Shown here: piece by piece, positions 1-64,000 of the stretch
Layout of the letters: each line of letters starts with the position of its first letter
Position numbering within the stretch: the stretch's first letter is position 1
DNA from: an uncultured SAR86 cluster bacterium
GTDB taxonomy: Bacteria; Pseudomonadota; Gammaproteobacteria; Magnimaribacterales; D2472
NCBI GenBank assembly: GCA_902601475.1
Contig: CACKNK010000001.1
Span: 309,075 to 373,074 of the forward strand
Direction: 5' to 3'
DNA length: 64,000 bases
Position numbers and translations under genes: made by a program
The notes under the pieces: model-generated
The model's input: only the letters and a program-made list of their open reading frames with translations
Told to the model about the DNA's origin: nothing
The model's database searches: none

Positions 1-594
1 AATTGAGGAGACTTTTTTTGCAGAATTTAAATGGCAAACAGTATTAGGATCATAATATTTAATGGATTTAGGATCAAAGGGTTCCAGGTAAGAAACGAGT
101 TTTTTACCAATTCTTCCCATGCCAATTAAACCAAACTCAAGTTCATCAATCTCCTTGCCTCTCATTAAATTTTCATTTTCTCTCCATCTTCCAGCTGATA
201 CTTCATTCCATGCAGATCGAAGATTTCTTATTGATGCTAAAACCTTTAAAAAGGTAAATTCAGCGCTAGCAGTAATTTCATTGAGACCATCCATTTGATC
301 AAGAAGACCAAAAACTTTTACAGAGTTATCTTTGCAGTCGTTTAAGTCAATATGATTAGTTCCCGTTGATGGCGTACTAATTACTCTTAAGCAAGAGAAA
401 TTAGATAATATCTTTTTGTTTATAATAAAGTTTTGTCCGGGATTAGGTATCCAAGCGTCATAATCTAACCCTTCAGATGGTAACTCATTCTCCTTCCAAA
501 TTTCTTTGTAAGTTATCTCAAGTTTTGATGAAAGCCCCAATTCTTCTATTATATTTTTAATAAAATCAAACGGGGCTGAAAAAAGTACTTTCAC
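1..594 (-). CDS. D-isomer-specific 2-hydroxyacid dehydrogenase family protein (partial, runs off left edge)
   Basis: Manual translation of the minus strand from GTG at 594: VKVLFSAPFDFIKNIIEEL...VISTPSTGTNHIDL...EFGLIGMGRIGKKLVSYL; Rossmann GxGxxG motif typical of the family. Confidence 0.75.
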   Translation of the reverse strand, partial: MKVLFSAPFDFIKNIIEELGLSSKLEITYKEIWKENELPSEGLDYDAWIPNPGQNFIINKKILSNFSCLRVISTPSTGTNHIDLNDCKDNSVKVFGLLDQMDGLNEITASAEFTFLKVLASIRNLRSAWNEVSAGRWRENENLMRGKEIDELEFGLIGMGRIGKKLVSYLEPFDPKSIKYYDPNTVCHLNSAKKVSSI

Positions 595-696
595 TATATA
601 AATATTTTTTTGAGATAGTTAGTAATTAAATATATTAATTATCCAAAATTATTAGCAATTATATCTTAAATCAAAGACTTAAATATCAGCACTAAA

Positions 697-1239
697 TTAA
701 CTATCTCTTTTTAGAAATCTTTGAGAGTAGTCTAAGCCAGATTTAATTGATAAAAGCATACTCAAAAAAAGAAAGAATGAAGAAAGAAATTGACCAAGAC
801 TTGAGTTAAAAGAAAATGAAACAAAAAAAGATATTATTGCAATAAACTGAAAAGATGTTTTAACTTTTCCTAAATATGAGACTGAAATAGATTTTTCCAA
901 TTTATTTTTTTCAGAGAATTCTCTAAGTCCTGCAACCCAAAACTCTCGTACTAAAATTATCATTATTACTGTGGCTATAAATAGATCGTCTGTTAACAAA
1001 ATTATAGATAAAAGTGAGCAAGTTAGTAATATCTTATCTGCGATTGGATCAAGAACTTTTCCAATTTCGCTTTCTAATGAAAATTTCCTTGATAAATACC
1101 CATCTAAAAAATCAGTTAGTGCTGCAATTGTAAATAAAATACTAGAGACTAAAAAAGCTTCAAAAAATGTTATAAAAATAAATATAAAAGGTCCAGACAT
1201 AGCCCTTGATATAGTCAGTGACATAATAAATTTTTTCAT
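697..1239 (-). CDS. pgsA: CDP-diacylglycerol--glycerol-3-phosphate 3-phosphatidyltransferase
   Basis: CDP-alcohol phosphatidyltransferase motif (DFLDGYLSRKF...GKVLDPIADK); next to uvrC as usual. Confidence 0.93.
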   Translation of the reverse strand: MKKFIMSLTISRAMSGPFIFIFITFFEAFLVSSILFTIAALTDFLDGYLSRKFSLESEIGKVLDPIADKILLTCSLLSIILLTDDLFIATVIMIILVREFWVAGLREFSEKNKLEKSISVSYLGKVKTSFQFIAIISFFVSFSFNSSLGQFLSSFFLFLSMLLSIKSGLDYSQRFLKRDS

Positions 1240-3002
1240 AATTCTTTTAGCTTGCTTAATTTGATTATGATTTCCGGGGTTATTCCTCTTATTTTAATCA
1301 ATTCCTCAGTTTCTGCGCTAAGGATAGCATCAATGGTTTTAAATTCTTTAATTAAGTTTCTTTTCGTTATTGGTCCAATCCCATGAACTTTATCTAAAAT
1401 AGAGGTACTTATTTTTTTTCGTTTTGAATTTCTGCTAGCCTTTAAAGAAAATCTATGGGCCTCATCTCTTGCCTTAATAAGTAAATTAAATAATTTAGAG
1501 TTAACATCAATGGACTCTTGACCGTGAATGGAATAAATATTCTCAGTAAGAACTTTTCTTTGAGATCCCTTTTCTATTGCTAATAAAAGAATATTTCTAT
1601 TTTTAATCTTTGATGCAATTGCATTTAATTGGGCTTTCCCACCATCAACTAGCAATATACTTGGATTTTCATCATTTTTTTCCAATCTTTTATTAATTGC
1701 AAACGATAGTGATCCTGGATCATTGCCACCCAATTCTTTGGGTATATTATAGGTACGATAAAGTTTTTTATCTGGGCCATTTATATTAAATCTAATAATT
1801 CCTGCTTTTGGATCACTGCCAGAATGATGGCTGATATCTATGCAATCTAGTGATGGACTAATAGCATTTAGCTTAAATTTTTGAGTCAATTCATTGAAAG
1901 CTAGTTTCATAGGGGGCTCTTTATTTTCTGAATTTATGAGGGTTTGTTTTGAATTTAACTTTGCTAAATCTAAAAAACTTTTACTGCCTTTAGGTGCTTT
2001 TACAAAAATATTTATTTTCTTATCAAATGTCTTTTCAAGTGCTTCTTGAAGAAGTTTTCTTTCTGAAATTTTATTTGCAATAAGTATTTTTTCTGGAATA
2101 TGGCTTTTGTGTAAGTAGCTATGAAAAATTGCACGCCTAAATACACTATCGATTTCTGAGGATGCATCAGAATCAATTAAATAAGTTTTAGTAGACCTTA
2201 CCTTCCCATCTCTTACTGATATTTTAGCCAGGCCAGTCTTATGCTCAAAAGAACCATGCCATATATCGATATCTAGCGGATGAATATTTATAGATGTCTC
2301 ATCTTCAAGCGAAATAATGCTATCAAGTCTTTTTTTGTATCTATCAGCCTCCTCAAACTGAAGTAAATCTGAGTGGCGATGCATTTTTTCTTTTAAGATT
2401 TTTTTTACATGTTTTTTTTCAGTAGTTAAATATCGTTGTGCAGCAGATACGTCTTCAGAGTAATCAGACTTGCTAATCAACTTAACGCATGGAGCGCTAC
2501 ACCGCTTCATTTGATACTCAATGCATGGTCTAGATCTATTACTAAAGGTACTATTTGAGCAATTACGTAGTCTAAAAATTTTTTGTAATTCTTTAATTTG
2601 GTCACGAACTAATCTTGCATTCGTATATGGTCCAAAGAAATTTTCATCGATTGCCTGCTTGCTTCTTTTCAAATGAATGGAAGGGAAATCATGGGAACCT
2701 AAAAAATAAATAAATGGATAGGTTTTATCATCTCTTAAAAGAATATTGAACTTAGGTTTATATTCTTTTATTAGTTGCTGTTCTAATATTAGAGCTTCAG
2801 TCTCTGAATGCGTCGCAAATGTCTCTACTTTAATGGCTTGCTTTTTAATTTGCTCAGTTTTTCTGTCTTTAATTGCCGGGGTGAAATAAGATCTTACTCT
2901 TTTATTGAGATCTTTTGCCTTGCCAATATAAATTATCTTTGAGCTATCAAAAAATTGATATACCCCTGGCTTATTAGGGACATGTGATAGATCTTTGATC
3001 AT
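1236..3002 (-). CDS. uvrC: excinuclease ABC subunit C
   Basis: GIY-YIG N-terminus (PNKPGVYQFFDSSKIIYIGKAKDLNKRVRSYF) and C-terminal HhH region. Confidence 0.96.
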   Translation of the reverse strand: MIKDLSHVPNKPGVYQFFDSSKIIYIGKAKDLNKRVRSYFTPAIKDRKTEQIKKQAIKVETFATHSETEALILEQQLIKEYKPKFNILLRDDKTYPFIYFLGSHDFPSIHLKRSKQAIDENFFGPYTNARLVRDQIKELQKIFRLRNCSNSTFSNRSRPCIEYQMKRCSAPCVKLISKSDYSEDVSAAQRYLTTEKKHVKKILKEKMHRHSDLLQFEEADRYKKRLDSIISLEDETSINIHPLDIDIWHGSFEHKTGLAKISVRDGKVRSTKTYLIDSDASSEIDSVFRRAIFHSYLHKSHIPEKILIANKISERKLLQEALEKTFDKKINIFVKAPKGSKSFLDLAKLNSKQTLINSENKEPPMKLAFNELTQKFKLNAISPSLDCIDISHHSGSDPKAGIIRFNINGPDKKLYRTYNIPKELGGNDPGSLSFAINKRLEKNDENPSILLVDGGKAQLNAIASKIKNRNILLLAIEKGSQRKVLTENIYSIHGQESIDVNSKLFNLLIKARDEAHRFSLKASRNSKRKKISTSILDKVHGIGPITKRNLIKEFKTIDAILSAETEELIKIRGITPEIIIKLSKLKEL

Positions 3003-3019
3003 TAAGTAATTATAAAAGG

Positions 3020-4353
3020 CTATTTATTTAATATTTTCTTAGCAACTCTTTTGCCTGCATTCACGCCAAATTGATCAAAAGGATTAATTTGAAGCATGGC
3101 TGCTGTGACAAAAACTCTATATTCCCAAAAAGCTATAAGAGCACCCAATGAAAGAAGATCTAAATTATCTAATGAGAAAAAATTTCCTCCAATATTGCTA
3201 TTGGCCGCATCCATACCATTTTTGAATTTTATCTTTCCTGAAAGTAGCTTGAATTGTCCATCAGCTTGAGAATTTAACAATGCTGAGTGACTGCTTCGGC
3301 TTGCAATGAAATCAGCTGAAGTTTCAGAAGTACCTTGATGCAAGAGTTGGAAATAAGAATGTTGAGCTGTTGGTCCAAACCCACCGTAAATAGTTTGGCC
3401 TGTATACCTGAATATTGACTTAGAATTATATGGCTTACCAAGAGACTCCATTTCAAGTTGCTGGAGATAATTTGTAATAGATCTCAGCTTCCAGTTATAA
3501 GAAAGTATGACTCTGTTTTTTTTATCCAGGAAGTTATGAGACCAAATATCATTAAAAACAATGTTTTTAAGAGCATTCTTTACAATTGATTGTTTCTTAA
3601 CATTATCATCAATGCTAGCTGCTCCTTTAAGAAAATCTCTACATTCATTAGGCAAAAGAACCGGAGAATTCACCTGTGACCAAATTGAATAACGTCCTCC
3701 AACGCTTTCTGGAAAATCTATAATGTTTTGTTTAACAAAACCGAGTTCAATTGCCTTACTCTTGTTTGCAGTAATAGCAAATAGATTCTTCTTAACTAAA
3801 TTTTTTGGTAGCCATGAATAAGATAAAAGCACTTCATCGGTAGAAAATGATTTACTTATAAAAACGTATAAATTCTTTTCTTTGAGCCTTGGCTTTACTA
3901 AACTTAAGAATTCATCTTTATCTGGTCCAGTAATAAAAAATAAATTGCCTTTTGTTTCAGTATACTCGTGTAATAATTTTGGTCCTTCATAAGAACCCCC
4001 TATTCCAAAAACAAAAATATTTTTATAAGAATTTTCTTTTATTTTTTTTAAAAGGAAGTTTGATGCACTTATTGAATCAAAGTCATTATTTTTTTGGGGT
4101 AGATCTCTATAACGATGATGGAGAGCTGCCCTTTTTTCAGTGAAATTAACTTCTTTACCATCAAGTAATGCACTTATTAATGAATCTATTTTTAGCTCTT
4201 GATAAATATTATCCATAATCTGAAATAAATCTTTTGAATAATTCTGATAAGTACTGGAAATTATTAAATAAGGAAGCTTAAAACTCTTATGAAAAAGACC
4301 AGAAGTGGTGAGCTTTTTTAGACTGTTTAATTCCTTTAAATATCTATTTTTCA
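3020..4353 (-). CDS. pgi: glucose-6-phosphate isomerase (compact; start refined to MKNRYLKEL)
   Basis: VGGRYSIWS, HQGTSETSADFI, FDQFGVNAGKRVAKKIL motifs; the listed ORF start at 4420 lies inside pyrF. Confidence 0.9.
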
Positions 4354-5024
4354 TAAATAGATTGATATATTTTATCAAACGCAGACGCTTTATCTTTATT
4401 AGATGTAATTGGTCTTCCAATTACCAAATACGTAGCACCCAAATCAATCGCTTCTTTTGGATTCATTACTCTAGACTGATCATCAGAATTAGAGTCCGAT
4501 AATCTTATGCCTGGTGTAATTTTAATTTTATCTTGAAGAAGATTACCTGCAAGTTTAAGCTCATGAGGAGAACAAACAACCCCATCTATATCTGTTTCAT
4601 TTGCTAAATTAAACATAGAAGAAACTGTTTTTGGAATTTCTTGATTATAAACTTCTTTAGACTCTTCTTCGTTAATGCTTGTCAAAATACTCACACCTAT
4701 ACACTTAGCATTAATACTTTTACTTGAAACTAATGCTGATTTGATCATAGAGCTTCCACCAGAGAGATGAATTGTCAGTAACTTAATTGGGTACCCTTTG
4801 AAAGATTCAATAGATTTGCTAACTGTGTTGGGAATGTCATGAAACTTAATGTCAAAGAATATTTCAAAACCATGATCAGAGACTTCATCAAGTATTTTTC
4901 TGCCGTGATAATTAAAAATTACGCTTCCTACTTTAATAATACATTTTTCTGGATCTAATACTTCAAGCACGTCCTTATAATCAAGCGGGTCATCCAAGGC
5001 AACAATAATATTCTTTTCAGTCAT
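4344..5024 (-). CDS. pyrF: orotidine 5'-phosphate decarboxylase (start refined to [12 protein letters not shown])
   Basis: DIKFHDIPNTV active-site motif; GATYLVIGRPIT C-terminal phosphate-binding motif. Confidence 0.93.
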   Translation of the reverse strand: MTEKNIIVALDDPLDYKDVLEVLDPEKCIIKVGSVIFNYHGRKILDEVSDHGFEIFFDIKFHDIPNTVSKSIESFKGYPIKLLTIHLSGGSSMIKSALVSSKSINAKCIGVSILTSINEEESKEVYNQEIPKTVSSMFNLANETDIDGVVCSPHELKLAGNLLQDKIKITPGIRLSDSNSDDQSRVMNPKEAIDLGATYLVIGRPITSNKDKASAFDKIYQSIYEK

Positions 5025-5298
5025 CGAGCAGGTTCTTTGAAGGTGAGAATAGGATGGTATTGGTTTCACCTAAAAAAGATACATTTTTAGTTTTAGGATT
5101 TATGAACTTTCTTGGCCTAATAGTTTTTTTTACAAAAGTACCAAAATCTCTAAACTCTGCTCTATTTTTTATTGCAATAGAGTAGGCCAATTCTCCACAT
5201 AATTGTTCTAAATAGTCTGAGGTTAACGATGAATTAAGATTTAATGACCTAGATATTTTTTCAGAAAGATCAGATTTATTAAATGTATTATCAGTCAC
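5017..5298 (-). CDS. ihfB: integration host factor subunit beta-like (HU/IHF family)
   Basis: Bacterial DNA-binding protein fold ([22 protein letters not shown]); directly downstream of rpsA as usual; GTG start. Confidence 0.8.
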
Positions 5299-6598
5299 TT
5301 ATTTTAAGAGATATTCTTTCTCGCTCTGCATCAATACCAAATATGATACAGGAAAGCTTATCCCCTTTATTGAAATTCTTTATATCTTCTTCAGGATTTT
5401 CATTATCAGACAGGTCGGAAAGGTGAATTAAGCCATCGATATCGCCCTCAAGACCAACAAATACACCAAAATCAGTGATTGATTTTATTGAGCCCTCTAC
5501 ACTGTCTCCAATGTTGTATTTGTTTTCAAATTCAAACCACGGATTTGGTTTTGTTTGCTTTAGACCTAATGAAATTCTTCTTTTCTCATTATCTAACTCA
5601 AGAATCATAACTCTGATATTCTCCTCAAGAGTTACAACTTTAGATGGATGAATGTTTTTATTCGTCCAATCTAATTCTGATAAATGAATTAGTCCCTCAA
5701 CGCCCTGCTCTAATTCTGCAAAACAACCATAATCAGTTAAATTAGATACTGTTGCTTCATAAATGCCTCCAACAGAATATTTGCCCTCAATGCCTTCCCA
5801 TGGATCATTTTGGATTTGTTTTAAGCCTAAAGAAACTCTTAATTTCTCTTTATCAAAACTTAATACCTTAACCTCAATTTCTTCACCTAAATTCAAGGCT
5901 TCCTTTGGGTTTACAACCCTTGACCATGAAATATCAGTTATATGGAGTAGGCCATCTAGGCCACCTAAATCTATGAAAGCGCCGTAATCAGTTATATTTT
6001 TAACAATGCCTTTAACAATTTGACCTTCTTCAAGATTTTTGAGAAGTTCAACTTTTTCTGCGGAGTTAATTTGTTCAAGGACTGCTTTCCTAGACAATAC
6101 AACATTATTTCTCTTGTAATCGAGCTTAATCACTTTAAATTCTTGAATTGTATTTTCAAGTTCAGGTGCCTCTTTTACAGGTCTAATATCAACCAGAGAA
6201 CCCGGTAAGAATGCTTTAATCACATCAACCTCTACAGAAAAACCGCCTTTAACTCTGTTCAAAACTTTACCAGTAACAAACTCGCCAGTTTCTAGCGCCT
6301 CTTCTAAGTTTTTCCATGCAGAAATTTTTCTAGCTTTCTCTCTGGAGATCCTTGTTTCACCATAACCATCCTCGACTGCCTCAAGTGCTACTTCAATCTC
6401 ATCTCCAACGTTGATATCAACCTTCCCTTCAACATCCTTAAATTCATCAAGAGGGATAACTCCTTCTGACTTGAGACCCACATGAACAGTGACCCATTCC
6501 TTATCTAGATCCAATACAACCCCGGATACAATTGTTCCAGGCTGCATCTCTAATGTATTTAGACTTTCATCTAATAGTGCAGCGAAATTCTCTGACAT
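5291..6598 (-). CDS. rpsA: 30S ribosomal protein S1 with five S1 domains
   Basis: Five S1 RNA-binding repeats counted in the translation; cmk-rpsA-ihfB order. Confidence 0.95.
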
Positions 6599-6614
6599 AT
6601 ATTTTTACTTCCTT

Positions 6615-7262
6615 TTAACAGACTAATTCAATAGCCCTAGATAATACCTGATCAGGATCTAAAATAGATGTATCAATAATTGATGCATCTGATGCGGGAA
6701 TTAAAGGTGACAAAGATCTTTCCGTATCAGCTTTATCTCGCGCTTCAATATCCTTAATCAGATCGCGCATATTAACTTCTTGTCCCTTTTTCTGCAACTC
6801 TAGAAACCTTCTTTTTGCTCTAGTTTCAGGGTCTGCTGTTAAAAAAATCTTGTATGCCGCCTCAGGGAACACAACCGTACCCATATCCCTCCCATCCGCG
6901 ATAAGACCATTGTCATTCTTGAAAGATCTCTGGATCGAAATTAAATTTTTTCGTGTCTCTGGCATCATGCTAATTTTAGAGGCAATTTTTGCCATGCTTT
7001 CGCTTCTTAATTGTTTTGTAATTTCATTTCCATCGTGGTTTACAGAGTACTTATTTGATGCATTAACAAAATTTATAGATTCGAAGCTTTTCAATGCTAA
7101 TTCATGATCAAGAGATGATTCATAACAATAAGCATAAGCCCGATAAAGTAATCCACTGTCTAAAAGAGAAAAATTTAAATGATTTGCTAATGAGGAAGAC
7201 AGAACTCCTTTGCCTGATGCGGAAGGCCCGTCAATAGTAATAATTTTCTTATCAAGCTTCAT
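6615..7262 (-). CDS. cmk: cytidylate kinase
   Basis: IITIDGPSASGKG P-loop; IADGRDMGTVVFPEA. Confidence 0.95.
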   Translation of the reverse strand: MKLDKKIITIDGPSASGKGVLSSSLANHLNFSLLDSGLLYRAYAYCYESSLDHELALKSFESINFVNASNKYSVNHDGNEITKQLRSESMAKIASKISMMPETRKNLISIQRSFKNDNGLIADGRDMGTVVFPEAAYKIFLTADPETRAKRRFLELQKKGQEVNMRDLIKDIEARDKADTERSLSPLIPASDASIIDTSILDPDQVLSRAIELVC

Positions 7263-8568
7263 GAATGTTTAATCCTATCCTATTCATAACGTGCATGAAT
7301 GAAGGGAATGAAGTTTCAATGTTAGAACAATCATCAACAGTTATAGCTTCAGTTGATCTCAAAGAGGCGATTAGAAAACTCATTGCAATTCTGTGATCAT
7401 GATATGAATTAATATTAATGTTTTTAACGTTCACGTTATTGCCTCCATCAATAATTATCCCATCATCAAGTTCAACAAAATTAATTTCAAGTCTTTCGAG
7501 TCCTCGCGCAACTGCATTTAATCTATCTGACTCTTTTACACGTAGCTCCTCAGCACCCTCAATTTTAGTTTTGCCAGAGGCAAAAGAGGCAGCGATACAA
7601 AGTATAGGTATTTCATCAATCAGGTTGGCAATAATGCTGCCTCCTATATTTATTCCATGTAACTCTGAGCTTTTAACCCTTATGTCTGCCCTAGGCTCAT
7701 TCATGATGTTTTGTTGATTCGTAAGCTTTATATCAGCACCCATTTCAAGCAATACATCTAACAATCCAGATCGTGTTTTATTGATGCCAACATTTTTAAT
7801 AAGCAAATCTGAATCCTTTGTTATTAAAGCAGAAATAATTAAAAAAGCTGCTGAAGAAAAATCACCAGGTACATCATAATAAGTAACTTCACTATCTAAT
7901 TGTCCTGATAGCTTTATCTTCCTACCATCACCATTATTATCAACTTCAATCTTTGCACCCAAAAACTCAAGCATTCTTTCAGTATGGTCTCTGGTAGCCG
8001 TTGGCTCGATTATCTCTATCTCGGCTCCAGAGCATAGGCCTGCCAAAAGAATTGATGATTTAACCTGTGCGCTCGCAACAGGAAGTTTATAGCTAAAACT
8101 TTTAATAGGAGTTGAATTTATATAATTAATTGGCAGCTTTCCTGCATTACTATTGTATTTAATTCCCATTTGACTGAGTGGATCTAAGACCCTGGCCATA
8201 GGGCGCGCTGATAGTGAATTATCTCCTATATAATCTGCCTTTATATTTAGGCCTCCCAAGAATCCCAGCATTAAACGCAAGCCTGTTCCAGAATTCCCCA
8301 GGTCAAGGGTAGAGTCAGGATCAGTCACTCTTTTTTTTGAGTTTAAGATATTTACAGTATTTAAGTCATGCAGGTATTGATATTTAAACCCCACCATTTC
8401 TAATGCTGACATTGTAGAAATTGGATCTGCTGCGCTTAGAAAATTTTCTACCTTCAAGTCATGATCCAGTAAAGCGCCAAGCATTACAATTCTTTGCGAT
8501 ATCGATTTGTCTCCGGGACATAAAACCTCTCCAGAAACTCTATTGCATGGCTCAGCTATCAATCTCAT
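7252..8568 (-). CDS. aroA: 3-phosphoshikimate 1-carboxyvinyltransferase
   Basis: CPGDKSISQR, LGNSGTGLRLMLG, RVKESDRLNAVARGL signatures. Confidence 0.95.
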   Translation of the reverse strand: MRLIAEPCNRVSGEVLCPGDKSISQRIVMLGALLDHDLKVENFLSAADPISTMSALEMVGFKYQYLHDLNTVNILNSKKRVTDPDSTLDLGNSGTGLRLMLGFLGGLNIKADYIGDNSLSARPMARVLDPLSQMGIKYNSNAGKLPINYINSTPIKSFSYKLPVASAQVKSSILLAGLCSGAEIEIIEPTATRDHTERMLEFLGAKIEVDNNGDGRKIKLSGQLDSEVTYYDVPGDFSSAAFLIISALITKDSDLLIKNVGINKTRSGLLDVLLEMGADIKLTNQQNIMNEPRADIRVKSSELHGINIGGSIIANLIDEIPILCIAASFASGKTKIEGAEELRVKESDRLNAVARGLERLEINFVELDDGIIIDGGNNVNVKNININSYHDHRIAMSFLIASLRSTEAITVDDCSNIETSFPSFMHVMNRIGLNIHEA

Positions 8569-8575
8569 AAGTGAA

Positions 8576-9385
8576 TTATTGTTTGAATTGATTTAAATAT
8601 TCTTTAAGCGCAAAGCCATCTTTTGATCTTGATAACTCTTTTAACTCAATTAACTTTTCGACCAACTCATCGATATGTTTATTTAGGTGTGCATTAGACT
8701 GAAAAATATCTCCCCACATTTCAGGTGAAGATTGAGACAAGCGAATAAATTCTTTCAGACCCCCTCCAGCATATGTACTTATATCAATATTATTATCATG
8801 TAGAACTTTCATAAGACTGTAGGCAACAAAATGAGGTAGATGACTTGTTAATGAAAATAGTTTGTCATGGTTCTCATAATCCAATTCAACTACATTTGAG
8901 TTTAGAGATTCCCATAGGTTTTGAATTCTATCCAAATGAAATTTAGATGAGCCAACTGAAGAGATAATGGTTGTCTTGCCGACAAAAAGGTTTTCACTTG
9001 AATTCTCAAACCCGCTTAGATGAGATCCAGAAATTGGATGAGAAAGAATAAAATTCTCAGCATCGAAACCTTTTAAATATTTTACAAGCTCGGTTTTTAC
9101 GCTAGTTACATCAGTGACAGAAAACTTTGAACCAAGCAACCATTCATTTTTTTTTAAAATTTCAAGTGTTGTTTTGGGCGGAGTAGCAAAAATAAAAATA
9201 GCATCTTCTAGTTTTTTTACTTCTTCAACTGAATGCATGGCCTCATGGGCATGCTTGTTTCTAATAGCTTTGTTTTTGGAGTCAAGATTTGAATCAATGA
9301 CATATACATTGAAATTGTCCTTAGAAAGACCTTTCGCAATTGAACCGCCAATTAGGCCAATCCCACAAATGACAACATTATTCAT
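8576..9385 (-). CDS. tyrA: prephenate dehydrogenase
   Basis: GIGLIGGSIAKGL Rossmann; FILSHPISGSHLSGFE; TSHLPHFVAYSL. Confidence 0.9.
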   Translation of the reverse strand: MNNVVICGIGLIGGSIAKGLSKDNFNVYVIDSNLDSKNKAIRNKHAHEAMHSVEEVKKLEDAIFIFATPPKTTLEILKKNEWLLGSKFSVTDVTSVKTELVKYLKGFDAENFILSHPISGSHLSGFENSSENLFVGKTTIISSVGSSKFHLDRIQNLWESLNSNVVELDYENHDKLFSLTSHLPHFVAYSLMKVLHDNNIDISTYAGGGLKEFIRLSQSSPEMWGDIFQSNAHLNKHIDELVEKLIELKELSRSKDGFALKEYLNQFKQ

Positions 9386-10479
9386 AATAATTCTTTGAGT
9401 GCGCTGATAAATATTTGATTTTGTTCCATAGTGCCTACAGTCACTCTAATGAAATCAGGCATGTCGTATAAATCAATTTGTCTAACAATTATTCCCTTTC
9501 TTAAAAGAGCATCGAATAGCTCTTTCCCATTAAACTGTCCATGAAAAGAAACAAAATTTCCAACGGATGGTATTGTTGTGAGCTTCAATTTTGAAAGCTC
9601 TTCAGATAGGTACTTAAGCCCTTCTTGATTTACATCTATGCTCTTTTGAATATGCTCCTTATCATCAATAGCACTAATGGCTAACTTCTGTGCAAAAGAA
9701 TTAATATTAAAAGGTTGTCTGATTCTGTTTAAATTCTCAATTAACGAGGCGTTAGCCAATCCATAGCCAAGCCTTATTGCTGCAAGACCTTGAATTTTTG
9801 AAAATGATTTTGTCACAATTAAGTTTTCATACTTATTTAATAACTCATTTACATCTACATAGTCATTTTCTTGTACATATTCATAGTATGCGCAATCTAA
9901 TACAACCAATATATTTGAGGGCACATTTGAAAGAAAATCTTCAACTTCTTTGTGGGTGTTATATGTACCTGTTGGATTGTTTGGATTCGCTATGAATATT
10001 ACTGCGGTTTCCTCATTAAAGTGGTTGTGAAAAGCTTCAAGGTTGAATTTCCAATTTTTTGCTTCAACCTCGATTAGCTTTGCTCCGGCAGCTTGTGTAA
10101 CTATCTTATAGACTGCGAAAGCATGTCTTGAAGTAATAGCGTTTCTGCTTGGGTTAAGCCAAGCTCTTGCAATCAATTCCAATACTTCGTTGGACCCATT
10201 CCCAAGTATTACAGATTCTTCTGCAACTTTTTCATGATTAGCAATTGCATTCTTGAGTTCGGTGCAATTACCATCTGGATATAAATGAAGGCTATCATCT
10301 AAGTCAGCTATGCTGATTAATGCTTTAGGTGATGCACCCAAAGGATTTTCATTAGATGCAAGCTTGATGATGTTGCTAATCCCATATTCTTTAGCGACAT
10401 CATCAATAGGTTTTCCTGGTTCATAAGGAGCTAGATCAGAGATTCCAGGATTCAGTCTAGAAAAAATATCATTGCTCAT
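9382..10479 (-). CDS. hisC: histidinol-phosphate/aromatic aminotransferase
   Basis: LASNENPLGASPKA; TKSFSKIQGLAAIRLGYG PLP-lysine motif. Confidence 0.9.
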   Translation of the reverse strand: MSNDIFSRLNPGISDLAPYEPGKPIDDVAKEYGISNIIKLASNENPLGASPKALISIADLDDSLHLYPDGNCTELKNAIANHEKVAEESVILGNGSNEVLELIARAWLNPSRNAITSRHAFAVYKIVTQAAGAKLIEVEAKNWKFNLEAFHNHFNEETAVIFIANPNNPTGTYNTHKEVEDFLSNVPSNILVVLDCAYYEYVQENDYVDVNELLNKYENLIVTKSFSKIQGLAAIRLGYGLANASLIENLNRIRQPFNINSFAQKLAISAIDDKEHIQKSIDVNQEGLKYLSEELSKLKLTTIPSVGNFVSFHGQFNGKELFDALLRKGIIVRQIDLYDMPDFIRVTVGTMEQNQIFISALKELL

Positions 10480-11561
10480 GATTCATCTGGATAAGAGCCT
10501 AAAATCCTTACAAAGGCTCCATCACTTCTTATCTTTGAAATCACTTTTTGAAGTTTGCTGTCGGATTGGTGTCCTGCAGAGTCAATAAAAAAATTATGAG
10601 AGTCTCGAGTTGATCTCGAGGGACGAGTTTCAACCCTATAAAGATTAATTTTCTTTTCTTCAAATGGTTTAAGCAATTTAACCAATGCTCCAGGTTTATT
10701 ATTGGTTTGGATTAATAAAGATGTTTTATCTTTTCCCGTTTTAGAAATTTTTTGATTGCCAACTATAAGAAACCTGGTTCTGTTATCTGAATGATTTTCT
10801 ATGTTTTGTGCATGCGTTTTGAGCTTATATTTCTCAACAGCCAGACTTCCAACAATACACAAAGTGTCTTTATTTAATTTGGCTAATTCCGCAGCTTTTG
10901 CTGTGCTGGATGTTAGCTTCCTTTTTATATTAGGTAAATTATTTTCTAGCCACTTACTGCATTGACCAAGCGCTTGAGGGTGTGAAGCAATTACTTTTGC
11001 AGTACTAATTTTTGAAGTCACCCTGCCAGCTAAGTTATGCTCAATATCCAAGTATGTTTCACCACAAATCAATAACTTTTCATCAACTAGGCAATTTAAT
11101 GTTGCATTTACTACCCCTTCAGATGAATTCTCAAAAGGCACCATTCCAAACTGTGAAGCTTCGTTAGTTACTTGATAGAAAACATCATCAATTGTTGCTC
11201 GCGGATCAAGATTTACGGACGATCCAAAGTGTTTCTTAACTGCGGCCTCGGAGTGAGTGCCTAAAGGGCCCAAAAAAGCTATCTGTAAGGACTCTTCTAA
11301 AGAGAGACAAGCTGAAATAAGCTCTTTAAATATAGACTTTACTTTCTTATCTGATATCAAGCCAGAGTTTTTTTCAATAAGTCTTCTCAATATTTGAGCC
11401 TCTCTCTCAGGCTTATAAAAACTAGACTTTGCTGAAAGTTGAGACTTTAGACTTCCAATCTCTTTAGCATGAACGCCTCTTTTTTTTATAAGTTCAAGAA
11501 TTTGATCATCTATTTTGTCAATTTTTTTTCTGACTTGTTCAATTTTTGTCTTTGTCACCAT
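10476..11561 (-). CDS. pheA: bifunctional chorismate mutase / prephenate dehydratase
   Basis: AroQ-type N-terminus; FLGPLGTHSEAA; C-terminal ACT domain (GALVKLLKPFEEKKINLYRVETRPSR). Confidence 0.93.
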   Translation of the reverse strand: MVTKTKIEQVRKKIDKIDDQILELIKKRGVHAKEIGSLKSQLSAKSSFYKPEREAQILRRLIEKNSGLISDKKVKSIFKELISACLSLEESLQIAFLGPLGTHSEAAVKKHFGSSVNLDPRATIDDVFYQVTNEASQFGMVPFENSSEGVVNATLNCLVDEKLLICGETYLDIEHNLAGRVTSKISTAKVIASHPQALGQCSKWLENNLPNIKRKLTSSTAKAAELAKLNKDTLCIVGSLAVEKYKLKTHAQNIENHSDNRTRFLIVGNQKISKTGKDKTSLLIQTNNKPGALVKLLKPFEEKKINLYRVETRPSRSTRDSHNFFIDSAGHQSDSKLQKVISKIRSDGAFVRILGSYPDES

Positions 11562-12634
11562 TACCCATATTTTGATTCAAAAGCCTCCATAAAGGTTATT
11601 AAATCATCTATTGCCTCCTGAGGCATGGCATTATAGATGCTAGCTCTCATTCCTCCAACTGATCTATGCCCTTTTAAATTTAGAAGATTTTCACTTTCAG
11701 CTTCCTTTAGAAAAGTGCCATCTAGATCAGGGCTTTTTAAAATAAAAGGAATATTCATAATTGATCTATTATTTTTGGCAACTGGGTTGCTGTAGAAATC
11801 ACTCCTATCAATGAAATCATACAGTGTTGACGCTTTTAAATAATTACGCTCTTTTACTGCCTCAAGACCACCTAAAGATTTAAGCCATTTAAAAACTTTA
11901 CCTGCCATGTACCATGCAAATGTTGGTGGAGTATTCAGCATTGAACCTGATTGAGCGTGTTTATCGTAATTCATGATATTTGGAAGATCTTTATTGCATA
12001 ATGACAATAGATCTTTGCTAATAATTGTTATGGTTAAACCTGCTGGGCCAATGTTCTTTTGAGCACCAGCATAAATCATTGAAAACTTTGAGACGTCTAT
12101 TGGTTCGGCAAGAATAACAGATGACATATCAGCAATGATGGGATTCTTAACTAATGGGACATCATGAATTGCATTGCCTTGGATCGTTTCATTGGCTACA
12201 TAATGAAAATAGCCATTTGATGATCTAAATTTCCAGTCTGTAAGTTCTGGCACATTAGTAAAATTAGATTCCTCAGAGGAAGCACAAATATTTAGATCAC
12301 ATACTTTAGAACATTCTTTGATAGCTTTTGTGGACCAAGTTCCAGTCTCTAAATATTCAGGAATGCCTAGGTGAGCAAAGTTCATTGGGATTAAACCAAA
12401 TTGAAGAGTAGCGCCACCCTGAAGAAATAAAACATCATGAGAATCAGGAACGTCTAAAAGTTCAATTAAATCATCTCTAGCAGCATTGGCGATCTCACCA
12501 TAATCTTTGGATCTATGACTCATCTCCATCACAGACATACCAGTAGATTTGAATTCAAAAAGCTCTGACTGTGTTTCCTTAAGGACTGATTCAGGAATCG
12601 TTGCGGGCCCAGCTGAGAAATTCCATTTTCTCAT
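11561..12634 (-). CDS. serC: phosphoserine aminotransferase
   Basis: NFSAGPATIPESVL; YAGAQKNIGPAGLTI. Confidence 0.95.
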   Translation of the reverse strand: MRKWNFSAGPATIPESVLKETQSELFEFKSTGMSVMEMSHRSKDYGEIANAARDDLIELLDVPDSHDVLFLQGGATLQFGLIPMNFAHLGIPEYLETGTWSTKAIKECSKVCDLNICASSEESNFTNVPELTDWKFRSSNGYFHYVANETIQGNAIHDVPLVKNPIIADMSSVILAEPIDVSKFSMIYAGAQKNIGPAGLTITIISKDLLSLCNKDLPNIMNYDKHAQSGSMLNTPPTFAWYMAGKVFKWLKSLGGLEAVKERNYLKASTLYDFIDRSDFYSNPVAKNNRSIMNIPFILKSPDLDGTFLKEAESENLLNLKGHRSVGGMRASIYNAMPQEAIDDLITFMEAFESKYG

Positions 12635-12637
12635 TGG

Positions 12638-15172
12638 CTAGTCTTCTTCTTCAGGAGGTATTCGCACCCCTTCGATAAGTTTTTCACCTTCTTTGGGAGT
12701 AATAACTTTTACACCTTGAGTATTTCTTCCAAGGGTAGGTATTTGCCCAACACTTGTACGAATCATTGTGCCTTTATCGCTAATAAGCATAATGCCATCT
12801 TCTTCATCGACCGAAGAAGCTGATACCATTAAGCCATTTCTATCTGAAGTTTTTAGAGCAATAACACCTTGACCGCCTCGATTATGCATTGTGAAATCTT
12901 CAAGCTTAGACTTCTTGCCGTACCCATTTTCTGAAAGACATAAAATTGTCTTGGTTGTATCTCCCACCATTAAAGAAATTATTTTCATATCCTTCTTCAA
13001 TCTCATGCCTCTAACACCTCTTGCAGTTCTGCCCATTGGTCTTACTTTAGATTCATGAAATCGAATAAGTTTCCCAGAGAGAGATGCTAAAAGAATTTCT
13101 TGATCACCGTCAGTTACTACTGACCCAACTAGTTTATCGCCCTCATCGAGCTTTATTGCTTTGATTCCTGATTTATACTTCTTTGCAAAAAACTTAAGAG
13201 AAGTTTTTTTCACTGTACCGTTTCTAGTTGCCATAAAGACATACTTATCTTCAGCAAAATCTTCAACTGGTAAAATTTGAGTAACAGTTTCATCATCATC
13301 AAGATTTAGCATATTTACCAGCGGTCTACCTTTTGAGGTTCTACTGGCAACAGGAATTTCATAAACCTTTAACCAGTAAACTTTTCCAAGAGTTGTGAAG
13401 CACAATAACTGCGAGTGCGAGCTAAGCACGTACAGATTTTGAATAAGGTCTTCCTCTTTCACTGAAGCTGCAGCCTTGCCCATACCTCCTCTTCTCTGTT
13501 CTCTGTACTCAGTAAGAGGCTGGGTTTTAGCATAGCCACTTCTTGAAAGAGTTAATACTCTTATCTCTTCAGGAATCAGATCTTCATTTGAGATATCTTG
13601 TCTTGCATCGTTAATATCTGTTTTCCTTTCATCGCCAAAACTTTCTTTGATTTCATTGAGCTCTTCACGAACAACTCCTTGAAGCACATTTTTGTCATCT
13701 AGGATTTCTTGTAAATTTTGAATCTTCTCAATTAATTCATTAAATTCAGATGATAAATTGTCTTGCTCGAGTCCGGTTAACCTCCCGAGCCTCAGTTCAA
13801 GAATTGATTTAGCTTGGTCGGGTGAAAGTTTGTAATTCTTACCCTTGAGGCCTAAGTCAGCAGGAAGTCCTTTTGGCTTGCATGCATCTTTGCCTACTTT
13901 CTTAAGAATGGCCCCAATTGGACCAGCTTTCCATGTTTTTTTGCATAGATCGGCTGCAGCAATCTTTGGGTCCTTGGATTTTTTTATAATAGTAATAATT
14001 GCATCAATATTAGCAATGGCTACCATCAGGCCTTCTACAATATGGCCTCTGTCTTTTGCTTTCTTTAGTTCAAATTTTGTTCTTTTGGTAACGACATCTT
14101 TTCTATGCTTAATAAACTCCTGAAGGATTTCCTTTAAATTTAGAACTCTTGGTTGTCCGTTTACAAGAACAGTAAAATTGATGCCAAATGATTGCTCCAA
14201 TTGAGTTTGAGCATAAAGATTGTTCTCAAGGACATCGACTGATTCTCCTTTCTTAACATCAATTACAACTCTGAGGCCATCTTTATCAGACTCATCTCTA
14301 ATTTCTCTTATGCCATCGATCTTTTTATCCTTAACAAGTTCAGCAATCTTTTCTAGCATGCGTGCTTTGTTAACCATATAAGGTATCTCATTGATTACCA
14401 GTGATTGATTGCCTGATTTATCTTCTTCAACTGAAGTTTTGGCTCTGACATAAATAATTCCTCTGCCAGTGTTATAAGCTTCATAGATGCCCATCTTTCC
14501 ATCAATAATTCCTCCTGTTGGAAAATCGGGTCCTGAAATCGATTGCGTCAGCTGATCAATACTAGTCTTGGGATTTTCTAGGAGTGCAAGAGATCCATTA
14601 ATAACCTCAGTAAGATTATGCGGAGGTATATTAGTTGCCATTCCAACTGCAATACCAGATGAGCCATTCACTAATAGAGTTGGAACTCTGGTTGGAAGGA
14701 CATCGGGAATTTGCTCTGACCCATCATAATTAGGTGAAAAGTTGACAGTATCTTTTTCTATGTCCGCCAAAAGTTGATCAGTAATTTTTGACATCCGTAC
14801 TTCGGTATATCTCATTGCAGCAGGTGGATCACCATCAATTGAGCCAAAATTTCCTTGTCCTTCTACCAACATGTATCTCATAGAAAAATCTTGAGCCATT
14901 CTGACCATGGCATCATAGACTGCACTATCACCATGAGGATGATATTTACCAATCACATCGCCTACGACTCTGGCAGATTTTTTGTAGGGTCTGTTGTAGT
15001 AGTTTTTTAGGTCATGCATGGCAAAGAGTATGCGACGATGAACAGGTTTCAAGCCATCTCTGACATCAGGCAAGGCTCTGCCATGAATTACACTCATTGC
15101 GTAGCTCAGATAAGACTGTTTCAGCTCATCTTCAATGCTTATTGGGAGTATTTCTTTGGCAAAATCTGACAT
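12638..15172 (-). CDS. gyrA: DNA gyrase subunit A
   Basis: [40 protein letters not shown]-terminal beta-pinwheel repeats. Confidence 0.98.
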
Positions 15173-15211
15173 AAATTTCTCTGGGTTTTTGACAGATTAA
15201 ATATCTATTAA

Positions 15212-15230
15212 ATACCTTAATTTAAGGTAT
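15212..15230. promoter_or_regulatory. 19-bp near-perfect palindrome upstream of gyrA
   Basis: ATACCTTAA-T-TTAAGGTAT, 9-bp perfect arms, about 40-58 nt 5' of the gyrA start; no following T-run on the minus strand. Confidence 0.5.
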
Positions 15231-15258
15231 AAATTTTACCATATTTTGGGGGATAAAA

Positions 15259-16641
15259 TTAGTCTTTAAACTCGGAAACTACTGTTCCAATTGACTCTTT
15301 TGCATCGCCAAAGAGCATCCTAGTATTTTCTTTAAAAAACAGTGGATTTTGAACTCCAGCAAAGCCAGATGACATTGATCTTTTAAGCACAAAAACAGTC
15401 TTAGCATTATGAACTTCGATAATGGGCATTCCGTAAATAGGGCTTCCGGGCTCTTCAGTAGCTGAGGGATTAACAACGTCATTGGCACCAATCACCACTG
15501 CGACATCAAAAGTATCCATAGTTGGATTCACATCGTCTGGCTCAACAAGCAGATCATAAGAAACGTTTGCTTCTGCAAGGAGAACATTCATATGACCAGG
15601 CATCCTTCCTGCAACGGGATGGATTCCATATTTAACTTCAGTACCATTTTCTTCCAGGAGCTCTCCTAACTCTCTAACAACGTGTTGCGCTTGAGCAACC
15701 GCCATTCCATATCCTGGAACCACCAACACCGAAGAAGCATTTTCTAATATTAAATAAGCATCTTCTGCGGTTATAGGTTTGACTTCTCCCTGCTCGCCCT
15801 CTGATTTAGATGAGGAAGCAGATGCATAACCAACAAATAAAATATTTCCAATTGTTCTATTCATCGCCTTGGCCATGATAATGGTCAAAATCAAACCACT
15901 GGCGCCAACTAAGGAGCCTGCCACTATCAAAACATTATTTAGTAATAGCAAACCTGCAAATGCAGCAGCAATTCCAGAAAGGGAATTCAGTAAGGAGATT
16001 ACTACTGGCATGTCACCACCACCAATGGGCATAACGAAACCAAGTCCTGCCAATACTGTTAATACTAAAAATCCAAAGAAAATAAAATTTGAATCTATGC
16101 TCAAAGCTGGAGCAAACATCATAATTAATAAAGCAGGAATACTAAGATAAAAGAATGTAACTAAAATATTTGTTACTAAAGATCCTTTCTCGAGGTTGAT
16201 TTTTTCTGATAATTTCCCATAAGCCACAATTGATCCAGAGAAGGTTATCCCCCCAATGTAAATAGTTATCATAATTAGAAGATTCTGTAATAACGCTGGT
16301 TGCGTGTCAGTAAATTGTGACCAGGCTATTAGAAAGGAAGCCATTCCCCCAAACCCATTGAATAAAGCTACCATTTCTGGGATTGCAGTCATCTTCACTT
16401 TCAGTGCAATAACAGAGCCTATTAAGGCACCCAAGATTATTGCCGAAATGATAATAGTAATACCTATGTCTACGTCGATAAGTGTTACAGAGACTGCTGA
16501 TAACATGGCAACTGAAGAAAGTATATTGCCTCGAACTGCAGTCGACTCTTTACCAAGCATCTTGATACCTAAAATAAATAGAACAGAAGAAACTATATAA
16601 ACGAGGTTCTGAAAAATGGTTATGTCTATCAACATATTCAT
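15259..16641 (-). CDS. pntB: NAD(P) transhydrogenase subunit beta
   Basis: VVPGYGMAVAQAQHVVREL; GIHPVAGRMPGHMNVLLAEANV; membrane-spanning N-terminal half. Confidence 0.95.
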   Translation of the reverse strand: MNMLIDITIFQNLVYIVSSVLFILGIKMLGKESTAVRGNILSSVAMLSAVSVTLIDVDIGITIIISAIILGALIGSVIALKVKMTAIPEMVALFNGFGGMASFLIAWSQFTDTQPALLQNLLIMITIYIGGITFSGSIVAYGKLSEKINLEKGSLVTNILVTFFYLSIPALLIMMFAPALSIDSNFIFFGFLVLTVLAGLGFVMPIGGGDMPVVISLLNSLSGIAAAFAGLLLLNNVLIVAGSLVGASGLILTIIMAKAMNRTIGNILFVGYASASSSKSEGEQGEVKPITAEDAYLILENASSVLVVPGYGMAVAQAQHVVRELGELLEENGTEVKYGIHPVAGRMPGHMNVLLAEANVSYDLLVEPDDVNPTMDTFDVAVVIGANDVVNPSATEEPGSPIYGMPIIEVHNAKTVFVLKRSMSSGFAGVQNPLFFKENTRMLFGDAKESIGTVVSEFKD

Positions 16642-16916
16642 TAAGATTTCTTTTTAAACATGCTCAGCATTCTATTAGTTACTAAATAGCCGCCAAAAAC
16701 ATTTATGGATGCAAATAATATTGCAAAGAATGCTAAAACGTTTTGTATTTGACCTTCAGCACTTAACATTAAAGCTCCCACAAGTGCTATACCTGAAATG
16801 GCATTTGCACCTGACATAAGTGGTGTATGAAGAGTGCTTGGGACCTTTGAGATAAGCTCTAGGCCAAGAAAAATTGATAACAGTAAAACAAATCCAAGTA
16901 AAATATATATTTCCAT
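16641..16916 (-). CDS. NAD(P) transhydrogenase alpha subunit, membrane part (alpha2)
   Basis: 91 aa with TM segments (STLHTPLMSGANAISGIALVGAL); between pntB and the alpha1 gene. Confidence 0.9.
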   Translation of the reverse strand: MEIYILLGFVLLLSIFLGLELISKVPSTLHTPLMSGANAISGIALVGALMLSAEGQIQNVLAFFAILFASINVFGGYLVTNRMLSMFKKKS

Positions 16917-18037
16917 TATTTAAACCTCTCGTCCATAATTTTACCTTGGTGAACTAGAACACTACTTTTAATAATCTCATCTTCAAAATCAAGATTTATC
17001 GAGACAGATTCTTTATCAAAAAACTCTGTTATCCAGTTAATAATGTTATTTGATAATGCTACCGAAGCATGACCGGCAACCCTAGAAGCTAAGTTAGATA
17101 TACCTACAATTTTCACGCCGTTATTTTCAACAACTTGATCTACTATGGATCCTTCTACATTGCCTCCGCTTTCAACTGCCATATCTAGTATTACACTTCC
17201 TGGTTTCATTTTACTGATCGTAGATTGATCAATTAATTTGGGAGCAGGTCTTCCAAAAAGCTGAGCAGTAGTAATTACAATATCTGACCTTTCGCATACT
17301 TTAGATTGGAGTTCTTTTTGCTTAGCTATCTGCTCTTCGGTTAATTCTTTGGCATAGCCTTGGTCTGTTTCACCTGTCTCACCTAGATCAATTTTTACAA
17401 ATTTAGCACCTAATGACTTCACTTGCTCTTCAACCACATCACGTGTATCAAAAGCCTCTACTCTAGCGCCCAGTCTCTTTGCGGTAGCTATAGCTTGAAG
17501 GCCTGCCACACCAACCCCTATTACAAAAACTTTTGCAGGTTTTAAAGTTCCAGCAGCTGTCATCATCATTGGTAAAGCTGAAGATAGTAGGCTTGAAGCT
17601 TCTATTACTGCAGAATAGCCTGCAAGATTGGCTTGAGAGCTCAAAACGTCCATTTTTTGTGCTCTGGTTATTCGAGGTATAAATTCCATGCTTACAGCTG
17701 TTTGTCCAGAAGTTTCAAGCATTTTTAGATGTTCTTTGTTTCCAAAAGGATCAATCATGCCTAAGACAATTGAATTCTTTTTTAGTGCTTGAACTTCCTC
17801 ACTCGATAAAGCCGATGGAACAATTAAAATATCTGCTTCACTTAAGCAGTTATGACGAGATACAGGTGTTAAATTATTTTTTTGAAATTCACTGTCAGAT
17901 ACATTTATACCTTGACCAATACCAGATTCAAAAATAACTTTCACACCTTCTAAATTAACTAACCTAGAGATTGTCTCTGGATGAAGAACTGATCTTTTGT
18001 CAGTTGGGCTAGTAGATTTTAGTGCGCCAATAATCAT
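16916..18037 (-). CDS. pntA: NAD(P) transhydrogenase alpha subunit, NAD-binding part (alpha1)
   Basis: AlaDH/PNT family motifs (VFVIGVGVAGLQAIATAKRLGARVEAFDTR; MKPGSVILDMAVESGGNVE). Confidence 0.93.
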   Translation of the reverse strand: MIIGALKSTSPTDKRSVLHPETISRLVNLEGVKVIFESGIGQGINVSDSEFQKNNLTPVSRHNCLSEADILIVPSALSSEEVQALKKNSIVLGMIDPFGNKEHLKMLETSGQTAVSMEFIPRITRAQKMDVLSSQANLAGYSAVIEASSLLSSALPMMMTAAGTLKPAKVFVIGVGVAGLQAIATAKRLGARVEAFDTRDVVEEQVKSLGAKFVKIDLGETGETDQGYAKELTEEQIAKQKELQSKVCERSDIVITTAQLFGRPAPKLIDQSTISKMKPGSVILDMAVESGGNVEGSIVDQVVENNGVKIVGISNLASRVAGHASVALSNNIINWITEFFDKESVSINLDFEDEIIKSSVLVHQGKIMDERFK

Positions 18038-18053
18038 GTTAAATATTTAATTA

Positions 18054-18155
18054 ATATGTAGTACATTCGAATTTATTTAACTACATATGTCAATATTTAC
18101 ACAAATTAGCTTAAAAACAATAATTTATATGTGAGATGCATGTAGTATCACTACA
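18054..18155. promoter_or_regulatory. Cluster of TGTAGT/ACTACA inverted repeats in the divergent pntA/SDR promoter region
   Basis: ATATGTAGT (18054-18062) with ACTACATAT (18080-18088); TGTAGT-ATC-ACTACA (18141-18155). Confidence 0.5.
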
Positions 18156-18206
18156 AAAAAATTTATTTTTTCTTAATTTTTAACGATGAATTAAACTAAC
18201 TTTATT

Positions 18207-18977
18207 ATGTTTAAAGATAAAAAATATACAGCAATTATCACAGGAGGAAGCAGAGGTGTGGGAGCAGCTGCAGCAAAAAAATTAGCATCTCATGGGTGGA
18301 ATGTTTTAATTACATGCTCAAGCTCTATTGATGAAGCGGAGAATATTGCTAATCAGTCAGATGATTTCTCAGGTGAAATAGTTGCAATTCAAGCGGATGT
18401 TTCAAATCAAAAAGATTGTGATGCAACCATTGAAAGATGCCTATCACTTTGGGGAGGCTTAGATTCTCTTATAAACAACGCAGGTACAACAAAATTTGTT
18501 TGGGATCATTCTGATCTTTCATCTTTATCCGCAGAAGATTTTATTAAAATCTACTCTGTAAATCTGATTGGCCCATTTCAAATGGTTAAATCATGCAAAC
18601 AACATCTCATTGAATCTTCAAACCCCAGTATTGTGAATATCTCCTCTATTGCTGGTATCAAAGGCATTGGTAGTTCAATAGCATATGCCTCTTCTAAAGG
18701 AGCATTAAATACCATGACACTGTCAATGGCTAGAAATCTTGGGCCCATTAGAGTAAATGCTATCTGCCCGGGATTCATTGAGGGTGAATGGCTCAAAAAA
18801 GGTATGGGTGAAGAGGTCTACGAAGGTACTAAAAAGCACATAGAAGCAACTGCGCCATTAAGAAAGACCTGTACGCCTGAATCCATTGGTGAAATAATTT
18901 ATTATCTTGCTAGTGGAAGCTCACTAGTCACAGGACAACTTATCACAGTTGATGGAGGGGTTTCTCTAAATCTCTAA
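18207..18977 (+). CDS. SDR-family oxidoreductase
   Basis: ITGGSRGVGAAAAKKL, NNAG, YASSKGAL, C-terminal TGQLITVDGGVSLNL. Confidence 0.88.
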   Translation: MFKDKKYTAIITGGSRGVGAAAAKKLASHGWNVLITCSSSIDEAENIANQSDDFSGEIVAIQADVSNQKDCDATIERCLSLWGGLDSLINNAGTTKFVWDHSDLSSLSAEDFIKIYSVNLIGPFQMVKSCKQHLIESSNPSIVNISSIAGIKGIGSSIAYASSKGALNTMTLSMARNLGPIRVNAICPGFIEGEWLKKGMGEEVYEGTKKHIEATAPLRKTCTPESIGEIIYYLASGSSLVTGQLITVDGGVSLNL

Positions 18978-18978
18978 A

Positions 18979-19257
18979 CTAGTTAATAGATTTTTTAACT
19001 TTTGGAGATACAGTGAATTTAACTTTTCTCTTTGATGGAATTGGGAACTCTTCCATTGTTTTTGGATTTCTTCCAACTCTCTCTTTTGTTTGAACAATAT
19101 CAAATGTCCCAAAACCAGAAATTTTTACGGTCTTTCCAGAGTTTAGTTGTTCCTTGATGGTATCAAAAAATAAATCAACAAATTTTTTTGCATCAGCAAA
19201 AGATAATTCAGTTTGATCACTGAGGTTTTGAGCAAGTTCTTTTTTGGTTAAAGTCAC
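18979..19257 (-). CDS. ihfA: integration host factor subunit alpha
   Basis: HU/IHF signature GFGTFDIVQTKERVGRNPKT; downstream of pheT as usual. Confidence 0.9.
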   Translation of the reverse strand: MTLTKKELAQNLSDQTELSFADAKKFVDLFFDTIKEQLNSGKTVKISGFGTFDIVQTKERVGRNPKTMEEFPIPSKRKVKFTVSPKVKKSIN

Positions 19258-21254
19258 TTCCTAAGTTTAGCAGATAGTTTACTAGTTAAGTTTTGCAAGA
19301 TTTTATCCATTGACAGATTTACTTCTTCATCTTTTAAAGACCGACTTGGGCTTTGGAAACTAAACCTAATGGTTAGACTTTTTTGATCTTCCTGGAGATC
19401 TTTTCCAGAGAATATATCAATCAATTCGAACTTTCTTAAATAGCTAATCTTAAGCTTTGAAATTAAGCCCTCAATAACTGAATAATCAATGCTCTTATCA
19501 AGCACAATATTTAAATCTCTCTCAGAGAAAGGAAATTTGGAAACAGGATTTAAATTATCTCTTTTATTGGTTCGAAAAAGTTTATCAACTAATAAACTAA
19601 ATCCGTACAACTGTTCGGATGAGAAATTATTATTGATTTCACCAAAACTGCCGATAATTTCTTTTGAATGATTGTTTTTAATCATCAATGAGTTTTCATT
19701 AAAAAATGTATTATCGGTATTTAAAATGAATTCATAATTTTTGAAGCCAAATGTTTTTAGCAAATCTTGAATGTCTTTTTTTAAAGTAAAAAAATTGTAT
19801 GCCAATGAATTTTGATCCCAGAATTTAGCCTTAGTCGACCTGCAGATTACTCCACTGACAATTTCTTCTTCAGAAAAAGATATCCCACTTTTTTTATAAG
19901 ATCTTCCTATCTCAAAGAGATTTATAGTTTTAAACCCCCTCTTTAGGTTATCTTCAACAGCGCTAATCAATGACTGTAAGAGATTGCTTCTCAATAAAGA
20001 CTCTTCACTATTTAATGGGTTTGAGACTTTAACTGATTTGTTGTCGCTGAGATCTAGATTTGAAGCTGTGAAAGGTATATGCATTACCTCTTGATAGCCT
20101 CGATTTATGAAAAATAATCTTAAGGTGTTCTTTATATTATTGCTAATAATATTCGCATATGGTGCAGCCTTAGGTTTATTTACTGGAAGATTGTCATAGC
20201 CATAATGCCTCAGGATTTCCTCATAAAGATCCTCAGCAAGGCTCATGTCAAATCTATGACTCGGAGTTGAAATAGTTAATCCTGTTTTAAAGGAATCGAT
20301 TTCTATAAACCCAAGCAATTTAAGTGTTCTTGTAATGAATTTTTTAGATATCTTAACGCCCGCAAAAGATTCAAAATTTAGATAATCAAGGGTGATCTTT
20401 TTTGCGAAGTTTGTTTTCTTTTCTAGCTTATTGCAGCCTATTAATTTGAATGAAGCTATTTCTTCAAGTAAATCTAAATATCTCTCAAGTGCAAATGCTT
20501 GAATTGACGGATCAACCCCCCTTTCAAATCTTGTTGATGCATCGGTACTCAAGCCATATTGTCTTGCCTTATTCATTAAGCTTTCAGGTGAGAAGAACGC
20601 AGCTTCAATTGCAATTGATTTTGTAGAATCTGAAACAGCGGTGTTAGCACCTCCGATAATTCCGGCTATTGCAATTGCTCCAGACTCATCACGAATTGTC
20701 AGTGTATCTTTGGTGATCTCTTTAACCTCATTACCTATTACTTTAAGAGATTCTTTATTAACAGAAAAACCAACTGAAATAGGCAAGCTTAGGGTTTCCC
20801 TATCAAATACATGAAGAGGTGTTCCCTGCTCAAGCATAATAAAATTGCCTAAGTCCACTAGTGGATGGATAAGCGGAATGCCAGCACTTTCAAGTAATGA
20901 TTTAATATTTTTTGGAAGAGATTTTTTTAGAACAACATCATCCAACAAGAGTAGGTGATAATTTTTACATGCAGATGTTTCTATCTCGTTAATTACTTTT
21001 AAGTCTCTCTTGAAAGTAAGATTATTTTTTGAAGAAAAAGATTTTTTATAGAGATCTTGATTTTTGAATGCCCAATAATCTCTTGCCAGCCCCTTTAAGG
21101 AAAAAGCATCACCCCTATTTGGAGTTAAATCAAAGTCTATGCAGTTACCATCAACCTCACATTCAAATCCAAGATCAGTAAAAATTGCAGAAAGTTTATT
21201 TTGACTTTCATTAGAGACTAAAAATTTCTTTAAATATGAATATTCGATTCTCAT
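19254..21254 (-). CDS. pheT: phenylalanyl-tRNA synthetase beta subunit lacking the N-terminal tRNA-binding domain
   Basis: B1 start joins directly to FDLTPNRGDAFSLKGLARD; B3/B4 editing region, B5 and C-terminal FDX-ACB domain present; 666 aa. Confidence 0.94.
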   Translation of the reverse strand: MRIEYSYLKKFLVSNESQNKLSAIFTDLGFECEVDGNCIDFDLTPNRGDAFSLKGLARDYWAFKNQDLYKKSFSSKNNLTFKRDLKVINEIETSACKNYHLLLLDDVVLKKSLPKNIKSLLESAGIPLIHPLVDLGNFIMLEQGTPLHVFDRETLSLPISVGFSVNKESLKVIGNEVKEITKDTLTIRDESGAIAIAGIIGGANTAVSDSTKSIAIEAAFFSPESLMNKARQYGLSTDASTRFERGVDPSIQAFALERYLDLLEEIASFKLIGCNKLEKKTNFAKKITLDYLNFESFAGVKISKKFITRTLKLLGFIEIDSFKTGLTISTPSHRFDMSLAEDLYEEILRHYGYDNLPVNKPKAAPYANIISNNIKNTLRLFFINRGYQEVMHIPFTASNLDLSDNKSVKVSNPLNSEESLLRSNLLQSLISAVEDNLKRGFKTINLFEIGRSYKKSGISFSEEEIVSGVICRSTKAKFWDQNSLAYNFFTLKKDIQDLLKTFGFKNYEFILNTDNTFFNENSLMIKNNHSKEIIGSFGEINNNFSSEQLYGFSLLVDKLFRTNKRDNLNPVSKFPFSERDLNIVLDKSIDYSVIEGLISKLKISYLRKFELIDIFSGKDLQEDQKSLTIRFSFQSPSRSLKDEEVNLSMDKILQNLTSKLSAKLRK

Positions 21255-21255
21255 A

Positions 21256-22227
21256 TTAAATTTGCTCTAAAAATTCTAAATTAGATGAGTAGAAGTCTCG
21301 AATATCCTTAACGCCGTAATAAAGCATCGCGAGCCTTTCTACACCCATTCCAAAAGCATAACCTTGGAATTTATGATGATCGATATTGCAGTTTTTAAGA
21401 ACATTTGGATGGACCATTCCACAACCCAAAACCTCTAGCCAATCTGAATCAAACTTAATATCCACCTCCGCAGAAGGTTCAGTAAATGGGAAATAAGATG
21501 GCCTAAAACGGATATCCATTTTTTTGTTAAAAAAGAATTCAAGAAAATCGATCAAAATTCCTTTCAAGTCAGCAAAGCTGATATCCACATCAACAGCCAA
21601 ACCTTCCACCTGCGTGAACATTGGAAGATGAGTTGTATCAGAATCGCACCTATACACTCTCCCGGGAGAAAGCATATATATCGGAGCTGCATGCTCTAAC
21701 ATTGAGTGAATTTGAGTATTAGAGGTATGAGTCCTTAATAAGTAACTATCTTTTGATTGTGTATCGACATAAAAAGTATCATGCATTTGTCTTGCGGGAT
21801 GGTTTTTTGGAAAATTTAAAGCTTCAAAATTATAAAAATCAGTTTCTATTTCATTGCCATAGAAAGTTTTGAAATTAAGATTTTCAAAATACTCTAATAT
21901 TTTATTAGTACATTTAGAAATTGGGTGAGCTCCAGATACCGAATCTTGAACTGGCAACGAGGTATCAATGATATCAACTGCGCTATTAAAATTAATATTC
22001 TCTTGGAAGTCCCTAAAAATATTATTTAATTGATTTCTTAATAGATTAAGTTCTTTTGCCGCAAGAACTTTTTTTTCAGGATCTAGATTTTTTAACTCTT
22101 TGAAACTTAGCTGAATGAAAGATTTTTTACCCAAGAATTGGGATCTGACTTTGAAAAAATCTGATTCGTTAGCTACGGAAGATAAACTTCGTAAGGCCTC
22201 TTCAATTAAATCCTTTGGGATTTGCAT
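21256..22227 (-). CDS. pheS: phenylalanyl-tRNA synthetase alpha subunit
   Basis: HPARQMHDTFYV; LLRTHTSNTQIHSM; GCGMVHPNVL; AFGMGVERLAMLYYGV. Confidence 0.97.
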   Translation of the reverse strand: MQIPKDLIEEALRSLSSVANESDFFKVRSQFLGKKSFIQLSFKELKNLDPEKKVLAAKELNLLRNQLNNIFRDFQENINFNSAVDIIDTSLPVQDSVSGAHPISKCTNKILEYFENLNFKTFYGNEIETDFYNFEALNFPKNHPARQMHDTFYVDTQSKDSYLLRTHTSNTQIHSMLEHAAPIYMLSPGRVYRCDSDTTHLPMFTQVEGLAVDVDISFADLKGILIDFLEFFFNKKMDIRFRPSYFPFTEPSAEVDIKFDSDWLEVLGCGMVHPNVLKNCNIDHHKFQGYAFGMGVERLAMLYYGVKDIRDFYSSNLEFLEQI

Positions 22228-22234
22228 GAGAGCA

Positions 22235-22582
22235 TTATAGCCTTACTTTATCTACAATCTTTGAAAATGTTGTTGGGTCAGAATAAGCGATTCCAGATAG
22301 AATTTTTCTATCAAGCTTTATATCAGACTTTGAAAGGTTGTTTATAAACCTACTATATGAGATCTCATGATCATTTAGTGCAGCTGATATTCTAGCAATC
22401 CACAAAGATCTAAATGTTCTCTTCTTGTTTTTTCTATCTCTAAAAGCGTATTGAAGCGATTTAATATTTGACTGTTTTGCAGTTTTATATAGCCTACTTC
22501 TCGCACCATATTGGCCTTTTGTAGAGGAAAGAACTTTTTTATGTTTGGCTTTTGCTGTTACAGCTTTAGTTGTTCTTGGCAT
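22235..22582 (-). CDS. rplT: 50S ribosomal protein L20
   Basis: KGQYGARSRLYKTAKQ; RDRKNKKRTFRSLWIARI. Confidence 0.97.
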   Translation of the reverse strand: MPRTTKAVTAKAKHKKVLSSTKGQYGARSRLYKTAKQSNIKSLQYAFRDRKNKKRTFRSLWIARISAALNDHEISYSRFINNLSKSDIKLDRKILSGIAYSDPTTFSKIVDKVRL

Positions 22583-22591
22583 GATTATCTC

Positions 22592-22786
22592 TTAATTGAC
22601 TAAAAGCTTAGATGCAATTTTTTTAGTTTCATCTTGCATCTTAATAAGCCCTCTATTGTGTCTTTTTCTCTTAGTGGTTTGCTTAGTTAAAATATGAGAT
22701 CTGTTGGCACTTCTTCGCTTTAAGCCAGAACCTGTCTTTTTAAATCTCTTTTTAGCACTAGAGTGTGTTTTTAACTTATAACCCAT
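22592..22786 (-). CDS. rpmI: 50S ribosomal protein L35
   Basis: [30 protein letters not shown]. Confidence 0.97.
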
Positions 22787-22793
22787 AATAATT

Positions 22794-23321
22794 TTATTTC
22801 TTTTTGACTTTAGAAAGCACCATCAACAGTTGTCTACCTTCCAGTGAAGGCTCTTGGTCAACTTGAGCAACATCACTTAAGTCATCTTTAATTCGATTAA
22901 GCAGCTCAAGACCTAGATTAGAGTTTAAAATCTCACGCCCCCTAAATCGGACGCTAATTTTAGTCTTATCTCCGTCAATAATAAAGTTTTTTATCTTTTT
23001 TAATTTAATGTTGTAATCACCAACATCTGTAGAGGGTCTGAATTTAATCTCTTTTAAGGACTGTTTTCTCTGTTTTTTCGCGCCCCCTTGATTTTTCTTC
23101 TTTTCAAATTGGAATTTACCGTAATCTAATAATTTGCATACGGTTGGATTTGCGCCATATGGTGATACTTGAACAAGATCAATGTTTTTTGCTTTTGCTT
23201 TATCGAGAGCTTCTTCAATCATGACGATCCCAAGCTTTTCACCGCTATCATCAATTAACATAACTTCACCAGCCCTAATCTTTTCATTGATAGGCATGAA
23301 GTTTTTCTTTTGCGAAGCTAT
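22794..23321 (-). CDS. infC: translation initiation factor IF-3 (start proposed at ATA 23321; ORF track gives ATG 23297)
   Basis: [10 protein letters not shown]...[16 protein letters not shown]...[22 protein letters not shown] at 23330-23333 lies 8 nt upstream of the ATA codon. Confidence 0.93.
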
Positions 23322-23547
23322 AGTACTATCTCCAACAGAATCTAAAGAATAAAATCAAAATTAATAATAGAAATAGTCAAACTAGGATGTTTGTTTTACA
23401 AGAATTTGCGACATAGATGGTGAATTTTATATAAATTTATTGATAAAACAACAATAATTCCTAAATACTATATATAAAAACTTTTTTCGAAATTACATTT
23501 TTATAACAAAAATACTTACAATCCTGTTCTCTAATAATGAATAAGCT

Positions 23548-24249
23548 ATGACTGATAATATTGACCAAAATGAAGTTCAAAAATTTGCAGCCATTGCGGA
23601 ACAATGGTGGGATCCCACCGGTGATTTCAAACCCTTGCATGTGATTAATCCAATCAGAGCAGAATATATCTCCAATAAAATTGATCTTAAGGGCAAAAAG
23701 GTTTTGGATGTTGGATGTGGAGGCGGTCTTCTTGCTGAAGCGTTATTTGATGCGGGAGCTGAGGTTTCAGCAATAGATGTAACAGAAAGAAATATTGAAG
23801 TAGCAAAACATCATGCTAATGCTCACAAAAAAAATATTTCATACCATCTCACAGATGCAAAAAGTTTTTCAAATAATCATAAAAACTACTTTGATATTGT
23901 GACCTGTCTTGAGGTTTTGGAGCACGTGCCTGACCCATCAGTTTTAATAAACGAATGCTCCTCTATGCTCAAAAGAGATGGGTCCTTGTTCCTTTCAACA
24001 ATTAATAAAAATCCACGATCTTTTGTAACAGCAATTTTTGGAGCTGAATACCTCTTTCAATTGTTGCCTAAAGGCACTCATGAATATGCAAAATTTATAA
24101 AACCTTATGAACTAGAGTCATATATGACTTCAGCAAATGTAAGGCTTATGGAAAGCAAGGGTCTTTTTTATAACCCCCTCTTTCATAGTGCAACACTAAA
24201 TAATGATTTAGGTGTTAACTATATGATGCATGGTGTGAAAGTTGATTAA
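23548..24249 (+). CDS. ubiG: bifunctional 2-polyprenyl-6-hydroxyphenol methylase / 3-demethylubiquinol 3-O-methyltransferase
   Basis: EQWWDPTGDFKPLHVINPIRAEYI; VLDVGCGGGLLAEAL. Confidence 0.96.
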   Translation: MTDNIDQNEVQKFAAIAEQWWDPTGDFKPLHVINPIRAEYISNKIDLKGKKVLDVGCGGGLLAEALFDAGAEVSAIDVTERNIEVAKHHANAHKKNISYHLTDAKSFSNNHKNYFDIVTCLEVLEHVPDPSVLINECSSMLKRDGSLFLSTINKNPRSFVTAIFGAEYLFQLLPKGTHEYAKFIKPYELESYMTSANVRLMESKGLFYNPLFHSATLNNDLGVNYMMHGVKVD

Positions 24250-24907
24250 GGGATTGCTCTTTGATTTGGATGGCACCTTGCTTGATTCTGCTCCAGACTT
24301 TGTTTATTGCTTAAACTCTCTTTTAGAAAAATATCAAAAGCCTCCAACAGATGCAGATTTAATAAGATCTTATGTTTCTGATGGAAGCGCAATGTTAGTC
24401 AAGCTTGGATTTAAAATTGAGGAGAATCATCCTGAATTTGAAAAATTAAAAAAAGAATTTCTTGATTCTTATAAAAATAACCTCGGCAAGTTTTCAAATT
24501 TATTTTCTGGTGCTTCGGAATTGATAGAAAAAATTAAGCTCAATAATTTGAAATGGGGAATCGTAACTAACAAACCATATGTATATGCCTCTAAAATTAT
24601 TGAAGAAATCCCTGATCTATCATCCTGTATGACCTTGGTTTGTCCAGATCATCTAAAAAAAGCTAAACCTAGTCCTGAAGGAATATTGTTAGCATGCAAT
24701 CAACTTAACCTTAATCCGAAGGAAGTGATTTATTTTGGAGATCACCAAAAGGATTTAATGGCTTCTAGAGCAGCAGGAACTCTTACCGCAGCATGCACTT
24801 ATGGGTATGCATTAAAATCATCTGACCTTGAGAATGATGATATTGAAGTTAGAAATTTATTAGAGTTTTCAAAAACTAATTTTAAATCGCTCGATGAACA
24901 CGCTTGA
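24242..24907 (+). CDS. HAD-family phosphatase (MupP/Gph-like)
   Basis: LLFDLDGTLLDSAPDF; ubiG-mupP-yciK order seen in pseudomonads. Confidence 0.87.
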   Translation: MIKGLLFDLDGTLLDSAPDFVYCLNSLLEKYQKPPTDADLIRSYVSDGSAMLVKLGFKIEENHPEFEKLKKEFLDSYKNNLGKFSNLFSGASELIEKIKLNNLKWGIVTNKPYVYASKIIEEIPDLSSCMTLVCPDHLKKAKPSPEGILLACNQLNLNPKEVIYFGDHQKDLMASRAAGTLTAACTYGYALKSSDLENDDIEVRNLLEFSKTNFKSLDEHA

Positions 24908-25637
24908 AAATAAAAATATTCTGATCACTGGTGCCACTAGAGGGATAGGCAATAAGCTAGCAACTCATTTTGCTTCTCAAGGAGCTAACATAGTTTTACT
25001 AGCAAGCAATGAGGAGAGTCTTAACAAGACCTATGATGGATTGGTGTCAATTAATCCAAAAGGTAAGCATCTTATTATTTGCTGTGATTTAAGCAACTTA
25101 GATACTTCTCATTACGATGAAATTAAATTAAATATTGACGAAAACTATGATGAACTTCACGGCCTTGTGCTAAATGCAGCAATTTTAGGCAAGATGAGTG
25201 CCTTGAGTGATTATGATTTAGAAACTTGGAACAAGGTATTGAATGTAAACCTCACTTCGCAGTTTATGCTAGCAAAGACCATGCTACCAATTTTAACTAA
25301 CTCTCAAAAAGCAAGAATTATTTTTACGTCTTCTGGTGTGGCTGATTGTGGTAAGGCTTTTTGGGGAGCATATTCAGTAAGCAAGTTTGCTGTGAAGGGA
25401 TTGGCTGAAATATTTCGAGATGAACTCGAAAATATTCATGATCTAAAGATATTTAATTTTGATCCGGGTGCATCTCCAACGGATATGAGGTCAACTGCAT
25501 ATCCTGGCGAAGACCCAAATGACCTTAAATCACTAGATGATCTAATGCCTTGTTATGACTGGTTTTTCTCAAAGGATAGTGACGCCGCAACTGAACATTA
25601 CTTTAGATATTCAGAATTAATCAAGACTATCCCATAG
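24894..25637 (+). CDS. yciK: YciK-like SDR oxidoreductase
   Basis: ILITGATRGIGNKLA; LNAAILGKMSAL; YSVSKFAVKGL; gene context. Confidence 0.8.
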   Translation: MNTLENKNILITGATRGIGNKLATHFASQGANIVLLASNEESLNKTYDGLVSINPKGKHLIICCDLSNLDTSHYDEIKLNIDENYDELHGLVLNAAILGKMSALSDYDLETWNKVLNVNLTSQFMLAKTMLPILTNSQKARIIFTSSGVADCGKAFWGAYSVSKFAVKGLAEIFRDELENIHDLKIFNFDPGASPTDMRSTAYPGEDPNDLKSLDDLMPCYDWFFSKDSDAATEHYFRYSELIKTIP

Positions 25638-26222
25638 GTTCAAACTCAGGTAGGAATTAAAGGGTTTGTAAATCTCCTCAATACTTTCTAAGATCTCATT
25701 AGGAAAAAAATTATTGCATGCCCTTTTTATGCCTAAATCTCCTTTGGGCAATATATCGGCATCACCTAAGAAAAACATTTTTGTCATATCTACTGTCCAA
25801 GGCCCTATCCCCTTATAAGAAATTAATAAATTAGTGAATCCCTCTGCTCCAATGGTTTTGTAATAATTTTTCTTCTTTTGTAATTTATTAGAAATTAAAA
25901 TATTTTTTACATATTCACATTTTTTTTGAGAGAGTCCACTATCCCTAAGGTCATTCTCTAAGTTCATATTTTGTAATGGTTGATTAATGATAAATTTCTC
26001 AGCTCGCTCCCATATAGTTTTTGCAGCTTTTGTAGAAAGTTGTTGTCCTACAATTGCCTTTGATAAATAGACTGACAATTCTCCATTAAATACTTTGAGC
26101 TGTTTTGGAGGGCTGCTTTTCAAAAAATTTAAAAAACTAGAATGGTTATTTTTTTTAGAAATTTTTAATAACTCCAAATGAATCTTCTTATATTCCATTT
26201 TTAATGATTTGGTCGACTTCAT
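25617..26222 (-). CDS. DNA-3-methyladenine glycosylase II (HhH-GPD, AlkA-like)
   Basis: AIVGQQLSTKAAKTIW; YKGIGPWTVDMTKMFFLGDADILPKGDLGI (HhH plus catalytic Asp). Confidence 0.88.
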   Translation of the reverse strand: MKSTKSLKMEYKKIHLELLKISKKNNHSSFLNFLKSSPPKQLKVFNGELSVYLSKAIVGQQLSTKAAKTIWERAEKFIINQPLQNMNLENDLRDSGLSQKKCEYVKNILISNKLQKKKNYYKTIGAEGFTNLLISYKGIGPWTVDMTKMFFLGDADILPKGDLGIKRACNNFFPNEILESIEEIYKPFNSYLSLNLWDSLD

Positions 26223-26904
26223 TTGAGGTAAGTTCTTTTAACTGTCCTTCTTTTAAGTCCTTATCTAAAAATATCGAACCAAATCTAACACGTTTTAGTC
26301 TGCTGACTTGTAAGCCATGATAATCAAAAAGATTTCTTACTTCTCTATTTTTCCCTGACTGTAAACAGACAGTAAACCATTGATTGGATGATTGCTTCAC
26401 CCCCAGGACTATATCTGTCAACTGCAATTTTTTATCATCAATATTTATACCTTTCAGCATGGATTCTTTGATTTTCTCACTAAAGTTTCCTCTTGCTCTG
26501 ACAAGATATTCTCTATCAATTATCGAAGATGGATGCATGAGTTTATGTGCTAGCTCACCGTTATTTGTTATTAATAAGAGGCCAGTTGTGTTGACATCAA
26601 GTCTGCCGATTGAAATCCAATTAGTCGATGGATCAGGTAAATTATCAAATATTGTTGCGCCAAATTTTTGTGGGTTCTTAGAACATATCACACCACGTTG
26701 TTTATTTAGCATGATAATTCTAGTGGGTTGAGCAATAGATTCTATTAAGTTCCCATCAACATATACTTTGTCTAATTCATCAACTTTATCTCCTAGCTTT
26801 GCTTGAGCGTCATTGAGTCGGACTCTTCCTTGTTTTATGATTTCTTCAGATTTGCGCCTAGATCCAAACCCAGCGCTCGCTAGAAACTTTTGTAGTCTTT
26901 GCAT
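26188..26904 (-). CDS. rluB: 23S rRNA pseudouridine synthase (RsuA/RluB family)
   Basis: S4-like N-terminus LQKFLASAGFGSRRKSEE; IGRLDVNTTGLLLITNNGELAHKLMHP. Confidence 0.9.
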   Translation of the reverse strand: MQRLQKFLASAGFGSRRKSEEIIKQGRVRLNDAQAKLGDKVDELDKVYVDGNLIESIAQPTRIIMLNKQRGVICSKNPQKFGATIFDNLPDPSTNWISIGRLDVNTTGLLLITNNGELAHKLMHPSSIIDREYLVRARGNFSEKIKESMLKGINIDDKKLQLTDIVLGVKQSSNQWFTVCLQSGKNREVRNLFDYHGLQVSRLKRVRFGSIFLDKDLKEGQLKELTSNEVDQIIKNGI

Positions 26905-26912
26905 TCAATGCA

Positions 26913-27479
26913 TTATCCAGTTTGAAGATTGAAATCATCGTCAACGAGGTCAATGGAAGCATCTTCTATCTCGGGTAATGGCGGAAGATCAGATATTGAT
27001 TTAACTTGTAAATCATCTAAAAAATTAGTTGTAGTTTTGTAAAGAGTTGGTCTTCCTGGAACATCTCTATATCCTGCAGCTTGGATCCAATTTTTATCAA
27101 GAAGTGTTCTTATAATTTGAGAGCTAACACTAACGCCTCGAATATCCTCAATATCGCCTCTTGTAACTGGTTGCTTGTAGGCAATTATTGAAATAGTTTC
27201 CATTAAGGCTTTGGATGTTCTAGCTTGGGTATCACTCCACATTGGATAAATTAATTCAGAAAACTCAGATTTAATTTGAAGACGGTATCCACTAGCAACT
27301 TCCAATATTGAAAGTGAAGCATCTTGATATCTTAATTCCAAGTCATTAAGAACTTCCTTAATTTCCGATAATTCAACTTTGATGCCTTGATTTGATAAAA
27401 GAGATTTCATTTCTGAAAGTTTTACTGGTCGAGCTGCGCCAAACAAGATAGCTTCAACATGATTTGCATTTAATTCCAT
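26913..27479 (-). CDS. scpB: segregation and condensation protein B
   Basis: ETISIIAYKQPVTRGDIEDIRGV; adjacent to scpA. Confidence 0.93.
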   Translation of the reverse strand: MELNANHVEAILFGAARPVKLSEMKSLLSNQGIKVELSEIKEVLNDLELRYQDASLSILEVASGYRLQIKSEFSELIYPMWSDTQARTSKALMETISIIAYKQPVTRGDIEDIRGVSVSSQIIRTLLDKNWIQAAGYRDVPGRPTLYKTTTNFLDDLQVKSISDLPPLPEIEDASIDLVDDDFNLQTG

Positions 27480-28273
27480 TAATGGACTCCCTGACTAACT
27501 GATTTAAGATACAACTGATTTGAGTCCTCATTCTGAATGATTTCTATATTGCCATCCTTAACAAGCTCTAGTGATGCCAATAAAGCAACTGCAACACCTT
27601 GTCTCCCCTCAGATTTTTTAAAGGTCTTAAAGAATTGAATGATATTTCTTTTGGTTAAAAGGCCAAGAATGTGCTCAATCCTTTCTTGCGTTGATAGTTC
27701 CTCAAATTCAACAAAGTGGATTCCTTCAAATTTAGGTCTTGATATTACTTCAGCAAACACATCCAGAAGATCGGTTGTATTAAAAGGGAGTTGTTCCTTG
27801 GGCTCGTTAAACTTTGGCAAGCCAGCGTTGGCAACAAAATAGTCCCGTTCAATTTTGGGAAGGTTTGAGATTCGTTCTGAGACAGATTTAAAGCGTTTGT
27901 ATTCTTGTAGTCTCTTTATCAGAGTTGATCTTGGATCTTCTTCATCTTCAAGTTCATTATCTTGAGGAAGCAACATTCTAGATTTAATATGCGCTAGAGT
28001 TGCCGCCATGACCATATAATCTGATGCAAGCTCAACCTTCAATTCTTCCATAATTTCTATATATTGGAGGTACTGTTCTGTGATTGAAGCTACATCTAAC
28101 TCCAATATATCAATATCTTTTTTATTAATTAGATATAAAAGAAGATCCATTGGACCTGAGAACTCCTCAAGGATTAATTCAAGGGCATTTGGAGGAATAA
28201 ATAAATCCTCTGGGAGAGCATCAATATTTTTACCCTTAAGCAGCGGAAATTCTCTTTGAATTGTAGAGCTCAT
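27479..28273 (-). CDS. scpA: segregation and condensation protein A
   Basis: FSGPMDLLLYLINKKDIDILELDVASITEQYLQYI. Confidence 0.93.
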   Translation of the reverse strand: MSSTIQREFPLLKGKNIDALPEDLFIPPNALELILEEFSGPMDLLLYLINKKDIDILELDVASITEQYLQYIEIMEELKVELASDYMVMAATLAHIKSRMLLPQDNELEDEEDPRSTLIKRLQEYKRFKSVSERISNLPKIERDYFVANAGLPKFNEPKEQLPFNTTDLLDVFAEVISRPKFEGIHFVEFEELSTQERIEHILGLLTKRNIIQFFKTFKKSEGRQGVAVALLASLELVKDGNIEIIQNEDSNQLYLKSVSQGVH

Positions 28274-28441
28274 CTACTAGATAGTGTAATCATTGAGTGA
28301 ATAATACACAATATATAGTGTTTTTAAAGCTTTTTAGGGCTTATACAAAGGATTTAACTAAATCAGTTAATCTGAGGTAAAAACGTATATATTTTTGATT
28401 AATATATTTTTTATAGTTTTTTATCAATTATCATACTGCAG

Positions 28442-29491
28442 ATGAATTATCTTACTGACAATACAAGAATTGTAGAGAAGTTTGATCTAATAACTCCTAA
28501 TGAAGTTTTAGAGAAATATCCACTTACAGATGAGGTTGCAGCGCTTGTATATGGAACTAGAAATGAAATAAGTCAGGTTCTCCATGGCAAAGATGATAGG
28601 TTGCTTGTGATATGTGGGCCATGTTCAGTTCATGATAAAAAATCAGCCATTGAATACGCTAAATTTTTAAAAGATGCTAGAGATCAATTCTCAGATAATC
28701 TTTTAATAGTAATGAGAGTATATTTTGAAAAACCTAGGACTACAGTTGGTTGGAAAGGTCTCATTAACGACCCAGATCTGAATAATACTTTTGATGCCAA
28801 TAAAGGCTTGATGTTAGCTAGATCAATTCTTAAAGAAATTTCTGAAATTGGGCTTCCTATAGGTACAGAATTCCTAGACCCCATTTCACCACAATACGTT
28901 GCTGATCTGATATCTTGGGGCGCCATTGGTGCTCGAACTGCAGAAAGTCAGATACATAGAGAGCTAGCATCTGGTTTGTCTTGTCCTATTGGTATTAAAA
29001 ATGGAACTTCTGGTGCACTCAAGCCAGCAATTGATGGAATCCAAGCAGCTAACCACTCACATGTATTCTTCTCTAATACAAAAGAAGGTATGGTCTCCAT
29101 TTACAAGACTTCAGGCAATTCAGATGCTCACATTATTTTAAGAGGTGGCAGCAATCCTAATTATGACAATGAGGCAGTAGAGCAAACCTTGATAGCATTA
29201 AGAGAGGCGGAGGTTAATGAATCAATCATGATCGATGCGAGCCATGGAAATAGTCAGAAGCAACATAAAAATCAAGTCACCGTTACACAAAAAATTGCTG
29301 ATCAAATTTCTGATGGTAACTTGCTTATCAGAGGCCTCATGCTAGAGAGCAATTTAGTTGAAGGTAATCAGTCAATTTCAGAAAATCTTACATATGGTCA
29401 AAGTATTACTGACGCATGCATGAATACAGAAGATACGTTGATATGTTTAAATGCTTGCTCTGAAGCTGTTGAAAAAAGAAGAGGAAACTAA
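28442..29491 (+). CDS. 3-deoxy-7-phosphoheptulonate (DAHP) synthase, class I
   Basis: VICGPCSVHDKKSAIEYAKFL; MRVYFEKPRTTVGWKGLINDP; MIDASHGNSQKQHKNQ. Confidence 0.95.
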   Translation: MNYLTDNTRIVEKFDLITPNEVLEKYPLTDEVAALVYGTRNEISQVLHGKDDRLLVICGPCSVHDKKSAIEYAKFLKDARDQFSDNLLIVMRVYFEKPRTTVGWKGLINDPDLNNTFDANKGLMLARSILKEISEIGLPIGTEFLDPISPQYVADLISWGAIGARTAESQIHRELASGLSCPIGIKNGTSGALKPAIDGIQAANHSHVFFSNTKEGMVSIYKTSGNSDAHIILRGGSNPNYDNEAVEQTLIALREAEVNESIMIDASHGNSQKQHKNQVTVTQKIADQISDGNLLIRGLMLESNLVEGNQSISENLTYGQSITDACMNTEDTLICLNACSEAVEKRRGN

Positions 29492-30283
29492 TTGAAGGAA
29501 GTTTCAGTTTCACTTGATATAATTAATACTCTTGGCCCTACTCCAGCAATAGTTTTGGCTGTAATTCAGCAAAATAAAATTCCCTCTGAAAACTTCGATG
29601 AACTGATCTCTAATTTAGAGAATTATCTAAAATTTGAAAATAGGGAAAATCTCATCCAAGCAACTCAAAAGCTTTTGAAACTAAAACTTATTGGATCTAG
29701 CGATTCTGCAACCGGGAAAAAAGACAATGTTTATAAATTGAAGCTTCCTGGGAAATCTCCAACTGGGTTAAAAAAGCAGATGCATTCTAACTGGCAACCT
29801 AATCTAGAAGTTTACGAAGTATTATTAATGGGTGGTATATCAAAAGAATTTAGTGCTAACAAGCTTCAAGAATTTAAAATTTATTGGAGTGAAAAAGGCT
29901 TGCTTAAAGATAATTGGAACTCAATCTTTGTTGATTTTGTGAGAAGAGAATGGGTAAAGGAAAAATCACCAAATAAGGGCGCTCCAACCCAAATGCATCG
30001 AAATTGGCAACCAAGCAGTGACGCCTATGAGGTTCTTGAGTTAGCTAATATCCCAAAAAATGTTTCACAATCATATATATTAGAATTTGTACTGTTTTGG
30101 GAAGAAGATGGAGTAGCTCTAAAATCATGGAATTCAAAGTTTGTAGACTTTGTAAAAAGAAAAGAAATAGTTAATACAATTAACAATGAAGAAAATAAAA
30201 GATCTAATAAAAAAGAAGAAGGCCATGGGGAATCTTCAGAGCAGACAAAAGACCTATCGTGGTCAAAAGATCTCGAGCTCTAA
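29492..30283 (+). CDS. DnaT-like protein with two tandem DnaT-type ssDNA-binding modules (TTG start)
   Basis: Two homologous internal blocks: KKQMHSNWQPNLEVYEVLLMGGISKEFSANKLQEFKIYWSEKGLLKDNWNSIFVDFVRREW and PTQMHRNWQPSSDAYEVLELANIPKNVSQSYILEFVLFWEEDGVALKSWNSKFVDFVKRKE. Confidence 0.75.
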   Translation: MKEVSVSLDIINTLGPTPAIVLAVIQQNKIPSENFDELISNLENYLKFENRENLIQATQKLLKLKLIGSSDSATGKKDNVYKLKLPGKSPTGLKKQMHSNWQPNLEVYEVLLMGGISKEFSANKLQEFKIYWSEKGLLKDNWNSIFVDFVRREWVKEKSPNKGAPTQMHRNWQPSSDAYEVLELANIPKNVSQSYILEFVLFWEEDGVALKSWNSKFVDFVKRKEIVNTINNEENKRSNKKEEGHGESSEQTKDLSWSKDLEL

Positions 30284-30833
30284 AAAGAAACTCATAATTC
30301 AATTCATTGAGGACTTATTTTATAAGTTTGAAGTGGCCTATCATTATCAGTTCTTTAAAATTTATTCATCCAATGAAAAAATAATTACTGCGAAACGACT
30401 CTGGGCCAGTACATTAAAAAACTTTTCAATTCATCAGCTAGACCAAGCTAGTGCTTTTATTATAAGCAACAATGAGTTCATTCCCACTCTAAACGAATTT
30501 GTAAAAGCAGTAAGAAAGCAGCCATACTCGGATAGCATTCCGAGTGCTGATGAAGCATTTTTGGAAGCTCAAAAATCTTATTCTCCAAGAAAAAAATATA
30601 ATTGGTCACATCCGATAGTTTATTTCGCTGGATGCAAAACTGGATGGAGTACTCTGAATGACTCCAATCAATACAATGCAATCAACCAATTTAGAAAAAA
30701 TTATGCAGAATTACTAATCAAACTTGAAGAAGGCCTGGATTTATCAATTGATCATACTGAGACTGAAGAATTTGAATTAAAAAAGTTTGATTCCAATTTA
30801 TTCAAACAACTCAGAAAAAAATATGATCTTTGA
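30225..30833 (+). CDS. lambda P-like replication protein (putative helicase loader); alternative start 30186
   Basis: Pattern shared with phage lambda P: short helix, AKRLWASTLKNFSIHQLDQA...FIPTLNEFVKAVRK, then W-rich YNWSHPIVYFAGCKTGWSTLND...NQFRKNYAELLIKLEEG. Confidence 0.62.
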   Translation: MGNLQSRQKTYRGQKISSSKKKLIIQFIEDLFYKFEVAYHYQFFKIYSSNEKIITAKRLWASTLKNFSIHQLDQASAFIISNNEFIPTLNEFVKAVRKQPYSDSIPSADEAFLEAQKSYSPRKKYNWSHPIVYFAGCKTGWSTLNDSNQYNAINQFRKNYAELLIKLEEGLDLSIDHTETEEFELKKFDSNLFKQLRKKYDL

Positions 30834-30933
30834 GGCAAAAACATACAATTTGGACTGATTACACTATAATACTCACCCTTTTAAACAGGAGATTTGGACC
30901 TATATATGATTGTAGGTCTTAAAATATAAAATT

Positions 30934-31815
30934 ATGTCTAAAAACGTCAGGATGGCTTTACTAATTTTGCTACCAGTATCTTTCTGGTTTGCAACTGGCG
31001 TGCTTGAAGAGGACAAAATAGAGCCGCCAAAGGCTCAGAAAACATTATCCTCAGTTGTAATTAATGAAAGTATTGCGGAAATGATTTCTCCGACCATAAG
31101 CGTAAACTCTGTTGCTATCAGTGAAAAAAGAGTTGCGGTTAAGGCAAAAACTTCAGGTGAAGTCGTTGCAACAGGTGTTCGACAAGGTGAATGGGTCAAA
31201 AAAGATGAGCTTTTGTGTAGACTCGGCATAGTCGAACTGAATCGAACAGAAGTAAAAGCTCCATTCGATGGCTATGTAGAGAATATTGTTAAGCCAGGTA
31301 ACTTTATTCAAAGAGGTGAAATCTGCGCAACCATAATTGAGCTAAGCCCTATAACATTTGTTGCTGAGGTTCCTGAAGCTAAAATCAAAGACATCTTTGA
31401 AGGTCTTCAGGTCAAAATTGATTTAATCACTGATGAAACTATTTCATCTAATCTCACATTCGTATCTAAAAGTGCATCTCCCGCTACAAGAACCTTCAGA
31501 GTTGAAGCAGAGTTTGAGAATGTAACTGGCGCTGTAAGAGATGGTATTACTGGCACAATGCATATTAGTACTCAACCGATTTTAGCCCATAAAATTACTG
31601 CTTCCGTTTTATTGCTAACCGATGAAGGCAATATTGGTGTAAGAACTGTTAATTCTGAAAGCAAAGTTGAGTTTCATTCAATAAAAATTATTAAAGATAC
31701 AGCCGACGGGCTTTGGGTAAGTGGAATACCTCAATTTTCAAATCTTATAGTTCAAGGACAGGGATTTGTTGAAAATGGTCAAACCGTAGCTGTTACAAAT
31801 CTAGCTAGTCTATGA
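30934..31815 (+). CDS. RND efflux periplasmic adaptor (membrane fusion protein)
   Basis: N-terminal TM/signal; lipoyl-like KAKTSGEVVATGVRQGEWVKKDELLCRL...VKAPFDGYVENIVKPGNFIQRGE; followed by the RND permease. Confidence 0.9.
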   Translation: MSKNVRMALLILLPVSFWFATGVLEEDKIEPPKAQKTLSSVVINESIAEMISPTISVNSVAISEKRVAVKAKTSGEVVATGVRQGEWVKKDELLCRLGIVELNRTEVKAPFDGYVENIVKPGNFIQRGEICATIIELSPITFVAEVPEAKIKDIFEGLQVKIDLITDETISSNLTFVSKSASPATRTFRVEAEFENVTGAVRDGITGTMHISTQPILAHKITASVLLLTDEGNIGVRTVNSESKVEFHSIKIIKDTADGLWVSGIPQFSNLIVQGQGFVENGQTVAVTNLASL

Positions 31816-34800
31816 ATAAAATAGTTGATTTTGCTCTTTCCAAAGGGAAGACAACATTAACTATTGCCTTACTAGTTTTAATTGCTGGAAGTTACTCTCG
31901 CACGATCATTCCCGTTGCTGCAGACCCAAGCATTCAACTTCCATTGGTAAGTGTTTCAGTTTTTCTCGATGGAGCTTCTCCAAATGACGCATCTAGATTA
32001 ATAGCAAAGCCGTTAGAAAATAGACTTAGAAGTGTCCCAGGGATTGAAGAAATATCCTCCAGTAGCACTCTAGGATTTGCAAGATTGGTTGCTGAGTTTG
32101 AAGTAGGACATGACATTGATGCTGCACTCGTTGATATCAAACAGGCTGTAGAAGAAGTTAAATACAAGCTTCCACTCGAGGCAGAAGATCCACAAATAAG
32201 AGAATACTCATTTGCGACATTCCCTGTTATGAACCTCAGCCTGATAGGAAATGGGCCATTGAGGCAAAAAGTATTTTTTGCAAAAGAACTGCAAGATCAG
32301 CTTGAAGGCATAGATGAGGTACTGAGTATTGATATAAGTGGTGCTCCAGATGAGGTTCTTGAAGCAATTATTGATAAGTCAAAGTTGGAAACTTATGGAA
32401 TTACATTAAGAGACCTATATTTAGCTGTTTCAAACAATAACGTAATTATTCCTGGCGGTGCTCAAGATACTGGTGATGGTCGTTTTAACATTGAAGTTCC
32501 TGGAGTTTTTGAGACTGCTCAAGATGTTTACAGCATTCCAGTCAAAGTTACGCCTTCAGCAGTTGTGACCCTTGGAGATCTTGGTGAAATAAGAAGAACT
32601 TTTAAAGACTACTCGTCATATTCAAAAGTTAATGGCAAAGATGCAGTTACGCTTGAAGTAAAACTTAGAGAAGGCGCTAATGCAATAGATGCTAAGCGTG
32701 CAATCATGTCGAATATCTCTGAGTTTGAACCTTACCTACCTGAAAACATTGAAATTGTTAAAACTGATGATGAAACCATTTGGGCTGAAAAAATGATTAC
32801 AGAGCTCCAAGGAAACATTGTTACCGCAATTTTTCTGGTAATGATACTGGTTGTTGCCAGTATGGGTATTAGAGTTGGCATGTTGGTTGGTCTATCCATA
32901 CCATTTTGCTTTCTTCTAACTTTTATTGTTTTAAATATTGCAAACATTGAATTTAACTTCCTAGTAATGATGGGATTGTTGTTAGGACTTGGAATGCTCA
33001 TCGATGGTTCTATTGTTGTCACGGAATATGCAGATAGAAAAATATCTGAAGGCGTACAAAGAATTGAAGCTTACAGACTCGCTTCAAAAAGGATGTTCTA
33101 TCCGATACTGTCCTCGACAGCAACTACAATTGCCGCCTTTACACCACTTATTTTCTGGCCTGGATTCACAGGTCAATTTATGCGTTTTTTACCAATCGCT
33201 GTTTTCATAGTTCTATCAGCTTCATTGGTCTATGCAATGATTGTAGTGCCAGTTCTTGGTGCTGTATTTGGTCAAAGAAGATCTTCTCTTATGTCTGGAG
33301 AATCTGAGAAAACTGGAGAGGTTGTTTTTGACAGAGTTTCATCCTTCTACAGCAAATGGGTGAGGATTTTTGCGAAGAATCCATTTGAAACAATATTAAG
33401 CGTTTTTTTTCTATTATCAGTCATTATTATTTCTTACGATCGCTTTGGAAAAGGTACAGTATATTTTCCTTACGTAGACCCTGTTGCTGCTGAAGTATCA
33501 ATAAGAGCAAGAGGTAATTTTTCAGCTACCGAATCAAAAGGTATTGTTGAGCAAGTTGAAGACAGGCTGCTCGAAATTCAAGAAATAAAAAGTCTTTATT
33601 TAAGAACAGGCTCTGAGTGGTTTAACTCAGGTGGTGATGTTGTGGGACGTGGCTTTTTTGAGGTTGAGGAATTTAATTCAAAGGGACTCACAGGTCAACA
33701 AATAATTGATCAAGCTAAACTGGTAGTAGCAAATATCCCAGGCATTATTGTCGAGATAAGCGAGCAAGAAGGTGGGCCTGCTTTTGAGAATCCCATTGAA
33801 ATAGGTATTTTTGGAAATACTGAAAATGAGGTTGTTCAGGTAACTCGGATGGTTGAAGACTATGCAAAGAATGGAGTTACTGGCCTAGCGAATATAAGTT
33901 CAACGTTACCTTACCCCCAAATTGAGTGGAAGATTGATGTTGATAAACAAAAAGCTGCTCAACTGGGAGTCAATATTTCAGACGTAGGTGCTATTGTGCA
34001 GATGCTTACAAATGGTTTTAAAGCTGGTGAATATAGGCCTGATGATTCAAGAGATGAAGTTGAGATAAGAGTCAGGTTCAAGCGCGATGAAAGATCGTTA
34101 ACAGGTATTGATGATCTAAAGGTCCCCTCCTCGCGAGGACAAATACCTATCAGCTCATTTATCAAAATTATTCCAAAAGAAAATAGGCAATCTGTTGTTA
34201 GAAGAAATGGTAAGTTTTTTCATGAAATTGGAGCTGCAGGAGCAAATAAAGACATTTTAATTGATGTAAAAGTTAAAGAAATGAGGCAGTGGATAGATCA
34301 ACAAGAGTTTCCTTCAGGAATTTTTGTTCAATTTAGGGGACAACAAGAGGAAACTGAGGAGGTAAATAGTTTTTTGAGTGTTGCAGGTATTACAGCTATC
34401 TTCCTTATGCTTGTCCTACTACTTACTCAATTTAATAGCTTCTATCAATCAATTCTCATTTTGTCTGCAGTATTTATGTCGGCTACAGGCGTTTTATTAG
34501 GATTGCTAATTACCGGACAACCCTTTGGTACAACCATGACTGGAATCGGCATTGTTGCGTTAGCTGGAATTGTTGTTAATAACAATATCGTCTTGATTGA
34601 TACTTTTAATAGACTTCGAGATGAGAATCAAAATCTAGCTAGATATGATGTGGTGGTCATGGCTTGTAAACAAAGATTGAGACCGATCTTATTAACAACC
34701 CTCACAACTATTTTCGGGCTGCTGCCGCTAGCTGCTGGAGTAAGTCTAGATATTGTTGCAAGATCAATTGAATTAGGCAGTCGAGTTGTAGATTGGTGGC

Positions 34801-34937
34801 AGCTTTTAGCACAATCAATAGTTTTTGGATTAGGTTTTAGTACAATCTTGACTCTTATTTTTACCCCAGCTGCATTAATGGTTCCTGAATCAATTAAAAA
34901 TTACTTTAGCAAAACTACAGCGGTCGAGACTTCTTAA
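31812..34937 (+). CDS. RND-family efflux transporter permease (AcrB/HAE1-like)
   Basis: 1041 aa; GLLLGLGMLIDGSIVVTEYADRKI; GIGIVALAGIVVNNNIVLIDTFN; RLRPILLTTLTTIFGLLPLA. Confidence 0.95.
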   Translation: MNKIVDFALSKGKTTLTIALLVLIAGSYSRTIIPVAADPSIQLPLVSVSVFLDGASPNDASRLIAKPLENRLRSVPGIEEISSSSTLGFARLVAEFEVGHDIDAALVDIKQAVEEVKYKLPLEAEDPQIREYSFATFPVMNLSLIGNGPLRQKVFFAKELQDQLEGIDEVLSIDISGAPDEVLEAIIDKSKLETYGITLRDLYLAVSNNNVIIPGGAQDTGDGRFNIEVPGVFETAQDVYSIPVKVTPSAVVTLGDLGEIRRTFKDYSSYSKVNGKDAVTLEVKLREGANAIDAKRAIMSNISEFEPYLPENIEIVKTDDETIWAEKMITELQGNIVTAIFLVMILVVASMGIRVGMLVGLSIPFCFLLTFIVLNIANIEFNFLVMMGLLLGLGMLIDGSIVVTEYADRKISEGVQRIEAYRLASKRMFYPILSSTATTIAAFTPLIFWPGFTGQFMRFLPIAVFIVLSASLVYAMIVVPVLGAVFGQRRSSLMSGESEKTGEVVFDRVSSFYSKWVRIFAKNPFETILSVFFLLSVIIISYDRFGKGTVYFPYVDPVAAEVSIRARGNFSATESKGIVEQVEDRLLEIQEIKSLYLRTGSEWFNSGGDVVGRGFFEVEEFNSKGLTGQQIIDQAKLVVANIPGIIVEISEQEGGPAFENPIEIGIFGNTENEVVQVTRMVEDYAKNGVTGLANISSTLPYPQIEWKIDVDKQKAAQLGVNISDVGAIVQMLTNGFKAGEYRPDDSRDEVEIRVRFKRDERSLTGIDDLKVPSSRGQIPISSFIKIIPKENRQSVVRRNGKFFHEIGAAGANKDILIDVKVKEMRQWIDQQEFPSGIFVQFRGQQEETEEVNSFLSVAGITAIFLMLVLLLTQFNSFYQSILILSAVFMSATGVLLGLLITGQPFGTTMTGIGIVALAGIVVNNNIVLIDTFNRLRDENQNLARYDVVVMACKQRLRPILLTTLTTIFGLLPLAAGVSLDIVARSIELGSRVVDWWQLLAQSIVFGLGFSTILTLIFTPAALMVPESIKNYFSKTTAVETS

Positions 34938-34969
34938 TAATTAATATAAAACTCAGTTAAAATATTTAT

Positions 34970-35185
34970 ATGACTAAAAAAAATCTTAACTTTGAAGATT
35001 CTTTGGCAAAGCTTGAGAGCATTGTTGATGCCTTAGAAGATAATGACGTTAGCCTAGAAGAGAGTGTTAAAAAATTTGAAGAAGGGATTAAGCTTGTGAA
35101 AGACTGTCAAAAGCAACTCAAAGAAGCTGAGCTAAAAGTTAATAAGCTTATGGGTGATGGTGAAATTTTAGATCAAGAGAATTAA
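34970..35185 (+). CDS. xseB: exodeoxyribonuclease VII small subunit
   Basis: NFEDSLAKLESIVDALEDNDVSLEESVKKFEEGIKLVKDCQKQLKEAELKV. Confidence 0.95.
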   Translation: MTKKNLNFEDSLAKLESIVDALEDNDVSLEESVKKFEEGIKLVKDCQKQLKEAELKVNKLMGDGEILDQEN

Positions 35186-35188
35186 GAC

Positions 35189-36046
35189 ATGATTAATAAA
35201 TACCTCGCTAATGTGCGAGAAAGTGTTAATCAACAGTTCTTAAACATCATCAAAAGTGATTCTCAAGTCTCTAAAGCAATGCTTCACACCGTGCTAGCTC
35301 CAAGTAAATGTATTAGAGCAGGAATTGTAAGAGCTGCAGCAGAGCTTGAGGGTACTCTTAATAAAGAATCTATTAATAATTTAGAGGTTGCAGTTGAAGC
35401 GATGCATTCATATTCATTGATTCATGATGATTTACCGGCTATGGATGATGATGATATGAGAAGAGGCCAGCCCTCCAATCATATTGCTTATGGTGAAGCA
35501 ACTGCAATTCTTGCAGGAGACGCCTTGCACAGCTTGGCATATGAGATTGTTGCAAACGATACTAATTTATCTGTTGATCATAAAGTTAATATTATTAAAT
35601 TACTTTCAGATGCTTGTGGTTTTAATGGCATGATTCTAGGTCAACAATTGGATTTAGAGTCTGAGGGATCAGACACTGGAGATATAAATAAAATTCATGC
35701 TTTAAAAACTGGCAGACTCATAAGTGCTTCGCTTGCAATGCCAATTACAAATTCAAAACTCAGAATGAAACTAAAAATTGTGGGAGAAGATATTGGTTTA
35801 GCATTTCAAATCATGGATGATGTTTTAGAGATAACTGGATCTACAAAAGCTCTTGGAAAGGATTCGAAATCAGATGTAAAGAATAACAAACTAACTTATG
35901 TATCAGTTTATGGTTTGGAAACTGCAGTTAAAAATGCTGAAAAATTGATTGAAAAATCAATAAATAAAATAATTGATCTTGACGGTAATTTTAACAAGAA
36001 GAACCTCATCGAGATTTGTAATTTCATTATTAGCAGAGATAACTAG
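35189..36046 (+). CDS. ispA: geranyl/farnesyl diphosphate synthase
   Basis: HDDLPAMDDDDMRRGQPSNH (FARM) and FQIMDDVLEITG (SARM). Confidence 0.96.
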   Translation: MINKYLANVRESVNQQFLNIIKSDSQVSKAMLHTVLAPSKCIRAGIVRAAAELEGTLNKESINNLEVAVEAMHSYSLIHDDLPAMDDDDMRRGQPSNHIAYGEATAILAGDALHSLAYEIVANDTNLSVDHKVNIIKLLSDACGFNGMILGQQLDLESEGSDTGDINKIHALKTGRLISASLAMPITNSKLRMKLKIVGEDIGLAFQIMDDVLEITGSTKALGKDSKSDVKNNKLTYVSVYGLETAVKNAEKLIEKSINKIIDLDGNFNKKNLIEICNFIISRDN

Positions 36047-36048
36047 TT

Positions 36049-37905
36049 ATGAAATTTTTTAAGGAAATACCAAATTCTCGTCCTAGCACACCTTTGCTTG
36101 ATGAAATTAATTCACCTAAAGATCTAAAACCTCTTACCCTTGAGCAGCTAAAGAACCTAGCCGATGAATTAAGAGCATTTTTACTTTATCAAGTTGGGCA
36201 AACAGGAGGTCATTTGGGTGGTGGCCTAGGTGTTGTTGAGTTAACCGTTGTTTTACATTACTTGTTTAACACGCCTGATGATAATTTAATATGGGATGTC
36301 GGTCATCAAGCCTATCCGCATAAAATTCTAACTGGCCGAAGAGATAAACTAAAAACCATTAGAGTGAAAGGAGGTCTAGCGCCCTTCCCTTCAAGAAATG
36401 AAAGTGAATATGATGCTTTTGGAACTGGCCATTCAAGTACATCAATAAGTGCAGCCTTAGGTATGGCTATTGCCAATCAAAATAAAAAAACAATTGCTGT
36501 GATTGGTGATGGAGCAATGACAGCAGGAATGGCTTTTGAGGCAATGAGTCATGCGGGCAGTATAAAGCCAAATATGCTTATCATCTTGAATGACAACGAT
36601 ATGTCCATATCAGAAAATGTAGGTGGCTTATCTAATTATTTTTCTAGAATTTGGGCCTCAAAACTTTATAAAGGAATTAGAAAAGGTGGAAAAAGCTTCC
36701 TAGAGAACCTACCACAAGCCCATCATTTAGCTCGAAAAGTAGAAACGCAGATGAAAAGTATGGTTTCACCTGGATCTATCTTTGAGGAATTAGGGCTAAA
36801 CTATATCGGACCAGTTGATGGTCATGATATTGATGAGTTACTAAGTGTAATCAAGAACTTAAAGGATTTTGAAGGGCCGCAGTTTCTGCATATTATTACG
36901 AAAAAAGGAGCGGGTCTTGATCCAGCTGAAGCTGACCGAATAGGTTTTCATGCCATTGGAAAAATAAAACCTGTTGCAAAAAAACAAAATAATTCAAAAC
37001 CTAAATATCAGGATATTTTTAGTGAGTGGGTTGTTGATATAGCAACGGAGGATGAAAGCTTATATGCAATAACTCCGGCAATGCGAGAAGGGTCTGGGTT
37101 GGTTGAATTTAGTAGAAAATTTCCTGAGAGATACTTTGATGTAGCAATAGCTGAACAACATGCTGTTACATTTGCAGCTGGTTTGGCAGTGGAAGATAAG
37201 AAACCAATTGTTGCGATTTACTCAACATTTTTACAAAGAGCATACGATCAATTGATTCATGATGTAGCGCTACAAAATCTAGATGTTACATTTGCAATCG
37301 ATAGAGCCGGGCTTGTTGGCGAGGATGGTCCAACACACTCAGGTAATTATGATCTTGCCTATCTAAGATGTATCCCAAACATGATAATCATGACCCCATC
37401 CAATGAAAATGAAACTAGAAAGCTGTTATCCACTGGTTACAAGTATGAGGGTCCTGCAGCTATACGCTATCCAAGAGGAACGGGTCCAAATATTGAAATT
37501 GATAAAGACTTAGAAACATTAGAGATAGGTAAATCAAATCTTGTGATCAATAAAGAGTCAGAAATAATTATCCTAAATTTTGGTGCTCTGATGGACGTTA
37601 GTAAGAACGTTGCAGAAAAATTAGATTGCTCTCTAACTGATATGAGATTTGTGAAACCCCTTGATGCTGAGTTTCTTAAAAAAATACATGATAAAAAACT
37701 TATTGTAACTATTGAAGATGGTAGTCGCTATGGCGGTGCAGGATCAGCTGTTCAAGAATGGTTTGCTGATAATAATTTGAATGTAACCATCAAATCATTT
37801 GGTATACCTGATGTATTCATTGAGCATGCCAGCAGAGATGAAATGATAAGAATGGCTTCTCTTAATGGAGATGCAATATTTGATCAGATTAAAAAATTAA
37901 TTTAA
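36049..37905 (+). CDS. dxs: 1-deoxy-D-xylulose-5-phosphate synthase
   Basis: GGHLGGGLGVVELTV; VIGDGAMTAGMAFEA; FDVAIAEQHAVTFAAGLA; DRAGLVGEDGPTHSG. Confidence 0.97.
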   Translation: MKFFKEIPNSRPSTPLLDEINSPKDLKPLTLEQLKNLADELRAFLLYQVGQTGGHLGGGLGVVELTVVLHYLFNTPDDNLIWDVGHQAYPHKILTGRRDKLKTIRVKGGLAPFPSRNESEYDAFGTGHSSTSISAALGMAIANQNKKTIAVIGDGAMTAGMAFEAMSHAGSIKPNMLIILNDNDMSISENVGGLSNYFSRIWASKLYKGIRKGGKSFLENLPQAHHLARKVETQMKSMVSPGSIFEELGLNYIGPVDGHDIDELLSVIKNLKDFEGPQFLHIITKKGAGLDPAEADRIGFHAIGKIKPVAKKQNNSKPKYQDIFSEWVVDIATEDESLYAITPAMREGSGLVEFSRKFPERYFDVAIAEQHAVTFAAGLAVEDKKPIVAIYSTFLQRAYDQLIHDVALQNLDVTFAIDRAGLVGEDGPTHSGNYDLAYLRCIPNMIIMTPSNENETRKLLSTGYKYEGPAAIRYPRGTGPNIEIDKDLETLEIGKSNLVINKESEIIILNFGALMDVSKNVAEKLDCSLTDMRFVKPLDAEFLKKIHDKKLIVTIEDGSRYGGAGSAVQEWFADNNLNVTIKSFGIPDVFIEHASRDEMIRMASLNGDAIFDQIKKLI

Positions 37906-37942
37906 TTAAAAAATTTTGATTTTATAAAAATCCTTTTACCCA

Positions 37943-38404
37943 TCAAATTATAATTTTAGGGATAGCCAGCATTAAAATGCTTGTAAATAATCCTGCAAGA
38001 ATATCATCGCTCAAGATTCCTGGTCCATTTTTAATATTTTTATCGACCCATGAAATTGGCCATGGTTTTACAATGTCAAAAAAACGAAAAAATAAAAATG
38101 CAAAGAGCAGTGAAATAAAATCATGATTAATAAACATGCAAGCCACAAACATTCCTGCAAATTCATCAATAACAATTTCTGAGCTATCAGACTTTGTATC
38201 CTTATGTACTTCAACACAAACCCACCAACTTAAAGCCACTGTTAACACTGTTGAAAGAATGATCCACTCTTGCAAAAAAGCTGTGTTATAAATTAACAAT
38301 ACAGCAAATAAACTTCCCCAAGTGCCAGGAGCAAATGGAATAGATCCAACCCCAAAGCAAGTCGCAAATACATGGGATACTTTATTATAATTTGGGAAAC
38401 TCAT
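37943..38404 (-). CDS. pgpA: phosphatidylglycerophosphatase A
   Basis: FATCFGVGSIPFAPGTWGSLFAV; IVIDEFAGMFVA. Confidence 0.92.
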   Translation of the reverse strand: MSFPNYNKVSHVFATCFGVGSIPFAPGTWGSLFAVLLIYNTAFLQEWIILSTVLTVALSWWVCVEVHKDTKSDSSEIVIDEFAGMFVACMFINHDFISLLFAFLFFRFFDIVKPWPISWVDKNIKNGPGILSDDILAGLFTSILMLAIPKIII

Positions 38405-38410
38405 GTAAAT

Positions 38411-39379
38411 TTAGAAGTGCTTATAGCCTTTATTTAGTGAAGTTATTTTACCATCCAAATATATTTTCTTTGTTTTAATTGATGTGCCAACTTGATACAT
38501 TTCAAAATTCATTTTTTTCATTTTTACGGCAAGAGACTGAATGTTTTTTTTAGGCACAGTAAAGATTAATTGATAATCATCACCGCAATTTAAACATTTG
38601 TTTAATGATAAATTTGAATTGTATGGTATAGAGCTTGAAGATAATTCGAATCCTACATTAGATGCTTTGCTTAGATGTCCAAGATCTTGAAGAAATCCAT
38701 CAGAAATATCAATCGCGCTCGAGGCAAATTCTGCAATGGTCTTGCCATAATCAATTAGGGCTTTAGGTTTTAGATAAGCAGATGAAATCACATTTTCTCT
38801 ATTACGCTTTTTGAAATTCTGCATACCAAATAAACCATTACCTAGCTGTCCTGACAAGCAAACAATGTCGCCAACTCTTGAATTATTTCTTAATAATATT
38901 TTTGAAACCTGTTTGCCAAAGACAGTCACAGATATCTGATATTGTCCTTTCACTAGATCGCCACCAGTTAAGCCAATTTTGTAATCATTTGAAAATTCTT
39001 GGAGTCCTTTTTTAAATGAAGAGAAAAATTTGGGGCTATTCTCTTTGGTGGAAAGGGAAAGCTGAAAGGCTAATGGATGAGAGCCCATTGCTGCTAGATC
39101 ACTTAGTGCTATAACACATGCTCTATAGGCAGCATATTCTGGTTTAAATCCCTTTGGAAAATGAACACCCTCTACGGAGGTATCAGTTGAAACGATGAGA
39201 TTATCTGATAACGAAATTACCGCGGCATCGTCTCCAACGCCTTTCAAGATCTTATTCTTTTTATTAAAAGAAGTACCTATATTAGATAGGTACTTCTCAA
39301 TAATCTTGAATTCAGTAATAGTTTTTAACTTGGGTATCTTTCGAATAGGCCACTGGCACCCATACCACCACCTACACAC
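38411..39379 (-). CDS. thiL: thiamine-monophosphate kinase (start uncertain: ATG 39379 inside the thiolase gene, or ATT 39319)
   Basis: GVGDDAAVISL; STDTSVEGVHFP; GLTGGDLVKG; DISDGFLQDLGHL. Confidence 0.92.
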   Translation of the reverse strand: MCRWWYGCQWPIRKIPKLKTITEFKIIEKYLSNIGTSFNKKNKILKGVGDDAAVISLSDNLIVSTDTSVEGVHFPKGFKPEYAAYRACVIALSDLAAMGSHPLAFQLSLSTKENSPKFFSSFKKGLQEFSNDYKIGLTGGDLVKGQYQISVTVFGKQVSKILLRNNSRVGDIVCLSGQLGNGLFGMQNFKKRNRENVISSAYLKPKALIDYGKTIAEFASSAIDISDGFLQDLGHLSKASNVGFELSSSSIPYNSNLSLNKCLNCGDDYQLIFTVPKKNIQSLAVKMKKMNFEMYQVGTSIKTKKIYLDGKITSLNKGYKHF

Positions 39380-40518
39380 ATGGTCACTACACCAAACTGC
39401 TTATCTTGACGATTAAGCTCTCTAACCATATGGCCAACTTGTCGTGAGCCTGTCATACCAAATGGATGACCAATTGAAATTGAGCCTCCATTTACATTGA
39501 GCTTATCCATAGGGATACCTAGCTTATCTCTGCAATAAACAACCTGCACCGCAAAAGCCTCATTTAATTCCCATAAATCAATGTCATCAACGTTTAAATC
39601 ATAGTTTTTTAGTAATTTTGGTACTGAAAAAACTGGTCCAATACCCATTTCATCTGGCTCACAACCCATAGTAGTGAAACCTCTAAAATAAGCTAGAGGC
39701 TTTAAACCAAGTTCAAGTGCTTTTTCTTCACTCATAACCAAGGTCACTGAAGCACCGTCAGACAACTGAGAGGAATTTCCAGCAGTAACTGATCCGTTTT
39801 CTGGATCAAAGACAGGTTTTAGAGAGGATAGGCCCTCTAATGTGGTATCAGGTCTGTTACATTCATCTTTATCAACTGTGTAGTCAACTTCTTTTGAATC
39901 ACCAGTTTCTTTGTTAACAAGCAGCATTTTGGTTTCCATTGGAACGATTTCGTCATCGTATAAACCTAGCTCTTGAGCATTTGCAGTCCTTTTTTGGCTC
40001 TCCAGAGCATATTCATCTTGAGATTCTCTTGATACATCATATCTTTTAGCAACCGTTTCAGCTGTGATACCCATTGGGTGATAAATGCCTGGACTCTGTT
40101 CTGCAAGCTTTTCATTCACAAAGCCTTCCATGTTTTGCTTTCCTTGCAGCATAGAAATTTGCTCTACTCCACCAGCAATAACAGTGTCATAACATCCAGC
40201 CATTACTTGACTCGCCGCCATGGAAACAGTTTGAAGACCTGAAGAACAATATCTATTTACAGTTGTACCTCCAACAGTAACCGGAAGGTTTGAAAGCACA
40301 GCAGCATTTCTACCTATATTATGACCCATTGGTCCTTCTGGATTACCGCACCCCATGATGACATCTTCAACCTCCTCACCTGATAAATTTGGATTTCTTT
40401 CCATTAGGTTATTGATGATATGTGCAAGCATGTCATCAGCTCTTGTAATGTTAAAACCACCTCGATGTGATTTAGCAAGACCCGTTCTAACACTATCAAC
40501 TATTACAGCTGTTTTCAT
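39325..40518 (-). CDS. acetyl-CoA C-acyltransferase (thiolase)
   Basis: VNRYCSSGLQTVSMAASQV; NVNGGSISIGHPFGMTGSRQ; VVTMCVGGGMGASGLFE. Confidence 0.95.
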   Translation of the reverse strand: MKTAVIVDSVRTGLAKSHRGGFNITRADDMLAHIINNLMERNPNLSGEEVEDVIMGCGNPEGPMGHNIGRNAAVLSNLPVTVGGTTVNRYCSSGLQTVSMAASQVMAGCYDTVIAGGVEQISMLQGKQNMEGFVNEKLAEQSPGIYHPMGITAETVAKRYDVSRESQDEYALESQKRTANAQELGLYDDEIVPMETKMLLVNKETGDSKEVDYTVDKDECNRPDTTLEGLSSLKPVFDPENGSVTAGNSSQLSDGASVTLVMSEEKALELGLKPLAYFRGFTTMGCEPDEMGIGPVFSVPKLLKNYDLNVDDIDLWELNEAFAVQVVYCRDKLGIPMDKLNVNGGSISIGHPFGMTGSRQVGHMVRELNRQDKQFGVVTMCVGGGMGASGLFERYPS

Positions 40519-40558
40519 TATTCTTCTCCTTTTTAAACTTTATCTGAATCCCTAGGAA

Positions 40559-40579
40559 TATGGCATTATATATGCCATA
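40559..40579. promoter_or_regulatory. 21-bp inverted repeat upstream of the thiolase gene
   Basis: TATGGCA-ttatata-TGCCATA, 41-61 nt 5' of the thiolase start at 40518. Confidence 0.5.
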
Positions 40580-40604
40580 AACTGCCCTCTGCAAATCTTA
40601 AAAG

Positions 40605-40910
40605 CTATTTAATTTCCTTATTCTCATTAGTAATATCTTTATACCATTTGGGTACAATATCTACTTTATACTCTTGGGCTTTTTTGAAAATATAAGGAAT
40701 TGTTATCGGACTGAAGGGCAATATGACAAGCACACCCAAGCCTAAATTTTTAAAATTTTCAGCAAGCTGATCGTTGGCTTTTGCTAGTTCCTCATCAGAT
40801 GCCTTACCTTCTGCAAATCTAATATAGGTATCAAGCATTTTTTGATTTTCAGCATTTTCTGCCAAAAAAAGTTCTTTAAGTTTGATTAAAAATTTTTCTA
40901 CTTGTTTCAT
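40605..40910 (-). CDS. small hypothetical protein with one hydrophobic segment (possibly LETM1-like)
   Basis: 101 aa ORF between two clear genes; GLGVLVILPFSPITIPYIFKKAQEYKVDIVPKWYK loosely resembles short LETM1-like proteins. Confidence 0.55.
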   Translation of the reverse strand: MKQVEKFLIKLKELFLAENAENQKMLDTYIRFAEGKASDEELAKANDQLAENFKNLGLGVLVILPFSPITIPYIFKKAQEYKVDIVPKWYKDITNENKEIK

Positions 40911-40913
40911 ATA

Positions 40914-40941
40914 AATAAAAAAGCCCGGATAAACCGGGCTT
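40914..40941 (-). terminator. Rho-independent terminator downstream of the TonB-dependent receptor gene
   Basis: Inverted repeat AAGCCCGG-ataaa-CCGGGCTT (40921-40941); T-rich tail (TTTTTTA) on the minus strand. Confidence 0.9.
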
Positions 40942-40958
40942 TCATCGATTAATTATTC

Positions 40959-43844
40959 TTAGAAATTAATACCAAAGTTGAAACCAGCAATTTTTGGATC
41001 AATCGCTACACCGTTAGCAAAACCAGCTACAGTTGGATCTGTAGAATATTTAGCATAAAGGTGATCTTCATCTCCAGCATTTCTAACATAAACACCTGCA
41101 TACCAAGAATCATCGGCAGCAGTATATTTCAATGAAACATCAATGTAATCAAGTTCAGGTGTATATGCTCTTGCATTGTTAAATGCATCTGACCATGTCT
41201 CATCTCTGTATGTGTAATCAACTCTGAAAATCCATGTGCCGCCAGGTCTTTCAAAGAACTTGCTAACACCTAGTCTCCAGTTTAACTCTGCAGATAGTGG
41301 CAATTTATTACCAGCAAGATCTTGTTCAACACCATCAGTTGCTGGACATGGTGCAGTAGTTGCATCTAATCCATAGAAAGGTTGAGTACAAAGAGGTCCA
41401 AATGATTTATAGACTATTCCAGCATCAGTGAGCTGATATTTTACTAAAGCAGCAAACAATGGGTTTGCAGCAGCAGCTGCAGCTCCACAAAGAGCTCCGG
41501 TTACTAAACCGGCAGCACAAGGAGCAGCAAATTGAGTAAAGTCACCAAACATACCAGTTGCTGTTCCTCCAATTGGAGCAAAAATACTTGAGTTTGGTAA
41601 TGTTGTAGTAGCTGCATTGATGTTTAATGGATCAACAGACTTAAAGTCATCAATTACAGCATCAGTCCAAGCAATGTAACCATCAATTAATAAGGTATTT
41701 GAAGCAAAGAATTTAAATTCTGTTTCAATACCTTCAATAGTTGCATCAGCATTTTCATTCACAGAAGAACGTCTGATAATTTTAGAAAGCTGAAGTCCTT
41801 CATAGTCATTTGAATAGATGGAAGTATTAACTTGTAACGCACCATCTAAGAAAGTACTCTTCATACCAACTTCAAATACGTTAGCAGTTTCAGGACCAAA
41901 CTCAGTCGGGGTTCCGCCCTCACCATCAGTTGGATTCGATCCACCAGGCTTAAACCCAGTACTATATGTTGCATAGACAAGGTGATTGTCATTAATGCTG
42001 TGATCAAGACCTAACTTGTAAGTTGATTCATCGGATTCAAAGACACGATTGGTAGCCGCAGGTTGAGTTCCACCATAATAACTTGCTGCATCACCTTGAA
42101 GATCAAGCAAAGCTGTATAGCCCCAATCACTTATTTCATATTCAGTATATCTTCCACCAACTGTTAATCGTGTTTGGTCTGATAAATCAAAGTACATCTC
42201 ACCATAAATAGCAGCAGTACTCCTATTTAAGTTTGAATCATTATGGTAATAAGATTGCCAATCCGGTAATACACCATTATTAGGGAAATTACTTGCAGCA
42301 GCAGCACCAGCAGCAAAAGCAGAATTAAGAACATAGCCCTGAGCTTGAGCAGGAGTAATTATTCCCCCAGCAATTAGCCCTGGTACTTGAGCTGAAGCAG
42401 CTGAGGCACCTAAGAACGACTGAGCCCAAAAAGGAGCCCCACCGTATCCACACTGTCCAAAGAGTGTACAAGCAGGTCCAACTGATGTATTAGCCCAGTA
42501 TTCCATATACGGAGTAATAATTTGATATTCATTAGCACTGTCTGTATCAATTCTGAATAGACCAGCTGTAAAGTTAAAGCTACCATCATAATCAGATGTA
42601 ATTCTAATTTCATTCTGCCACCACTCAGATTCATTAGTTGATCTATCAACTGCCTGATCAGAGGCATAAACTTTCGTGCCAACTCCGCCAGTTGTGTGGT
42701 TATTGCTATCAATACCTAAAGCAGTAGTTATTGGCCCCATCGCATAATTCACCACTGAAACAGAATGATCATAGTCAGCCTGATCGTGGAAATCACGAGT
42801 AGCATAATGCGAAGAAATGGTTACTGAGATTTCATCACTAAGTTGGGTTTGGATCTCAAGTAAAGTATTTTGATATTCAGCTGAGTGAATCGGTGTGTAA
42901 TCCAAATCAACTGTTCTAATATCTGATGAGGGATTATTTCTATAAACACCTGTAGTTAAATCACTATTTTGGAATTGTAAATAAGGCACCCAGTGTCCAT
43001 AACTACCTGGTGAATATACTGCGTCCATTCCTGTTTCAAAAGGACTACATCCAAAAAATGTGTCAGCTTTACAAAATTGTCTAGCTGCTCTTAATCTGTT
43101 GTCATTAGCATTTACATTTTCATGCACCAAGGTGAATAATGTTTCATCTGAAACATCCCACTCAAGCGTAAATCTAGCAGACTGAGTATTCCTATCATCC
43201 AACTCTTGATCATTGTAGTTGTTGACAACAAAGCCGCCTCTTTTGAGGCTACTAGCAGCGATTCTTGTTCTTACAGTATCTGATAGGGGCAGATCAACTG
43301 CAGCAGATATTCTAGTAGAATCATATTCAGCAATATCGGCTTTAACATAGCCACCGAACTCACTGTTAGGTCTCTTTGAGATAACTTGCAATAGTCCACC
43401 AGTTGTTCCATCTCCAAAAAGAGTACCTTGAGGCCCACGAAGCACCTCAACTCGCTCTACGTCAAAGAGCTCAGCCTCATAAAGTGAAGATATGGATGCA
43501 ACCTGACCATTCCAGAAGTATCCAACAGAGGAACTGGTTGAGTTACCTACGGCAAAGTTACCAATACCTCTTAAGGTAATACCCGAACCTGCGTAGGCTC
43601 CTTTTTGGAAACCAAGAGTGGGTACAGCAAACTGAAGATCTTCCATATTTTCAATTTGTTGGGTTTCAAGACTGTCGCCAGTAATCGCTGTTACTGTTAT
43701 GGCAGTATCCTGAAGTGATGTTTCTTGTCTGAGAGCGGAAACCACAACTTCTTCAATGGTTCTGTTCTCTTCTTCTTGTGCGTTGATGCCTGGAATAAAT
43801 AATCCAGCAGCAACAAATAATGTTGATAATAAATAACGATTCAT
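40959..43844 (-). CDS. TonB-dependent receptor (start refined to MNRYLLSTLFVAAGLFIPGINAQ)
   Basis: Signal peptide, TonB-box-like TIEEVVVSA, plug motif VERVEVLRGPQGTLFGDGTTGGLLQVISKRP, C-terminal aromatic residue ...FNFGINF; G-rich SD upstream. Confidence 0.95.
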   Translation of the reverse strand: MNRYLLSTLFVAAGLFIPGINAQEEENRTIEEVVVSALRQETSLQDTAITVTAITGDSLETQQIENMEDLQFAVPTLGFQKGAYAGSGITLRGIGNFAVGNSTSSSVGYFWNGQVASISSLYEAELFDVERVEVLRGPQGTLFGDGTTGGLLQVISKRPNSEFGGYVKADIAEYDSTRISAAVDLPLSDTVRTRIAASSLKRGGFVVNNYNDQELDDRNTQSARFTLEWDVSDETLFTLVHENVNANDNRLRAARQFCKADTFFGCSPFETGMDAVYSPGSYGHWVPYLQFQNSDLTTGVYRNNPSSDIRTVDLDYTPIHSAEYQNTLLEIQTQLSDEISVTISSHYATRDFHDQADYDHSVSVVNYAMGPITTALGIDSNNHTTGGVGTKVYASDQAVDRSTNESEWWQNEIRITSDYDGSFNFTAGLFRIDTDSANEYQIITPYMEYWANTSVGPACTLFGQCGYGGAPFWAQSFLGASAASAQVPGLIAGGIITPAQAQGYVLNSAFAAGAAAASNFPNNGVLPDWQSYYHNDSNLNRSTAAIYGEMYFDLSDQTRLTVGGRYTEYEISDWGYTALLDLQGDAASYYGGTQPAATNRVFESDESTYKLGLDHSINDNHLVYATYSTGFKPGGSNPTDGEGGTPTEFGPETANVFEVGMKSTFLDGALQVNTSIYSNDYEGLQLSKIIRRSSVNENADATIEGIETEFKFFASNTLLIDGYIAWTDAVIDDFKSVDPLNINAATTTLPNSSIFAPIGGTATGMFGDFTQFAAPCAAGLVTGALCGAAAAAANPLFAALVKYQLTDAGIVYKSFGPLCTQPFYGLDATTAPCPATDGVEQDLAGNKLPLSAELNWRLGVSKFFERPGGTWIFRVDYTYRDETWSDAFNNARAYTPELDYIDVSLKYTAADDSWYAGVYVRNAGDEDHLYAKYSTDPTVAGFANGVAIDPKIAGFNFGINF

Positions 43845-43946
43845 ATTACACCCCCCTATTAATAGTGCTAAATATGTCTGAACGTGAGTCTTATCATATA
43901 CTGATATGTGTTTTTTGGGCAAATAAATCAACGAAATATTAAATTC

Positions 43947-44600
43947 ATGAAAATTAGAGAAAAAGCGCAGATTATTATCGATATTCTTGAGTCACATTAT
44001 CCCAAAACACCAATTCCATTAGATCATTCTGATAACTTCAGCCTCTTAATAGCAGTGTTATTGTCAGCACAATGCAAAGATGAGCGAGTAAACCAAATAA
44101 CGCCTAAGCTTTTTAAGCTTGCAAATGATCCATATTCCATGGCAAAACTCCCTCAAAAGCAGATCTATGAGGTCATAAAACCTTGCGGTTTGGGCCCGCA
44201 AAAGTCAAAGGCAATTAAATCTCTATCAGAAATTCTAGTTAAAGACTATCAAGGTCAAGTGCCTGAAGAGTTTATGCTGCTAGAAAAACTTCCAGGTGTT
44301 GGGCATAAAACTGCTTCTGTGGTAATGAGTCAAGGATTTGGCCATCCAGCATTTCCAGTAGATACACACATCCACCGCTTGGCGCAAAGATGGAAGCTTA
44401 CTAATGGTAAAAATGTTACTCAAACCGAGAAAGACCTTAAACGCATCTTTCCAGAGGAATTATGGAACAAACTGCATTTACAAATTATCTTTTGGGGAAG
44501 AGAGTTTTGCCAAGCTCATGAATGCTTTGCCCTTAAGTGTAAGATTTGTAAAGCAATTAATCCTAAAAGAATTCGGCCATTTGCCCACAAAAGACCCTAG
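43947..44600 (+). CDS. nth: endonuclease III (start refined to MKIREKAQIIIDIL)
   Basis: LLSAQCKDERVN; LPGVGHKTASVVMSQGFGHPAFPVDTHIHRLAQRW; Fe-S Cys motif C...CALKCKIC. Confidence 0.95.
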   Translation: MKIREKAQIIIDILESHYPKTPIPLDHSDNFSLLIAVLLSAQCKDERVNQITPKLFKLANDPYSMAKLPQKQIYEVIKPCGLGPQKSKAIKSLSEILVKDYQGQVPEEFMLLEKLPGVGHKTASVVMSQGFGHPAFPVDTHIHRLAQRWKLTNGKNVTQTEKDLKRIFPEELWNKLHLQIIFWGREFCQAHECFALKCKICKAINPKRIRPFAHKRP

Positions 44601-44647
44601 ATAAATTAGAATAATGACTTAATCAATTAAACCTATTTTTTGGAGTA

Positions 44648-45925
44648 ATGATGAAATCTCATGCTGATTTAATTTTTTCTAATCCTTCAGATATTGCTGG
44701 CTATGATGAGGATTTGTGGCAAGCAATGCAGGATGAATCAACCCGACAGGAAGATCATATAGAACTTATTGCCTCTGAGAATTATGCAAGTAAACGAGTG
44801 CTTGAAGCTCAAGGATCTTTACTAACTAATAAGTATGCCGAGGGTTACCCAGACAAAAGATATTATGGGGGCTGTGAGTTTGTTGATGTAGCAGAACATT
44901 TGGCAATTGAACGTGCTAAAGAGCTTTATCAAGCTGACTACGCAAATGTTCAACCACATTCAGGTTCATCCGCAAATGCTGCAGCATTTTTAGCAATGCT
45001 ACAGCCTAATGACAATATCCTTGGCATGTCACTTGATCACGGTGGTCACCTTACTCATGGTGCAAAAGTCAATTTTTCAGGAAGGAACTACAATGCTTTT
45101 CAATATGGTTTGCATCCGGAAACTCACGATATTGATTATGACCAAGTAAGGGATTTGGCAAAAAAACATACCCCAAAACTTATTATTGCTGGTTTTTCAG
45201 CATTTTCTGGAATCGTTGATTGGGAAAAGTTCGCAGATATCGCTAACGAGGTCGGGGCTTATTTCTTAGTAGACATGGCGCACGTTTCGGGTTTGATTGC
45301 GGCTGGAGTTTATCCTTCCCCGGTACCATTTGCTGATGTAGTAACATCAACCACTCATAAAACCCTTAGGGGTCCAAGATCAGGAATAATTTTGGCAAGG
45401 AGTAATCCTGATCTTGAAAAAAAGCTTAATTCAGCAGTATTTCCAGGATCTCAAGGCGGTCCATTGATGCATGTTGTTGCTGCTAAGGCAGTGTGTTTTA
45501 AAGAAGCACTTGAGCCAGAATTCAAAATCTACATGCAGCAAGTAGTAAAAAATGCAAAAGTTATGTGTAAAACTGTTATGGATAGAGGGATAGATGTTGT
45601 GAGAGGAAGTACGGATAATCATATTGTTTTAATGGACTTAAGGTCGCATAAGATTACTGGTAAAGATTCTGAAGCAGCTCTTGGTAAAGCAAATATTACC
45701 GTTAATAAGAACACTGTCCCCAATGATCCACAATCCCCATTCGTTACCTCAGGGATTAGATTAGGAACTGCAGCCATCACTACAAGGGGTTTTAAAGAAG
45801 AGCAAACTGAACAACTATCAAACTGGATATGTGATGTAGTTCTTGATTTAGACAATCATCAAAGAATTAATAAGATTAAAGGAGAAGTTGAAGAGCTCTG
45901 TGCAGCCTTTCCAGTTTATAAGTAA
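44648..45925 (+). CDS. glyA: serine hydroxymethyltransferase
   Basis: [49 protein letters not shown]. Confidence 0.97.
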
Positions 45926-46404
45926 TGCATTGTCCATTTTGCCAAGCACAAGATACAAAAGTTATTGATTCAAGGCTGGTTGGCGATGGTTCACAAATAA
46001 GACGGCGAAGAGAATGCGAGCTCTGTAAGGCTAGGTTTACTACTTTTGAGACAGCTGACCTTGCACTCCCAAGAATTATAAAAAGTGATGGGGAAAGGCA
46101 GCCTTTTAATGGTACAAAACTCAAAGCAGGAATGCTCAGAGCACTTGAGAAAAGACCATTATCTTCTGAAGAGGTAGATGCAGTTTTTGGGAACGTTTTA
46201 ACACAGATTCGGCAACTTGGAGAAAGAGAAATTCCATCAAGAATGTTGGGTGAGATTGTGATGAAATCATTAAAGTCTGTTGATCAGGTTGCTTATGTAA
46301 GATTTGCATCTGTCTATAGAGATTTTCAGGATATTGAAGAGTTTGCTCAGGAAATATCAACCCTCTCAAAGGAAAAAAAGCAATCTAAAACCACTAAAAA
46401 ATGA
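45925..46404 (+). CDS. nrdR: transcriptional repressor NrdR
   Basis: [18 protein letters not shown]...[17 protein letters not shown] zinc ribbon; ATP-cone. Confidence 0.97.
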
Positions 46405-47504
46405 GTTCGAAAGACTTCATTTCTCAAACATTAACTTTAGCAAAAAAGGGTAAAGGAAAAGTTGCACCGAATCCTATGGTTGGTTGTGTTATCACTAAAA
46501 AAGGCAAGATTATTGGTGAAGGATGGCATAAGAAATACGGAGAAGATCATGCTGAGGTAAATGCAATTAAGGATTGCCAAGCAAGATTTGGTAAGGGTAA
46601 ATCAAAAGAACTGCTTAAAGATTCTTGTTTTTTTGTGAACCTTGAGCCCTGCTCAATAAAAAACAACACGCCTGCCTGTACCGATTCAATTATCGGTGTT
46701 CAAGCTGCCAAGGTTGTTTGCTCGATGAAAGATCCAAATCCTAGGATAAACGGAAAAGGGATCAATAAATTAAGAGCAGCGGGTATTAAAGTTGAAGTTG
46801 GAGCTGCATCAGATGAAGCAAAAGAGCTGAATAAGGTCTTTATTGTGAACCAAAAATTCAAGCGGCCTTTTATCACGATTAAATATGCCCAAACATTAGA
46901 TCAAATGATTGGCTATCAAGCTAAAAGAGGCATTCAAATAAGCAATGCCCGTTCAAAACAAGATGTGCAAAATATACGTAAAGAGCACAGCTCAATCCTG
47001 ATTGGTGCCAATACATTAAGGTTGGACAATCCTAGATTAACATCGAGACCAGAATCAAAAATTAAAATCCAGCCAGCAAAAATAATCGTCGGGAATAATT
47101 TTGGAAGGCTCATTCAAAAAAATATTTTTAAAAACTTCTCCCATATTTTTTTTGTTACTTCGGAGAAACTTGTTGTGCCTCAGAAATACTCCAACAAAAT
47201 AACCTGCATTCAAACAAATAGGAGAAATGGATTACAGAAACTTTTTAAAGAACTTATGTTAAGAGGCTATACCAGTATTCTTGTCGAAGGAGGAAAAAGC
47301 ATAATTTCTTCATTTATCAAAAAAGGATATTTTGACGAGCTCATCGTATATACTGCCCCAAGAATTTTGGGTAGTAAGGGTCTAAAAGCTATGGATAATA
47401 AAGCTGATAAGATCATTGATACCGTTACAAAGGTTCATTCGATAGAAAATTTCGGTGAAGATATAAAGGTTACTTATATAAATAAGAAAGCTAATGGAAT
47501 TTAA
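46401..47504 (+). CDS. ribD: bifunctional riboflavin deaminase/reductase
   Basis: [23 protein letters not shown]...[10 protein letters not shown]-terminal reductase domain. Confidence 0.95.
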
Positions 47505-48570
47505 TTCAACAGAAGAGTTAATCAAAGATATTAAGTCTGGAAAGATGGTTATTCTCCTAGATGATGAAGATAGGGAGAATGAGGGCGATCTAGTATGTGC
47601 TGCTGACTCTGTAACGCCTGAGATAATCAACTTCATGGTATCGAAAGGAAGAGGCTTAGTTTGTTTAACCTTGTCACCCGAAAAATGTGATCAGCTCAAC
47701 CTGCCAATGATGACAAATTATAATCGCACCAAACATGGAACTGCTTTCACTGTTTCAATTGAAGCTGCAAGTGGTATCTCGACTGGAATTTCCGCATCAG
47801 ACAGAGCTCATACCATTAAAGCTGCTGCAGCAAAAGATGCAAAACCATCTGACTTAGTTCAGCCTGGTCACATATTTCCGCTGAGAGCTTCTGAAGGTGG
47901 CGTACTAAGTAGAGCAGGACATACCGAAGCTGCTTGTGACTTGGCAAAATTTGCAAATAAAGGGGCAGCCGGTGTGATTTGTGAAATTATGAATGAAGAT
48001 GGGACCATGGCTAGACGTGATGATTTGATAGCATTCGCAAAGACACATAAGCTTAAGATTGGAACTATCGCGGATTTAATTCATTACAGAACACTTAAAG
48101 AAAAAACTGTTGAGAAACTTTATTCAAAAACAATAACCGTTGACGGAATGAGTTTTAAGTTAAAAGCCTGGAAAGATTCAATTTTTCAAAACTTACATAT
48201 AACTTTTGAGGTTGGAAATATCAAAAAATCAGATGCTCCTTTAGTAAGAGTTCATGTACCAAATATTCTTCATGACATGATCGGAATGGATGGTTTTGGA
48301 AAACGCATGAATATTAAGGAGGCCTTAAAAAAGATTCATGAATCTAAATGTGGCGTCTTATTGATGATTGGAACTGAGCAAAAGAATCAATCAATCATGA
48401 TGGACTTAGAGGGCAAAAAAAATGTGCCACAACCTGAAACTAAGACAGTTGGTATTGGCTCTCAAATTTTAAAAGAATTGGGGCTTACAAAAATTAAATT
48501 ACTGGCCACACCAGTAAAGTATCCATCCATATCTGGATTTGATCTTGAAGTTATAGGTTTTGAGAAATGA
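47494..48570 (+). CDS. ribB: 3,4-dihydroxy-2-butanone-4-phosphate synthase with degenerate GTP cyclohydrolase II-like domain
   Basis: LLDDEDRENEGDLVCAAD; HIFPLRASEGGVLSRAGHTEAACDLA; C-terminal half lacks the GCHII zinc cysteines. Confidence 0.94.
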   Translation: MEFNSTEELIKDIKSGKMVILLDDEDRENEGDLVCAADSVTPEIINFMVSKGRGLVCLTLSPEKCDQLNLPMMTNYNRTKHGTAFTVSIEAASGISTGISASDRAHTIKAAAAKDAKPSDLVQPGHIFPLRASEGGVLSRAGHTEAACDLAKFANKGAAGVICEIMNEDGTMARRDDLIAFAKTHKLKIGTIADLIHYRTLKEKTVEKLYSKTITVDGMSFKLKAWKDSIFQNLHITFEVGNIKKSDAPLVRVHVPNILHDMIGMDGFGKRMNIKEALKKIHESKCGVLLMIGTEQKNQSIMMDLEGKKNVPQPETKTVGIGSQILKELGLTKIKLLATPVKYPSISGFDLEVIGFEK

Positions 48571-49025
48571 GCAATTCAAGTTTTAATTTTCAAGCAGTAA
48601 CAGCTGATCCTTCTTGGAAAATTGGGATTGTAAAATCTAAATGGAATCATAAGATTGTTAGCATGCTTGCATCAGAGGTAGTTAACCATTTGGAGGCTTC
48701 TGGTATTAAGCTCATTGAAATTTGCGAAGTTCCAGGCTCATGGGAGCTTGTTACTGGTGCCCAAAAATTAATCATTAAATGTGATCTTATTATCCCCCTT
48801 GGTGTAGTTATCAGAGGAGAAACGACTCATTATGAATTGATCTCTGAAACAGTAACTCAAGGATTGATGGATCTTATGATTAAAAATGATAAGCCGGTAA
48901 TCATGGGACTTTTAGCTACAGAGAATGAAGAGCAGGCACTTAAAAGAGCGAATCCTAATCAGCTAAACAAGGGAAAAGAATTTGCCCAGTCAGCCCTAGA
49001 AATTCTAGCTCTTCGAAATAATTAA
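48567..49025 (+). CDS. ribH: 6,7-dimethyl-8-ribityllumazine synthase
   Basis: EVPGSWELVTGAQKL; GVVIRGETTHYELISETVTQGL. Confidence 0.96.
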   Translation: MSNSSFNFQAVTADPSWKIGIVKSKWNHKIVSMLASEVVNHLEASGIKLIEICEVPGSWELVTGAQKLIIKCDLIIPLGVVIRGETTHYELISETVTQGLMDLMIKNDKPVIMGLLATENEEQALKRANPNQLNKGKEFAQSALEILALRNN

Positions 49026-49432
49026 TGGCCAAAAACCTCGCAAAACATAAGGTCTCAATAAAGACACGCGAGTGTATCATTCAAGCCCTTTATCAAAGCT
49101 TAATGGAACCTTCAAGCGTTGAACTGCTGATGCAGCAGTTCACGAATGAAAATAATCCTAAAAAAATTAGTTTTGATTTATTGAAATCTAGACTTAAGTA
49201 TTTTTTTGCAAATGAAGAACAAATCATTAAATTACTTGATTCCAAAAATAAGGGTGATAATTATCAAGTGATTGATAAAGCAATCATGGCCTATGCATTA
49301 ATTGAAAGAGACCTTAATGAACTTCCAAAAGAAGTTATATTTGATGAGAGTATTAGGCTAGCTAGGAAATTCTCTAACGAGAGCGCCTATAAATTTATCA
49401 ATGCAAAGCTGGAGATAATTTACGACTCATAG
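49025..49432 (+). CDS. nusB: transcription antitermination factor NusB
   Basis: RECIIQALYQSLMEP; DKAIMAYALIERDLNELPKEVIFDESIRLARKFS; downstream of ribH. Confidence 0.93.
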   Translation: MAKNLAKHKVSIKTRECIIQALYQSLMEPSSVELLMQQFTNENNPKKISFDLLKSRLKYFFANEEQIIKLLDSKNKGDNYQVIDKAIMAYALIERDLNELPKEVIFDESIRLARKFSNESAYKFINAKLEIIYDS

Positions 49433-51651
49433 TTCAAGTAGATTGGACTAGACCAGGCTCTATGCTCTACTGGACCTATACACTCTTCTGTCTTTCTATA
49501 TCCTTCTTGGCATATTTTTGTTTGAATGCAATTTCCAAATTCATCAAATTCACATCTTAATGGATCTGCTGATAAGGCCTGCGAAGGTTCCTCTATAGCT
49601 CTAACATAATAAATTGCATCTCTTTTACCAAATTTAAATTGTTCATCAGTGAACTCAATTTCACAGCTTGTATCATCACAATCAAAAACCTTCCATGATT
49701 CAGTGACTAGATCCTGAACAGGTTCACCCGCAAATTGTTGGGGTAAGATTTTAACTATCTCAATCCTATCAATTTTTCTTCTTTCATTACTCGGGTTATA
49801 GCACTCAAGATTACAAATTTTTTCAAGCCTCTCTTGACTGAGAGCCTGATCACTATAATCTGGACAGCCAGGTTTCTGGATTAGAGAACCAGCAGCTTTT
49901 ACTTTGAACTTAGGTGATTCTGATGCAAACAATTCAGATCCCATATGATGGCGTGCGTTGCTTTCAAAAGCATCAAACCATAAAAGTATTCTTGGGCCAG
50001 AAGTTGCATATGTTTCTTTGTTCTCCATAGCATCCCAAATATCTTCGCGTGATCTGGAGTTAGAGTGAACCGCGATCAATCCACCGCTCATAAAATAAGC
50101 ACTTTGTCGTTCTGAATCAGTCACAATATTTAAATCGATAATGCTGGTTATTTCTCTATCCCCTCCAAATCTGAGGTATGTTGGTTCAAGCTCTCCTTTT
50201 GGTCTTCTGGTATCAGCTAAGAACTCTGATATAGGATCTGCCCACCCTCTAGCTTCAGTATTTCTATTTCTAAATAACTCTTTATAACCTGTTCCTGGTC
50301 GAGCGTTGTGATTGTCGCTTGATCCCATAAACCCAAATTTAAATCGTTTTGGATTTTCTGGATCAGTAAAATCTCTCAAAGCCAAAATATATTGAGCAGA
50401 TCCAAGAGGACGATAATTAAATGCAGGCAAGAAACAATCCATGCATTGTCCCGCATTAATAAAATCATCGCCTCTTGTCTCATTGACTGCTCCAAATGCT
50501 GCTGATCCCATATTTGCTGCATAAGATTTTGTTTTTTCTGAAAGATTGTTGCAGGTTTTTTCATCTAAGCCTGCATCTTCACACCTTTGTGCCATGATTC
50601 TTCCTGCTTGTTGGCAGGTTGGTAAAAATTCTTCGGTTGCCTTAGGGCAAAATAGATCTCCAGATTCATTTTCTAGGGCATCGCTCCAAGGCCGATACTC
50701 CTCACTGTTTCCATGCCCTGAGTAAATCTCGAATAAAAATTGAGATTCATCATCTTGGTAATCAACAAGTTGCTTCATCCAATCTGAAGTTGCTGGTGTG
50801 TAATAACCCCATGTTGTTCCGTGGGGAATAACCATATATGGAGTATCCCACTCCTTTAGCTTAGAAAATAAGATGTTTGGATCCTCAGCTTCCTCATAAC
50901 AATCCAGTGGAAGACTCTTTGAAGGAACACCTCTTTCACAGATTGGAGTGTTCTGAATTTCTTCAAAAAATTTATCAAATGCGAAATATCTTTCTCTGTT
51001 ATCAAGATCTAGGGTTGCAGGAACTAATGACATGGTCCATGGCAATCCAAGCCGCATGACTAATGGAGCTATACCTCCAGCTCCAATTGCTCTAGGCGGC
51101 ACAGCATCTTCTTCAGTATCTAAAAAAATGACATTTTTATGGCCAAAGTGATCTTCGGGAACATCACTGACTTGAGTCCATTCCCAACCGAGAAAGCTAA
51201 CTAAATCATTGGTACCCTCAGAGATATTGTTGCATTGACGAATGCTTTCTTTGGTATCCAACCACTTTCTTGGTGTCGACGCCTCAGCATGATCATTAAT
51301 AGACCAAAAATCTAGTGCAGAGCAAAATCTAGCAAAGTCACATGCATCCGATATTGGTGATGCTCCAGGACCATTAAAATAAGGTAAAGACCACATGAAT
51401 GCATCGGTAGAATATGTTGTATGAACATGCAAGTCACCAAAGAGAATTTGTTTTTCTGATTCGACTCTAAGATCATCTGCAATTTTAGATATTCTTTGCT
51501 CCCTTTCCTGAATAACATATTCGGGAACCTTATCGCCCAATATTTCCCCTGGACCTTCTAGGGTCCCATAAAGTTTTAATACGCCTCCAATAAAAAAAAT
51601 GACGACTGAAAAAACTGCTAGAAGAACTATTGAGGTTAAGACGTTCTTCAT
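49420..51651 (-). CDS. DUF3604 family, PHP-like exported/membrane-anchored protein (start refined to MKNVLTS)
   Basis: N-terminal TM; metal-ligand-like motifs LFGDLHVHTTYSTDAFMW, INDHAE, PHGTTWGYY, GSSDNHNARPG; G-rich SD 5 nt before ATG. Confidence 0.88.
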   Translation of the reverse strand: MKNVLTSIVLLAVFSVVIFFIGGVLKLYGTLEGPGEILGDKVPEYVIQEREQRISKIADDLRVESEKQILFGDLHVHTTYSTDAFMWSLPYFNGPGASPISDACDFARFCSALDFWSINDHAEASTPRKWLDTKESIRQCNNISEGTNDLVSFLGWEWTQVSDVPEDHFGHKNVIFLDTEEDAVPPRAIGAGGIAPLVMRLGLPWTMSLVPATLDLDNRERYFAFDKFFEEIQNTPICERGVPSKSLPLDCYEEAEDPNILFSKLKEWDTPYMVIPHGTTWGYYTPATSDWMKQLVDYQDDESQFLFEIYSGHGNSEEYRPWSDALENESGDLFCPKATEEFLPTCQQAGRIMAQRCEDAGLDEKTCNNLSEKTKSYAANMGSAAFGAVNETRGDDFINAGQCMDCFLPAFNYRPLGSAQYILALRDFTDPENPKRFKFGFMGSSDNHNARPGTGYKELFRNRNTEARGWADPISEFLADTRRPKGELEPTYLRFGGDREITSIIDLNIVTDSERQSAYFMSGGLIAVHSNSRSREDIWDAMENKETYATSGPRILLWFDAFESNARHHMGSELFASESPKFKVKAAGSLIQKPGCPDYSDQALSQERLEKICNLECYNPSNERRKIDRIEIVKILPQQFAGEPVQDLVTESWKVFDCDDTSCEIEFTDEQFKFGKRDAIYYVRAIEEPSQALSADPLRCEFDEFGNCIQTKICQEGYRKTEECIGPVEHRAWSSPIYLNYES

Positions 51652-51674
51652 AAAAACCCCCAAGATTTTTTATA

Positions 51675-52892
<1,218 letters not shown>

Positions 52893-53768
52893 TTAGGGCT
52901 TTTGTGTGCCGTCAGATTTATTTAGATACTTAAAGTAATCAGACTTGGGATCTATTAACAAAACATCTGCCTTATTTTGGAAAGTGCTGGTGTATCCCTT
53001 TATGCTTCTTGTGAATTCATAAAACTCAGGATCTTTTGAAAAAGCGTTAGCGTAAATGGCTGCAGCTTTTGCATCACCTTCACCGCGGATCTGCTCGGCT
53101 TGCTTATAGGCCTCTGCAAGAATAATAACTTTCTGTTTGTCTGCTTTAGAACGTATTTCATTAGAAAGCTCTTTACCCTCTGATCTTAGCTCTTCAGCGA
53201 GTCTATTTCTTTCTGTACGCATTCTTTCAAAGACAGAGCTACTTAGCTCTGATGGAAGGTCAATTCTCTTAACTCTAAAATCAATGATTTCAATACCAAG
53301 ATCAGCTACGGATGAACCAAGATTGTTTGTCATAGAGCTCATCATTTCATCTCGCTCACCGGAAACAAGTTCTGTAACGGTTCTCTGGCCAAACTGATTT
53401 TTGAGTTCAAATTCTGTTCTCTGACCAAGCAGGTTATTAAGTGTAAGGAAGCTTCCAGTAGTAGCTTTGTAAAAAGTTAATACATCAACAATTTTATATT
53501 TTACAAATGAATCAACTAGGAGATATTTACTCTCTACCGTAAGTATTCTGTTGGGCTCCTCATCAAGGCTTTGCAGTCTTGCATCAAATTTTCTAACACT
53601 CTGAATAAGTGGAACTTTAAAATGAATTCCAACATCAACATCAGGCTTAATAACCTCACCAAATTGAGTTACCAACGCTTTTTCCTTTTCATTAACTATA
53701 TAAATGCTGTTAGCAATAACAGCTATGATTAGGGCAGAAAGAATTAATATAAGATTAGATCTATTCAT
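52893..53768 (-). CDS. hflC: HflC, FtsH modulator subunit (start refined to MNRSNLIL)
   Basis: Prohibitin/SPFH domain VNEKEKALVTQFGEVI; hflK-hflC-purA order. Confidence 0.93.
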   Translation of the reverse strand: MNRSNLILILSALIIAVIANSIYIVNEKEKALVTQFGEVIKPDVDVGIHFKVPLIQSVRKFDARLQSLDEEPNRILTVESKYLLVDSFVKYKIVDVLTFYKATTGSFLTLNNLLGQRTEFELKNQFGQRTVTELVSGERDEMMSSMTNNLGSSVADLGIEIIDFRVKRIDLPSELSSSVFERMRTERNRLAEELRSEGKELSNEIRSKADKQKVIILAEAYKQAEQIRGEGDAKAAAIYANAFSKDPEFYEFTRSIKGYTSTFQNKADVLLIDPKSDYFKYLNKSDGTQKP

Positions 53769-54807
53769 CATCATCCTCCGCTTTTTTATTTTGCTCCATG
53801 ATTTTATCAAGCGGAAGGTAAAGCAGGTTATTACCTCCCTCTACATCCACCATAATTTTTGTTGAGTTAGACAGGACGCTTTGGATCGCATCAAGATAAA
53901 GCCTATCACGAGTTACTTTAGGAGCTTTTTGATACTCTGCTAGAAGCTTTTCAAATCTAACGACCTCACCTTCTGCATTTGCGATTACTTCTTCTCGGTA
54001 TGCCTCTGCAGCTTGTACCCTAGCAACCCCTTGACCACGGGCCTCAGGAACAATGGATAAAGCATATCTTTCAGCCTCATTCTGAAGTCGAACCTTGTCT
54101 TCTCTTGCAGCTACAACATCATCAAAGGCTTCTTTTACAGCAGTTGGAGGGTCTGTCTTTTCTATGTTTACTTGTTGAACTATTAAACCAGTAGCATAAA
54201 GATCTAAATAACTTTGAAGACGATCCTGCACATTCAGTGCAAGGGTTTGCCTGCCTGTAGTAAGTGTCTCTTCGAGAGAGTTATCTCCAACAACATGACG
54301 TAAAGAACTTTCTGTAGCCTGGCGGAGACTTGCTTCAGGATCGTTAACGTTTAATACAAAATCCTTGAGATTTTTTATTCGATATTGAATTGAAATCGTA
54401 ACATCAACTAAATTTTCGTCTTGAGTTAGCATATTTGCAGTTTGAGAAAAACGTCTAGTTAGAGCAACATTCTCAACGAATCGCTCATCAATGCCAGCGA
54501 TCATAAAATTCAAACCCTCATCAGTTTCTTGATAGTATGTTCCCAATCTTAGTACAACGGCTCTCTCGGGCGCTTCAAGCTGATAAACACACATTGATGC
54601 ATAAATGATTAGGAGACCGAAGATTCCATATGTGAAGATCCTTTTGAAAGAGAAATTATTGCCAGAACCCCCTGATCCATTAGTAGAATTTTTACTTCCC
54701 CCAAAAAGTAGAGAAAACTGTTTCATTAGATCATCAAAATTAGGGCCATCATTATTATTGTTGTTTCGACCCCAAGGGTCTTGGTTGTTTTGGTTATCCC
54801 AGTTCAC
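53761..54807 (-). CDS. hflK: HflK, FtsH modulator subunit
   Basis: Gly/Asn-rich N-terminus, TM segment, APERAVVLRLGTYYQETDEGLNF. Confidence 0.95.
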   Translation of the reverse strand: MNWDNQNNQDPWGRNNNNNDGPNFDDLMKQFSLLFGGSKNSTNGSGGSGNNFSFKRIFTYGIFGLLIIYASMCVYQLEAPERAVVLRLGTYYQETDEGLNFMIAGIDERFVENVALTRRFSQTANMLTQDENLVDVTISIQYRIKNLKDFVLNVNDPEASLRQATESSLRHVVGDNSLEETLTTGRQTLALNVQDRLQSYLDLYATGLIVQQVNIEKTDPPTAVKEAFDDVVAAREDKVRLQNEAERYALSIVPEARGQGVARVQAAEAYREEVIANAEGEVVRFEKLLAEYQKAPKVTRDRLYLDAIQSVLSNSTKIMVDVEGGNNLLYLPLDKIMEQNKKAEDDDE

Positions 54808-54876
54808 GTTATTGCCTTTATAAAATGAAGATTATATCTAGTATTTAAGGGCGAAAGTTAATAATTAAAGAATTAC

Positions 54877-55812
54877 TTATAACTTTAAGCCCTTTTTAAT
54901 GAATTCATTTGCAGCGTCTTGCTCATGTAAGTCAAAAAAACTTAAATCCTGCCAACTTCTCATCCATGTAATTTGTCTTTTTGCTAATTGTCGAGTTCCA
55001 AAAATTGATTTTTCTAACATTTCTGACTCTTTTAGCGAACCATTTAATACCATAAACGCTTGCTTGTAGTTAACTGCCTTCAAGATAGGATGATTTTTTT
55101 TCAAATTATTATTCATAATCAAATCATCAAGTTCATAAATTAATTTGTCATTTACAAGACTTGGTTGCCTTTTTTCAATTCTTTCATGCAATTCAGCCCT
55201 TTTATTTGGGAATATTCCTATCTGAATAATATTGAATTCATTTCTGATGCCTGGTTTAGCCCAGTCTTTGTCTTGATTATCCTGGCTGAGCTCTATCTCT
55301 ATTGCCCTAACTAGTCTTTGCTTGTCATTGGGTGAAATGTCTCTAGCTTTTGTTGGATTTAATTTAACCAATTGATCAAACAGTTTGTTTGGCCCATTTT
55401 CTTTCAGTTCAGCATCTAACTTTTTTCTTAATGCGGAATCGGCATTAGGCAATGAGTGAATGCCCTCAAAAAGACTTTTGAAATACATCATTGTGCCCCC
55501 AACAAATAATGGAACCTTTCCATCATCAACAATTTTTTTTGCAAGATTTGAGGCATCATTGATGAACTCAGCTACATTATAGATTTCGCTCAGAGAACAG
55601 TGATCTATCAAATAATGTGGATACTTTTTCAGCGTATCTTGATCAGGTTTACCAGACCCAACATTGCAACCTTTATAGACTTGAACTGAGTCAACAGATA
55701 TTAATTCAAATGTTTTTGGAAATTTGTCTATGATTTCAATTGCCCATCTAGTTTTGCCTGACGCAGTAGGTCCAAGTAGAAATATAGCTGAGGGCTTGGA
55801 TTGATTACCCAA
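54877..55812 (-). CDS. miaA: tRNA dimethylallyltransferase
   Basis: LLGPTASGKTRWAIEI; SVDSVQVYKGCNVGSGKP; RQLAKRQITWMRSW. Confidence 0.96.
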   Translation of the reverse strand: MGNQSKPSAIFLLGPTASGKTRWAIEIIDKFPKTFELISVDSVQVYKGCNVGSGKPDQDTLKKYPHYLIDHCSLSEIYNVAEFINDASNLAKKIVDDGKVPLFVGGTMMYFKSLFEGIHSLPNADSALRKKLDAELKENGPNKLFDQLVKLNPTKARDISPNDKQRLVRAIEIELSQDNQDKDWAKPGIRNEFNIIQIGIFPNKRAELHERIEKRQPSLVNDKLIYELDDLIMNNNLKKNHPILKAVNYKQAFMVLNGSLKESEMLEKSIFGTRQLAKRQITWMRSWQDLSFFDLHEQDAANEFIKKGLKL

Positions 55813-55814
55813 GT

Positions 55815-57397
<1,583 letters not shown>

Positions 57398-57442
57398 TGT
57401 GAGAATACTTTAAATGTAATAATAACGTTTTTATTAAAAAAT

Positions 57443-58285
57443 ATGAGCATCATTATTTTCTTATGGAAATTAATTATTCGGATCCCTCGAAGGTTTCATC
57501 ATGCAAAACTATTCTCATTCTTGTTAAAAATATTTTTATTTAATCGAATCAAGGTTGCTAAGAAAAATATAAAGTTATGCTTCAAAGAAATGAATAAACA
57601 AGAACTTAAGGGTCTCTTCAAGAAAAACCTTGAGTCTGCTGCCCTGTCAATCTTCGACATGGGAATTGCATGGTTTTGGAGCGATGCAAGAATTAAAAAT
57701 GAACTTCCAAGTAAGATAAATAACTTGGAGCTTATAAAAAATAGTTCTCAGGGAAATTTAATTATCTTTAAACATTCTTTGCATTTAGAGCTGGATGCAA
57801 GAATTTTAGGTATGCAAGCAGAATTGTATGGTGTAGGTAGGGAACATAACTCTCCTTATATGCATAAAATTATTGATTCGGGCAGGAAAAGAGCTGTTAA
57901 AGATACAGCAACTAAAAAAGAAACTTTAAGATTTATTAAATGGCTAAAGAAGGGAAAAAATGTTCTGTATGCAATTGACCAAGATTATGGAATAAAACAT
58001 TCAAAAAAAATAAATTTTTTTGGGATACCGACCTACACAATTACAACTGCTGAAAGACTGCAAGAGATAACAAATTGTAACGTTGTTTTTTTAGACTCAT
58101 GGTTTGAAGAGGGGGTGCTTCGAATTAACCTTGAAGAAATATCTAAAAATAATGTCATAGCTTCAACTGAAATGATTAGTCAAAGAATTGAATCATCGAT
58201 TAGAAGAAATCCTGGTGAATACCTTTGGCATCATAAAAGATTTAAAAGTTCTCTAGGAAAAGAGTTTTATAAAGATGCTAGATAA
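57443..58285 (+). CDS. lipid A acyltransferase-like protein (LpxL/HtrB family)
   Basis: Lysophospholipid acyltransferase pattern (FKHSLHLELDARILGM, HX4E; IDQDYGIKHSKKINFFGIPTYT). Confidence 0.85.
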   Translation: MSIIIFLWKLIIRIPRRFHHAKLFSFLLKIFLFNRIKVAKKNIKLCFKEMNKQELKGLFKKNLESAALSIFDMGIAWFWSDARIKNELPSKINNLELIKNSSQGNLIIFKHSLHLELDARILGMQAELYGVGREHNSPYMHKIIDSGRKRAVKDTATKKETLRFIKWLKKGKNVLYAIDQDYGIKHSKKINFFGIPTYTITTAERLQEITNCNVVFLDSWFEEGVLRINLEEISKNNVIASTEMISQRIESSIRRNPGEYLWHHKRFKSSLGKEFYKDAR

Positions 58286-58874
58286 GATCAATTCATTAAA
58301 AGGATATATGCCGCTGCATGAGGGAGAGGCTCTAGCAAAATGGGCGGAAAAATTTTCAAAGGTAGGCCCTATTTTAGAAATTGGAACATTTGGAGGTAAG
58401 TCTGCTGCATTCTTAGCTTATGGCTCAAAAAAAAATAATCAGATAGTTTATACAATTGATCATCATCGGGGATCTGAAGAACATCAGCTTGGAGAAGAGT
58501 ATTTTGATCAAGAAAATTTTGATGAGACCCTTAACAGGATAAATACAATTCCGTTACTCCAAAAAAATCTAGAGGAAGTTAAAGAAATTACAAACATAAT
58601 TCCAATAATTGGTGATGCAAATACTATTTCACAATCATGGCAAACAAGATTGGGAATGTTATTTATAGATGGTAGTCATACTTTTGAGTCCGCAAATAAT
58701 GACTATGAAAACTGGAAACATTTAATTGAGAAGCATGGGGCCTTGGCCTTTCATGATATCTATGAAGATTCTAGCAAAGGAGGCCAAGCACCTTATAAAG
58801 TCTTCCAAAAGGCCATCGATGATGGTTTTAAGATTTTTGATAGAGTTGATACAGCGGTTTGTCTTACGTATTAA
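58275..58874 (+). CDS. class I SAM-dependent methyltransferase (Methyltransf_24-like)
   Basis: GPILEIGTFGGKSAAFLA; MLFIDGSHTFESANNDYENW; LAFHDIY. Confidence 0.85.
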   Translation: MLDKINSLKGYMPLHEGEALAKWAEKFSKVGPILEIGTFGGKSAAFLAYGSKKNNQIVYTIDHHRGSEEHQLGEEYFDQENFDETLNRINTIPLLQKNLEEVKEITNIIPIIGDANTISQSWQTRLGMLFIDGSHTFESANNDYENWKHLIEKHGALAFHDIYEDSSKGGQAPYKVFQKAIDDGFKIFDRVDTAVCLTY

Positions 58875-59884
58875 ACTAAATTAGCAGTAAAGACTCGTGA
58901 TGCTTTTGATGTATTGTAAATGGCATCTTCTGCAAGAATTAATGCAGCAATGGTCCAACTTGGCTGCTCAAAGGGCCAAAATATTTTTTCATTGAATTGC
59001 CATCCCATATATGGAATCTGTTCGTCATCGCTAATGGTTTTCACTTCTTGTAAGATCTTAATTGCCCTTTCTCTATGTCCAGCTTTTACCAGGGCAATAC
59101 AAAATTCGCATGTCTCGGCTACTGTAACCCATGGCTCTTCCGCAACACACTTTACTCCTAATCCATCTACATAGAATCTCTGCATTGTTTTTTCTACATA
59201 CATGGTCTCTTGTTCTGCTGATAATGCTCCAGATAGAATTGGGTAATATGCATCCATAGAGAAATTACTTCTATCAGCTTTTAAATCAAAATTGTTTTTT
59301 GGGGCTTGAACACATTTTTTTGCACTTAGATAAATTTCATGCCATTTGTCTTTATGAAAGAATTCTCCCATTTCGTCAGCAAGAAAAATTGAGCATTCAA
59401 GGCTTTTAACTATCGAACTATTGCCGGTAAGCAAAAAGTCAATATCGTACTCTCCGTCTTCATCAATGTTCCAAATAAATGCGCCCGATTTAGACTGCAT
59501 ACCCAAAAGGAAATCATTTGCCATAAGAAGACAGCTCAAATTCTCTTTAATAAACGCTTTATCTTGAAAAAGGATGAAATGGAATGCGAGTGCTGTTGCA
59601 AAATAAGCAGCATGATTTGATTGTTTATTGAACTTTGTGGGATTAGATTTTTTGTATTCTTCATACCAACTTCCATCCGAGTTTTGATTAAGTCGAGACC
59701 ATGCTAGCCCTCTCTCAAATTCATCTTTAAATCCTGCAATACCAAGACCAATGCATGCTTCTAAATGGTCCCAATGATCATGAGTTTGATCATCCTTACA
59801 AATTATTGAACCATCAGAATTTTGATATTCCTTAAGCTTATTGCCTAAGTGATAAATAAAATCTTCCGAAGAATGGATAGCCAT
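58871..59884 (-). CDS. alpha/alpha-toroid, prenyltransferase/terpene-cyclase-like protein of unknown function
   Basis: QNSDGSIICKDDQTHDHWDHLEACIGL and QNSDGSWYEEY QxxDGS(W) repeats typical of the toroid fold. Confidence 0.6.
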   Translation of the reverse strand: MAIHSSEDFIYHLGNKLKEYQNSDGSIICKDDQTHDHWDHLEACIGLGIAGFKDEFERGLAWSRLNQNSDGSWYEEYKKSNPTKFNKQSNHAAYFATALAFHFILFQDKAFIKENLSCLLMANDFLLGMQSKSGAFIWNIDEDGEYDIDFLLTGNSSIVKSLECSIFLADEMGEFFHKDKWHEIYLSAKKCVQAPKNNFDLKADRSNFSMDAYYPILSGALSAEQETMYVEKTMQRFYVDGLGVKCVAEEPWVTVAETCEFCIALVKAGHRERAIKILQEVKTISDDEQIPYMGWQFNEKIFWPFEQPSWTIAALILAEDAIYNTSKASRVFTANLV

Positions 59885-59887
59885 AAA

Positions 59888-60592
59888 TTAATTTTTCTTA
59901 AAATAAAAACTAATACTCTTTCCAAGAATGGGGTTAAGTAATTTTTCGATGACATCCATGATAGGGGTATTTTTTAAGATATGCCTTTCAAGTGTTTTTT
60001 TATAAACCTTGACTAAAAAATTATTTTCTTGTGTTTTCCAAAAGATGCATCTTAGCCACCAATAAGCAGAATGAAATGCATGATATTTTTCAGATTGAAT
60101 AAAAGAAAAATTATGGTCCTGCATTACCTTTAAGATATGTGATTTTTTAAAAATTCTAACGTGGCCGCCTGGCATGTTTTGATATTCCTTTGATAGCATC
60201 CAGCATATTTTCTCTGGCAAAAATGATGGGACACTGGCAAGAAAATATCCTCCCGGCTTTAATACTCTATGAATTTCTTGAATTGCTTTATTGTAGTCCT
60301 CTAGGTGCTCCAATACTTCAGAGCAAATCACAACATCTAATTCATTATCTTGAAAAGGAAGATTATAGATTGAGCCTTGTAAAAATTTTACTAAGTTAAA
60401 ATCCATCTCTCTAAAAAAATCCAAGCCTTCATTGCTCTTTTCTAATGATGGAATATCCATATCGACCCCAAAGAGATTTAGGCCTGACTGAGCATCCATT
60501 GCTCCAAAAATATGTCTACCCTCTCCGCATCCGACATCCAGTATTTTGTTCCCTCGTGATAAATAAATATTTGAGAAATTAAATGTCAGCAT
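59888..60592 (-). CDS. class I SAM-dependent methyltransferase (Methyltransf_11-like)
   Basis: NKILDVGCGEGRHIFGAM; DVVICSEVLEHLEDYNKAIQEIHRVLKPGGYFLASVPS. Confidence 0.9.
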   Translation of the reverse strand: MLTFNFSNIYLSRGNKILDVGCGEGRHIFGAMDAQSGLNLFGVDMDIPSLEKSNEGLDFFREMDFNLVKFLQGSIYNLPFQDNELDVVICSEVLEHLEDYNKAIQEIHRVLKPGGYFLASVPSFLPEKICWMLSKEYQNMPGGHVRIFKKSHILKVMQDHNFSFIQSEKYHAFHSAYWWLRCIFWKTQENNFLVKVYKKTLERHILKNTPIMDVIEKLLNPILGKSISFYFKKN

Positions 60593-61826
60593 GCGAAGTT
60601 AAAATTGAGGAGATATGGTCTATATAAGTGTTTGCAATAACTGACCAACTAAAGTTTTGTAATATGTGATCTCGTCCTAAATTAGCTTTTTTCAAGTAGT
60701 GATCATAGTTTTGGAAAATGTTATTCAATGAATTAAAAATATCTTCATGACTTTCAGGGGCAACCATCTCAGCGTAAGGTCCAGTAATCTCAGGTATTGA
60801 AGCAACATCTGTAGCAATAAGAGGAACAGCACATGCCATAGCCTCTCCAACTGGAAAGCCAAACCCCTCATACAAGGAACTTACAATCGCAATTTGGCTG
60901 GAAGCATATTCATCACTAACCTCTTGATTAGTTAAGTTAGTTTTAAACGACACGAACTCATCAATACCTAGCTTAGAAATCAGTCTCTCAGTATGTCCTC
61001 CAGATCTAGGCTTTCCAATAACTACCAAATTAATTAATGGGTACTTATCTTTCGCAATAGCTATCGCCCTAAGAGTAAAATCTAGTCCTTTTAATGGCAC
61101 GTCTGCACTTGCCGTTGTAATTAACTTGAATGGTTTCTTTGAGATCACAAGATTTGGTTTAAATATTCCCGTATCAATACCATTTGGAATTACGTGAATT
61201 TTACTTGAATCTACATGGAAGTACTTCTGAATGTCATTCTTGGAGCTTTTGGATGGAGAAATAATATTATGCATTTTGGGAGCAACTTTCGACTGCATCT
61301 TTAAAAATGAATACCAGCTTCGTATAAAGGTTTTCTTTACAATACCTTTAGCGTACTTTAATTCATACTCTTTATCCCTTGGGATAGGATGATGGATAAC
61401 CTGAAAAAGAGGAAATTCTTCTTGAATTTTAATCATTGAATAGGAGAGAGATTGATTGTCGATAACAAAATCGTATTCTTTTCTAGTTGATAAATAATTT
61501 TTTGCTCGATTTCCAAATGTTCTCATTTCTGGGAATCCTCCAATCAAAGCTATAAAAAATTCATAATAATCATCAAAATCTTTATTTTCCTTATTAAAAA
61601 ATAAATTTAATCTGTCACGAAAATTAAATGTACTGAATAGATCTAAGCCAGGCAGTTTTATTAGATTAATCCCATCAGCTAACTTTGGATAAGGGGGGCC
61701 AGAGATAATATCTACTTCATGGCCTAAATTTTTAAAAGCCCTGCTAAGCTCATAAACATAAATACCTTGCCCTCCACTGAAGGGTGCACTTCGATAACTT
61801 AAAAAAGCTATTTTAAATTTTCTCAC
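60579..61826 (-). CDS. glycosyltransferase family 4 protein
   Basis: Rossmann GT-B: PFSGGQGIYVYELSRAFKNLGHEVDIISG; VIPNGIDTGIFKP; SSLYEGFGFPVGEAMACAVPLIATD. Confidence 0.93.
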   Translation of the reverse strand: MRKFKIAFLSYRSAPFSGGQGIYVYELSRAFKNLGHEVDIISGPPYPKLADGINLIKLPGLDLFSTFNFRDRLNLFFNKENKDFDDYYEFFIALIGGFPEMRTFGNRAKNYLSTRKEYDFVIDNQSLSYSMIKIQEEFPLFQVIHHPIPRDKEYELKYAKGIVKKTFIRSWYSFLKMQSKVAPKMHNIISPSKSSKNDIQKYFHVDSSKIHVIPNGIDTGIFKPNLVISKKPFKLITTASADVPLKGLDFTLRAIAIAKDKYPLINLVVIGKPRSGGHTERLISKLGIDEFVSFKTNLTNQEVSDEYASSQIAIVSSLYEGFGFPVGEAMACAVPLIATDVASIPEITGPYAEMVAPESHEDIFNSLNNIFQNYDHYLKKANLGRDHILQNFSWSVIANTYIDHISSILTSHADI

Positions 61827-61844
61827 TCTAAGATTTTTTTAATA

Positions 61845-62762
61845 TTAAATCTGATACAGCCAGTCTTTATATTGATTATTTTTTGCAGCAACTATGTCTT
61901 CAAATATTGATTGAAGTTTTTGTGTTGTAGAACCAATTTTCCCTGAACCAATAATCCTATCATCCACCCTGGAAATTGGTGTTACCTCGACAGCGGTCCC
62001 AGTAAAGAAAGCCTCATCGGCATCTAATAAGTCTTCATACTTAAGATTTAATTCTTTTACTTTCAGATTAAGATCTGATGCTATTTTTATGATGCTTTGC
62101 CTGGTTATGCCATTTAGACAGTTTTCAGTAGTTGGGGTAAAAATGTCTCCATTTTTTACAATGAACAAATTCTCACCGCTCCCTTCTGAAATATTACCCT
62201 TGATATCCATCAACAATGCTTCATCCGATCCTCTTGCCAGGGCATCGTGAAGAGCCATTATTGAATTTACATAGGTGCCAACAATTTTATTATTTGAATA
62301 GAGCGGATTTTCGTATTGTTTATAGGGAGAGGTAACAATACTTATCCCATTTTTTTTCTTCTCTGGATCCATGTACGAGGGCCACTCCCAACAAGCAACA
62401 GCTACATTAACTGATAGATCGCTTGCTCGCAGTCCCAATTCCTCAGAACCAAAAAAAACAATCGGTCTAATGTAGGCCTCCTCTAACTTATTTTGTTTTA
62501 GAGTATCTTTTTGAATTTGGTTTAAGTCTTCTATTGAGTAAGGAATATCGATATTTACCTTAGAAGCTGCATCAAAGAGCCTTCTTGTATGATCATCCAA
62601 TCTAAATATTGCTCCGCCTAAATCATTTTTATAAGCTCTTACGCCCTCAAAAACACCTACACCATAATGCAGGGTATGAGTTAGCGCATGAACCTTGGTT
62701 TCATCCCATTTAAGAAACTCTCCGTTCATCCAAATGAATTTTGAATCAGTATTTATAAACAT
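61845..62762 (-). CDS. ilvE: branched-chain amino acid aminotransferase
   Basis: LHYGVGVFEGVRAYK; YIRPIVFFG; NISEGSGENLFIVKNGDIFTP; FFTGTAVEVTPI. Confidence 0.96.
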   Translation of the reverse strand: MFINTDSKFIWMNGEFLKWDETKVHALTHTLHYGVGVFEGVRAYKNDLGGAIFRLDDHTRRLFDAASKVNIDIPYSIEDLNQIQKDTLKQNKLEEAYIRPIVFFGSEELGLRASDLSVNVAVACWEWPSYMDPEKKKNGISIVTSPYKQYENPLYSNNKIVGTYVNSIMALHDALARGSDEALLMDIKGNISEGSGENLFIVKNGDIFTPTTENCLNGITRQSIIKIASDLNLKVKELNLKYEDLLDADEAFFTGTAVEVTPISRVDDRIIGSGKIGSTTQKLQSIFEDIVAAKNNQYKDWLYQI

Positions 62763-62819
62763 TTAAGCGCTGTATTATGACAAACAAGGTTAAAATATGA
62801 AATTCTAAAAGACTTTTAG

Positions 62820-64000
62820 ATGAACAAAAATATTTTCAGAGAATATGACATCAGAGGTGTTTATCCTGTTGACCTCAATGAAGATATATATTTTGAAATA
62901 GGTAATGCGATAGCTTCTAAATGCAATCAATTGAGTATTGATAGCATTGTCCTTGGAAGAGACGGTCGCTTATCTGGAAAATCATTAATGAATGCTCTTG
63001 AAAATTCATTAATAAATAATGGAATAAATATTGAAAATATAGGTATTGTGACAAGTCCCTTGCTTTACTATGCTGCAAAAAAACATAGCTCCAAAAGCGG
63101 AATTATGGTTACCGGAAGCCATAACCCTAAAGAATATAACGGTATTAAAATGATTATTGATGATGAGCCTGTATCAGGTAAAGAGATATTTGAGCTAATA
63201 GGCACACCAAATAATGCAACTATCAAAGGCACTTCCTCGGTAAACGAAGGTGTAATTGATAATTATATTGGGGAAGTAAAATCAAAAAACATCCAATCAA
63301 AAGACGAAATTAAAGTTGTCATTGATTGTGGCAATGGCGCTGCAGGCGTCATAGCTCCAAAACTTTTTACAGCACTTGGATTTAATGTAGTTGAAATCTA
63401 CACTGAGGTTGATGGCAATTTTCCAAACCATCACCCTGATCCAGGTAATCCTGAAAACTTAAAAGATCTGTCAGATAAGGTTTTAAGTGAAAAAGCCAAT
63501 ATTGGCTTAGCTTTTGATGGAGATGGAGACAGGCTTGGGGTTGTTGATAATAAAGGCAAAATTATTCCTCAAGATAAATTTTTGATGTTGCTTGCAAAAG
63601 ATATTCTTAAAAACTCACCACAAGCAAAAATTATTTTTGATGTTAAATGCACTAACAGATTAAAAGATGTGATCTTGGGCTATGGAGGTGAACCAATCAT
63701 GTCTCCTACAGGTCATTTCCATATTAAAAAGATGCTGAGAAAAACTAATGCTCATCTAGCTGGTGAAATGAGTGGGCATATTTTCTTTAACGATGATTGG
63801 TATGGCTTTGATGATGCTCATTACTCTGGATTTAGACTTATAAAGATATTGATTGAAAATGAATCTGAACTTTCTGAATTACTTGGTGAATTTCCAGACG
63901 GCTTTACCACGCCTGAAATAAATCTTGATGTCGATGAAGATAAGAAATTTCAAATCGTAGATGAGTTTAAAAAAAGTGCATCATTTGAAAATGCATCAGT
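62820..64000 (+). CDS. phosphomannomutase/phosphoglucomutase (partial, runs off right edge)
   Basis: Manual translation MNKNIFREYDIRGVYPVDLNED...GIMVTGSHNPKEYNGIKM...FDGDGDRLGVVDNKG. Confidence 0.93.
   Translation, partial: MNKNIFREYDIRGVYPVDLNEDIYFEIGNAIASKCNQLSIDSIVLGRDGRLSGKSLMNALENSLINNGINIENIGIVTSPLLYYAAKKHSSKSGIMVTGSHNPKEYNGIKMIIDDEPVSGKEIFELIGTPNNATIKGTSSVNEGVIDNYIGEVKSKNIQSKDEIKVVIDCGNGAAGVIAPKLFTALGFNVVEIYTEVDGNFPNHHPDPGNPENLKDLSDKVLSEKANIGLAFDGDGDRLGVVDNKGKIIPQDKFLMLLAKDILKNSPQAKIIFDVKCTNRLKDVILGYGGEPIMSPTGHFHIKKMLRKTNAHLAGEMSGHIFFNDDWYGFDDAHYSGFRLIKILIENESELSELLGEFPDGFTTPEINLDVDEDKKFQIVDEFKKSASFENAS

Follow-up and report, generated by a model that had tools for sequence, protein, structure and literature searches.

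How the helicase DnaB is loaded in a bacterium in which neither DciA nor DnaC is found is the question raised by a short locus of an uncultured SAR86 cluster bacterium. In the 64,000-nucleotide stretch of DNA analysed here (the window), two overlapping genes, D and P, sit between an aroG-type DAHP synthase gene and an RND operon, and, as an earlier note on the sequence had stated, no phage genes are found near them (Table 1). They are adjacent chromosomal genes of phage O- and P-type origin that lie outside prophages. We hypothesize, with a probability of roughly 0.8, that D and P together constitute the chromosomal DnaB loading system of this lineage, a domesticated phage pair of the DopC/DopE type, and that the C-terminal tail of P would grip DnaB and suffice where the body of P has been lost.

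Table 1. Features of the D-P locus, in window coordinates (f2 and f4, families of the order; g5, a genus of family f1; G153, a genome from outside the order)
Feature	Position	Strand	Remarks
aroG-type DAHP synthase	28442..29491	+	directly upstream of D
D (DopC-like)	29492..30283	+	263 aa; N-terminal domain and two DnaT domains
D N-terminal helical domain	29492..29773	+	aa 1-94; common to DnaT-type phage initiators
D DnaT domain 1	29777..29974	+	domain E 4.6e-19
D DnaT domain 2	29990..30163	+	domain E 1.7e-18
P (DopE-like)	30186..30833	+	215 aa; putative helicase loader of the lambda P family; overlaps D
P N-terminal helical domain	30276..30518	+	aa 31-111; G39P-like; retained in the truncated P of g5 and G153
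P C-terminal domain	30534..30743	+	aa 117-186; W.HP..GW region; deleted in g5 and G153
P C-terminal tail	30795..30830	+	NLFKQLRKKYDL; predicted helix aa 203-212; retained in g5, apparently fused to D in f2 and f4
RND membrane-fusion protein (adaptor)	30934..31815	+	context
RND pump	31812..34937	+	context

The first gene, D, begins with a TTG codon that abuts the stop codon of aroG. In profile searches it matches PF17948 (DnaT) twice (E 1.1e-37, 128 bits, cut-off 25), which bears out the two DnaT-like blocks previously noticed in this ORF. The whole-protein DnaT equivalog NF002770 is not reached (21.5 versus 201 bits), the match covering part of the length only. In the predicted structure both DnaT bundles are modelled with confidence and the N-terminal domain with less certainty, and the D profile matches the solved DnaT weakly (E 0.008); Foldseek with the whole D model returned nothing usable, the placement of the domains being uncertain. 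The doubled DnaT module had been thought unusual. Relatives outside the order (Magnimaribacterales) carry three copies, and the two domains of D are therefore best read as a reduction from three; an unusual gain is ruled out.

The second gene, P, overlaps D by 98 nt, within the 59-98 nt given before, and its start at the ATG at 30186 is backed by related P proteins. P matches PF06992 (Phage_lambda_P; E 2.9e-9, 37.4 bits, cut-off 26) and PHROG 109, 'P-like helicase loader' (E 1.5e-16). For the P model (mean pLDDT 82.7), the best PDB match is lambda P in its complex with DnaB (9oa1 chains Z and Y, ranks 1-2, probability 1.00), at a modest E of 8.8e-3 and a whole-chain TM-score of 0.35, the domains matching better than their arrangement. 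Judged by sequence and predicted fold, P belongs to the lambda P helicase-loader family, as the earlier note had proposed; the profile search that it named as a check recovered both DnaT and lambda P. The N-terminal domain model also resembles SPP1 G39P (TM 0.71 by target length, E 6.4), whereas the sequence similarity of P to G39P is marginal (E 0.009). The shortened P of genus g5 likewise has the G39P layout of N-terminal domain, linker and C-terminal helix. The start of P, MKKIKDLIKKKKAM (30186-30240), is faintly, and possibly by chance, like the N-terminus with which E. coli DnaC binds DnaB, MKNVGDLMQRLQKMM; this DnaC-like start is missing in family f3.

Pairs of this kind are found well beyond the order. 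When named genomes were scanned with the D profile, 448 relatives were retrieved, and the top 80 are mostly of Cellvibrionales type (Cellvibrio, Teredinibacter, Gilvimarinus, Haliea, Porticoccus, Pseudohongiella). In 77 of these 80 loci P follows D immediately and in the same orientation, the modal overlap being 89 nt. With profiles derived from the order studied here, the Cellvibrionales-type loci are matched at E of ~1e-78 to 1e-92 for D and ~1e-39 to 1e-55 for P, and DciA was found in none of the 33 D-P-bearing Cellvibrionales-type genomes tested. A class-wide sample holds tandem D in only two genomes outside the order, against the 448 relatives of the named scan, and hence under-represents Cellvibrionales. 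The dopC/dopE proposal for Cellvibrionales was reportedly made by Brezellec et al. in 2017, in Genome Biol Evol 9:1561. Cellvibrionales are the sole order composed only of species without dciA and dna[CI] (Brezellec 2016, PMC5109545), and dopC/dopE were, according to a citing paper (PMC13326638), put forward as the replacement by Brezellec 2017. We take the D-P pair to be, almost certainly, the DopC/DopE system occurring in a different order, an identity that we draw from orthology to Cellvibrionales. DopC/DopE are likewise reported to be neighbouring chromosomal genes that overlap and are of phage O/P type, in a host without dciA and dnaC/dnaI. The pair described here differs in belonging to another order with small genomes, in adjoining aroG, in having two DnaT domains instead of three, and in that some relatives have lost the P body or half of it while retaining the tail. 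E. coli DnaT/DnaC also has an ssDNA-binding DnaT domain beside a helicase loader gene; unlike in E. coli, there is no AAA+ DnaC here, and D scores far under the DnaT equivalog cut-off. A DnaT and lambda P-type pair is thus itself of an already known kind and the double DnaT module is no novelty; what is new here is the repeated reduction of P with retention of its tail.

Because divergent members escape the Pfam lambda P model, a profile made from the P proteins of this order was used instead. With this profile, P is present in nearly all genomes of families f1 and f3, and is found nowhere in the whole genomes of f2 and f4, single-contig ones included; a relocated P was therefore rejected. A weak second P match in G030, a complete single-contig relative, was rejected, as it resembles a TetR-type regulator. 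In genus g5, P has only 142-147 aa and consists of the N-terminal half and the tail (for example LEKLRKKHQI), and the half-size P of G153 has 169 aa. Loss or truncation of the P body has thus occurred on at least four occasions, the body being gone in f2 and f4 and halved in g5 and G153. The last ~12 residues of P are retained in f2, f4 and g5, and less clearly, as a weak match, in G153. In 14 f2 and 2 f4 genomes they are found on D, which carries a C-terminal extension with a P-like ending, such as SKLENLKKKHHI and AALSKLRNKYKI. A tree of 11 neighbour proteins places f4 with f1 and f2 with f3, with 96% on the split and an outgroup that rests on one protein, and two shared traits, the loss of one DnaT domain and the absence of a nadE-like neighbour, agree with it. 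Since f2 and f4 are non-sister by both tree and shared traits, the tail was probably fused to D on two occasions, in f2 and in f4.

The likeness of these endings was scored in several ways. A 12-residue matrix was trained solely on P tails from f1 and from a single genus of f3. With it, every f2/f4 D end tested ranks above all 1094 null C-termini, and no f1/f3 D end does. A looser tail motif occurs in 84% of Cellvibrionales P and 1-3% of null C-termini, and in 15 of 15 f2/f4 D compared with none of 80 Cellvibrionales D. The tails of this order are separated poorly by an 18-residue matrix from Cellvibrionales P tails, whereas the 12-residue matrix does separate them. The P of the outgroup G192 (L158:8451-9152) has no such tail, though the aroG-D-P order is the same; its different ending may be a frameshift, an assembly error or a real change.

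Phages carry related proteins. The N-terminal domain and DnaT domain of D are homologous to the initiator of Xanthomonas phage HXX_Dennis (BLASTP 8e-18; hhalign probability 99.3). This DnaT-type initiator (L120:2533-3399 / L297) ends in PLSPDENRKRFAEAFALLK, which reaches 24.1 with a matrix built on Cellvibrionales P tails, the best null scoring 9.8, and neither P profile finds a P gene in this phage; a P-type tail on the initiator suggests a direct initiator-helicase contact. In Pseudomonas phage VW-6S, a DnaT-type gene adjoins a lambda P gene. The pair has in common with lambda O/P and the DnaT-type phage initiators (HXX_Dennis, VW-6S) the P family and fold and, with the HXX_Dennis initiator, the homology of the D N-terminal and DnaT domains; it differs from them in being chromosomal and conserved and in its multiplied DnaT domain. 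Separately, a contig from IMG/VR (IMGVR_UViG_2199352012_000202; L296:3001-3501) encodes a 166-aa protein with two DnaT domains and a D-like C-terminus, LSDRSWA, without the N-terminal domain, followed by ORFs resembling Mu gp16/Mor; it is a possible phage mimic of the D of a host.

The ending of D in f2 and f4 could also be a chance or convergent charged helix unrelated to the P tail, an unknown loader having replaced P. The motif is indeed short and rich in Lys and Leu, and 12 residues alone cannot prove homology. However, all sampled f2/f4 D, and no f1/f3 D, lie above every null C-terminus, the truncated g5 P retains the same tail, and a phage initiator without P carries it too. We regard a chance origin as unlikely and continue with the tail on D as one derived from P.

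Other loaders were sought in the window's genome (1.35 Mb, 22 contigs, 81% complete) and beyond. The search for dciA and dnaC named in the earlier note found DciA neither in this genome (PF05258) nor in any of the 151 genomes of the order, compared with 226 of 275 genomes of the class. It found no DnaC-like ORF: IstB/DnaC-like matches in the window's genome are limited to two ORFs, whose lengths of 441 and 803 aa suit DnaA and a further AAA+ protein and not a DnaC/DnaI loader of ~250 aa, and no DnaC-sized match occurs in 56 near-complete genomes. The window's genome has no DnaT domain beyond D. G030, whose sequence opens with a DnaA-like ORF and then dnaN, encodes DnaB and PriA, and DnaC, PriB and PriC are not found in it with E. 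coli queries. The proposal that the pair is this lineage's DnaB loading system is therefore supported by homology and by the absence of other loaders, from which it is inferred. The pair might, on the other hand, serve replication restart of PriA type only, with DnaA unaided, or else an unrecognised protein, loading DnaB at oriC. Mu-type phages rely on restart proteins, and a D fragment is found on a phage contig with a Mor/gp16-like neighbour. PriA is present in G030, and E. coli DnaT acts in restart (PMC13377028) and not in initiation at oriC, so that a role of the pair at oriC does not follow directly. Against a restart-only role, P is a homologue of lambda P, a loader of origin type, and no other loader was found in the 151 genomes; moreover, restart in E. 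coli also needs the DnaC loader, and one loader would hence serve both routes. These points make a restart-only pair improbable; D and P may act at oriC, in restart or in both.

The locus itself is well conserved. Apart from small insertions, 12 loci drawn from four families share the order aroG-D-(P)-RND adaptor-RND pump-ispA-dxs, and the GC-rich outgroup G192, from another family, has the same aroG-D-P order; scpA, scpB and rluB lie near the pair on the opposite strand. D is present in 133 of the 151 genomes of the order, including 39 of 40 near-complete ones. In G012, a near-complete single-contig f4 genome read to 820 kb (82%), no PF17948 match was found, and the match is also missing in four further f4 drafts; D may be lost or very divergent in G012. 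Median dN/dS values within genus g15 are 0.10 (D) and 0.09 (P). A decaying prophage remnant without present role, which the phage-type genes and their phage homologues might bring to mind, is ruled out by the synteny across four families and the outgroup and by dN/dS of ~0.1, with no phage genes around, and retains practically no credibility. The D-P locus is conserved, and strong purifying selection acts on it. As a separate observation, a nadE-like gene (~535 aa) lies between scpA and aroG in f2 and f3 (L107, L108, L110-L112, L115, L117) and is missing in f1 and f4; the corresponding interval of the window is 28273-28442.

A mechanism can be proposed from what is known of the related proteins. 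On ssDNA, the C-terminal domains of E. coli DnaT assemble into a filament, and this filament marks where loading takes place (PMC13377028). D would bind ssDNA through its tandem DnaT domains, which may act as a covalently pre-joined piece of such a filament, and its N-terminal domain may dock on the origin or the restart machinery. In lambda P, residues 103-233 bind DnaB, and the C-terminal end abuts the linker helix of the adjacent DnaB subunit, in a sequence assignment that the authors call tentative (PMC6391071); the LH-DH site on DnaB is common to DciA, DnaC and lambda P (PMC9912922). The N-terminal half of P would hold D and its C-terminal half bind DnaB, P thus linking the two, with the last ~12 residues as a helix on the LH-DH site. 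In f2 and f4, the tail fused to D would let D recruit DnaB directly and make the P body dispensable, while in g5 the tail on the N-terminal half of P would work like the phage G39P. We propose that the P tail is a minimal helicase-binding element. More tentatively, and with slightly more doubt than belief, the irreducible part of a lambda P-type loader may be a portable C-terminal DnaB-docking helix of ~12 residues, the rest being repeatedly discarded; moved onto an initiator, as in f2, f4 and one phage, it would leave no need for a separate loader protein.

DopC/DopE have so far been only a proposal for DnaB loading in bacteria that have neither DnaC nor DciA. The comparison adds a second order to the range of the pair and finds that it goes together with the absence of DciA. 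It also points to a short, testable element, a C-terminal peptide retained through independent losses of the remainder of the loader. Should this peptide bind DnaB at the LH-DH site, it would represent a minimal recruiter of the helicase and offer a simple proof of the role of the pair.
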